Positions 1 to 36,794 of a stretch of DNA of 36,794 bases are shown here, one piece after another (within the stretch, counting starts at the first letter, position 1; each line of letters begins with the position of its first letter). The translations under genes and the position numbers were made by a program. The DNA comes from Planctomycetota bacterium (lineage in GTDB: Bacteria > Planctomycetota > Planctomycetia > JALXBF01), in NCBI GenBank assembly GCA_026991575.1, contig JALXBF010000170.1, forward strand, positions 1-36,794, given 5' to 3'. The notes under the pieces were generated by a model. It was not told the origin of the DNA, did not search any database, and was given only the letters and a program-made list of their open reading frames with translations.

Positions 1-495
1 CTGCTGGGGCAATTCGCCCATCCCCTCGGCAGGGGTGCTGCACTCCATGCCCCCTCGCGAGAACGTAGGCTACCTTCGACTAACAGGGTCCAGGCCAAAC
101 CGTGGTGACGACTTCCACCTCGCTGATCCAACGCGCTCCGACGCGCACCGGGCGGGGGGGCATAAAGCCCCCCGCCCGCCGATTGGAGCAGGCTGCCGTG
201 TTGATTTGGCAGTGCCGGACGCAGCTGGAGTTTATCGCTGACGCAAGCGGCAGGAGCGAGTTTGCGCCCGGCTGGGCGGGGAGCGAGCACGCGCGAGACA
301 CTGCTCATCGGGGTGCCAGCGTGTGGACGGGGTGCGCTCCGTAGGCTCCGGTGCCGAAGGGGACGCTCTCGCACCGTGGGCGACACCGGCGCGCGATAGC
401 TCCCTGTCGTGCACACGGTGCGTCGCGACCACGCCCTGCGGCCAGTGTGCACCTCGTCCGTGAGCAGACAGAGGTGGGTTTCCGCGGGCACCCGC
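1..495. other. non-coding or unassigned stretch
   Basis: I see no convincing gene here. The open frames are short, overlap one another on both strands, and give Arg/Pro/Ala-rich products typical of antisense reading of GC-rich DNA. The only clear structure is the hairpin at 149-178. The left end of the adjacent insertion sequence may lie in the last part of this stretch, but I could not find a terminal inverted repeat or target duplication. Confidence 0.5.
149..178. terminator. strong GC hairpin, terminator-like but without a T-tract
   Basis: An 11-bp perfect stem, CGGGCGGGGGG at 149-159 paired with CCCCCCGCCCG at 168-178, encloses an 8-base loop (GCATAAAG). No run of T follows on either strand, so intrinsic termination is uncertain. 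It could end a transcript entering from left of the window, or act as an RNA-processing or stability element. Confidence 0.5.
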
Positions 496-1668
496 TCAGG
501 GCCCCCCTGGCATGTACCCCGCCGACGGTCGATCCTCACGCAGGATCGAGTGGCAGAACGCGTAGAAGAGCCACTCAGGCTCCTCGCTCAGGTACCCCTT
601 CTTCCGCAGCTCCGACATCACGACCGCCTTCTGCTCGGCCGCGAACCAACTGATCCAGAACAACACCATCGCACACAGCCAGATCAGCTGCTCAATCGCC
701 ACCCACGTGCGGACCAGAAACTTCTCCAAGTCGAACAGCTGCTTCAGCCCCCGATTCAGCTGCTCCGCCGCCCAGCGCTTCCTGTAGCGCTTCACCCACC
801 ACTGCGGTGTACGACCCCTACCACGCGCCGCCGGAGAAACCAGCACATACAGCGGATCACGACCAGGCAACAACGCCACCACGCACAGACACTCGTACCC
901 CTCTAGCCCAGGCAGCCTCACCCGAAAGCGTCCAATCCGACGAACGCCTTGCGCCCCCTCCGACAATCGTTTCGCAAGTTCCGAAATCCTCACCACTTCC
1001 CCGTCCGCCAGCACCACATGCCGGTCCCCGCGTGAACGCACCGCAAACGGACACCCCGCCGCCAGCAACGCCCGAAGAATCGCCACCCGGTCAAACCCAC
1101 GGTCCATCAGAAACAACGGCTCCTTGCCCGCCTCCCTCAGCCACTCCAGCACGCCAAGCACAAACGCAATCATCTCCCGGTTCTCGCTGTCCCCTCGACC
1201 CGAATACACCGCCAACAAAGCCAGATCCAGCGGCGTCAGACGACCATGCTCCACGGCTGTTGCCGGCACTGCCATGTACCCAGGACGCAGCACGCCCGCC
1301 GGATCACTGTGGTCCTTCACCTTGCCCAACCCCTCCAGACGCCTCGCCCACGGCTTCGACAGATCCGTCTCATCCACCGCCACCAGCACCTGCTCACGTA
1401 AGTGCTTCAGCACCCGCTTCTTGTAACGATCAGTCACCAGGTCGACGTACGGCTCCGGCACCCGATCACTTGGCTGCTGACGGAGCAGACGGGAGGCTCG
1501 ATTCTCCAAACGCATCAAGTCCTCATCGCTCCACGCAGTGCGGGCACGCAACGCTCTCGTCAGGTGAGGTGCACCGGCAAGGCCAAGCCCAAGCATCAGC
1601 CTCGCTACCAGCCAACGTGCCTTCTCCCTCAGAATTGGCCTTGCCAGATCCGCCGCGAACTGCCACAA
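496..1668 (-). CDS. IS4-family DDE transposase, N-terminus interrupted by an in-frame stop
   Basis: A 390-residue DDE transposase. The first Asp lies in VAVDETDLSKP and the second in LFLMDRGFD. The catalytic Glu lies in YRKRWAAEQLNRGLK, which fits the IS4 signature Y-x2-R-x3-E-x6-K exactly. The open frame as given begins at a TTG (1668). The better start is an ATG at 1713, with GGAGG a few bases upstream, but that frame runs only 14 codons (MARENWKFSDACCE) before a TAA immediately preceding the TTG. Either the gene carries a nonsense mutation or it restarts at TTG. The protein would cut and join element ends; whether it is active is unclear. The rest of the frame is intact, so any damage is recent. 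Confidence 0.88.
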   Translation of the reverse strand: MWQFAADLARPILREKARWLVARLMLGLGLAGAPHLTRALRARTAWSDEDLMRLENRASRLLRQQPSDRVPEPYVDLVTDRYKKRVLKHLREQVLVAVDETDLSKPWARRLEGLGKVKDHSDPAGVLRPGYMAVPATAVEHGRLTPLDLALLAVYSGRGDSENREMIAFVLGVLEWLREAGKEPLFLMDRGFDRVAILRALLAAGCPFAVRSRGDRHVVLADGEVVRISELAKRLSEGAQGVRRIGRFRVRLPGLEGYECLCVVALLPGRDPLYVLVSPAARGRGRTPQWWVKRYRKRWAAEQLNRGLKQLFDLEKFLVRTWVAIEQLIWLCAMVLFWISWFAAEQKAVVMSELRKKGYLSEEPEWLFYAFCHSILREDRPSAGYMPGGP

Positions 1669-1717
1669 TTACTCGCAACAGGCGTCCGAAAATTTCCAGT
1701 TTTCTCTTGCCATTGCT

Positions 1718-1771
1718 CGCCTCCGTGCTCTTGGTTTGGTTTTCCTAACCTATGGCACGGAGGCGTTTTTT
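1718..1771. terminator. hairpin with T6 tail at the 5' end of the transposase gene
   Basis: The 11-bp perfect inverted repeat CGCCTCCGTGC (1718-1728) / GCACGGAGGCG (1755-1765) is followed on the plus strand by TTTTTT (1766-1771), which makes a good intrinsic terminator for plus-strand transcripts. On the minus strand the GGAGG that would serve the ATG at 1713 lies inside the 3' arm. A transcript reading in from outside the element would therefore fold and hide it, as is known for IS10 and IS50 read-in control. A transcript starting between the arms would leave it free. Confidence 0.65.
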
Positions 1772-1780
1772 GTGCAAGAT

Positions 1781-1822
1781 CTCTTCAGCGATAGACTCCA
1801 GCTCTTCAGCGATAAACTCCAG
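1781..1822. repeat. 21-bp tandem repeat, two copies
   Basis: CTCTTCAGCGATAGACTCCAG (1781-1801) is followed directly by a second copy (1802-1822) with a single G-to-A change. Read on the minus strand it encodes two heptads, LEFIAEE and LESIAEE, in a 40-codon open stretch from 1867 to 1745 that lacks an ATG and ends inside the hairpin loop. That stretch could be the tail of a gene broken by the insertion, but the evidence is thin. Confidence 0.55.
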
Positions 1823-1933
1823 CCAGTTGGCGTTGTCGGGACAGGACTTCTTGTCGTACAGTGCGGCCTAGCACGATGCCTGTCCTCTGGTTGTGACAGG
1901 CTCCGACGGGCTTGACCGAACCGGGGTGGACAG

Positions 1934-1954
1934 CACCTGCAAACCGAGCAGGTG
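1934..1954. other. small hairpin upstream of the GNAT-like gene
   Basis: A 7-bp stem, CACCTGC (1934-1940) / GCAGGTG (1948-1954), has a 7-base loop and lies about 90 bases before the start at 2046. There is no T-tract. The function is unknown. Confidence 0.3.
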
Positions 1955-2045
1955 GCCCATCGGTGCCTCGTGCGGGGCCTCATCCGACTGTCTCTCGGCG
2001 TTGCCGGCGGCGGGGCTGCTACGGGGCTGAACGCGGGCGAGCACG

Positions 2046-3005
2046 ATGCCTGGTTTGCAGGTTAGCGCCGAAACTGTGGTCGAAAGGCACATAGGGTGGC
2101 TGGAGCAACGGCTGCGGGGCTGGTGCGGAGCGGAGGACGGTCGCCTGGGTAGGCTGGGCCACTGGCTCCTGCGCTGTCCTCATGGCCCGGCCGTGCTGAT
2201 CCGGTTTACTGCAGGCTCGGGCGAGACCGGTGGCCTGCTAGTTGCGCTGCCGAAGCGGCTGCGGGTAGCCGACGAAGCGCTGACTGCTCTCGACCCGGTC
2301 ATCGTTGCGGTACACCCTGCCTACCGCACGCTCGGTCCGCTGGCACGGATGCACCGGGCGCTGGAGCAATGGGCCACAGAGGTGGGCATCCCGCTGCTGC
2401 TTGCGACGCCTCCGCGTCCGCATGCCACGATCTACCGATGGCTCGGCTATCGGCGGGTTGGGGCCATTGAGCGGTGGAGGCTGCGGGTCTTCCGGGACGG
2501 GACGCGCCAAGCAGAAGAAGCGTATGACTGCACAGCAGACGACTGCATGTGTCTGGCGGTGCACGGGACAGTCTTCCCCGCTGTGGTGGCTTACGACTGG
2601 GGATCCGGTGGCCTGCTTAGTTGGCGTTTCACGTCGCGGGCCGTAGATGCGTTCGAGGTTGCAGATCCCAGCGGAGGGAGGGCTGCTTGGGGCATTGTCA
2701 CGGCACGCGGGCGTGTTGGTGTGGTCGAAGCCTGCGGCGGCTCGGCGACAGCGGACGGGCGGTGGCTGGAGCAACTGGTGCAGGCAGTCGGGAGTTGGGC
2801 GGCTTCGCGGTCGTTGTTGCGTATCCGATTCCTTGCCTTGGAGGGCTCTCCCGCATCGGCGACCTTTGAGCGGATGGGGCTGAGCCAGGTGCCCGCTACG
2901 CGCGAGCTGTGGCTAAAGCCGCTGGCGCGGACTGACACGCTTTCGGCGGTGCTGTCGGCCCGAAAATGGCACTTTGATCGCGGTCTCTGTGGTGCCGCTG
3001 GCTGA
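2046..3005 (+). CDS. GNAT-like acyl/acetyltransferase, probable
   Basis: A 319-residue soluble protein. Around residues 85-145 it shows a GNAT-like pattern: a hydrophobic strand, then VHPAYRTLGPLARM (a degenerate V-x-P-x-Y-R-x-x-G acetyl-CoA loop), a helix, a second strand (IPLLLATPP) and IYRWLGYRRVG, the usual (F/Y)-x-x-x-G-(F/Y) end of a GNAT fold. The C-terminal half ends in a Trp-containing segment (RKWHFDRG), like GNAT-type enzymes acting in polysaccharide or lipid modification. The ATG at 2046 has only a weak upstream ribosome site. The next gene is an acyl carrier protein on the same strand, about 600 bases away, which would suit an acyl-transfer role, but the link is inference. The substrate is not identifiable. 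Confidence 0.6.
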   Translation: MPGLQVSAETVVERHIGWLEQRLRGWCGAEDGRLGRLGHWLLRCPHGPAVLIRFTAGSGETGGLLVALPKRLRVADEALTALDPVIVAVHPAYRTLGPLARMHRALEQWATEVGIPLLLATPPRPHATIYRWLGYRRVGAIERWRLRVFRDGTRQAEEAYDCTADDCMCLAVHGTVFPAVVAYDWGSGGLLSWRFTSRAVDAFEVADPSGGRAAWGIVTARGRVGVVEACGGSATADGRWLEQLVQAVGSWAASRSLLRIRFLALEGSPASATFERMGLSQVPATRELWLKPLARTDTLSAVLSARKWHFDRGLCGAAG

Positions 3006-3604
3006 GGGGACTGACCAGAAGCGCCCCAAGAATGAGCTTGAGTTTGCCGATGGGAGGAAAGGGAGGGGGCAGAGGGACTGACAGCGGGTTTCGCGACTCC
3101 TGTGCGCCGCGGTGTCGGCGGCCTCCTCTTGACGACCGCTGTGCCGCGGCGCGGCAGGATGGTTCTCTATGCTTCGTGTGCCCGTGCGGGCGACGCAGCA
3201 GCTGCGAGATCAGACGCCCACAGTGCTCGTCGCACATAAGGCCCACTGCCCAGCTCATAATGGCCTGCCGTTCAGTCTGCCTGCACGCGGCACGCGATCG
3301 AGTAGCAAGCAATTCCCGGGCCGCCACGCGCGGGTGAGTGTTCTGGCGAGGCAGGCGCGCGCAGACTGCGGACGCCCGCTCCCTGCCCACGCTGGCCTTG
3401 GGGTCGCTCGGCCATACCTTTCCAGGACGTGGGGGATATCGCTGACTCCGGAGTTCCTATCGCGGTGATGAGCTTTTCACCCGCAGGGACCTGGCGGCCA
3501 GCCCGGCCGATCCGCGGTCCATCTGCAAGGCGGCTCTTTGCGTCCAAATCTCCAGCTATGATTGAGCAGGGGCCAAATCGCGGTTGCAATCAGAGGACCG
3601 TGCC
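3006..3604. other. long non-coding gap before the acyl carrier protein
   Basis: No open frame here looks coding. The stretch contains an imperfectly placed inverted repeat, GCGCCGCGG (3104-3112) / CCGCGGCGC (3144-3152), with a 31-base loop. A TATGAT -10-like hexamer at 3557-3562 lies 43 bases before the acyl carrier protein start, but no good -35 sits at the right distance. Promoter elements for the downstream gene are expected here but not securely located. Confidence 0.4.
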
Positions 3605-3859
3605 ATGCAGGAGATCGAATGGGCCATTCGCGAGTACCTTGCTACGCACACCGGTCGCGACGACGTGCGAACGCTCGGGGCCAACGAGTCGTTGCTTGAA
3701 TCGGGCATCATCGATTCGGCCACCATGGTCGGCCTGATCAGTTTTATCGAAGAGCAGTACGGCTTTGCCGTCGACGAGGAGGACATGGTGCCGGAAAACT
3801 TCGAGACACTGGCCGCGATCGCCCGTTACATTTCGGAGTCGCGTTCGGCTCGGCCCTGA
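3605..3859 (+). CDS. acyl/peptidyl carrier protein
   Basis: An 84-residue acidic four-helix carrier protein. The phosphopantetheine attachment Ser38 lies in GIIDSATM, preceded by the usual ESLLESG turn. The common D-S-L is D-S-A here. Further on come FIEEQYGF and VPENFETLAAIARYI, typical of helices 2 to 4 of the acyl carrier fold. The start is the ATG at 3605, with AGAGGA 7 bases upstream. An in-frame TTG at 3584 would add seven residues but lacks a site. Its sequence suggests a dedicated carrier, such as in amino-acyl or polysaccharide acylation systems, rather than the housekeeping fatty-acid AcpP, since no fab genes adjoin. The partner enzyme is not in the window unless it is the GNAT-like protein upstream. 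Confidence 0.85.
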   Translation: MQEIEWAIREYLATHTGRDDVRTLGANESLLESGIIDSATMVGLISFIEEQYGFAVDEEDMVPENFETLAAIARYISESRSARP

Positions 3860-4280
3860 AGAGCCGGTCACGTGCCTGGCGAACTGAGGACTTGCCCCCG
3901 TCGCTTCTGCCGTTGCGGGTACCCCGGACCGTGCTTGCGAAGCGCAGCGAAACATTCATGGTCACGTCGCAGGTAACGCTGCGCGGGGGCATGGACAACC
4001 TTTGGTCCGGGGACAAGTCCTGTTGGCCTACTCGTCGGAGCGGCGCGGCAGGGGAGGGCCACATGGTTCGATCCGCCCGGGAAACGTCCGTCCGCCGGCG
4101 CCCCGGCTCGCAGCCGCCTGTTCCGGGCACACGTGCAAGAGCGGAATCTTACCTGCCGCCGGTTTCGTTCTGCCGCACGGAGCTACCATCCGTTATCATG
4201 CTCTGCTGCCTGAGGCATGCACGTGTTGTGGAAGCAGGCCTGACCGAGTAGCCGCCCGCACTGACAGGGAGCCGCGTTCC
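3860..4280. other. non-coding gap before the GntP-type permease
   Basis: A frame continuous with the permease gene is open through much of this stretch. Its translation is Arg/Pro/Cys-rich and unlike any transporter N-terminus, so I read it as non-coding. TATCAT at 4194-4199 could be a -10 element, but no convincing -35 precedes it. Confidence 0.4.
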
Positions 4281-5723
4281 GTGCACTGGTCCACCGCGCT
4301 CGCAGAACAAGCCGCGACCACGACAGCTGCCACGGCGTCGTTCTTGCCGCTCATCGCCCTGGGGCTCGGCATCGTCTGCGTGCTGGGCATGATCATTTTC
4401 CTGCGGATCAACGCGTTCATCTCGTTGATCACCGCAGCCATGCTCGTCAGCCTCTTCGTGCCCGTCACACCGGAGATGCCGCCCCGTTTTACTCTGGTGG
4501 CCCAGGCGTTCGGGGAGGCGGCGGGTAAGATCGGCGTGGTGATTGCACTGGCGGCGGTCATCGGCAAGTGCATGATGGACAGCGGGGCGGCCGATCGAAT
4601 CGTTCGTGCCTTCCTGCGGCTGCTGGGAGAGCGTCAGGCTGCTACGGGGCTGCTGTGCAGTGGCTTCGTCCTGGCCGTTCCGGTCTTCTTCGACACGGTC
4701 TTCTACCTGCTCGTGCCTCTGGCTCGTTCGCTGTTCCGGCGCACTCGCCGCGATTACGTGCTCTATGTGCTGGCGATTGCAGCCGGCGGGGCGATCACGC
4801 ATACCCTGGTGCCGCCAACGCCGGGACCGCTGGCGATGGCTGCCGAGCTCGGCGTTGACCTCGGGGTGATGATCCTCATGGGTACGGTGGTGGCGGTGCC
4901 GGCAGCGGCCGCGGGCCTGGTTACCGCCCGGTTCATGAACCGCTGGTGGCCTGTTCCCATGAGGCCGTTGCCCGGGGAGCGGGACGAACCAGCCATGCTG
5001 GATGACGAGGCACTGCCAGGGCTGTTCGTCTCAGCGCTCCCGATCGTGTTGCCCGTCGTACTAATCACGGCGAATACGGTTACGAAGACGCTGGCGGCGC
5101 AGGCGGGACCGGACTCCTTGTGGCAGGCGCTGTTGCCCTGGACTCAGCTGTTTGGCGACGCGAACTTCGCGCTGTGGGCATCCGCTGCGATCGCGCTTGG
5201 GGTCTATGTCAAGCAGCGTCGGCCCAGTTTGGCAGAGATGGCCGAGAACGTGGAACTGGCCCTGATGAGCGGCGGAGTAATTATCCTGATCACTGCTGCG
5301 GGTGGCGCGTTCGGCGCGATGCTGAAAGCGGCCCAGGTCGGCGATGCGATCCAGGGCCTCTTTGCCACCGGGGCCCGGCTCGACGGCCTGCTGCTGCTGT
5401 CGCTTGGTTTTGCGATCGCGGCCGTCCTGAAAGTTGCCCAGGGCTCCAGCACCGTGGCGATGATCACGACGGCCAGCATGGTGGCGGCTATGCTCGGAGA
5501 CACCGGCCAGCTTTCTTTCCACCCCGTCTACCTGTGCACGGCCATCGGAGCCGGCTCGCTGGTCGGCTCGTGGATGAACGACAGCGGGTTCTGGATCTTT
5601 GCGAAGATGAGCGGTTTTACGGAAACGGAAAGCCTACGCACCTGGACCGTCATGCTGCTGGTTCTTGCCATCGTCAGCTTTGCCGTCAGCGTTTTGCTGG
5701 TCACCGTCATGCCGTTGCGTTGA
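4281..5723 (+). CDS. GntP-family gluconate/hydroxy-acid:H+ symporter
   Basis: About 480 residues with some 12 to 13 hydrophobic segments, an inner-membrane carrier of the GntP (gluconate:H+ symporter) family. Recognisable family segments are FFDTVFYLLVPLAR and, near the C-terminus, GAGSLVGSWMNDSGFWIFAK followed by TETESLRTWTV, which match the conserved N-D-x-G-F-W end of GntP proteins. The start is taken as GTG at 4281 because AGGGAG lies about 10 bases upstream and the protein then begins just before the first membrane helix. The frame is open further upstream, but that translation is implausible. The substrate could be gluconate, glycerate or another sugar acid; no catabolic genes adjoin to decide. 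Confidence 0.85.
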   Translation: MHWSTALAEQAATTTAATASFLPLIALGLGIVCVLGMIIFLRINAFISLITAAMLVSLFVPVTPEMPPRFTLVAQAFGEAAGKIGVVIALAAVIGKCMMDSGAADRIVRAFLRLLGERQAATGLLCSGFVLAVPVFFDTVFYLLVPLARSLFRRTRRDYVLYVLAIAAGGAITHTLVPPTPGPLAMAAELGVDLGVMILMGTVVAVPAAAAGLVTARFMNRWWPVPMRPLPGERDEPAMLDDEALPGLFVSALPIVLPVVLITANTVTKTLAAQAGPDSLWQALLPWTQLFGDANFALWASAAIALGVYVKQRRPSLAEMAENVELALMSGGVIILITAAGGAFGAMLKAAQVGDAIQGLFATGARLDGLLLLSLGFAIAAVLKVAQGSSTVAMITTASMVAAMLGDTGQLSFHPVYLCTAIGAGSLVGSWMNDSGFWIFAKMSGFTETESLRTWTVMLLVLAIVSFAVSVLLVTVMPLR

Positions 5724-5754
5724 GTTGGACCACGCGACCTGACACACCGTGGTC

Positions 5755-7542
5755 ATGAACCCACCGATGAGTGTTGCTGCTGCCGCCGCGTTGCCCCCCG
5801 AGGCCCCGGTCCGCCGCTGGGAGCGACTTGCTCTGCTGGTCCTGGCCCTGGTTGTCGTTCTGCTTCGAGTGCATACCCTGCGCGAACCGCTGGACTGCGA
5901 CGAGGCGGCTTACGGGTATGTGGCGTACCGCCTGCTGCGGGGTGACCGGCTGTACGTGGACGTCTTCGAGAACAAGCCCCCGATGGCATACCTGCCCTAC
6001 GCCGCGGCCATTGCGATTGGGGGCTATACGGAGCGCGCCATCCGGTGGTTACCGGTACCGTTCTGCCTGGTAACGCTGTGGGCGGTGTGGCGAGCGGCAC
6101 GCCTGCTTGGGCCGCCGCCTATAGCGATGCTCGCCGCCGCCCTGTACGCCGTGTTGCAGGCGGATCCGCACGTCTTTGGCAACGGTGCCAACCTCGAGAT
6201 CTACATGAACGCCCTCCTGACCTGTGCCTTGTGGTTAGGGCTCCGCGCGTGGCTGAAGCGGCCGCTCAGCGGGCCGCTCTTGGTGACGATCGGAGCGCTG
6301 CTCGGTGCCGCGGCGGGCATCAAGCAAGTGGCCGGTTTGTACGCCGGGTATGCGATGCTGACGCTTGTCGTGTTGCCGGTCCTGCGCGGTGCGGGTTGGA
6401 AAGCCGGCCTACAAGGCCTGGGCGCGCTTTGCGTGGGCTTGGTCATGCCCTGGCTGGCGATGGCGGGCTACTGCTTCTTCAAGGGGGAAATTGATGCGTT
6501 TTGGCACGCTGTCTTCGTCTACGCCCCGGAAGTGGCCCGCGAGGCGTCCGCGTCTCTGTACCGGACGTATGCCCACGCCTACTGGCTCAGCAGCTTCCCC
6601 AGTTCGGCAAGCGACGGCTTATCCTGGCCCGGCAGCATGGTCGTCCAGGTTCCGCTAGGTTCAGCCACTCGGATCAACGCGCGCTTACTGGTCCTGGCCC
6701 AGTGGCTGCTGCTGGGCAACCCGATGGCTAATGCCTGGTGGGGGACGGTCATCTGGCCAGTACTGCTGCTGGCGATCCGCCAGGCCCTGCGCGCAGCGGT
6801 TGCGCCGCACCGCATTCCGGGGTCGGCCTTCGTCGCAGGCTGGTTTGCCGTGACCGTGGCGGCCATCGCCTGGCCCGGCCTCTTCTGGCAGCACTACTAC
6901 ATGTTGCTCGTGCCCGTGGTCGCCGTGCTTGCCGGCCGGCTGGTCGGTGAACTTTGGCTGGTGCCGGATCCGTGGCGCCGGCTGCGACGGGCGACGGCCG
7001 ATCGCTGGATCGCCGCGGCGCTGGTGCTGGCCGTGCCTGCGCTGCAGGCGTGGCGATACGCCCCGCTTAGCCCTGAGGCGGTCACGATCCAGTACAAAGG
7101 AGGCCTGCAGTGGGTTGCGCTACGCAACCTGGGCTACAAGCTGCGTAAGGCGTTCGATCCGAACACGAAGCTGTTCGTCTGGGGCTGGCAGAGCCCGCTG
7201 CATCTGTATACTGGCTTTGATTCCGTGACCCCATATTTCTTCACGGATCCGCTCATGCAGGCGTACGTGGACCGAAGCCACCCACTAGTGAATGAGCGGA
7301 AGCAGCGGATCATTACAGACCTGATGGCGCACCGCCCCGGTTTGATCTTCGTCGGCGAGCGGCCGTTCCGGGAACTACAGCGATTGCTCGGAAATGAGTA
7401 CCTGCCGGTCAACCGTTTGCCCCTGCAGGAGCGCGGACTGTACGTGCGGATCGATCTGGCGATACAGGTCCTCCGGCAGCGGGGTCCGGCGGTGCTGCCC
7501 GGACCTCGACCGCTGTCACCGTGGGGGATGGAGCGTGAGTGA
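5755..7542 (+). CDS. membrane glycosyltransferase, GT39/ArnT-like (PMT fold)
   Basis: About 595 residues. A first membrane helix is followed by REPLDCDEAAYGYVAYR, the short acidic first-loop motif (D-x-D-E) of the lipid-linked-sugar-dependent GT39/GT83 family, then FENKPPMAYLPY, and about ten further hydrophobic segments. The C-terminal soluble part (about residues 440-595) includes an extracytoplasmic segment. Such enzymes use polyprenyl-phosphate sugars to glycosylate proteins or lipids on the outer side of the membrane. Starts are possible at GTG 5749, ATG 5755 or ATG 5767; none has a strong site. The gene ends overlapping the VanZ-like gene, and a GtrB/DPM1-like enzyme, which makes such donors, lies nearby at 10684-11619. 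Confidence 0.82.
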   Translation: MNPPMSVAAAAALPPEAPVRRWERLALLVLALVVVLLRVHTLREPLDCDEAAYGYVAYRLLRGDRLYVDVFENKPPMAYLPYAAAIAIGGYTERAIRWLPVPFCLVTLWAVWRAARLLGPPPIAMLAAALYAVLQADPHVFGNGANLEIYMNALLTCALWLGLRAWLKRPLSGPLLVTIGALLGAAAGIKQVAGLYAGYAMLTLVVLPVLRGAGWKAGLQGLGALCVGLVMPWLAMAGYCFFKGEIDAFWHAVFVYAPEVAREASASLYRTYAHAYWLSSFPSSASDGLSWPGSMVVQVPLGSATRINARLLVLAQWLLLGNPMANAWWGTVIWPVLLLAIRQALRAAVAPHRIPGSAFVAGWFAVTVAAIAWPGLFWQHYYMLLVPVVAVLAGRLVGELWLVPDPWRRLRRATADRWIAAALVLAVPALQAWRYAPLSPEAVTIQYKGGLQWVALRNLGYKLRKAFDPNTKLFVWGWQSPLHLYTGFDSVTPYFFTDPLMQAYVDRSHPLVNERKQRIITDLMAHRPGLIFVGERPFRELQRLLGNEYLPVNRLPLQERGLYVRIDLAIQVLRQRGPAVLPGPRPLSPWGMERE

Positions 7543-7966
7543 GTTCCGTCGCTGGCTGTACTGGTCGTACCTAGCGGGATTGACGCTGCTGCTGATCGTG
7601 CCGTTGGATCCGGTTCTGGCGCCGACGACAGCTAGCCGTCAGCATGCCCGAGTGGTGATGACTGCCGGGCACGCTCTAGGCTACCTGGTGGCCGGCGTGC
7701 TAGCGGTGGGTAGCGGACTGTCGAGCCGCATGGCCCTGGCAGTAGCCACGGCGCACGGCCCGCTGATGGAAGCGATTCAGGGGCTATTACCGTCGCGAAC
7801 CTGTGAATTGTCGGACATGGTGGTCGACGTGTTGGGGGTGGCCGCGGGAGCGGTGCTGGCCGGGAGCCTGGCACGCTGTCGGAAGCGGCTCGAGCACGCT
7901 CCAGGCGGCCTCGGCAACTCTTCCCCTAAACCGGCCGACCTTCGGACAACCCGTTTGCCTGCTTAG
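7535..7966 (+). CDS. VanZ-like membrane protein
   Basis: 143 residues with four hydrophobic segments. The pattern matches the VanZ-like family: HALGYLVAGVL in the second helix, then A-T-A-H-G-P-L-M-E-A-I-Q-G-L-L-P-S-R followed by ELSDMVVDVLGVAAGAVLAG, the usual E-x-x-Q ... P-x-R ... D-x-x-x-(N/D)-x-x-G signature. The GTG start at 7535 overlaps the preceding stop (7540-7542), which implies translational coupling, and GGGGGATGGAG lies just upstream. The family's biochemical role is not settled. Its 3' end overlaps the convergent lgt gene by 41 bp. Confidence 0.8.
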   Translation: MSEFRRWLYWSYLAGLTLLLIVPLDPVLAPTTASRQHARVVMTAGHALGYLVAGVLAVGSGLSSRMALAVATAHGPLMEAIQGLLPSRTCELSDMVVDVLGVAAGAVLAGSLARCRKRLEHAPGGLGNSSPKPADLRTTRLPA

Positions 7967-9032
7967 CGGTTGGTGGCGTGGACCAGAGCCACAGTGCCAG
8001 CAGCGCGCCGGTGGCAATCAGTACCAGGCTGATCCATTGTGCAATGGTCAGGCCGAGAGCCAGTGGGGGCAGGTCGTCGCGCAAGATTTCGATCAGGAAG
8101 CGCTGGCAGCCATAGGCGACCATCAGGGCGACGGCGCCCAGACCGCTGCGCCAACGTTCCGGTTGGCTCCAGGTCAGCCAGCACGCGATGATTACGCCGC
8201 CAAGCGTGCTGTAGAGCTGGGTTGGATGCACGGGCAGGCTGCCCGGCGGGCGCGGATCGAACCGGCCGGTTAGCGTGGTGCGTGTCCGTCCACGACGGAC
8301 AAGGAAGTGCACGTCCCGTCCGCTACCGATTTCGCGCAGGGTTGCGAAGAAAGCGGTCACCGTCGGCGTTGGCAGCGACCGTTGCGCGCCGGACGCACGT
8401 ACGCTCACGATGCGATCGCCCGGCTGCAGCCCGACCCGTTCGGCCCACGAGCCGGGCTGAATGTCCGTGACCACCACGCCTTCTGGCCCGGGCGCCAGAT
8501 CGAGTCCGGCGGAGACCAGGCCTTGCCGTAGGTGATGCATATAGGGGGGACTGCCGAAGGGAAACTGAACGGCCCAGGGTAGCAGTGTGGGATCGCCCCA
8601 GCAGCAGCCGTTCATGAAGCAGCCGATCCGGCCAACTGCGACGCCGGCGATTACGGCCGGAGCCAACAGGTCCAGCAGCTTGCGCCTGGGCAGTTTCTGG
8701 CGGGCAGTGTACCAGAAGAACGCTGCCACCGCACCGGCGACGCCGCCGTACAGAACAAGGCCTCCTTTCCATAGGGCGATTAGATCCAGCCAGCTGTGCA
8801 TCTGGTCCCAGAACATCGCTATGAAAAACAGCCTGCCCCCGATGACTCCGGCCAGCAGCATCCAGAGGCCGAGGTCCAGCAGGTTGCCCGGGGCAATGCC
8901 GAATCGGGAAGCACGCCGGCCGGCAATCCACAGGGCAACCACGAAACCCAGGAAGACGAACACGCCATAGCCGAACACGGGCAGTTCCATTCCCGTGCCC
9001 GGAATCGGGATGCGCAACAGAATCGGTCGCAT
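7926..9032 (-). CDS. lgt: prolipoprotein diacylglyceryl transferase with an internal PDZ-like insertion
   Basis: A 368-residue inner-membrane enzyme that transfers diacylglycerol to the lipobox Cys of prolipoproteins. The family signature appears as GRIGCFMNGCCWGD (residues 134-147), with HPTQLY at 269-274 and FLIEILRDD near 312-320. Family members are usually about 260 to 300 residues. The extra length lies between the signature and HPTQLY, where about residues 185-257 read as a PDZ domain (GVVVTDIQPGSWAERVGLQ, then PGDRIVSV, and a final VRRG strand). It starts at ATG 9032, with AAAGGA 7 bases upstream, 13 bases after panC ends, so the two form an operon. Two predicted lipoproteins in the window (21818, 22819) are possible substrates. 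Confidence 0.9.
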   Translation of the reverse strand: MRPILLRIPIPGTGMELPVFGYGVFVFLGFVVALWIAGRRASRFGIAPGNLLDLGLWMLLAGVIGGRLFFIAMFWDQMHSWLDLIALWKGGLVLYGGVAGAVAAFFWYTARQKLPRRKLLDLLAPAVIAGVAVGRIGCFMNGCCWGDPTLLPWAVQFPFGSPPYMHHLRQGLVSAGLDLAPGPEGVVVTDIQPGSWAERVGLQPGDRIVSVRASGAQRSLPTPTVTAFFATLREIGSGRDVHFLVRRGRTRTTLTGRFDPRPPGSLPVHPTQLYSTLGGVIIACWLTWSQPERWRSGLGAVALMVAYGCQRFLIEILRDDLPPLALGLTIAQWISLVLIATGALLALWLWSTPPTAKQANGLSEGRPV

Positions 9033-9045
9033 GGGTGGTCCTTTG

Positions 9046-9945
9046 CTAGTGTGTCGGTTCGGGAGGGGGCGTCCAAAGGGGTAAGTTATCGATCAGCCGG
9101 GTCTGACCGACGCGGCCGGCCACGATCAGCAGTGCCTGTTCCGTTGCCGGATCGACGGGCTCGAACGATTCGGGGTCCACGACGTCGGCGTAGTCGACGG
9201 CAATGCCAGACTGTTCCATGATGCGTCGCATCAGGGTGCCGAGCGCCTCACGGCTTCGCTCGCCGGCCTGGAACCTTCTTCGCGCCTCGAACAGTGCCCG
9301 GGACAGTCCCAGTGCGCTGCGTCGCTGCTGAGGGTCGAGATACACGTTTCGCGAGCTCACGGCTAAGCCGTCCGGGTCGCGTACCGTGTCGCAGGCGACG
9401 ATCTCCAGCGGGAAGTTCAGATCTGCCACCATGCGGCGGATCACGGCGAGTTGCTGAGCATCCTTTTGTCCGAAGTAGGCGACGTCGGCAGGGATGATGT
9501 GGAAGAGCTTCGTGACAACGGTCGCAACCCCGCGAAAATGGCCCGGGCGGCAAGCCCCCTCGTACCGTTCCGTAATGCCCTCGACGTCCACATACGTGGA
9601 ATACCCGGCCGGGTACATCGCCTCCGGGCTTGGTGCGAACACCAGATCGACGCCTTCACGGGCGCAGAGCTGGACGTCGCGCTGGAAAGGGCGTGGGTAG
9701 CGGTCCAGGTCCTCGTTCGGGCCGAACTGCGTGGGGTTGACGAAGATCGAGACGACAACGAAGCTACATTCGCGCCGCGCGCGACGGATGAGGCTCAGGT
9801 GGCCCTCGTGCAACGCACCCATTGTCGGCACGAAGCCAACGCGTTTACCCGCCGCCCTGGCGGTCAGTACCGCCTGGCGGGCCCGCTGAAGGTCCCGTAC
9901 AACCTCCACGACTGCACCCCCGTAGACAGTGTGAAACTGTTGCAT
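9046..9945 (-). CDS. panC: pantothenate synthetase
   Basis: 299 residues. The enzyme joins pantoate and beta-alanine with ATP in coenzyme A synthesis. Visible family motifs are GFVPTMGALHEGHLSLI (ATP-binding HxGH), VNPTQFGPNEDLDRYPR, GQKDAQQLAVI and GLAVSSRNVYL. The ATG start at 9945 is used. A GTG at 9909 would give an N-terminus closer to the family norm and has a G-rich stretch upstream, so the true start may be 12 codons later. It is first in a two-gene operon with lgt, and it diverges from the methyltransferase gene with as little as 16 bp between starts. Confidence 0.95.
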   Translation of the reverse strand: MQQFHTVYGGAVVEVVRDLQRARQAVLTARAAGKRVGFVPTMGALHEGHLSLIRRARRECSFVVVSIFVNPTQFGPNEDLDRYPRPFQRDVQLCAREGVDLVFAPSPEAMYPAGYSTYVDVEGITERYEGACRPGHFRGVATVVTKLFHIIPADVAYFGQKDAQQLAVIRRMVADLNFPLEIVACDTVRDPDGLAVSSRNVYLDPQQRRSALGLSRALFEARRRFQAGERSREALGTLMRRIMEQSGIAVDYADVVDPESFEPVDPATEQALLIVAGRVGQTRLIDNLPLWTPPPEPTH

Positions 9946-9961
9946 TGTACCGGTGGCCTGA

Positions 9962-10717
9962 ATGGAACCCTATGAGTACGAAGCTCTCGCGCGTGTCGAA
10001 GCGAACCATCCGTGGTTCGTTGGCCGCCGCAGGCTGCTGGAGCAACTGGCCCGTCGGCTGGCACTACGCTGGCCGCCACGTTCCGTTCTGGACGCAGGTT
10101 GCGGAACCGGCACGAACCTCGCGCAGTGGGCGAGCTGGTCGCCGCAGCGACTGGTCGCCGTCGACCTGGCACCCGCGGCGCTGCAGCACGCCAGACGCCG
10201 CGTTGCGAACGCGTGCTTTCTTGCCGGGGACCTGAGCCGCCTGCCGTTGCGTCCCGCGGCGTTCGATCTGATCATCAGCTCCGATGTCATCGAGCACATC
10301 CAGGATGACGCTGCGGTGCTGAACGAATTGGCCCGCGTGCTGGCGCCTGAGGGGCTCTTGCTGTTGACCACCCCGGCCTATAGCTGGGCGTACACCTACC
10401 ACGACGAACATCTGCATCACTGCCGTCGCTATGACGCACCGGTCCTGCAACGTTTGTTCCGCGCCGCAGGCCTGCGCATCGTGCACTGGTCGCACTACAA
10501 CGTGCTTCCCGGTGGCCCGCTGTGGCTGTACCGCCGCTGGTTCGCCGACCGCTCACGCAGCGACGTCGGCAAGCCGTTGCCGCGCGTCGCCGAAGTCGTG
10601 CTCGATCGGATCTGGCGCACCGAGCAGACGCTGGCCGGTCGCCTACAGCTGCCCTTCGGCATGACCCATGTGATCGCGGCGGTTCATCGATCCTGTGACT
10701 CGAACCCGAGCGTCTGA
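9962..10717 (+). CDS. class I SAM-dependent methyltransferase
   Basis: A 251-residue soluble enzyme of the Methyltransf_11/UbiE-like type. Motif I is SVLDAGCGTGTNL (about residues 41-53), the acidic end of strand 2 is LVAVDLAPAAL, then AGDLSRLPL, and motif IV is FDLIISSDVIEHI. The C-terminal part resembles methyltransferases found beside glycan genes. With GT39 and GtrB-like enzymes nearby, a role in modifying a polyprenyl-linked or envelope glycan is possible, but the substrate cannot be read from the sequence. The gene converges with the glycosyltransferase gene and overlaps its end by 34 bp. Confidence 0.85.
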   Translation: MEPYEYEALARVEANHPWFVGRRRLLEQLARRLALRWPPRSVLDAGCGTGTNLAQWASWSPQRLVAVDLAPAALQHARRRVANACFLAGDLSRLPLRPAAFDLIISSDVIEHIQDDAAVLNELARVLAPEGLLLLTTPAYSWAYTYHDEHLHHCRRYDAPVLQRLFRAAGLRIVHWSHYNVLPGGPLWLYRRWFADRSRSDVGKPLPRVAEVVLDRIWRTEQTLAGRLQLPFGMTHVIAAVHRSCDSNPSV

Positions 10718-11619
10718 CTGACGATGTAAATCGGCCTGCCTTTCACCTCCTCGTAAATCCGGCCCACGTACTCCCCGATGATGCCCAGCGCGACCAGTTG
10801 GAGCCCGCCGAGGAACAGGATCGCAACGGCCACCGTGGTGAAGCCAGGAACGACCCACAGTCCCAGCAAACGGACAACGAAGAGGAAAGCCGCGTAGCCG
10901 ATGCAGAGCAGGCTGATGATCGAGCCCAGGATCAAGGCCAACCGCAGTGGGGCGTAGCTGAACGAGAACAGTGCGTCACCGGCCAGCTTCAGCAGCTTAG
11001 CCAGACTCTGGCGGGGTCGGCCTTCGCGCTCAGGACGGTCGTACCACACCTCTGCCCGTTCGAATCCGGCGTAGGCTCGCAGGCCACGGAAGTACCGGTG
11101 GTACTCGCCCATGCCGCGCAGGATCTGGGCGACGGTGCGGTCCACCAGGCAGAACAGGCCGGCATCCGGGGCGTCGTCCACGGAGGAGAAGCGGCGGAAC
11201 AACCAGTGGAACAGGCCGGTTGCCAGGCGGCGGGGTAACGACTCACCGCGGCGGCGGCGGCGGGCAACGACGACCCTGGCTCCCGCCTGCCAGCGGCTCA
11301 CCAGTTCGGGGATCAGTTCGGGAGGGTCTTGGAGGTCGGCATCGCAGACGATGACTGCCTGGCCGGTGGCGTGGCACAGTCCAGCGTGGACGGCAGCCTC
11401 CTGGCCAAAGTTTCGGCTGAGCCGGATTGCCTTCAACTCGGGGAATTGCTCCCTGAGTTCGGCCAGCTTCAGGAATGTAGTGTCGTGGCTGCCGTCGTCC
11501 ACGACGATGATCTCGAACGACTTCCCAGTGCTTTTCAGCGCCGCGTGGGTCCGTTGGACGAAAGCCTCGATGAGTTCGGCTTCGTTGTAGGCGGGGGCGA
11601 CGACGGACAGCTCAGGCAT
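10684..11619 (-). CDS. GT2 polyprenyl-phosphate glycosyltransferase, GtrB/DPM1-like
   Basis: 311 residues. A GT2 catalytic domain carries VVAPAYNEAELIEAF, IIVVDDGSHD and the metal-binding CDADLQDPPELIP. Then comes FRGLRAYAGF, and two C-terminal membrane helices end in GEYVGRIYEEVKGRPIYIV. This is the layout of GtrB and bactoprenol-phosphate glucosyl- or aminoarabinosyl-type transferases, which load a sugar on undecaprenyl phosphate at the inner leaflet. The product would feed GT39/ArnT-like enzymes such as the one at 5755-7542. The start at 11619 faces the histidine kinase gene across a 163-bp divergent region. Confidence 0.9.
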   Translation of the reverse strand: MPELSVVAPAYNEAELIEAFVQRTHAALKSTGKSFEIIVVDDGSHDTTFLKLAELREQFPELKAIRLSRNFGQEAAVHAGLCHATGQAVIVCDADLQDPPELIPELVSRWQAGARVVVARRRRRGESLPRRLATGLFHWLFRRFSSVDDAPDAGLFCLVDRTVAQILRGMGEYHRYFRGLRAYAGFERAEVWYDRPEREGRPRQSLAKLLKLAGDALFSFSYAPLRLALILGSIISLLCIGYAAFLFVVRLLGLWVVPGFTTVAVAILFLGGLQLVALGIIGEYVGRIYEEVKGRPIYIVSQTLGFESQDR

Positions 11620-11646
11620 CGGCTTGTTGGGGCGTTACGTCCTGTA

Positions 11647-11661
11647 CGGCTCGTGCGTTGC
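11647..11661 (+). promoter_or_regulatory. candidate sigma-54 promoter upstream of the histidine kinase
   Basis: CGGCTCG-TGCG-TTGC has the GG-N10-GC core and matches the sigma-54 consensus TGGCACG-N4-TTGC at all but two of its specified bases. It points to the kinase gene 120 bases downstream, whose partner is an NtrC-type activator. A sigma-70-like alternative, CTGTCA (11684-11689), 19 bases, TAGAAT (11709-11714), follows it. Chance matches are common in GC-rich DNA. Confidence 0.4.
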
Positions 11662-11782
11662 GCTCAGGCGCATGGCGAACGCTCTGTCAGTGATTATGCT
11701 TCGGGCGATAGAATAGGCAAGGTGAACCGGTCAGCCCGATCGGCTCCGGCCCGGGACCATTGCTCAGCCCATCACGGAACCA

Positions 11783-13213
11783 GTGCTCGACACGTGGCTT
11801 AAGTCAAGACAAGCCCCGGCGGCACCGCCATGCGACGGCGGCGACGAGGACGTGTCTGCCAGCAGCGCCTGGCTGGACCTGGCGGCCGAGAGCATTGCGG
11901 TCAAGGTCCGTTGGATGGGAGTGGTGTTAGGCGTTGCGCTGGTTGAGCTGCGTGCTGCTCAGGGAGCGAGCGGCGGCAACGTGGCTGCCCTGCGGCTGTT
12001 GCTGGCACTGGGGGCCCTGTACGCTCTGGTGGACACGTCGTTCAGCTTACGAGGCAGGGTGCTGCTGCAGCGTAGCCCGCTGGTGATCTCGGTGCTGGAG
12101 AGCGTCTTCATCGGGCTGCTGTGCCACTTCGACTTCGGCAGCGGCATCACCAGTCCGTTCCGCTACTACTATGTGCTATCGCTCGTTTCTTGCGCTATCC
12201 GCCACGATCGTCGCACAACGTACGCCACATGGCTGCTGCATTGCTTGAGCTACAGCACCGTGCCGTTCACCGAGCCGCTGGGGTGGGCTGCCTTTGGCTG
12301 GGAGTATGCGATCACGATGGTGTTGTTGTTCTGGGTCACGTGGGCGAGTACGGCGCTGGCCGAGTTGCTGAAGCGAGCCCGGCGGGATTTGCAAATCCTG
12401 AACGCTCGTCTGCAGAGCTCGCACGACCTGCTGGAACAGCGCATCGCGGCGCGGACGCGTGAGCTGGAGGAGATGCAGGCGACGTTGTTACACCAGGAAA
12501 AGATGGCCGCATTCGGTCTCCTGGCTGCCGGCATTGCGCACGAGGTGGGCAACCCGTTGGCCTCGATCAGTTCACTGGTGCAACTGCTACAACGCCGCGA
12601 GCAGGACAGCTATACGCGAGACAAGCTCCAGTTGATCGAGCAGCAACTGCGTCGGATCCAGACAATCCTGCGAGAATTGGTTGATTTTTCTCGGCCATCG
12701 ACGCGCCAGATCGAACGGGTGCAGCTGAATCGTGTGCTCGACGAAGCACTCAGCATTGCCAGGTACTACAAGGGCGGCAAGCAACGGAATCTTGTGGTTG
12801 AGCTGGAGCCGGATCTGCCGACGTTCACGGCGAACCGAGACCAGCTCGTGCAGTTGTTCCTGAACCTGGTTCTCAACGCGATCGATGCTACCGAGCGAGG
12901 CGGTACGGTGCGCGTGCGAGCCTTCCGGACGGAGGACGCGGTAGAGATCTGCGTTGAGGACGACGGGCCGGGTGTGCCGCAGGAGTTAGCGGCGAAGGTA
13001 TTCGAGCCGTTCTTCACGACGAAGCGGACCGGCACCGGGCTGGGGCTGTTCGTGTGCCGCAAGATTGTCGAGCAACTGGATGGCACGTTACGGTTGCACC
13101 GTTCTGAGCTTGGTGGGGCAGCCTTCTGCGTGCAATTGCCCGTTGCCCGTGAGCAGCGGGCGGTCCGGCAAGCGGATACCCGGGTCGGGGCGATAGCCGG
13201 CGCAGACTCATAG
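11783..13213 (+). CDS. membrane sensor histidine kinase, NtrB/HydH-like
   Basis: 476 residues. About residues 40-190 hold five to six hydrophobic helices without an obvious periplasmic sensor domain. A coiled linker (residues 195-235) leads into the HisKA domain with MAAFGLLAAGIAHEVGNPLA, where His253 is the phospho-acceptor. The ATPase domain shows FLNLVLNAIDAT (N box, Asn365), VEDDGPGVP (G1 box), FFTTKRTGTGLGLFV (F and G2 boxes). The start is GTG 11783. The response regulator follows after 14 bp, so the pair is co-transcribed. Its signal is unknown; integral-membrane sensing of redox or quinone state would suit the respiratory genes downstream, but that is inference. Confidence 0.9.
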   Translation: MLDTWLKSRQAPAAPPCDGGDEDVSASSAWLDLAAESIAVKVRWMGVVLGVALVELRAAQGASGGNVAALRLLLALGALYALVDTSFSLRGRVLLQRSPLVISVLESVFIGLLCHFDFGSGITSPFRYYYVLSLVSCAIRHDRRTTYATWLLHCLSYSTVPFTEPLGWAAFGWEYAITMVLLFWVTWASTALAELLKRARRDLQILNARLQSSHDLLEQRIAARTRELEEMQATLLHQEKMAAFGLLAAGIAHEVGNPLASISSLVQLLQRREQDSYTRDKLQLIEQQLRRIQTILRELVDFSRPSTRQIERVQLNRVLDEALSIARYYKGGKQRNLVVELEPDLPTFTANRDQLVQLFLNLVLNAIDATERGGTVRVRAFRTEDAVEICVEDDGPGVPQELAAKVFEPFFTTKRTGTGLGLFVCRKIVEQLDGTLRLHRSELGGAAFCVQLPVAREQRAVRQADTRVGAIAGADS

Positions 13214-13227
13214 CTCCAGAGAGCCAC

Positions 13228-14691
13228 ATGGCGCGTGTGAGCGGATCTGCGGGACAAGCCGAGCAAGATACCGTGAGGCGATCGCCAGGCAGCGTGCGCG
13301 GCCGAATCCTGGTCGTCGACGACGAGATCATCATTCGCGAGTCGCTGGCGGAGTTCTTGCAAAACGAGGGCTACGCGGTAGCCACCGCCTCGACGGCCGA
13401 GGAGGCACTGGCGCTGCTGCGTGAGGCCGACGGTGACATCGACGTTGCGCTCTGTGACGTGCAGCTTCCGGGCATGGACGGTCTGGAGCTGTTGCGCGCC
13501 ATCAAGCAGGAATCGCCCGACACGTTCGTGTTGATGATCACCGCGTTCGCAACGGTGGAGAACGCGGTTGCGTGTTTCAAGGCAGGGGCGCACGACTACT
13601 TGATGAAGCCGATCCTGTTCGAGGATGTGCTCCACAAGGTGCGGCACCTGACGGAGTACCGCAACCTGTGCCGGGAGAACGAACGGCTTCGCCAGCTCGC
13701 TGCGCGCATGCAGGAGGACGACATGGAGATCGTCGCGTGCAGTGAGGCGATGAAGCTGGTGCTGCGGCAAGTGCGCAAAGTTGCCCCGACGCCGTCCAAT
13801 GTGCTGATCATCGGCGAGAGCGGCACGGGCAAGGAGCTGGTGGCGCGGGCGATCCACCGCTACAGTCATGCACGCGACAAGAAGTTCGTGGCCATCAACT
13901 GTGCGGCGCTGCCGCGGGAACTGCTGGAGAGCCAGCTCTTCGGCCATCGCCGTGGTGCGTTCACCGGTGCAGACCGGAACCATGAGGGGCTGTTCCAGGC
14001 GGCGGGCGACGGTACGGTTTTTCTGGATGAGATTGCCGAACTGGACGTCGCGCTGCAGGCGAAGCTGCTGCGCGCGATTGAGCAGAAGGAGGTCTTGCCC
14101 GTAGGAGCGACGGATCCGGTCGCGGTGAACTGCCGCATCATCGCCGCCTCAAATCAGGACCTGGCCCAGGCGGTTGAGGAGGGGCGGTTCCGGCGCGACC
14201 TTTATTACCGACTCAACGTGGTCACGATCCACGTGCCGCCGCTGCGCGAGCGGCGGGAGGACATCCCGTGCCTGGTCGAACACTTCGTGGCGAAGCACTG
14301 CCGGGCGATGGGACGCAAACCGGTCACGGTCGACAACGCGACCATGCGCGTGCTGATGGCCGCGCCATGGAAAGGCAACGTACGCGAGCTGGAGAACGCG
14401 ATCCAGCGCGCGCTGGTCATGTGCGAGGGCGATCGGATTCGACCCGAAGATCTGCCGCCGTACCTGGGCGGTGGCAACACCGAGCGGTTGCCCCATGTGG
14501 CCGACGACCTGAGAACAGCGCTGAAAGCGTACGAGCGGATGCACATTCAGCGGGTGCTGGCCGATTCGAAGGACAAGCGGGAGGCGGCCCGACGGCTCGG
14601 TCTGAGCATCTCCTCGCTTTACCGCCGCTTGGACGAGCTGGGGCTGAAGGGTGAGGATGCCGCAACGGGAACGAACGGTTCTCAAGGATGA
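13228..14691 (+). CDS. NtrC-family sigma-54-dependent response regulator
   Basis: 487 residues in three domains. The receiver domain (about 25-145) has DD at 31-32, phospho-acceptor Asp77 in LCDVQLPGMDG, and Lys in YLMKPI. The AAA+ domain (about 168-400) has Walker A GESGTGKE (196-203), GAFTGA (243-248), which contacts sigma-54, and VFLDEIAELD (Walker B). The C-terminal Fis-type helix-turn-helix lies in DKREAARRLGLSISSLYRRL. An N-terminal tail of about 24 residues precedes the receiver. The likely targets are nearby sigma-54 promoters; candidates are at 11647 and 14769, the second upstream of the Rieske/cytochrome operon. Confidence 0.95.
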   Translation: MARVSGSAGQAEQDTVRRSPGSVRGRILVVDDEIIIRESLAEFLQNEGYAVATASTAEEALALLREADGDIDVALCDVQLPGMDGLELLRAIKQESPDTFVLMITAFATVENAVACFKAGAHDYLMKPILFEDVLHKVRHLTEYRNLCRENERLRQLAARMQEDDMEIVACSEAMKLVLRQVRKVAPTPSNVLIIGESGTGKELVARAIHRYSHARDKKFVAINCAALPRELLESQLFGHRRGAFTGADRNHEGLFQAAGDGTVFLDEIAELDVALQAKLLRAIEQKEVLPVGATDPVAVNCRIIAASNQDLAQAVEEGRFRRDLYYRLNVVTIHVPPLRERREDIPCLVEHFVAKHCRAMGRKPVTVDNATMRVLMAAPWKGNVRELENAIQRALVMCEGDRIRPEDLPPYLGGGNTERLPHVADDLRTALKAYERMHIQRVLADSKDKREAARRLGLSISSLYRRLDELGLKGEDAATGTNGSQG

Positions 14692-14768
14692 GCCGCGCCT
14701 TCGTGGCAGATTCTCACTTCTGAAGCGCCTGGCGCAGCGCACTGCCCAATTCTCTTCCTGCGGCAGTT

Positions 14769-14783
14769 TGGCACGGTCCGTGC
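14769..14783 (+). promoter_or_regulatory. sigma-54-like promoter or dyad operator
   Basis: TGGCACG-GTCC-GTGC matches the sigma-54 consensus TGGCACG-N4-TTGC except for one base, with GG and GC separated by exactly 10. Within it, GCACGG-T-CCGTGC (14771-14783) is a perfect 6+6 dyad, so it may instead be a protein-binding operator. It points at the Rieske gene 240 bases downstream and lies 78 bases after the NtrC-type regulator gene. Confidence 0.4.
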
Positions 14784-14938
14784 GGGCCAGATCCTGCGGC
14801 TCGCGGTGGGCGGAACGGGTCTGCCTAGCGGGCGGCTGGCGGGGCACAGCCCGGTTGGCGGCCCGCCGGGCGTGGCAGAGCGCTTCAATTCTGCAAATCC
14901 CACCGTGCCGCCGGCAGCGTACGAAGGGTTCGCGCCAG

Positions 14939-14967
14939 TTGACAAACGCTGGCGATCGTGATTTACT
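14939..14967 (+). promoter_or_regulatory. sigma-70-type promoter of the Rieske/cytochrome b operon
   Basis: A perfect -35 TTGACA (14939-14944) is followed after 17 bases by TTTACT (14962-14967, four of six matches to TATAAT). Transcription would start near 14974, leaving a leader of about 50 bases before the Rieske ATG at 15025. This is the best housekeeping promoter I see in the window. Confidence 0.65.
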
Positions 14968-15024
14968 TTTAGCTTCCCGCGACCTGTGGCTGGTCGGGAC
15001 TGCTCAGCCGTCTGGAGGTGTGCA

Positions 15025-15600
15025 ATGGCCACGGCCAATGCTGGGAAACAGGATGCCGGTGCTGCAGATCGGCCGTCGCGGCGCCGTGCACTGGCCGAGC
15101 TGTTGACCGCGCCGTTTAAGGCGATCTTCGGCTCGTGGTTCGCCGCGGGCTGGATCTCCTTCACCGTGGGCACCGTCTCGGCCGTGCTCAGTTGCGTCCG
15201 CTTCCTGTACCCAAACGCCCTGCGCGAACCACCGATGACCTTTAAGGTCGGGCCGCCGGAGGCGTTCGAAGAAGGCGTGGTTCGCACGGACTGGAAAGTG
15301 AAGTTCGGCGTCTGGATCGTGCGGTACCGCAACCGAATCTACGCGCTCCGCTCCGTCTGTACCCACCTTGGCTGCACGCCAAACTGGTTGCCCTCCGAGC
15401 TGAAGTTCAAGTGCCCCTGCCACGGCAGTGGCTTCCGCATCACGGGTATCAACTTCGAAGGCCCCGCACCCCGGCCGCTGGAACGCTACGCAGTCCGGCT
15501 GGCCGAAGACGGTCAGATTGAGGTGGACCGTAGCCGCATTCTCCGGGAAGATCTCGGACAGTGGACCGAAGAGAACGGGGCGTGGATCAGCGTGGTCTAG
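15025..15600 (+). CDS. Rieske 2Fe-2S protein of the bc/b6f-type complex
   Basis: 191 residues. One N-terminal membrane helix (about 37-62) follows a basic stretch (SRRR). The Rieske fold then has CTHLGC and CPCHGSGF, supplying two Cys and two His to the 2Fe-2S cluster plus the disulfide Cys pair, and ends with GPAPRPLERYAV. It takes an electron from quinol at the Qo site and passes it to a cytochrome or copper acceptor on the outer face of the membrane. The start at ATG 15025 is fixed by GGAGGTG 4 to 5 bases upstream. It is the first gene of the respiratory operon, with a good promoter at 14939. Confidence 0.95.
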   Translation: MATANAGKQDAGAADRPSRRRALAELLTAPFKAIFGSWFAAGWISFTVGTVSAVLSCVRFLYPNALREPPMTFKVGPPEAFEEGVVRTDWKVKFGVWIVRYRNRIYALRSVCTHLGCTPNWLPSELKFKCPCHGSGFRITGINFEGPAPRPLERYAVRLAEDGQIEVDRSRILREDLGQWTEENGAWISVV

Positions 15601-15732
15601 GCAGTGGGCAATGCCCCAGGGCCGTGGGCCACGTCCGACGGTATAACCGACCGAACAGGCCGCTCGGCCCAGAGCCGGACGCAAACCATCGCCCGATACG
15701 ACAGCTGACGGCGCTCTCGTACGAGGATACGC

Positions 15733-16506
15733 ATGGCACTGGGAGATTACATCCGTAGCACGCAGGTGTGGAAATCGATCTTCCGACACCCGGCCCCGGT
15801 GGACCGGCGCAACCGGGTTGTCGTGGTGCTGACCAACTTCGTCCTGCACCTGCACCCGGTCAACATCCGCAAGAGCGGCTTAGATCTGTCCTATACCTGG
15901 TGCATGGGCGGGCTGACGTTCTTTCTGTTCCTGATCGAGACCATTACCGGCACGCTCTTGATGTTTTACTACCGCCCCACGGCGATGCACGCGTACCGGG
16001 ATATCCTCGACCTGCGCGACGTCGTGACGCTGGGCATCCTGCGTGAAATGCACCGCTGGGGGGCGCACTGCATGGTGCTGGCCGTATGGTTACACATGTA
16101 CCGGGTGTTCTTGACCGGGAGCTACAAGCCGCCGCGTGAGTTCAACTGGGTGGTCGGCGTCCTGCTGTTGGTGCTCACGCTGCTGCTGAGCTTCACGGGT
16201 TACCTTCTGCCCTGGGACCAGCTCGCCGTCTGGGCGATCACGGTCGGTTCGAACATGGCACGAGCCACGCCGTTACTCGGCCATGAAGGCCCGTTACATA
16301 GCGTCCTGAAGATCGGCGAAGTCGGCCTGATCCACTCCGGAAGCGACGCACGCTTCCTGCTGATCGCCGGCCGTACGATCGGCGAGATGACGTTGAACCG
16401 CTTCTACATCCTTCACTGCATTGCTATCCCGCTCGTGGTGACTAGCTTGATCATGATCCACTTTTGGCGGGTGCGCAAAGACGGCGGCATCAGCGGGCCG
16501 CTCTAA
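15733..16506 (+). CDS. cytochrome b, N-terminal (b6-like) subunit
   Basis: 257 residues with four membrane helices, equivalent to cytochrome b6. The haem b ligands are His107 and His121 (spacing 14) in [16 protein letters not shown], and His228 and His243 (spacing 15) in [10 protein letters not shown]...MIHFW; the 15 spacing is the b6f pattern. Cys57 in YTWCMGGLT lines up with the Cys35 of cytochrome b6 (YCLGGIT) that binds haem c(i) covalently, and the FYYRPT that follows is also b6-like. It starts at ATG 15733, after GAGG. With the Rieske protein it would oxidise menaquinol. The 130-bp gap after the Rieske gene holds no gene. Confidence 0.93.
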
Positions 16507-16589
16507 GCGGTGGTGGTTTTCTGCGGCCTGTGATGTGGTGATCGAGCTAGTTTAGCCGGGCCCGACCGGAAGGAGGCAAGAGGCGGACC

Positions 16590-18056
16590 ATGCACGGCCC
16601 CGACATGACGCTGGCAGTAAAGATCGGCCTTTCCTGGTGCTTCGCCTTCCTTGCGGCCATGAACCTGACGGCCATCGTCTTCTGGGTGTTCCGCAAGGAA
16701 GACGGCAAGCTGGAACTGCCTGAGAACTTCGGCCTGGTTGCAACCCTGTGTGGCCTGGTCTTCGGCGTCGGTCTTGTTCTGGCCCACACCAGCGTGCCGG
16801 CCCCGGTGAGCTATTCCATCGGCCTGGTCGGGCTATTGGCTTTCGGGGCCTACCTGGTAGCAGTCGGTCTGCTGCGGGCCGGCTCCGCTGCCGCCTGGAC
16901 CTGGCTTGTTTTCGCACTCGTCTACCTAGGCCTTTCGGCTGCCTATGGCTACCTGCCAGTGTCGGCGGCTCCGGTGCTGCCGGAAGCGTTCCGCGACACG
17001 GTTGATGCTGTGTCCGGCCCGGTGAGTTTCTTCTTCGGGTCGGTCATCGGACTGGCGGTGATCATTTGGTTCCGGGAGTTCATCACTCGACCGGCGGTCG
17101 GCTGGATCGCCCTGAACATCTTCCTGGCGTTCTACGCGCTCAGCATGACGGACTGGGATTTCCGTCAGATCGTCGCCAAGCCGGACAACATCCCGATCAC
17201 GATGATGCTGCTGACGGTCGGCTTCTTCACGTGGCTGGCACTGCGTCGTGCCGTGGAGAACGACCGGAGGATTGCTGAAGGAAAGCCGGTGGTTGAGAAG
17301 GAGCGAGAGGAGAAGGTTCTGGTCTGGCCCGATCTCGTCTACGTCGAGCTGATCTGCATGATCATTTTCACCGTTGGGCTCGTGCTGTGGAGCATCTACC
17401 TGAAGGCCCCCATTGAGCAGCCTGCGAACCTGACCGAAACCCCAAACCCGTCCAAGGCTCCGTGGTACTTCCTCGGGCTCCAGGAGATGCTGGTCTACTA
17501 CGATCCCTGGCTGGCCGGTGTGGTGTTCCCGGGCCTGATTATCCTGGGCCTGATGGCCATGCCCTACATTGACGTCAACGTCAAGGGAGCTGGCTACTAC
17601 ACGTTCCGCGAGCGCAGCTTCGCAATCACCACGTTCCTGTTTGGCTTCATCGTGCTCTGGGTGCTGATGGTGACGTTGGGCACGTTCCTGCGCGGTCCCG
17701 GCTGGAACTTCTACGGGCCTTATCAGTACTGGGATCCGCACCTGGTGCTGCCTCTGGTGAACGTAGACTTCTCGGACTACTTCTGGCTGTACTGGCTGGG
17801 GGTCGCCAAACCGGAACATTGGGCTTTGCGTGAGCTGCCTGGTATCATCGCCGTGCTGCTGTACTTCCTGATCCTGCCACCACTGCTGGCACGTACGGTG
17901 TTCCGGCGGCTTTACCTGCAGATGGGCTTCGCACGCTATATGGTGTTCAGCTTTCTGTTCCTGATGATGGCCGCACTGCCGCTGAAGATGTTGCTTCGCT
18001 GGACGTTCAATCTGAAGTACATCGTGCACATAGGCGAGTACTTCTTCAACATCTAG
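16590..18056 (+). CDS. cytochrome b C-terminal (subunit IV-like) protein with a long N-terminal membrane extension
   Basis: 488 residues, far longer than the 160-residue subunit IV of b6f. About residues 250-488 carry the subunit-IV-like part: WPDLVYVELICMII, the quinol-site loop NPSKAPWYFLGLQEML (the PEWY position reads APWY), DPWLAGVVFPGLIILG and further helices. About residues 5-235 add six to seven hydrophobic segments with no motif I recognise. It starts at ATG 16590, after AGGAGG. An 83-bp gap separates it from the b6-like gene. The extension could bind a further subunit, such as the coiled-coil octahaem protein that follows. Confidence 0.88.
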   Translation: MHGPDMTLAVKIGLSWCFAFLAAMNLTAIVFWVFRKEDGKLELPENFGLVATLCGLVFGVGLVLAHTSVPAPVSYSIGLVGLLAFGAYLVAVGLLRAGSAAAWTWLVFALVYLGLSAAYGYLPVSAAPVLPEAFRDTVDAVSGPVSFFFGSVIGLAVIIWFREFITRPAVGWIALNIFLAFYALSMTDWDFRQIVAKPDNIPITMMLLTVGFFTWLALRRAVENDRRIAEGKPVVEKEREEKVLVWPDLVYVELICMIIFTVGLVLWSIYLKAPIEQPANLTETPNPSKAPWYFLGLQEMLVYYDPWLAGVVFPGLIILGLMAMPYIDVNVKGAGYYTFRERSFAITTFLFGFIVLWVLMVTLGTFLRGPGWNFYGPYQYWDPHLVLPLVNVDFSDYFWLYWLGVAKPEHWALRELPGIIAVLLYFLILPPLLARTVFRRLYLQMGFARYMVFSFLFLMMAALPLKMLLRWTFNLKYIVHIGEYFFNI

Positions 18057-18135
18057 CCGCGACCAAGACCGGAGGGCGGAAGGCTGCGCAGCTACGGTGC
18101 GGCTAGCAGCGAGGCCTGATGAGACGAGGAGATCG

Positions 18136-21100
18136 ATGCCAGCAACCGAGGCTACGTACCGGAACCTGAAGAAGCTGCACGTGGTGTTCGGCGTATCCAG
18201 CCTTGCCATGCTGCTGGCGATCCTGTGGATGATCGCCGCGGATCACATGCGCGAATGGAAGCGCGTCCAGCGGGACTTTCTTGTTGTTGATGCCCGCCGC
18301 CTCCAGTATGAACTCCAGCAGCGCGAGCAGGCGCTGGACCAGCAGAAGCTGGCTGAACTGGAACAGAAGCGGCAACAGGCCCTGCAGCGGGTGAATCAGC
18401 GGCGCGACGAGATCGCAGCGATCGAGCAAGAGCTAGAGCACCTGCGCGGACAGGCTCAGCTGGCCCGGCAGCGCCGGCTGATTGTCCAGGCCGAGCGCGA
18501 TTCGATCGCTAGCTTGATCGAGATTGCGAAAGAGGAGCGTGACGAAGAGAAACTCCAACAGCTGCGTGCCCAGTTGCAGCAGGTGCTGAAGCAGCTCGAG
18601 GAGCTCCGCCGTCAGGAGGAAGAAGCGCAGCAGGCGGTCGAAGCGAAGCAGAGGGAACTGGAGCAAAAGCAGAAAGAACTGCTCGAGGTGGAAAAGGAGC
18701 GCAAGCAGCTACTGCGTGATATCGAGCGGCTCCGCGAAGCGCTGGAAGCGAAGAAGTGGGAGTGGGACGAGACGGTCCGATCCTGGCCCATCCTGGATGC
18801 TTTCGCCTCACCAGTACGCATCGAACAGACCGTCCATGACGATCTGCAGATGGACTTCCACTTCACCGGGGTGCCACGCACTGACCGCTGCGTCACGTGT
18901 CACAAAGGAATCGACATGGTGCGAGCCGATGGTTCCCCAATCTACACGGAGCAGTTGCTCGAGCAGCTCAACGCTAAACAGAGCCCCTACTGGCGAGCAT
19001 TCCTGACGCATCCGAAACCGGAACTGTACGTCACTGCCAACAGCCCGCACCCGCGCGAAACATTCGGTTGCACCGTCTGCCACTCGGGGCAGGGGTCGGG
19101 GACCACGTTCACGTACGCCTCGCATTCGCCGAACACGCTTCGTGAGGAACATGAGTGGCAGGCGAAGTACGGCTGGCACGAGGTCCACTTCTGGGAAGAG
19201 CCGATGTTGCCGAGCCGGTTTTACGAGTCGTCTTGCCTGAAGTGCCACGTCCACGTGGTTGACCTGGAAAACCATCCAAAGTACGAGAATCCGGCTCCGA
19301 AGCTGCTGCGCGGCTATCACCTCGTTCGCCAATACGGCTGCTTCGGTTGCCACGAGATCAACGGCTACGTCGAAGGCAAACGGATCGGTCCGGACCTCAG
19401 GCTGGAGCCTCAGACGGAGCAGGAACGTAAACGGGCAGAAGCGGACCCAAGCCAGCCGCCTGGGACGATGCGGAAGGTTGGTCCGTCGCTACGGCATCTG
19501 GCGGAGAAGACGGTCGAGTCGTGGGTCCGCCGGTGGATCAAGCATCCGGCTGCGTTCCGTCCCACCACTCGGATGCCTCGGTTTTACGGCCTTTCCAACA
19601 ACGACGGGCAAACACCCGGGAGCGATCCGACCGATCTGCTTCGCAGCGACGTCGAGATCTATGCGATCACCTACTACCTGTTCCAGAAGAGTGAACCGTT
19701 GAACTTGCCGGATCCGCCGGTGAAGGTTGACCCGACGGACGCCGAACAGGTCGCTCGAGGCAAGACCAAGTTCATCGAACGCGGTTGCCTGGCCTGTCAT
19801 ACGCACGCCGGCGTGCAGGGGGAGCTGGAGCAGATTGAGGTTGAGGCGACAGCGGACTTCGGACCGGACCTCTCCGACTTGCGCCTGAAGCTGGTCGATG
19901 CAAACGGCCGGCCGAATACGAAATGGCTGTACCACTGGCTTAAGAACCCAAAGCGGATCAACCCACGCGGCTTTATGCCGGAACTGAAACTCAGTGACCA
20001 GGACGCTGCGGATATTGCTGCCTGGCTGCTAAGCCAGGATGCCCGGTGGCATGAGGAAGTGTCACTGAAGCCGCTGGAGTCGGCCGAGATCCAGCAGACT
20101 ATCGACGAGATGATCTACATGTACCTGGAGCGGAACTTCACGTTGGAGCAGTCGGAGCGGGCGGTGCGCGAGGGGCTGCGCGAGGATGAGCTGCCGCCGA
20201 GTGGCCCGGAGCGGCTGTTGGTCGCGCCGATCACGCCCGAAAAGAAGCTGCTGTACCTTGGGCAGAAAACCATTGGCCGCCTCGGCTGTTTTGGCTGCCA
20301 CGACATCCCCGGGTTCGAGACAGCTAAGCCGATCGGTACGCCGCTGAGTGATTGGGGCCGGAAGGCGTTCAAGGACCCGGAGAAACTGGAGTTCGTGCAC
20401 GTTGCGGAGTTCGCCGCCGAACGGGGGCCGGAGGGCTGGAGCGAAGAGGACTACGAGTACTTCCTGACAAAGCTGGAGCACCACACCGGTATCGGGTTTC
20501 TGTGGCAGAAGCTGCGCTACCCACGGAGCTTCGACTACAACCGCGATCGTCGCTGGGATGATAAGTTACGGATGCCGCGGTTCCCGTTCGCGAACAACCC
20601 TGAAGACGTCGAGGCTGTGATGACGTTTGTCCTCGGGCTGGTGCAGGACGCGATGATTGCACCGGCCAAGCGGGCGCTGCCCGGACCACGGGAGCTGGCC
20701 CGGATCGAGGGCTGGAAGGCGATCACGCGGTACAACTGCGCTGGCTGCCACGTGTTCCGGATGCCCGAGATCGCCTTCGACGCAACCAAGATGCTCATGG
20801 AGCAGCCCCTGACACGCCATGGCGAGGAGTTTCCCGAGGTGATCGAGGCTCAGAAGAAGATGGCGCGCGACGCTCGGGTGCCGCGGACCGAGCAGATCTA
20901 TCGGATTCAGGGGTTGTTGGTCGGTGAGGTGCCGCCGTTGAGCTTCCCGGATGAGGACGCGCTGGATGGGGTGGCGGCCATTGAGCTGTGGGAGCCGATG
21001 CGGTGGCAGGATACGGTCCTGCTGGTCGGGGACCGGATTCCGGTGGATGACCCGGAGGGGGTTCTGCTGGAGCGGTCCCGGCCGGCGGTGGGTGGGGAGT

Positions 21101-21816
21101 ATGCGGAGATTCTGGTTAAGTGGCTGGCCACGCAGCAGAACAAGCGTTACGAGGAGGTCTGGGGATTTGTGCCGCCGCCGCTGGTGCGTCAGGGGATGAA
21201 GACCCAGCCGGCCTGGACCCACCAGTTCTTGCTGGACCCGTTCCTAATCCGCCCAGCCGCGCGCCTCAGAATGCCCCGTTTCCACATGAGTGATGCTGAG
21301 GCGGCCGCGATCGCACGCTACTTTGCGCTGGTCGACGGTGTCGAGGAGCCTTACGACTACGTGCCGGAGCGTGAGGAGGAGTACCGCCGCCGGCGTGCTA
21401 GCGAACGACCTGACTACTGGCGCGCGGCATGGAATTTGCTCACCATGCGGCCCGAACCCCAGGCGGGCCAGGCCGGCCAGCAGGCCCGCCTGTGTGCGTC
21501 CTGCCACCGGATCGGCACTGTCTACCCGGCCGGCGGGCGCCCCGAGGACAGCGGGCCAGACCTGCACGTTGTGGCCCACCGGTTGCGTTCGGAATACCTG
21601 TGGCAATGGATTGCTTCGCCGAAACGGCTCCTGCCCTACACGGGCATGCCGGTGAACTTCGATCCCCAGAACCCACGGTATCAGGATGTCTTCCGGGGCA
21701 GGAGCATTGACCAGGTGATCGCCGTCAAGGACGTCCTGCTGAACTTTGACTACGTGGAGTATGACGTGGTGCGTCGCAGAGACGGTGAACAACCCGGTGC
21801 AACTGGAGGAGAGTGA
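18136..21816 (+). CDS. membrane-anchored octahaem cytochrome c with long coiled coil
   Basis: 1226 residues. One membrane helix (about 16-36) is followed by a Gln/Glu/Arg-rich coiled coil (about 40-210) and then a large extracytoplasmic region with eight CxxCH haem sites: CVTCH (252-256), CTVCH, CLKCH, CFGCH, CLACH, CFGCH, CAGCH and CASCH. Several are followed by cytochrome-c-like MPxF/MPRF segments that may supply Met ligands. It starts at ATG 18136 with GAGGAG 5 bases upstream. Its place directly after the cytochrome b genes makes it the likely replacement for cytochrome c1 or f, taking electrons from the Rieske protein. The 3' end overlaps the region just before the copper-protein gene. 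Confidence 0.92.
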   Translation: MPATEATYRNLKKLHVVFGVSSLAMLLAILWMIAADHMREWKRVQRDFLVVDARRLQYELQQREQALDQQKLAELEQKRQQALQRVNQRRDEIAAIEQELEHLRGQAQLARQRRLIVQAERDSIASLIEIAKEERDEEKLQQLRAQLQQVLKQLEELRRQEEEAQQAVEAKQRELEQKQKELLEVEKERKQLLRDIERLREALEAKKWEWDETVRSWPILDAFASPVRIEQTVHDDLQMDFHFTGVPRTDRCVTCHKGIDMVRADGSPIYTEQLLEQLNAKQSPYWRAFLTHPKPELYVTANSPHPRETFGCTVCHSGQGSGTTFTYASHSPNTLREEHEWQAKYGWHEVHFWEEPMLPSRFYESSCLKCHVHVVDLENHPKYENPAPKLLRGYHLVRQYGCFGCHEINGYVEGKRIGPDLRLEPQTEQERKRAEADPSQPPGTMRKVGPSLRHLAEKTVESWVRRWIKHPAAFRPTTRMPRFYGLSNNDGQTPGSDPTDLLRSDVEIYAITYYLFQKSEPLNLPDPPVKVDPTDAEQVARGKTKFIERGCLACHTHAGVQGELEQIEVEATADFGPDLSDLRLKLVDANGRPNTKWLYHWLKNPKRINPRGFMPELKLSDQDAADIAAWLLSQDARWHEEVSLKPLESAEIQQTIDEMIYMYLERNFTLEQSERAVREGLREDELPPSGPERLLVAPITPEKKLLYLGQKTIGRLGCFGCHDIPGFETAKPIGTPLSDWGRKAFKDPEKLEFVHVAEFAAERGPEGWSEEDYEYFLTKLEHHTGIGFLWQKLRYPRSFDYNRDRRWDDKLRMPRFPFANNPEDVEAVMTFVLGLVQDAMIAPAKRALPGPRELARIEGWKAITRYNCAGCHVFRMPEIAFDATKMLMEQPLTRHGEEFPEVIEAQKKMARDARVPRTEQIYRIQGLLVGEVPPLSFPDEDALDGVAAIELWEPMRWQDTVLLVGDRIPVDDPEGVLLERSRPAVGGEYAEILVKWLATQQNKRYEEVWGFVPPPLVRQGMKTQPAWTHQFLLDPFLIRPAARLRMPRFHMSDAEAAAIARYFALVDGVEEPYDYVPEREEEYRRRRASERPDYWRAAWNLLTMRPEPQAGQAGQQARLCASCHRIGTVYPAGGRPEDSGPDLHVVAHRLRSEYLWQWIASPKRLLPYTGMPVNFDPQNPRYQDVFRGRSIDQVIAVKDVLLNFDYVEYDVVRRRDGEQPGATGGE

Positions 21817-21817
21817 C

Positions 21818-22726
21818 ATGCGGAGCTTCACGCTGTTGTCCGTGGTCGGTAGTCTGGTTGCCGGGCTTGCGCTGACGGCGTTGCCCGGCTGCGGTGGTGG
21901 TGGTGGCGGTTCCGAGTCAACGGCACCCAGTCCGACGACCACCTCCGGCCAGCAGGGGGCCGGGACCGAGGAGGCCAAGGGTGAGGAGAGCACAGCGGAG
22001 CCGAAGGACGAAGGGGCCGCCGCAGCACCCGAAGGGTGGGGCACGATCAAAGGCCGTGTGGTCTACGACGGTGACCCGCCGGAGCCGCGCGTGCTGGTCG
22101 AGCAGGGCGCGCCGGAGGAAAAGGTCCGCGACGCCAGCGTGTGCGCGAAACACACGATCTACAGCGAGGAGCTGGTCGTCGATAAGGAGACCAAGGGCAT
22201 CAAGTGGGCGGTGGTTTGGGTGAACCGTCCGCCAAAGGTCCATCCGGACCTTGAGCCGGTACCGTCGGAGCCTGCAGAGCTGAACCAGAAAGGCTGTGTT
22301 TACATCCCACACGTGCTGGCAATCCGCCAGGGACAGAAGCTGATCATCGCCAGCGAAGACCCGATTGCCCACAACACGAACATTCAGGGGTTCCGTAACA
22401 CGCCCTGGAACCGGGTGCTGCCCGAAGCGACCGAGGGTAAGCAGACCCTGGAAGGACCGCAGCTGGTGGCCGAGTCGGTGCCGCTGTCGGTGGCCTGCAA
22501 CATTCACCCGTGGATGAAGGCTTATATTGCCGTGTTCCGGCACCCCTACTTTGCGGTGACGAATGACAAGGGCGAGTTCGTCATCGAGAAGGTGCCGGCC
22601 GGCAAGGTCAACCTGGTCAGTTGGCAGGAGTCGCTCGGTCGCGGGCCCGGCGGCCGCAAGGGAATCGAGGTGGAAGTGAAGCCGGGTGAGACGACTGAGG
22701 TGACCATCACGTTCACTCCGAAATAG
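21818..22726 (+). CDS. cupredoxin-like lipoprotein with carboxypeptidase-regulatory-like domain
   Basis: 302 residues. The signal peptide ends in a lipobox, LTALPG-Cys25, then a Gly/Ser/Glu-rich linker to about residue 70. A beta-rich domain follows with the ligand set of a blue-copper site: His185 (PIAHNTNI) and Cys227, His230, Met233 in ACNIHPWM. The end, FAVTNDKGEFVIEKVPAGK, is a carboxypeptidase-regulatory-like beta strand pattern. It starts at ATG 21818, one base after the previous stop, with GGAGGAG upstream, so it is translationally coupled to the octahaem gene. It probably carries electrons between the b complex and the oxidase, or between the cytochromes; this is inference. The protein is too short for a multicopper oxidase. 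Confidence 0.82.
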   Translation: MRSFTLLSVVGSLVAGLALTALPGCGGGGGGSESTAPSPTTTSGQQGAGTEEAKGEESTAEPKDEGAAAAPEGWGTIKGRVVYDGDPPEPRVLVEQGAPEEKVRDASVCAKHTIYSEELVVDKETKGIKWAVVWVNRPPKVHPDLEPVPSEPAELNQKGCVYIPHVLAIRQGQKLIIASEDPIAHNTNIQGFRNTPWNRVLPEATEGKQTLEGPQLVAESVPLSVACNIHPWMKAYIAVFRHPYFAVTNDKGEFVIEKVPAGKVNLVSWQESLGRGPGGRKGIEVEVKPGETTEVTITFTPK

Positions 22727-22739
22727 CCGCGATCTGCCC

Positions 22740-22775
22740 GGTGGTGCCGGAGCAGTAGCTGCCTCCGGCACCACC
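22740..22775 (+). terminator. strong intergenic hairpin without T-tract
   Basis: A 13-bp perfect stem, GGTGGTGCCGGAG (22740-22752) / CTCCGGCACCACC (22763-22775), has a 10-base loop and lies just after the copper-protein gene. There is no T-run behind it, so it is more likely a partial terminator or 3'-end stabiliser setting the relative amounts of upstream and downstream mRNA. Confidence 0.55.
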
Positions 22776-22818
22776 TAGCTGCTTGATCGTGGGAGCAGTG
22801 GGGTAGGAGCAGCCGAAG

Positions 22819-23859
22819 ATGAGAAGAAGTGTGCTCGTAGCGGTCATCGCCGGCGCTGTGCTGCCGGTGGTCGGCTGTGGCGGACCGCCGCTTCAGTTTC
22901 CGCTGCCCGATGCCGAGTTGTATGTCGGGCCGGACCAGGAGCCCCTGAAGCTGACCGCCGAACAGCGCCAGCAGATCTGGCGGATCCTGGATGCACAATT
23001 CGGGACTCCGGACCAGCCAAAGGTGCCCGACCCGATTAAGGAGATCCCGGGCTTTAAGACAGAACGGCTGGTGGAGGGTGGTCGGGCGTACCGCAAGCTC
23101 TGCATGCATTGTCACGGATTAGACGGCGATGGCGACGGTCCGACGGCCCCATTCCTGAATCCGCGGCCGCGCGACTATCGGCCCGGAGTCTTCAAGTTCA
23201 CCTCCACGGCGGTGGGAGCGAAACCGACCTGGGACGACCTTCATTACACGCTTGTGCGTGGTGCTCCGGGCACGGCCATGCCGTCGTTCCGTGCCTACCC
23301 GGAGGAAACGTTGGCTGCCCTGGTGGACTACGTGATTTACCTAAGCGTTCGTGGCCAGGTGGAGCGGTTGCTGGCCGCGACGCTTACCGAGTTCGATGAA
23401 CTGGCTGACGAGGACATCGAGGATGCGATCACCCTGGTGGCTGGCCAATGGAAGGCAGCTCCCGGGGCAGTCGTGCAACCCGATTCGGACAAGGCACCGT
23501 TTACAATGGAATCGGTGAAGCGGGGCCGTGAGTTGTTTCTCGCGTCTGACAAAGGTAACTGCGCTGCTTGTCACGGTGAGAGTGGCCGGGGTGATGGCCC
23601 CAGCGCCGAGGTGGATCCCAACACCGGGCAGCCGATGCGCGACTACTGGGGTTTCCGAATTCGTCCGACGGACTTGACGACTGGCCTGTTGCGCGGTGGT
23701 CGCCGGCCGATCGACATCTACCGTCGGATCCACACGGGCGTCAAGGGAACTCCGATGCCCGGCCAGGCGGGGAATCTTTCCTCGGACGAAATCTGGGACC
23801 TGGTCAACTTCGTGCTCTACCTGCCCTACCAGGGGGCTCAGGCGAGAGCGAGCGAATAG
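22819..23859 (+). CDS. dihaem cytochrome c lipoprotein
   Basis: 346 residues. The signal peptide ends at the lipobox LPVVG-Cys20. Two class I cytochrome c domains follow: CMHCH (95-99) with Met154 in GTAMPSF, and CAACH (248-252) with Met313 in GTPMPGQ. Helical segments LVDYVIYL and LVNFVLYLPY close the two domains. It starts at ATG 22819, with AGGAG 9 bases upstream. Its position just before coxB, and the lack of a cytochrome domain on CoxB, suggest that it donates electrons to the CuA site. The hairpin at 22740-22775 precedes it and that at 23871-23904 follows it. Confidence 0.92.
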   Translation: MRRSVLVAVIAGAVLPVVGCGGPPLQFPLPDAELYVGPDQEPLKLTAEQRQQIWRILDAQFGTPDQPKVPDPIKEIPGFKTERLVEGGRAYRKLCMHCHGLDGDGDGPTAPFLNPRPRDYRPGVFKFTSTAVGAKPTWDDLHYTLVRGAPGTAMPSFRAYPEETLAALVDYVIYLSVRGQVERLLAATLTEFDELADEDIEDAITLVAGQWKAAPGAVVQPDSDKAPFTMESVKRGRELFLASDKGNCAACHGESGRGDGPSAEVDPNTGQPMRDYWGFRIRPTDLTTGLLRGGRRPIDIYRRIHTGVKGTPMPGQAGNLSSDEIWDLVNFVLYLPYQGAQARASE

Positions 23860-23870
23860 GATGGCGGTAA

Positions 23871-23904
23871 GGCCGGACCCGGAAAGGGGCGCTCCGGGCC
23901 GGCC
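23871..23904 (+). terminator. hairpin between the dihaem cytochrome and coxB
   Basis: GGCCGG-A-CCCGGA (23871-23883) pairs with TCCGGGCCGGCC (23893-23904), a 12-bp stem with a single bulged A and a 9-base loop. No T-tract follows. It marks a likely boundary between the bc and oxidase parts of the cluster, as a leaky terminator or processing site. Confidence 0.5.
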
Positions 23905-23965
23905 TCGGCCGGTGCGGTGGTGGGGCTAAACGATTGGCGACTCGCTAACGCAGAGGGCTAGAGCC

Positions 23966-24784
23966 GTGCGTATCGTATGGACCGTGCTGTTCGTGACCGT
24001 GCCGGTGCTGTCCATCGGCTTCTTCGTGGCAGCACCATTCATGAACTGGTGGTTGCCGGAGAATCTGTCCACGATTGCCGGCGACATCGACCGGATGTTC
24101 TACGTGATCCTGGCGATCACCGGCGCGATCTTCGCGCTGACGCAGGCAGTGCTGATCTATGCCCTGGTACGGTACAGCCGCGAGGACACTAAACCAGTTT
24201 ATTTCCACGAAAACAACAAACTGGAGATTGCTTGGTCGGTGGTACCGGCCGGAATCCTTGTGTTCCTGGCGTTCTACCAGCTGCCTACCTGGGGCAAGGC
24301 GAAGTACGTCACCCAGATAGAAGGCAAGGACGCCCGATTTGTGGCCATGGTGGTGGGCACGCAGTTTGACTGGCGCGTCCGCTACGTTGGCTTGGACGGC
24401 CAGCCGGGTAAGGCGGGCGTGGATGACGACGGCGATGGGGTGGTCGATAACTGGACGGAATTGGGCTTTCCCGACACCGATGACGTGGAGACAGTTGCGG
24501 AGCTGCGTTTGCCTGCCAATGAGCTGGTCATCATCCGGCTCACCAGCAACGACGTGCTGCACAGCTTTTTCGTGCCGCAGTTCCGCATCAAACAGGATGC
24601 TGTGCCGGGCATGATGATCCCGGTCTGGTTCCAGGCCACCAAGCCGGGCGAATACGAGCTCGTGTGCGCGGAGCTCTGCGGCTGGGGCCATTACCGGATG
24701 CGGGGTAAGCTGATCGTTCAGGAGCGCGACAAGTTCAACCGGTGGCTTGAACAGCTCAACGCAGAGGAAGAGGCGGTGCGATGA
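23966..24784 (+). CDS. coxB: cytochrome c oxidase subunit II, CuA-binding
   Basis: 272 residues. Two membrane helices (about 5-25 and 45-70, with a third hydrophobic stretch near 90-105) precede the CuA cupredoxin domain. Ligands are His199 (SNDVLHSFFVP) and Cys234, Cys238, His242, Met245 in CAELCGWGHYRM. No cytochrome c domain follows, so this is aa3- rather than caa3-like. An insertion at about 144-176 contains VDDDGDGVVDN, which looks like an EF-hand or dockerin-type calcium loop. It starts at GTG 23966 with AGAGGG upstream. The stop overlaps the coxA start. Confidence 0.95.
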   Translation: MRIVWTVLFVTVPVLSIGFFVAAPFMNWWLPENLSTIAGDIDRMFYVILAITGAIFALTQAVLIYALVRYSREDTKPVYFHENNKLEIAWSVVPAGILVFLAFYQLPTWGKAKYVTQIEGKDARFVAMVVGTQFDWRVRYVGLDGQPGKAGVDDDGDGVVDNWTELGFPDTDDVETVAELRLPANELVIIRLTSNDVLHSFFVPQFRIKQDAVPGMMIPVWFQATKPGEYELVCAELCGWGHYRMRGKLIVQERDKFNRWLEQLNAEEEAVR

Positions 24785-26562
24785 GTACGGCAAGCGTTTC
24801 GGTCGAGCGCCCGCATGCGCATACGCATGAGCTGAGCTTTATACGAGCATACGTGTTCTCCGAGGACCACAAGGTCATCGGATTACAGTTTTTCTTTTCA
24901 GGCCTCGTGTTCTTCTTGATCGGAGGCCTGCTGGCGCTGGCGATCCGCTGGCAGCTCGCATGGCCGTGGACTCAGGTGCCGATCCTGTCGCAGGCGTTCA
25001 GCCTGACGGCAGGCCAGATGCCACCTGAGTTCTACACCATGCTGTTCACCATGCACGGGACGATCATGATCTTCTTCGTGATCATCCCGATGCTGAACGC
25101 GGCCTTCGGCAACTATCTGTTGCCGCTCATGATCGGGGCGCGCGACATGGCGTTCCCCAAACTGAACATGATGTCGTACTGGGTGATGTTCCTGGCGTTT
25201 CCGGTGATCTTGGCCAGCTTCTTCGTGGAAGGCGGTGCAGCGGCAGCTGGCTGGACTGCCTACCCGCCGCTGGCCAGCATTAAGGAAGCCGCACCTGGTT
25301 CCGGCCCGGGCCAGACCCTCTGGCTCTTGGCGCTTATCCTGGTCGGAACATCTTCGATGATGGGTTCGGTGAACTACATCACCACGGTGATCAAGTGCCG
25401 GGTCAAAGGCATGCACATGCTCCGCATGCCGCTAACGGTCTGGGCGCTCTTCATCACCGCGATCTTGCAGGCCTTCGCGCTGCCCGTGCTCACAGCCGCC
25501 CTGTTCATGCAACTCCTCGAGCGGACCCTGGGCATGAACTTTTTCGTGCCGCCCGGGTTGTTGATCAACGGTCGCACGATCGCCGAAGCTGGCGGCCACC
25601 CGCTGCTGTGGCAGCACCTGTTCTGGTTTTACTCCCACCCGGCCGTCTACATCATGATCCTGCCTGCCATGGGCATGGTCTCGGATATCATGTCGTGTTT
25701 TGCCCGGAAGCCCATTTTCGGTTACAAGGCCATGGTGTACGCCATTGCCGGTATCGCCGGGCTGGGCTTCATCGTCTGGGCGCACCACATGTTCGTCAGC
25801 GGCATGAATCCCTACCTTGGGGTCGCCTTCATGACCGCGACCATGCTCATTGCGCTGCCGTCGGGCGTAAAAGTGTTCAACTGGCTGGCGACGCTGGTCG
25901 GAGGAAAGATTGAGTTCAGCGTGCCGATGCTGCACGCGCTGGCGTTCGTTTCGTTGTTCATCATCGGCGGCTTGAGTGGGCTGTACATGGCTGCCACGCC
26001 AGTGGATATGCATATCCACGATACGTACTTCATCGTGGCCCACTTCCACTATGTTCTGTTCGGCGGGAGCACTTTTGCGATTTTCGGCGCGATCACGTAC
26101 TGGTTCCCGAAGATGTTTGGCCGGAAGATGAACGAGACGCTGGGCAAGATCCACTTCGCCCTCACGTTCATCTTCTTCAACGGCACCTTCTTCGTAATGC
26201 ACCTGCTGGGCATCCACGGTCATCCCCGACGGATTGCCGACCCGACGTTGTACGAGTTCCTGCACGACGTGCAGAGCCTGAACGTTTTCTCAACCGTCTG
26301 TGCCCTGGCGCTCGGTGCGACTCAGATTCTGTTCGTGATCAACATGTTTTACAGTTTGTTCTTTGGTGAGCGGGCCGAGCAGAACCCATGGCGTGCAAAC
26401 ACGCTGGAATGGCAGGCACCTACGCCGCCGCCGCACGGGAACTTCCCGGAACCGATTGAGGTTCACCGTTGGCCGTACGACTACAGTAAGCCTGGGTGCC
26501 CTGAAGACTACGCGCCGCAGACGCAGCCTCTTGCGGCTGCTGAGGCGGCGACTGCGCATTAG
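24781..26562 (+). CDS. coxA: cytochrome c oxidase subunit I, A2-type haem-copper oxidase
   Basis: 593 residues with about 12 membrane helices. His92 (FTMHGTIM) and His423 bind the low-spin haem, His421 the high-spin haem (AHFHYVLFGG). His286, His335 and His336 bind CuB, with Tyr290 as the cross-linked tyrosine. The motif YSHPAVY (284-290) replaces the HPEVY of A1 enzymes. Tyr-Ser in place of the channel Glu defines subtype A2, as in Rhodothermus marinus. It reduces O2 to water and pumps protons. The ATG overlaps the coxB stop. The tail after residue 535 is Pro-rich and soluble. Confidence 0.96.
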   Translation: MSTASVSVERPHAHTHELSFIRAYVFSEDHKVIGLQFFFSGLVFFLIGGLLALAIRWQLAWPWTQVPILSQAFSLTAGQMPPEFYTMLFTMHGTIMIFFVIIPMLNAAFGNYLLPLMIGARDMAFPKLNMMSYWVMFLAFPVILASFFVEGGAAAAGWTAYPPLASIKEAAPGSGPGQTLWLLALILVGTSSMMGSVNYITTVIKCRVKGMHMLRMPLTVWALFITAILQAFALPVLTAALFMQLLERTLGMNFFVPPGLLINGRTIAEAGGHPLLWQHLFWFYSHPAVYIMILPAMGMVSDIMSCFARKPIFGYKAMVYAIAGIAGLGFIVWAHHMFVSGMNPYLGVAFMTATMLIALPSGVKVFNWLATLVGGKIEFSVPMLHALAFVSLFIIGGLSGLYMAATPVDMHIHDTYFIVAHFHYVLFGGSTFAIFGAITYWFPKMFGRKMNETLGKIHFALTFIFFNGTFFVMHLLGIHGHPRRIADPTLYEFLHDVQSLNVFSTVCALALGATQILFVINMFYSLFFGERAEQNPWRANTLEWQAPTPPPHGNFPEPIEVHRWPYDYSKPGCPEDYAPQTQPLAAAEAATAH

Positions 26563-26582
26563 AGGATTACGAGGCGGAGCAT

Positions 26583-27560
26583 ATGGTGACAGCGGGAGCG
26601 AACAACCGCAAGGTGTGGCTGCTGCACTGGCTTGCCGTCGTCGCGACCGCTGCCACCTTCCTGCTCCTAGCCGCAGGCGGTGCGGTCACGAGCCTCGACG
26701 TGGGCATGGCCGACACGGTCTGGCCGACTCCTCCCTGGTACCTGCTCGTGCTGCTGCGGTCGGGCCGAGCGTTGGAGCGGGGGATTGGTTTCTTGGTTGA
26801 GCATGCGCACCGGCAGGTCGGCTGGATCGTGGGCATGATCGTGGTGGTCATGGCCGCAGCAGCGTGGTCGCGTGGCGTGCCCCGCTGGCTCCGCTGGTGG
26901 AGCCTGGCGCTGTTGGTGACCGTTTCCGTCCAGGGCGTGCTCGGTGGGCTGCGTGTGCTGGACGTGTCGCGTGAGCTGGCAGTCGTACACGGTATTACGG
27001 CGCATCTGTTCTTCGCGGCCTGCCTGCTCACGGCGCTGCTAACGCGTCCGGGCCGTTTCGAGCGTCTCCTAGCGCTGGAGGCCGACACGGCGACGCTCTA
27101 CCAGCGGATGCGCACGGCGGTCATTGCATCCGGACTGCTTTTCTTCCAGCTCGTCAGCGGCGCGATCCTCCGCCACCTCGGCATCTGGCTCGGTGTCCAC
27201 GTGCTCGGTGCGGTAGCTGCTGCGCTGGCAACCATGGCGCTGGGCTTCGGCTGCTTCTTCATGGGGGACCGGCCACTGTTCTCGGCCCGGTCCTGGCTGC
27301 TGATGATCGGTGCGTTTGGCCAGGTGTTGCTGGGGGCAAGTGCGTGGGTGAGTGCGGACGGGTTCGGCCCGTACGCTCTCGGACCGATTACCCGGACGCA
27401 TGCCTACAGCGCGACGGCTCACATGCTGCTGGGCAGTGCGCTATGGGCGACCACCGTCACCGTACTTGCCGACCTGTACCTCTGCCTCCGCGGCCGGTGG
27501 GCCGCCTCCGGTAGCAAAGCACACGTGGGGCTGCCGGGGCCGGTGGGGAATTCGGCATGA
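26583..27560 (+). CDS. ctaA: haem A synthase, COX15/CtaA type
   Basis: 325 residues with eight hydrophobic helices in two similar halves, as in CtaA/COX15. The conserved EHAHRQVGWIVG (about 72-83) and VVHGITAHLFF give haem-binding His in the first half; GVHVLGAVAAA and THAYSATAHMLLG supply those in the second. It converts haem O to haem A for CoxA. It starts at ATG 26583 with GAGGCGGAG just upstream. The stop overlaps the ctaB start by four bases. Confidence 0.9.
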   Translation: MVTAGANNRKVWLLHWLAVVATAATFLLLAAGGAVTSLDVGMADTVWPTPPWYLLVLLRSGRALERGIGFLVEHAHRQVGWIVGMIVVVMAAAAWSRGVPRWLRWWSLALLVTVSVQGVLGGLRVLDVSRELAVVHGITAHLFFAACLLTALLTRPGRFERLLALEADTATLYQRMRTAVIASGLLFFQLVSGAILRHLGIWLGVHVLGAVAAALATMALGFGCFFMGDRPLFSARSWLLMIGAFGQVLLGASAWVSADGFGPYALGPITRTHAYSATAHMLLGSALWATTVTVLADLYLCLRGRWAASGSKAHVGLPGPVGNSA

Positions 27561-28507
27561 GCCTGGTGAGAACCGAAAATTCGGCATTGGAGTGGCGCTC
27601 CCGTACCCCCTGGGACGGGACCGTGGTTCTTGGACCGACCGCGGGACGGCGCAGACTGCTAGCTGCGGCCGCGGCCCGCTGCCAGCTGCTTAAGCCCCGA
27701 GTGCTGGCGCTGGTGCTCGTGGTGTGTGCCTTCAGCGGTCTGCTGGCTCGGCCGGCCGAACCGACCGGCCTTCTCATCACGACGCTAGCCACCGCTTGCG
27801 TCGCAGGCGCCGGTCTGATCATCAACCAGATCATGGAACGGGACGTGGACGCGGTCATGATCCGAACACGGAGCCGGCCGCTGCCCAGTGGTGCGGTGTC
27901 GGTGGCGGAGGCCTGGGGCTGGGCCGTGGTGCTGATGGCCGGCGGCGTCGGTTGCTTCCTGCTTTCCGGCCAGGTGCTGGCCCTGGTGCTAAGCCTCCTG
28001 TCTGCGTTCCTCTACATTGCCGTGTACACGCCGTTGAAGCGGATCACACCGCTGAATACGCTCGTCGGAGCGGTCTCCGGAGCGATGCCGCCACTGATCG
28101 GCTGGGCCGGGGCATGCGGCACGCTTGAGCCGATCGCCTGGCTACTGTTCGCAGTCCTGTTCTTCTGGCAGTTTCCGCACTTCTTTGCTATCGCGTGGCT
28201 GTGGCGCGAAGAGTATCGGCGTGCGGGGCTGCGCATGATCACCGTGGCTGATCCTGACGGCCGCAGCACCGGGCGCCAGGCGCTTGCCTATTGCCTGCCG
28301 CTGGTGCCTCTGTCGTTCTTGGCGGTGCCCGGTGGGCCGATGACTACTGGGTATCGCTTGCTCGCATTGCTGTTGGGACTTGCGTTTCTGGGCTGCACCG
28401 TGGAGTTTTGGTGGCGGCCGTCGGACCGCTCTGCGCGCCAGCTACTGCGTGCATCGGTGCTGTACCTGCCGGTACTGTTGCTGTTGATGTTGATGGCTAC
28501 GTACTGA
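27557..28507 (+). CDS. ctaB: protohaem IX farnesyltransferase (haem O synthase)
   Basis: 316 residues of the UbiA prenyltransferase superfamily with about nine membrane helices. The first metal/diphosphate site is [20 protein letters not shown] and the haem O synthase hallmarks [20 protein letters not shown] and [20 protein letters not shown] are present. It adds a farnesyl group to protohaem, the step before CtaA. The ATG at 27557 overlaps the ctaA stop (ATGA). The N-terminal 35 residues are hydrophilic and longer than usual. Confidence 0.95.
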
Positions 28508-28545
28508 AGCGACGAGCAAAACGAGACCTGTTGGGGGAAATGGCG

Positions 28546-29178
28546 ATGGCAGAAGCGGCGAGCGTAGGTCATGCTCATCAGGAGTACGAGGTCGGCTTGC
28601 CGTTGAGCAACGCCAAGCTGGCCATGTGGCTGTTCCTGGCCACGGAAATCATGTTTTTCGCCGCCTTGATCAGCGCCTACGTCGTGCTCCGCTGGGGTTT
28701 GCCTGCCTGGCCCGAGCCGGACACGGTGCTTAAGGCCTGGATCGGTGCGGTGAACACGATGATCCTGCTTGCTTCCAGTGCCACGATGGCCTTCTCGCTC
28801 TGGTCCGTCGAACGGGGCGACGCGGCCAAGCAACGGCTCTTCCTGGCACTCACCCTCCTGTTGGGCTTCGCCTTCCTGGGGGTCAAGGCCTACGAGTACA
28901 GCGAGAAATTTGCCCACGGCTATTACCCAGGGGGGCCGGGCTTGAGCGAGATTCCTTCGGGACCGACCTTCGTCTCCTGCTATTTCACGCTCACCGGGTT
29001 CCACGCCCTGCACGTGATCGCTGGCCTAGTCATGCTGGCGTGGCTGCTGATCTGGAGCCTGGTTCGTACCGAAGGGATCCCGAAGCAGCGGTATGAGCGT
29101 GTTGAGCTCGTCGGCCTTTACTGGCACTTTGTCGACGTGGTGTGGATCTTCCTGTTTCCGTTGTTGTACCTTATCTAG
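28546..29178 (+). CDS. coxC: cytochrome c oxidase subunit III
   Basis: 210 residues with five membrane helices, the short form of subunit III. Recognisable segments are [35 protein letters not shown] and [19 protein letters not shown]. The start is chosen at ATG 28546, because GGGGGA (28533-28538) is correctly spaced for it and too close to the in-frame ATG at 28540. It stabilises subunit I and its proton uptake. A small hairpin (ACCGA/TCGGT, 29205-29219) follows. Confidence 0.93.
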
Positions 29179-29238
29179 CAGCAGGTATCAAGCATCAACA
29201 CCCGACCGATCGATTCGGTTAGCGAGAGGTCGTCTGCC

Positions 29239-29607
29239 ATGAGTAACGAGCACAGTGGCAACCACTTTAACGCATACCTGTACGTGGCCATTGCTCTGTT
29301 GATCCTGACCGTGGTCACATACTTCGTGGCCGAGAGTTTCGAGACGACGTTCCAACGGGCAGTCTCTGGCCTGTTGATCGCTGTGGCCAAGGCCATGTTG
29401 GTCGTCTCGATCTTCATGCACCTGAAGTGGGACTGGAAAAAGAAGACCTGGTTCATGATTGTCCCGGCATTGCTGCTCTCTGCGGTGCTGCTGGTGGGAC
29501 TGTTCCCGGACATTGCCAAGCGGGAGATTACGACCTCACCGTACAGCACCGCCGTTGCTGCCGAGGGCAGCACGGGCACAAGCCACGCCGGTGGCGCCAG
29601 CCATTGA
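29239..29607 (+). CDS. coxD: cytochrome c oxidase subunit IV, prokaryotic type
   Basis: 122 residues with three membrane helices, of the COX4_pro family that accompanies A-type oxidases. The family pattern is visible in LLIAVAKAMLVVSIFMHLKW followed by a third helix, FMIVPALLLSAVLLVGLFPDI. The C-terminal tail is Ser/Thr/His-rich. It starts at ATG 29239, with AGAGGT about 9 bases upstream. The end overlaps the ABC ATPase start by 17 bp. Confidence 0.85.
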   Translation: MSNEHSGNHFNAYLYVAIALLILTVVTYFVAESFETTFQRAVSGLLIAVAKAMLVVSIFMHLKWDWKKKTWFMIVPALLLSAVLLVGLFPDIAKREITTSPYSTAVAAEGSTGTSHAGGASH

Positions 29608-30520
29608 ACTACACAATCTGGTGTGTCGGTATGGTGACCGGGTCGCGGTCGCAGGCATCAGCCTGGCCGTCGAGCCCGGTTCCATTTTCGGGGTACTCGG
29701 CCCCAACGGCGGCGGAAAGTCGACGACGTTTCGAGTGCTGGCGACTTTGAGGCCGCCGCAGGAGGGCAGCGCCCGAGTGGCGGGCTATGACGTGGTCCAA
29801 GACGCTGGGCAGGTGCGGCGGCGCATTGGGGTCGTTTTCCAGGAGGCCGCTTTGGATGATAAGCTCACCGTGCGTGAAAACCTTACCCATCACGGGCATC
29901 TCTACGGCCTCCGAGGTTCTGAGTTGCGGGCGCGCATCGAGCGGGTCCTGGAGAACGTCGCGCTCCTGGACCGAGCGGACGAGCTGGTCGAGAAACTTTC
30001 CGGAGGACTGAAACGACGCGCCGAGATTGCCAAGGTGTTGTTACACGAGCCTGAGGTCCTGCTGCTGGATGAGCCGACCACAGGGCTGGACCCGGGGGCT
30101 CGTGCCGCACTGTGGCAGCAACTTCGCCGACTCCGAGACGAACACGGCTGCACGGTGCTGATGGCCACCCACCTGTTCGAGGATGCCGAACAGTGCGACC
30201 AGATTGCCATTCTCGACCGAGGCAAGCTGGTCGGGCTTGGCACACCACAGCAATTGAAGCGACTCGTCGGGGGAGAGGTCCTGACCCTTGAGTGCGACGA
30301 TGCCGAGGGAGTGGTACGTGAGCTGCCCCGGATCGTGCCCGGAGCTGAACCGATGCGCGTGGGTGAGCAGATTCGGCTTGAGCATCCGGAAGCCCACCGG
30401 CTGGTGCCCCAGCTTGTCGAAGTTTTCGGCGAGCGGATCCGCGCGATCCGACTGGGGCAGCCAACGCTGGCCGATGTGTTCTTCAAGTTAGCGGGTCATG
30501 AGTTCGACGGTGTCGGTTGA
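29591..30520 (+). CDS. ABC transporter ATP-binding protein, ABC-2/DrrA-like
   Basis: 309 residues. Walker A GPNGGGKST, Q-loop FQEAALDD, signature LSGGLKRR, Walker B LLLDEPTTGLDP and the switch His in ATHLFED are all present. The C-terminal part after about residue 215 is the small domain of exporter ATPases that pair with ABC-2 permeases. GTG 29591 is the likely start, inside the coxD end. The frame is open further upstream but there it only reads coxD out of frame. With the permease it would form an exporter in the oxidase operon; cargo unknown, possibly haem, copper or an assembly factor. Confidence 0.92.
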   Translation: MAPAIELHNLVCRYGDRVAVAGISLAVEPGSIFGVLGPNGGGKSTTFRVLATLRPPQEGSARVAGYDVVQDAGQVRRRIGVVFQEAALDDKLTVRENLTHHGHLYGLRGSELRARIERVLENVALLDRADELVEKLSGGLKRRAEIAKVLLHEPEVLLLDEPTTGLDPGARAALWQQLRRLRDEHGCTVLMATHLFEDAEQCDQIAILDRGKLVGLGTPQQLKRLVGGEVLTLECDDAEGVVRELPRIVPGAEPMRVGEQIRLEHPEAHRLVPQLVEVFGERIRAIRLGQPTLADVFFKLAGHEFDGVG

Positions 30521-30540
30521 GCCGAGCGGAGCGATCGAGC

Positions 30541-31308
30541 GTGCAGGACGTACTGGTGGTCACAATCAGCCTGGCACGCCGCGAAGTGGTCCGCTTTTTG
30601 CGACAACGATCGCGGGTGATTGGCGGACTGCTGACGCCAGTCGTTTTCTGGTTGCTGCTCGGCTTCGGTATCGGCCGTTCGTTCCGGCCGCCGGGATGGG
30701 GTAACGACGTGGACTTTGCGGAATACTTCTTCCCGGGCACGCTCCTGCTGATCCTGCTGTTCACGGCGATTTTCTCGACGGTCTCCGTGATCGAAGATCG
30801 CCGGGCGGGCTTCCTGCAGGGCGTTCTGGTGTCACCTGCACCATTGCTAGCAGTGGTGCTTAGCAAAGTGCTGGGCGGGGCAGTGCTTGCACTGCTTCAC
30901 GGCGCGCTGTTCCTTTTGCTTGCCCCTGTGGCCGGCCTGGCAATTCCGGCGCAGGCGTTCGGCGCACTGGTCGCGTTCATGGTGCTGGACAGCCTGACGC
31001 TGACGGCCCTTGGGCTCGCGGTCGCCTGGCCCATGGAGTCAACGCAAGGGTTTCACGCCGTCATGAACCTCGTGCTTATCCCGCTATGGCTTTTGTCCGG
31101 AGCGCTGTTTCCGATGGAGGGGGCAGCCGCTTGGGTCCGCGTGCTCATGCGGCTTAATCCCGTGCACTATGCGTACGCAGGCTTACAGGCGGCGCTGTTA
31201 CCGGCAGCTCCTAGAATTCCAGTGAGCATTGCGGCCGGCGTGAACCTCGCCTTCCTGCTCCTGTTGATCGGGTGGGTGGTTCTGGTTGCTGGCCGAGCGA
31301 GGAATTGA
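30541..31308 (+). CDS. ABC-2 type transporter permease
   Basis: 255 residues with six membrane helices of the ABC-2 (DrrB/NodJ) type: RREVVRFLRQRSRVIGG in the first amphipathic helix, VIEDRRAGFLQGVLVSPAP, and the characteristic MNLVLIPLWLLSGALFPMEG, then LNPVHYAYAGLQ. It starts at GTG 30541, with GCGGAG about 9 bases upstream. A TTG at 30517, overlapping the ATPase stop, is an alternative. It forms the membrane half of the exporter with the preceding ATPase. Confidence 0.9.
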   Translation: MQDVLVVTISLARREVVRFLRQRSRVIGGLLTPVVFWLLLGFGIGRSFRPPGWGNDVDFAEYFFPGTLLLILLFTAIFSTVSVIEDRRAGFLQGVLVSPAPLLAVVLSKVLGGAVLALLHGALFLLLAPVAGLAIPAQAFGALVAFMVLDSLTLTALGLAVAWPMESTQGFHAVMNLVLIPLWLLSGALFPMEGAAAWVRVLMRLNPVHYAYAGLQAALLPAAPRIPVSIAAGVNLAFLLLLIGWVVLVAGRARN

Positions 31309-31311
31309 GCG

Positions 31312-32004
31312 ATGTCGCAGTCGGTTGATGCGTCCCGTGCGAGCATGATGCGCTCGCTGGGCACGTACCTGGTGGTGCTGATGTTAGCCGGGGGTGGCTT
31401 GATCGCCGGCGGGGCGTTCCTTGGTCGCTTGCATGCATCGAACACGGCTTATCGGGAGGCGGTCCAGATGGTGCGGCAGCTGGCGCTGCCGCTGCCCTCG
31501 GTTGAGCTGGTGGATCACCACGGCAGGCCCTGGCGGCCGGAGATGCTCCGCGGGCAGGTCTGGGTGGCTGCCTGCTTCTTCACACGCTGCTCGACAGTCT
31601 GCCCCGCGCTGATGCACTCGCTGCAGAGTTTGGCCGAGGAGCTGAAAGGCCTGCAAGGGGTGCGCTTCCTGATCGTGACCGTTGATCCGACCCATGATCG
31701 ACCGGCGGTGCTGCGTGACTACGCCCGAGCGATCAAGGCGGATCAGCGGTGGCTGTTCGTCACAGGCGAAAAGGAGGCCGTGTATCGGTTGGTACGTGAG
31801 GGCTTTCGGCTGTCGGCTGCGGAAACTCCCCCCGAGGCACGCCGCCAGGGGGCTGATCCCGTGACACACAGCACCAGACTGGTACTCATTGGCAAACAGG
31901 CCCGCGTACGTGGCTACGCGGAGACGCGCGATCCGTGGCAGCTGACCAAGCTCCAACACGCGATCGACCTGTTACTGGCCGAACCCGAAGACGATGTCCG
32001 CTGA
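31312..32004 (+). CDS. SCO1/SenC copper-delivery protein
   Basis: 230 residues. One membrane anchor (about 17-40) is followed by a thioredoxin fold. Copper ligands are Cys93 and Cys97 in FTRCSTVCPAL and His186 in THSTRLVLI. FLIVTVDPTHDRPAVLRDYA is the usual SCO segment. It delivers copper to, or reduces, the CuA site of CoxB. The ATG at 31312 is 3 bases after the permease stop. The gene end overlaps the DUF420 start. Confidence 0.93.
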   Translation: MSQSVDASRASMMRSLGTYLVVLMLAGGGLIAGGAFLGRLHASNTAYREAVQMVRQLALPLPSVELVDHHGRPWRPEMLRGQVWVAACFFTRCSTVCPALMHSLQSLAEELKGLQGVRFLIVTVDPTHDRPAVLRDYARAIKADQRWLFVTGEKEAVYRLVREGFRLSAAETPPEARRQGADPVTHSTRLVLIGKQARVRGYAETRDPWQLTKLQHAIDLLLAEPEDDVR

Positions 32005-32419
32005 AGGTCCGCCACTGCTTGCAACCATAGACGCGGCGCTCAACCTGACAGCCGCGGTGCTGATGACGGCCGGATATGCGGCCGTGCGCGCCGGTCGGAT
32101 CCTTCTGCATCGGCGGCTGATGCTCGCCGCAGTGGCGGTTTCGGCCTTGTTCCTGGTCTGTTACCTCTATTACCACGCCACCCACGAGCCAGTGCGGTAT
32201 CAGGGCAGCGGCTGGGCCCGTCTGCTCTATCTGCTGCTGCTCGGCAGCCACACGGTCCTCGCAGCAGCGACCGTACCGCTGGTGTTGACCAGCGTCTGGT
32301 TAGGGTTGCGTGACCGGATCGACCGACACCGGCAGCTTGTTCGCTATGCGCTGCCAATCTGGTGGTACGTCTCCGTTAGCGGAGTGGTTGTCTACATCGT
32401 GCTGTACCATCTGGGCTAG
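31994..32419 (+). CDS. DUF420 membrane protein, probable oxidase assembly factor (CtaM/YozB-like)
   Basis: 141 residues with four membrane helices. LYYHATHE, LLGSHTVLAA and the C-terminal VLYHLG carry the conserved His residues of the DUF420 family; IDRHRQLVRYALPIWWYVSVSG is typical too. In Gram-positive bacteria members (YozB, CtaM) are needed to assemble haem-copper oxidases. The ATG at 31994 overlaps the SCO1 stop by 11 bases. Confidence 0.82.
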   Translation: MSAEGPPLLATIDAALNLTAAVLMTAGYAAVRAGRILLHRRLMLAAVAVSALFLVCYLYYHATHEPVRYQGSGWARLLYLLLLGSHTVLAAATVPLVLTSVWLGLRDRIDRHRQLVRYALPIWWYVSVSGVVVYIVLYHLG

Positions 32420-32453
32420 TCCAGCGGTGGTGACCGGCAGAGGAGTCCTGGGC

Positions 32454-32759
32454 ATGAAGTGGTCAAACTGGCTTGCACGAACGGCTCTGGTGACGATGGG
32501 GCTGCTGTTGCTCCATGCGTCGTTGGTCTATGGCCAATGCGCGATGTGAAAGCAGACAGTGTCGGCCTCCGGTTCGGAGGACGCCGTCCGCTTTGCCAGC
32601 GCTCTGAACGCCGGTATCCTGCTTCTTCTCGGAGCCCCCTACCTGGTGCTTGGCGGCCTGGGCCTGATCTTCTACCGCGCCGTGCGCAAGGCACGCCGCC
32701 AGCAGCAAGAGGCCGCACTGAGCGAATCGAATGACACCGACCCGGTCGCGAATCGGTGA
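32454..32759 (+). CDS. small membrane-anchored protein with CxxU motif: candidate selenoprotein (in-frame TGA at 32547-32549)
   Basis: Read through the TGA, the gene encodes 101 residues. A signal peptide (1-27, ending LVYG) precedes Gln28-Cys29-Ala30-Met31-[TGA 32]-Lys33. Then comes a hydrophilic stretch, a membrane helix (about 54-73, ALNAGILLLLGAPYLVLGGL) and a basic, cytoplasmic-looking tail (RAVRKARRQQQ). AGAGGAG stands 8 bases before the ATG, so translation starts upstream of the TGA, and the frame after it is clearly protein-like. A Cys at position 32 would make a CxxC redox pair. TGA there, with the hairpin at 32566-32580, points to selenocysteine. Its place after SCO1 and DUF420 suggests a role in reducing or metallating the oxidase. 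A nonsense mutation of a Cys codon (TGC or TGT to TGA) is the alternative. Confidence 0.65.
32566..32580 (+). promoter_or_regulatory. candidate bacterial SECIS hairpin
   Basis: CCTCCG (32566-32571) and CGGAGG (32575-32580) form a 6-bp stem with a GTT loop, or a 5-bp stem with loop GGTTC. The loop begins about 22 bases after the TGA at 32547-32549, inside the usual distance of a bacterial SECIS, and carries the G expected for SelB binding. A bulged A at 32581 could allow a short lower stem. It lies within the coding frame, as bacterial SECIS elements do. Confidence 0.5.
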
Positions 32760-32764
32760 GCGCG

Positions 32765-32941
32765 ATGCGGTATCGGATCGGGCGTATGCTGCAGTTGGCG
32801 GGGCTGATCATTGTGCCGCAGGGGATCGTTGCCAACCTGGCGGCCGGAGCATCTCTCTGGACGACCTTTGCGATTGCAGGCGCTGGCTGCGCCGTCTTCT
32901 ACCTGGGCCGGGCCATTCAGGGCGATGCTGGCGGGCCCTAG
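32765..32941 (+). CDS. small two-helix membrane protein
   Basis: 58 residues. It begins MRYRIGRMLQLAGLIIVPQG and forms two membrane helices, ending in VFYLGRAIQG. I associate this GR-x-LQ-x-x-G-L ... FY-x-GR pattern with small planctomycete proteins near oxidase and other membrane genes, without known function. ATG 32765 is used. A GTG at 32756, overlapping the preceding stop, would add three residues. The coding end overlaps the next small frame by 17 bp. Confidence 0.6.
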   Translation: MRYRIGRMLQLAGLIIVPQGIVANLAAGASLWTTFAIAGAGCAVFYLGRAIQGDAGGP

Positions 32942-33083
32942 TGCCCGGCGGTCTGCCGCCGGATGGCCTCGCTGGCTCCTGCTGCTCTGGCAGTCGGCCA
33001 CCGCGCAAGATCTGACCAGCCCGTGCGAATACCCTTCCGGAGCAACTTACCGCGGCGGTTACGTCAGCGGAGTCCGGTGGTAA
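32925..33083 (+). CDS. possible small secreted protein, 52 residues
   Basis: The frame from ATG 32925 gives a basic N-terminus (ARRSAAGWPR), a short hydrophobic core (WLLLLWQSA), a good signal-peptidase site (ATAQ) and a small mature part containing a single Cys and several Tyr/Gly. It overlaps the previous gene by 17 bp and ends 29 bp before the next ribosome site. The ribosome site is weak and I do not recognise the product. It could be a chance frame. Confidence 0.35.
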   Translation: MLAGPSARRSAAGWPRWLLLLWQSATAQDLTSPCEYPSGATYRGGYVSGVRW

Positions 33084-33112
33084 GCAGTTTGCTTCGGGAG
33101 GAGTCTACCGCC

Positions 33113-33922
33113 ATGATCAAGCGCATACTCTACACCGTCGGGGCAATTACGGTACTGGGGCTCGTCGTCTTTGGTGCCGACCTCTGGAGTTACGTTCGGA
33201 CGGCGACGCGCGAGGTTGAGCAGACGGTGCGGTCGGCAGTGCCGTTGGAGTTTGAGTTGCGGCGGGCACGACAGATGGTCGAGGATCTGGTGCCTGAGAT
33301 CCGCAAGAACATGCACGTCATTGCTGAGCAAGAGGTCGAGATCGAGCGGCTGGAGTTGTCCATTGCTCGGCAAGAGGACGATCTGCGGCGCCAGCGGGCT
33401 GAAATGCTCGTGTTGCGATCGCGGTTGAAGGAGGGGCCCGGGCCGTATCGGTTCGCCGGTCGGACGTATAGCGCGGAAGAGATCAAGCGGGACCTGGCTC
33501 GTCGCTACGCGCGCTATAAGGCAGCGGAGGCGACGCTCGAGGCGAAGCGTGAGCTGTTGGCCGCGCGGAAACGCCAGCTGGACGAGTCGCGACGCAAGCT
33601 GGATGCGATGATCGCGGCCAAGCGCCAGCTAATGGTCAAGATCGAACAGCTTCGAGCCCGTCTCCAGACGATCCAGGCAGCTCAGGCAGCAAGCGAGATC
33701 CAGTTTGACGACAGCCAGCTTGCTCGGGCTAAGACGCTTGTGCGGCAGATCGAGAAACGTCTCGACGTGGCCGAACGCCTGCTGGCCGCCGAAGGAAAGC
33801 TGGACGGCGAAATCCCAGTTGAAGAGGACGCCGAGGCGGAAGACGTGGTGCGGAAGATCGACGAGGAGTTCGGTGTCATGGGCGGGGCCGCTGAGGACGG
33901 AGCAGACAGTAGCCAGTTGTAG
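33113..33922 (+). CDS. membrane-anchored coiled-coil protein, function unknown
   Basis: 269 residues. A membrane helix (about 6-24, VGAITVLGLVVFGADLW) is followed by an almost continuous charged coiled coil (about 30-235) and an acidic tail (EIPVEEDAEAEDVV). Segments such as VPLEFELRRARQMVEDLVPEI and IRKNMHVIAEQEVEIERLE resemble a planctomycete family of unknown function. It starts at ATG 33113 with GGAGGAG 8 bases upstream, so it does not depend on the small genes before it. It probably works at the envelope as a structural or stress factor; this is inference. Confidence 0.75.
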   Translation: MIKRILYTVGAITVLGLVVFGADLWSYVRTATREVEQTVRSAVPLEFELRRARQMVEDLVPEIRKNMHVIAEQEVEIERLELSIARQEDDLRRQRAEMLVLRSRLKEGPGPYRFAGRTYSAEEIKRDLARRYARYKAAEATLEAKRELLAARKRQLDESRRKLDAMIAAKRQLMVKIEQLRARLQTIQAAQAASEIQFDDSQLARAKTLVRQIEKRLDVAERLLAAEGKLDGEIPVEEDAEAEDVVRKIDEEFGVMGGAAEDGADSSQL

Positions 33923-34115
33923 TGGGGCCCGTCGGGGAGCGGCCCGGCACCGACCGTCGGCGCGACGTGGACTGTGGCCCCGTCAGAGAGGCGCGGTGGC
34001 ACGCCGGGTTGGATCGACCAGCGTCCGCCGCGCCTTTGTGCCTTGCCTGAGCGTCCGAGCCAGTGCACGATGGAAGAAGAAGGTAATGCGTGCCACCAGG
34101 GAACGTGCTCGGCTT

Positions 34116-35480
34116 ATGTTCGGGAAATTCAAGCCGGTGCTGAAGCAGATCGCCACCTTGCTGCGGGATGGTCAGCTGGACGCGGCGGCCGCGCTGCTGT
34201 CCGACCCGGAGGTGGCCCAGCATCGAGAGGGGCGACGACTGAGCCAGCAACTGGGCCAGGCCCTTCTAGAGCGTGCCCGTCATCACCTCCAGGCACGCGC
34301 GCTGTTCCACGCCTGGGATGACCTTACCTGCGCGCGCCGCTTTGCTGGCAACGATCCGGAAACGGCCCGGCTGGAGCGGGACATCCTCGTGGCAGCCGTT
34401 GAACTGGCCCGGGACGAACTCCATGCCGGACGTCCTGATCTGGCAATACAGCTCATCGACGACCTGCGCCGCCGCGGTGCTCAGGACGTCTCGCTGAACG
34501 CCCTCGCCGACGTGGCCCGCAATTGGCACAAGGCGCGGCGGCTGGCACAGGGCGGTGACCTCTATGGCGCTGTCGACCTACTGCGACGGATCGAACCGAA
34601 GGCCAGCGGGCTGAAGGCCCTGTCGCGTGAACGAGATGAGTACGAGCAGCAGCTGGAACGGGTCCAGAAACTGGAAGGGGAACTAGCCGAGCAGATCGCC
34701 GCCGAGAACTGGCTCGAAGTCCTGCGTACGGCAGCAGCTCTCCTGGCCGAGCTGCCCGCCCATCGACTCGCCATGGCGGCACGGCGACGTGCCTGGCACG
34801 CACTGGGAGCAGGCAGCGTCAGCGCGGTCCAGACCCAGTCCCAGGTTGCACCTGCCGAAGCTCCGGCTGGGCCTGGCAAGCAGCCGCTTATGGAAGATCG
34901 CTGCATGCTCCATGTGGACGGCGGTGGTAGCTACTTGATCTGCGTCGCCGATCACGTCACGATCGGCAACCGCTCAAGCAACGCTACCGTGCCTCTTCTG
35001 GCCAACATTTCCTCGAGTCATGTGGAGATCGTTCGGGACCGGGGCGGCTACGTGATCTGGCCAAACCGGCCGGTGGCCATCAACGGCGTCCAGGTCTCGC
35101 GGCCGACCCCCATCAAACGCGATGCGCGCATCACGTTGGCGAGCGGCGTGGAGTTTCGGTTCCGGCTTCCGAGTCCCATGTCCATGACCGCCCTGCTCGA
35201 ACCATTGCACAGCAGCTATTTGGACCGACGCTTCGATGCGATCGTCCTGCTGGCGCGATTTTGCCTGGTCGGTGATGACCCCAGCTGCCACATCCATGCT
35301 CCCGATACGCCGCGCCACACACTCCTGGTGGAACGGCGCCATCCGCTTCAATTCCTGCTTCGTGGCCCCGGTCCGATCCGAGTCAACAACCTGCTTGCCG
35401 GCGCCGAGGCCTCTTTCCCGGTGCCTGCGAATGTCGAGCTGCCATCTGCCAAACTGACCATCCTTCCGTACGACCACTAG
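34116..35480 (+). CDS. FHA-domain protein with helical N-terminal region
   Basis: 454 residues. The first 250 residues are helical, with repeat-like pairs such as LLRDGQLDAAAALLSDPEVA and LAQGGDLYGAVDLLRRIEPK that look like TPR helices. About residues 285-355 form an FHA domain: VTIGNRSSNATVPLL, SSSHVEIVRDRGGYVIWP, INGVQV, the phosphothreonine-binding G-R/S-H/N-G set. A second, weaker copy follows at about 390-450 (FCLVGDDPSCHIH ... RVNNLLAG). The start is uncertain: ATG 34116 begins MFGKF, and ATG 34086 is an alternative with AGAAGG near it. It may link phosphorylation to the coiled-coil protein upstream. Confidence 0.8.
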   Translation: MFGKFKPVLKQIATLLRDGQLDAAAALLSDPEVAQHREGRRLSQQLGQALLERARHHLQARALFHAWDDLTCARRFAGNDPETARLERDILVAAVELARDELHAGRPDLAIQLIDDLRRRGAQDVSLNALADVARNWHKARRLAQGGDLYGAVDLLRRIEPKASGLKALSRERDEYEQQLERVQKLEGELAEQIAAENWLEVLRTAAALLAELPAHRLAMAARRRAWHALGAGSVSAVQTQSQVAPAEAPAGPGKQPLMEDRCMLHVDGGGSYLICVADHVTIGNRSSNATVPLLANISSSHVEIVRDRGGYVIWPNRPVAINGVQVSRPTPIKRDARITLASGVEFRFRLPSPMSMTALLEPLHSSYLDRRFDAIVLLARFCLVGDDPSCHIHAPDTPRHTLLVERRHPLQFLLRGPGPIRVNNLLAGAEASFPVPANVELPSAKLTILPYDH

Positions 35481-36038
35481 CCTGTACGCGCGATGGCCTC
35501 GATCACAAGCCGATGGGTAGGTCTCCCGGTAGCGGCGTGCCCATCGGACGAGCCAGGGCACGTCCAGCGCCCGGCTTGGAGCCAGCTTCCCTGACGCGCG
35601 GCGCGGCCTTTGCTCGCCCCCCCTACCTCGCCGGGGTAGCAGGCCCAACGGAGGACCGCGGAAGCAACCGAGGCCGCTGGTCTGTCCGGACAGAGCAGGG
35701 CTACGAACACGCGAACCGCCGAACGCATGGCGTCGAGAACGGGGCGCATGTGCTGGAGGCGGTCAGGTACGTGTTGCCAGCAGCGGCGCAAGGTTTCTGT
35801 TCGACTTGTCCTTCTCCGGAGTATCAGTCACAGCAAGCCACGGGCCTCGGGGATCGGTCCCCAAACCCTTCCGCCGTGTGCCCGGTCGGCCCGACAAGGG
35901 GGACGATCGCGCCACTATGCCTCTGCGACCAGCCGACCGCTGGTTCGCGCGGCGGGGCCGTGGACACGATGCTGCGGGTGATCAGGTTACCGTCAGGTGG
36001 AAGGCCGGCTGCCGGTTGAACCGGCACTACGCCACGAG
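35481..36038. other. non-coding gap with a perfect palindrome
   Basis: No plausible gene is seen in this 558-bp stretch; the short frames are Arg/Pro-rich. TCTGTCCGGACAGA at 35681-35694 is a perfect 14-bp palindrome that could be an operator, or chance. No terminator with a T-tract was found after the FHA gene. Confidence 0.45.
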
Positions 36039-36752
36039 TCAGTTCACACGCGGGTCGTAGAGCAAACCTCGCGCCCTCAAACGGTCCTGCCTCCACTGCT
36101 CGTACGTGTACCGCCGGCCCAACGGCAGGTGGTCCTTGAGTAGGTAATAGTCGTTCGGGGTGGTCAGCGGCGTTTTCGGGGGTATGTACTGTGCCCGCCT
36201 CAAGAACCCGATCGCGGGGCGAAACGCGCGGTAGAACAGTCGCTGGGCATCGCACCAGGCCTGCTCCCGTGCCAGCCGACGCCGAACATCGGCGCGGTCC
36301 ACCCCCTGGCGCATCTGCGATCTCCGAATCGGTCCTTGGGGCTTGTCCAGTAAACCCGGCACAAATGCCGTGCGGACGGTGTTGTTGGCGACAACGACCA
36401 GGACGCCTGAGGTTCCAAAACAGAGCGATACGCGTGATGCCGCGCCCGTGTAGACCATCCAGTTCAGACGGCAGGCATCGGCAATGTTCAGGCAGATGCT
36501 CTCGCTGTACAAGCGATAGATGTCATGCCAGAGAGGCTCCCTGTTGCGGACTGCCTGATACAGCACGTGCTGAGCCGTTTCCGGGGATCCGTAGGCACTC
36601 AACGCCGGAATGATGATCCACCAGGCAGCCGCCTCCGGTTGCCTCAGCAAGTGACGATCCACATGCCGAACCAGAGCATTGTGGTCGGTGAAGACGCGTA
36701 TCCGACCGTGAGGCCAGCCACAGGGGGTGATCTCCCGCGCCGTCCAATTCAT
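36039..36752 (-). CDS. unrecognised protein, possibly incomplete at its N-terminus
   Basis: At least 237 residues from ATG 36752. The frame is open to the window edge (GTG 36791 and beyond), so the start may lie outside. It is a soluble protein with a helical first half (ALVRHVDRHLLRQPEAAAWW, ETAQHVLYQAVRNREPLWHD) and a beta-like middle (RVSLCFGTSGVLVVVANNTV ... TAFVPG). The last part is basic, ending LLYDPRVN. The G-V-L-V-V-V-x-N-x-x-V-x-T-A-F strand pattern recalls small barnase/RelE-like nuclease folds, but I cannot see catalytic residues well enough to claim that. No ribosome site is visible. Confidence 0.6.
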   Translation of the reverse strand: MNWTAREITPCGWPHGRIRVFTDHNALVRHVDRHLLRQPEAAAWWIIIPALSAYGSPETAQHVLYQAVRNREPLWHDIYRLYSESICLNIADACRLNWMVYTGAASRVSLCFGTSGVLVVVANNTVRTAFVPGLLDKPQGPIRRSQMRQGVDRADVRRRLAREQAWCDAQRLFYRAFRPAIGFLRRAQYIPPKTPLTTPNDYYLLKDHLPLGRRYTYEQWRQDRLRARGLLYDPRVN

Positions 36753-36794
36753 GGTCGACGAACCAGTGCTTGCTGCGGGTTTACCCGTCACGAC

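Follow-up and report, generated by a model that had tools for sequence, protein, structure and literature searches.

The gene at the end of an oxidase cluster

The window, a stretch of 36,794 nucleotides from a planctomycete genome of 4.96 Mb that is 97.8% complete, carries on its forward strand an oxidase gene cluster whose last member is the subject of this study. The cluster opens with a cytochrome c protein (22819..23859, PF00034), followed by cytochrome oxidase (COX) subunit II with its CuA motif CAELCGWGHYRM intact (23966..24784, PF00116), COX subunit I (24781..26562, PF00115), heme A synthase CtaA (26583..27560, PF02628), heme O synthase CtaB (27557..28507, PF01040), a frame holding COX subunit III (28291..29178), an ABC ATPase (29459..30520, PF00005), an ABC-2 membrane subunit (30517..31308, PF01061), a SCO1/SenC copper protein with the motif CSTVC (31312..32004, PF02630, E 5.5e-24) and DUF420/CtaM (31994..32419, PF04238, E 7.4e-38). 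The identity of subunit III comes from gene order, without a Pfam scan; used as a query, the frame matches those that occupy the subunit III position in related operons. The ABC ATPase and permease pair (29459-31308) stands between COX3 and SCO1, a placement kept in many related clusters, and may possibly serve in heme or copper handling.

The last gene (32454..32759, forward strand) is preceded by a ribosome binding site, GAGGAG (32440..32445), 8 nt ahead of its ATG at 32454. The start codon is followed by MKWSNWLARTALVTMGLLLLHASLVYGQCAM and, after 31 codons in all, by an in-frame TGA (32547-32549), with 69 further codons between this TGA and the terminal TGA at 32757-32759. Translated with TGA as selenocysteine (Sec), and placed by family alignment and HMM, the frame yields a product of 101 residues, MKWSNWLARTALVTMGLLLLHASLVYG-QCAMU-KQTVSASGSEDAVRFASALNAGILLLLGAPYLVLGGLGLIFYRAVRKARR..., in which Sec is residue 32 and closes a C-A-M-U redox motif (32538..32549).

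An N-terminal hydrophobic segment, either a signal peptide or a first membrane helix, occupies residues 1-27 (32454..32534), with its hydropathy peak at residues 7-25 and a model helix, of moderate confidence, at 3-39. Behind the motif, hydropathy marks a transmembrane helix at residues 55-73 (32616..32672; model helix 42-94), and a basic tail, RAVRKARR (32676..32699), is expected on the cytoplasmic side. The structure model, built from four sequences only, shows two helices and nothing more (pLDDT 75, pTM 0.34; moderate confidence). The membrane topology, including the outward-facing position of the motif, is inferred from hydropathy and this two-helix model.

An earlier, sequence-only reading of the locus had described a 31-codon frame with a good ribosome site, a TGA after QCAM and 69 further codons, and this held exactly. 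Its claims that the TGA completes a Cys-x-x-[TGA] motif at the place of the second Cys and that a membrane helix and a basic tail follow also held, with the helix at residues 55-73 and the tail as given above. That the gene follows SCO1 and DUF420 is borne out by the Pfam matches of both neighbors.

Conservation and selenocysteine insertion signals

Relatives were sought in 392 genomes of the phylum. A contig scan with one protein found only three, while a search of the genomes with a single protein gave a match in 53 and a 36-row profile gave a match in 121. All in-frame stops listed inside the profile matches of these 121 genomes are TGA, with no TAA and no TAG. Among fetched loci, both motif positions could be read clearly in 91 members, of which 43 are CxxC, 33 UxxC and 15 CxxU. 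In each of the 48 TGA members, the window included, TGA replaces exactly one motif Cys and always falls in a Cys column. Only the two Cys columns are invariant in the 36-row alignment of the main family, and Met is frequent between them (CAM[CU], CSM[CU], CPM[CU]). The occurrence of Sec at either position, with Cys in other members, is hard to account for other than by selection acting on a pair that is redox-active or binds metal. The family extends to Bacteroidota, with matches in 92 of 296 genomes; the members read there all carry QC(A/P)MC(K/R) without an internal TGA, and most adjoin SCO1 and DUF420.

Purifying selection acts on the codons behind the TGA in 10 of the 11 TGA-form pairs tested, with dN/dS of 0.02-0.31 in nine pairs and 0 in one near-identical pair. 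The two members of the remaining pair (L061/L062; dN/dS 0.89 on 7 changes) differ too little for purifying selection to show. In GC-rich DNA, chance alone could produce a read-through of 69 codons, and chance read-through or a pseudogene was considered as a reading; it is ruled out by the family-wide placement of TGA, the absence of TAA and TAG, and the purifying selection downstream.

A gene tree of about 80 columns requires at least 11 changes between Sec and Cys and puts the window gene beside the Bacteroidota Cys forms (support 91). The tree is poorly resolved, and since few of its branches are well supported, the number of independent Sec gains remains uncertain.

A SECIS-type hairpin, CCTCC-GGTTC-GGAGG (32566..32580), lies behind the window TGA; its loop begins 21 nt after the UGA and a wider minimum-energy stem spans approximately 32550-32593. 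Taken as a whole, the fold downstream of the window TGA is not exceptionally stable (p 0.16), and because global fold stability is a weak measure for the window alone, it was replaced by tests of the GGU hairpin and of covariation. Against synonymous recodings, the window hairpin alone reaches p = 0.036. UxxC genes have hairpins such as GGAGGC-GGTC-GCCTCC, with a loop beginning 17 nt after the UGA. Those of CxxU genes are differently encoded (CCTCC-GGTNC-GGAGG, TACGATC-AGGTG-GATCGTG), and their loops begin 18-21 nt after the UGA. In the SECIS element of Escherichia coli fdhF, GGUC likewise lies in the apical loop, at roughly this distance.

We scored a hairpin as present when a GGU apical loop sat on a stem of five pairs or more, a rule defined after viewing the first set of loci. 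In that set, 18 of 19 Sec genes met it as against 0 of 30 Cys genes (p 1.6e-12), with approximately 1.5 expected from synonymous recoding of the Sec genes. Loci fetched later provide the fair test, since the rule had been set on the first; fewer of them meet the strict form, but the difference persists (13/29 Sec vs 0/15 Cys, p 0.0015), and over all fetched loci the counts are 31/48 and 0/45. In UxxC genes, 86.9% of stem cells pair and five of the six pairs change on both sides in a compensatory manner, with a covariation score of 0.367 compared to 0.131 in shuffles (0/500) and at most 0.139 when the stem is slid; the same columns pair in 23-63% of Cys genes. Some changes alter the protein while pairing is kept, as in KEAVAS (GGAGGC/GCCTCC) versus RDVVTS (GGACGT/ACGTCC).

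The genome holding the window is equipped to decode UGA as Sec. Contig C184 carries tRNA-Sec (73 bits), SelB (383 bits) and SelA (484 bits) in one run, preceded by SelD, such that selD-selB-selA-tRNA-Sec form one cluster. The SelD gene (L050:7050) itself reads SCAG-TGA-AGK, with the TGA at the known Sec site of SelD and a hairpin with a GGU loop (CCGCACA-GGU-UGUGCGG) behind it. UGA decoding is therefore in use in this genome, in an independent and classical case. Across genomes, 45 of 48 with a Sec form have SelA, against 24 of 57 with a Cys form (Fisher p 9e-9, relatedness uncorrected), where a genome with an unfetched locus was taken as Cys if no stop lay inside the match. The three Sec-form genomes without SelA are 67%, 77% and 79% complete.

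Two further readings of the TGA may be weighed against these data. Reassignment of TGA to Trp or Gly in the window genome is all but excluded, and no evidence in support of it was found. TGA ends neighboring genes (SCO1 at 32004 and the ABC gene at 31308), on which ground we reject it; the selenocysteine machinery is complete, and the column in relatives holds Cys, not Trp or Gly. The other reading is that the TGA is a true stop, whether from a nonsense mutation, a sequencing error or a short peptide that ends in QCAM. In its favor, the base call in the window lacks raw-read confirmation and the order to which the window belongs is represented by one genome only in the collection. Against it stand the 48 genomes in which TGA is confined to the two Cys columns and TAA and TAG are absent, the hairpins with compensatory changes, the selection downstream of the TGA and the co-occurrence with SelA. 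We consider a true stop very unlikely in the window, and refuted for the family.

The insertion signals and the conservation are thus shown by sequence evidence. The selenoprotein interpretation of the sequence-only reading is supported by the Sec machinery, by Cys and TGA homologues and by the SECIS-type hairpin. A search for selA, selB, selC and selD, which it had suggested, found all four, clustered, in favor of this interpretation; likewise, homologues carry Cys or TGA at exactly position 32, where it had proposed to look. It missed the use of UxxC by other members of the family and the existence of a sister family with tandem TGA.

The sister family comprises small membrane proteins encoded directly behind COX3, several of them in a second COX operon (L181-L191 and L199; e.g. 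L184, L186 and L188). Their motifs have either two adjacent in-frame TGA codons (SGUUP, QAUUP) or CysSec (SCUP), followed by GDDP...RL.GGI and then one helix. A strong hairpin such as CGCCUGGUAGGCG lies behind the TGA codons, and no NCBIfam model matches the sister family. A tandem Sec-Sec motif would be unusual, if true.

A probable role in oxidase maturation

Linkage of the family to oxidase genes is shown by sequence evidence. COX, heme A, SCO1 or DUF420 genes adjoin 38 of the 48 Sec genes. Around the other ten (L055, L068, L067, L153-L155, L157-L160), the stretch that was fetched contains no oxidase gene; DUF420 lies elsewhere in the genome for nine of these ten, and the neighbors of two unlinked members, L068 and L157, show no common theme. 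At the genome level, DUF420/CtaM is found in 102 of 106 genomes whose match to the family is strong (E no higher than 1e-8) and in 71 of 286 others (p 4e-41, relatedness uncorrected). The link to oxidase assembly claimed earlier is supported by conserved gene order together with this co-occurrence. The 71 genomes with DUF420/CtaM and no strong match to the small protein include G102, G084 and G045.

It is very likely, as one joint claim, that the gene encodes a genuine selenoprotein and that this protein works in oxidase maturation; there are no peptide or selenium labelling data. Its partner proteins and its chemistry are inferred. Several published observations bear on what they might be. 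CuA cysteines must be thiols to accept copper, and in Bradyrhizobium TlpA keeps the CuA and Sco cysteines reduced; TlpA is absent from many bacteria (PMC9145763). Heme-A oxidases depend on CtaM, for which a role in exporting copper towards Sco has been suggested (PMC13344008, PMC9145763), and the literature also discusses a cupric reductase dedicated to oxidase biogenesis (PMC13344008).

We propose a model where UGA would be decoded by SelB and tRNA-Sec, aided by the hairpin just downstream, to give a small membrane protein with an outward-facing Cys-x-x-Sec between the N-terminal hydrophobic segment and the membrane helix with its basic cytoplasmic tail. The selenoprotein would act with CtaM (DUF420) and Sco in the maturation of an aa3-type oxidase. 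At the outer face, its thiol/selenol may reduce Sco cysteines, CuA cysteines or Cu(II), thereby enabling copper loading. A reductant of this kind had been put forward in the sequence-only reading; the role in oxidase assembly is supported, whereas the biochemistry is still inference. Taken alone, the reductant mechanism is slightly less likely to be right than wrong. Its re-reduction route is unexplained, as there is no thioredoxin fold or other recognized domain, and this counts against it.

Alternatively, the protein may be an oxidase-assembly selenoprotein in which the Cys/Sec pair is a copper(I) ligand, relaying copper from CtaM to Sco or to subunit II, and not primarily a reductant. The position of the gene directly behind SCO1 and CtaM, the proposed role of CtaM as a copper exporter (PMC13344008), the Met often found inside the motif and the absence of a redox fold all speak for a relay. 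Against it, finding Sec in place of either Cys is usual in redox pairs, and selenolate metal sites, although known, are less common. We lean against the relay. A membrane-anchored CxxC/CxxU near Sco and CtaM fits both readings, and no sequence test in this analysis separates them. The reductant is preferred since Sec replaces either Cys of the pair, as is typical of redox pairs.

Under the preferred reading of an oxidase-assembly selenoprotein, a missing assembly factor would stand beside Sco and CtaM, conserved across two phyla as a Cys protein. Its Sec forms are easily missed, because gene callers that read UGA as a stop cut them after about 20-50 codons. It also becomes possible to test directly which agent reduces copper or the CuA cysteines in bacteria without TlpA. 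It is tempting to go further, and as a single joint claim we give modest preference to a bolder reading, that this undescribed family forms a dedicated step in the maturation of heme-copper oxidases, both in the phylum of the window and in Bacteroidota, that selenium was recruited several times independently at either Cys, and that the sister family encoded behind COX3 carries a pair of adjacent UGA codons. If so, selenium supply would directly affect aerobic respiration in these bacteria.

Comparison with known proteins

No Pfam or NCBIfam family is common to the members, and a PDB search with the window family returned nothing. Weak Pfam matches to DUF5472, Saf_2TM, CcmH and DUF898 were set aside, being under the cut-off and absent from relatives. 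A 2026 inventory of 119 prokaryotic selenoprotein families (PMC13188914) has no corresponding entry in its table, and the new families of deep-Sep (PMC12013277) have other names and organisms; three deep-Sep hypothetical proteins have NCBIfam models in that inventory, and the window protein matches none of them. Nothing relevant to selenoproteins together with Sco was found in the open-access literature searched, which excluded the supplementary table of PMC4807772 (two planctomycetes) and the GOS_A alignment of PMC2398784. Nor did that literature contradict the earlier statement that no selenoprotein is known in oxidase assembly. The family thus appears to be undescribed and, as far as could be found there, the first selenoprotein tied to cytochrome c oxidase assembly.

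The closest likeness in motif is to the bacterial CxxU/UxxC thiol-oxidoreductase selenoproteins (SelW-like, AhpD-like, DsbA-like and thioredoxin), which share Sec two residues from Cys, Cys homologues and a SECIS hairpin behind the UGA. These proteins have thioredoxin-like or AhpD-like folds, whereas the window family is a small membrane protein of no recognized fold, and it differs from them in using both motif positions for Sec. MerT and MerE, metal transport proteins, are likewise short membrane proteins with a Cys pair, and MerT has a predicted C/SxxU selenoprotein form (PMC13188914), but their gene context is different and a weak MerE match was seen in only 1 of 36 members (E 0.006).

In its proposed role, as an extracytoplasmic thiol for apo-CuA and Sco, the window protein resembles TlpA (PMC9145763). 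TlpA has a thioredoxin fold, however, and no sequence relation to the window protein was found, nor any thioredoxin domain match in the window family. CtaM/DUF420 and Sco are its companions in gene neighborhood, co-occurrence and oxidase assembly, but are different proteins, CtaM with 4-5 helices and Sco with a thioredoxin fold.
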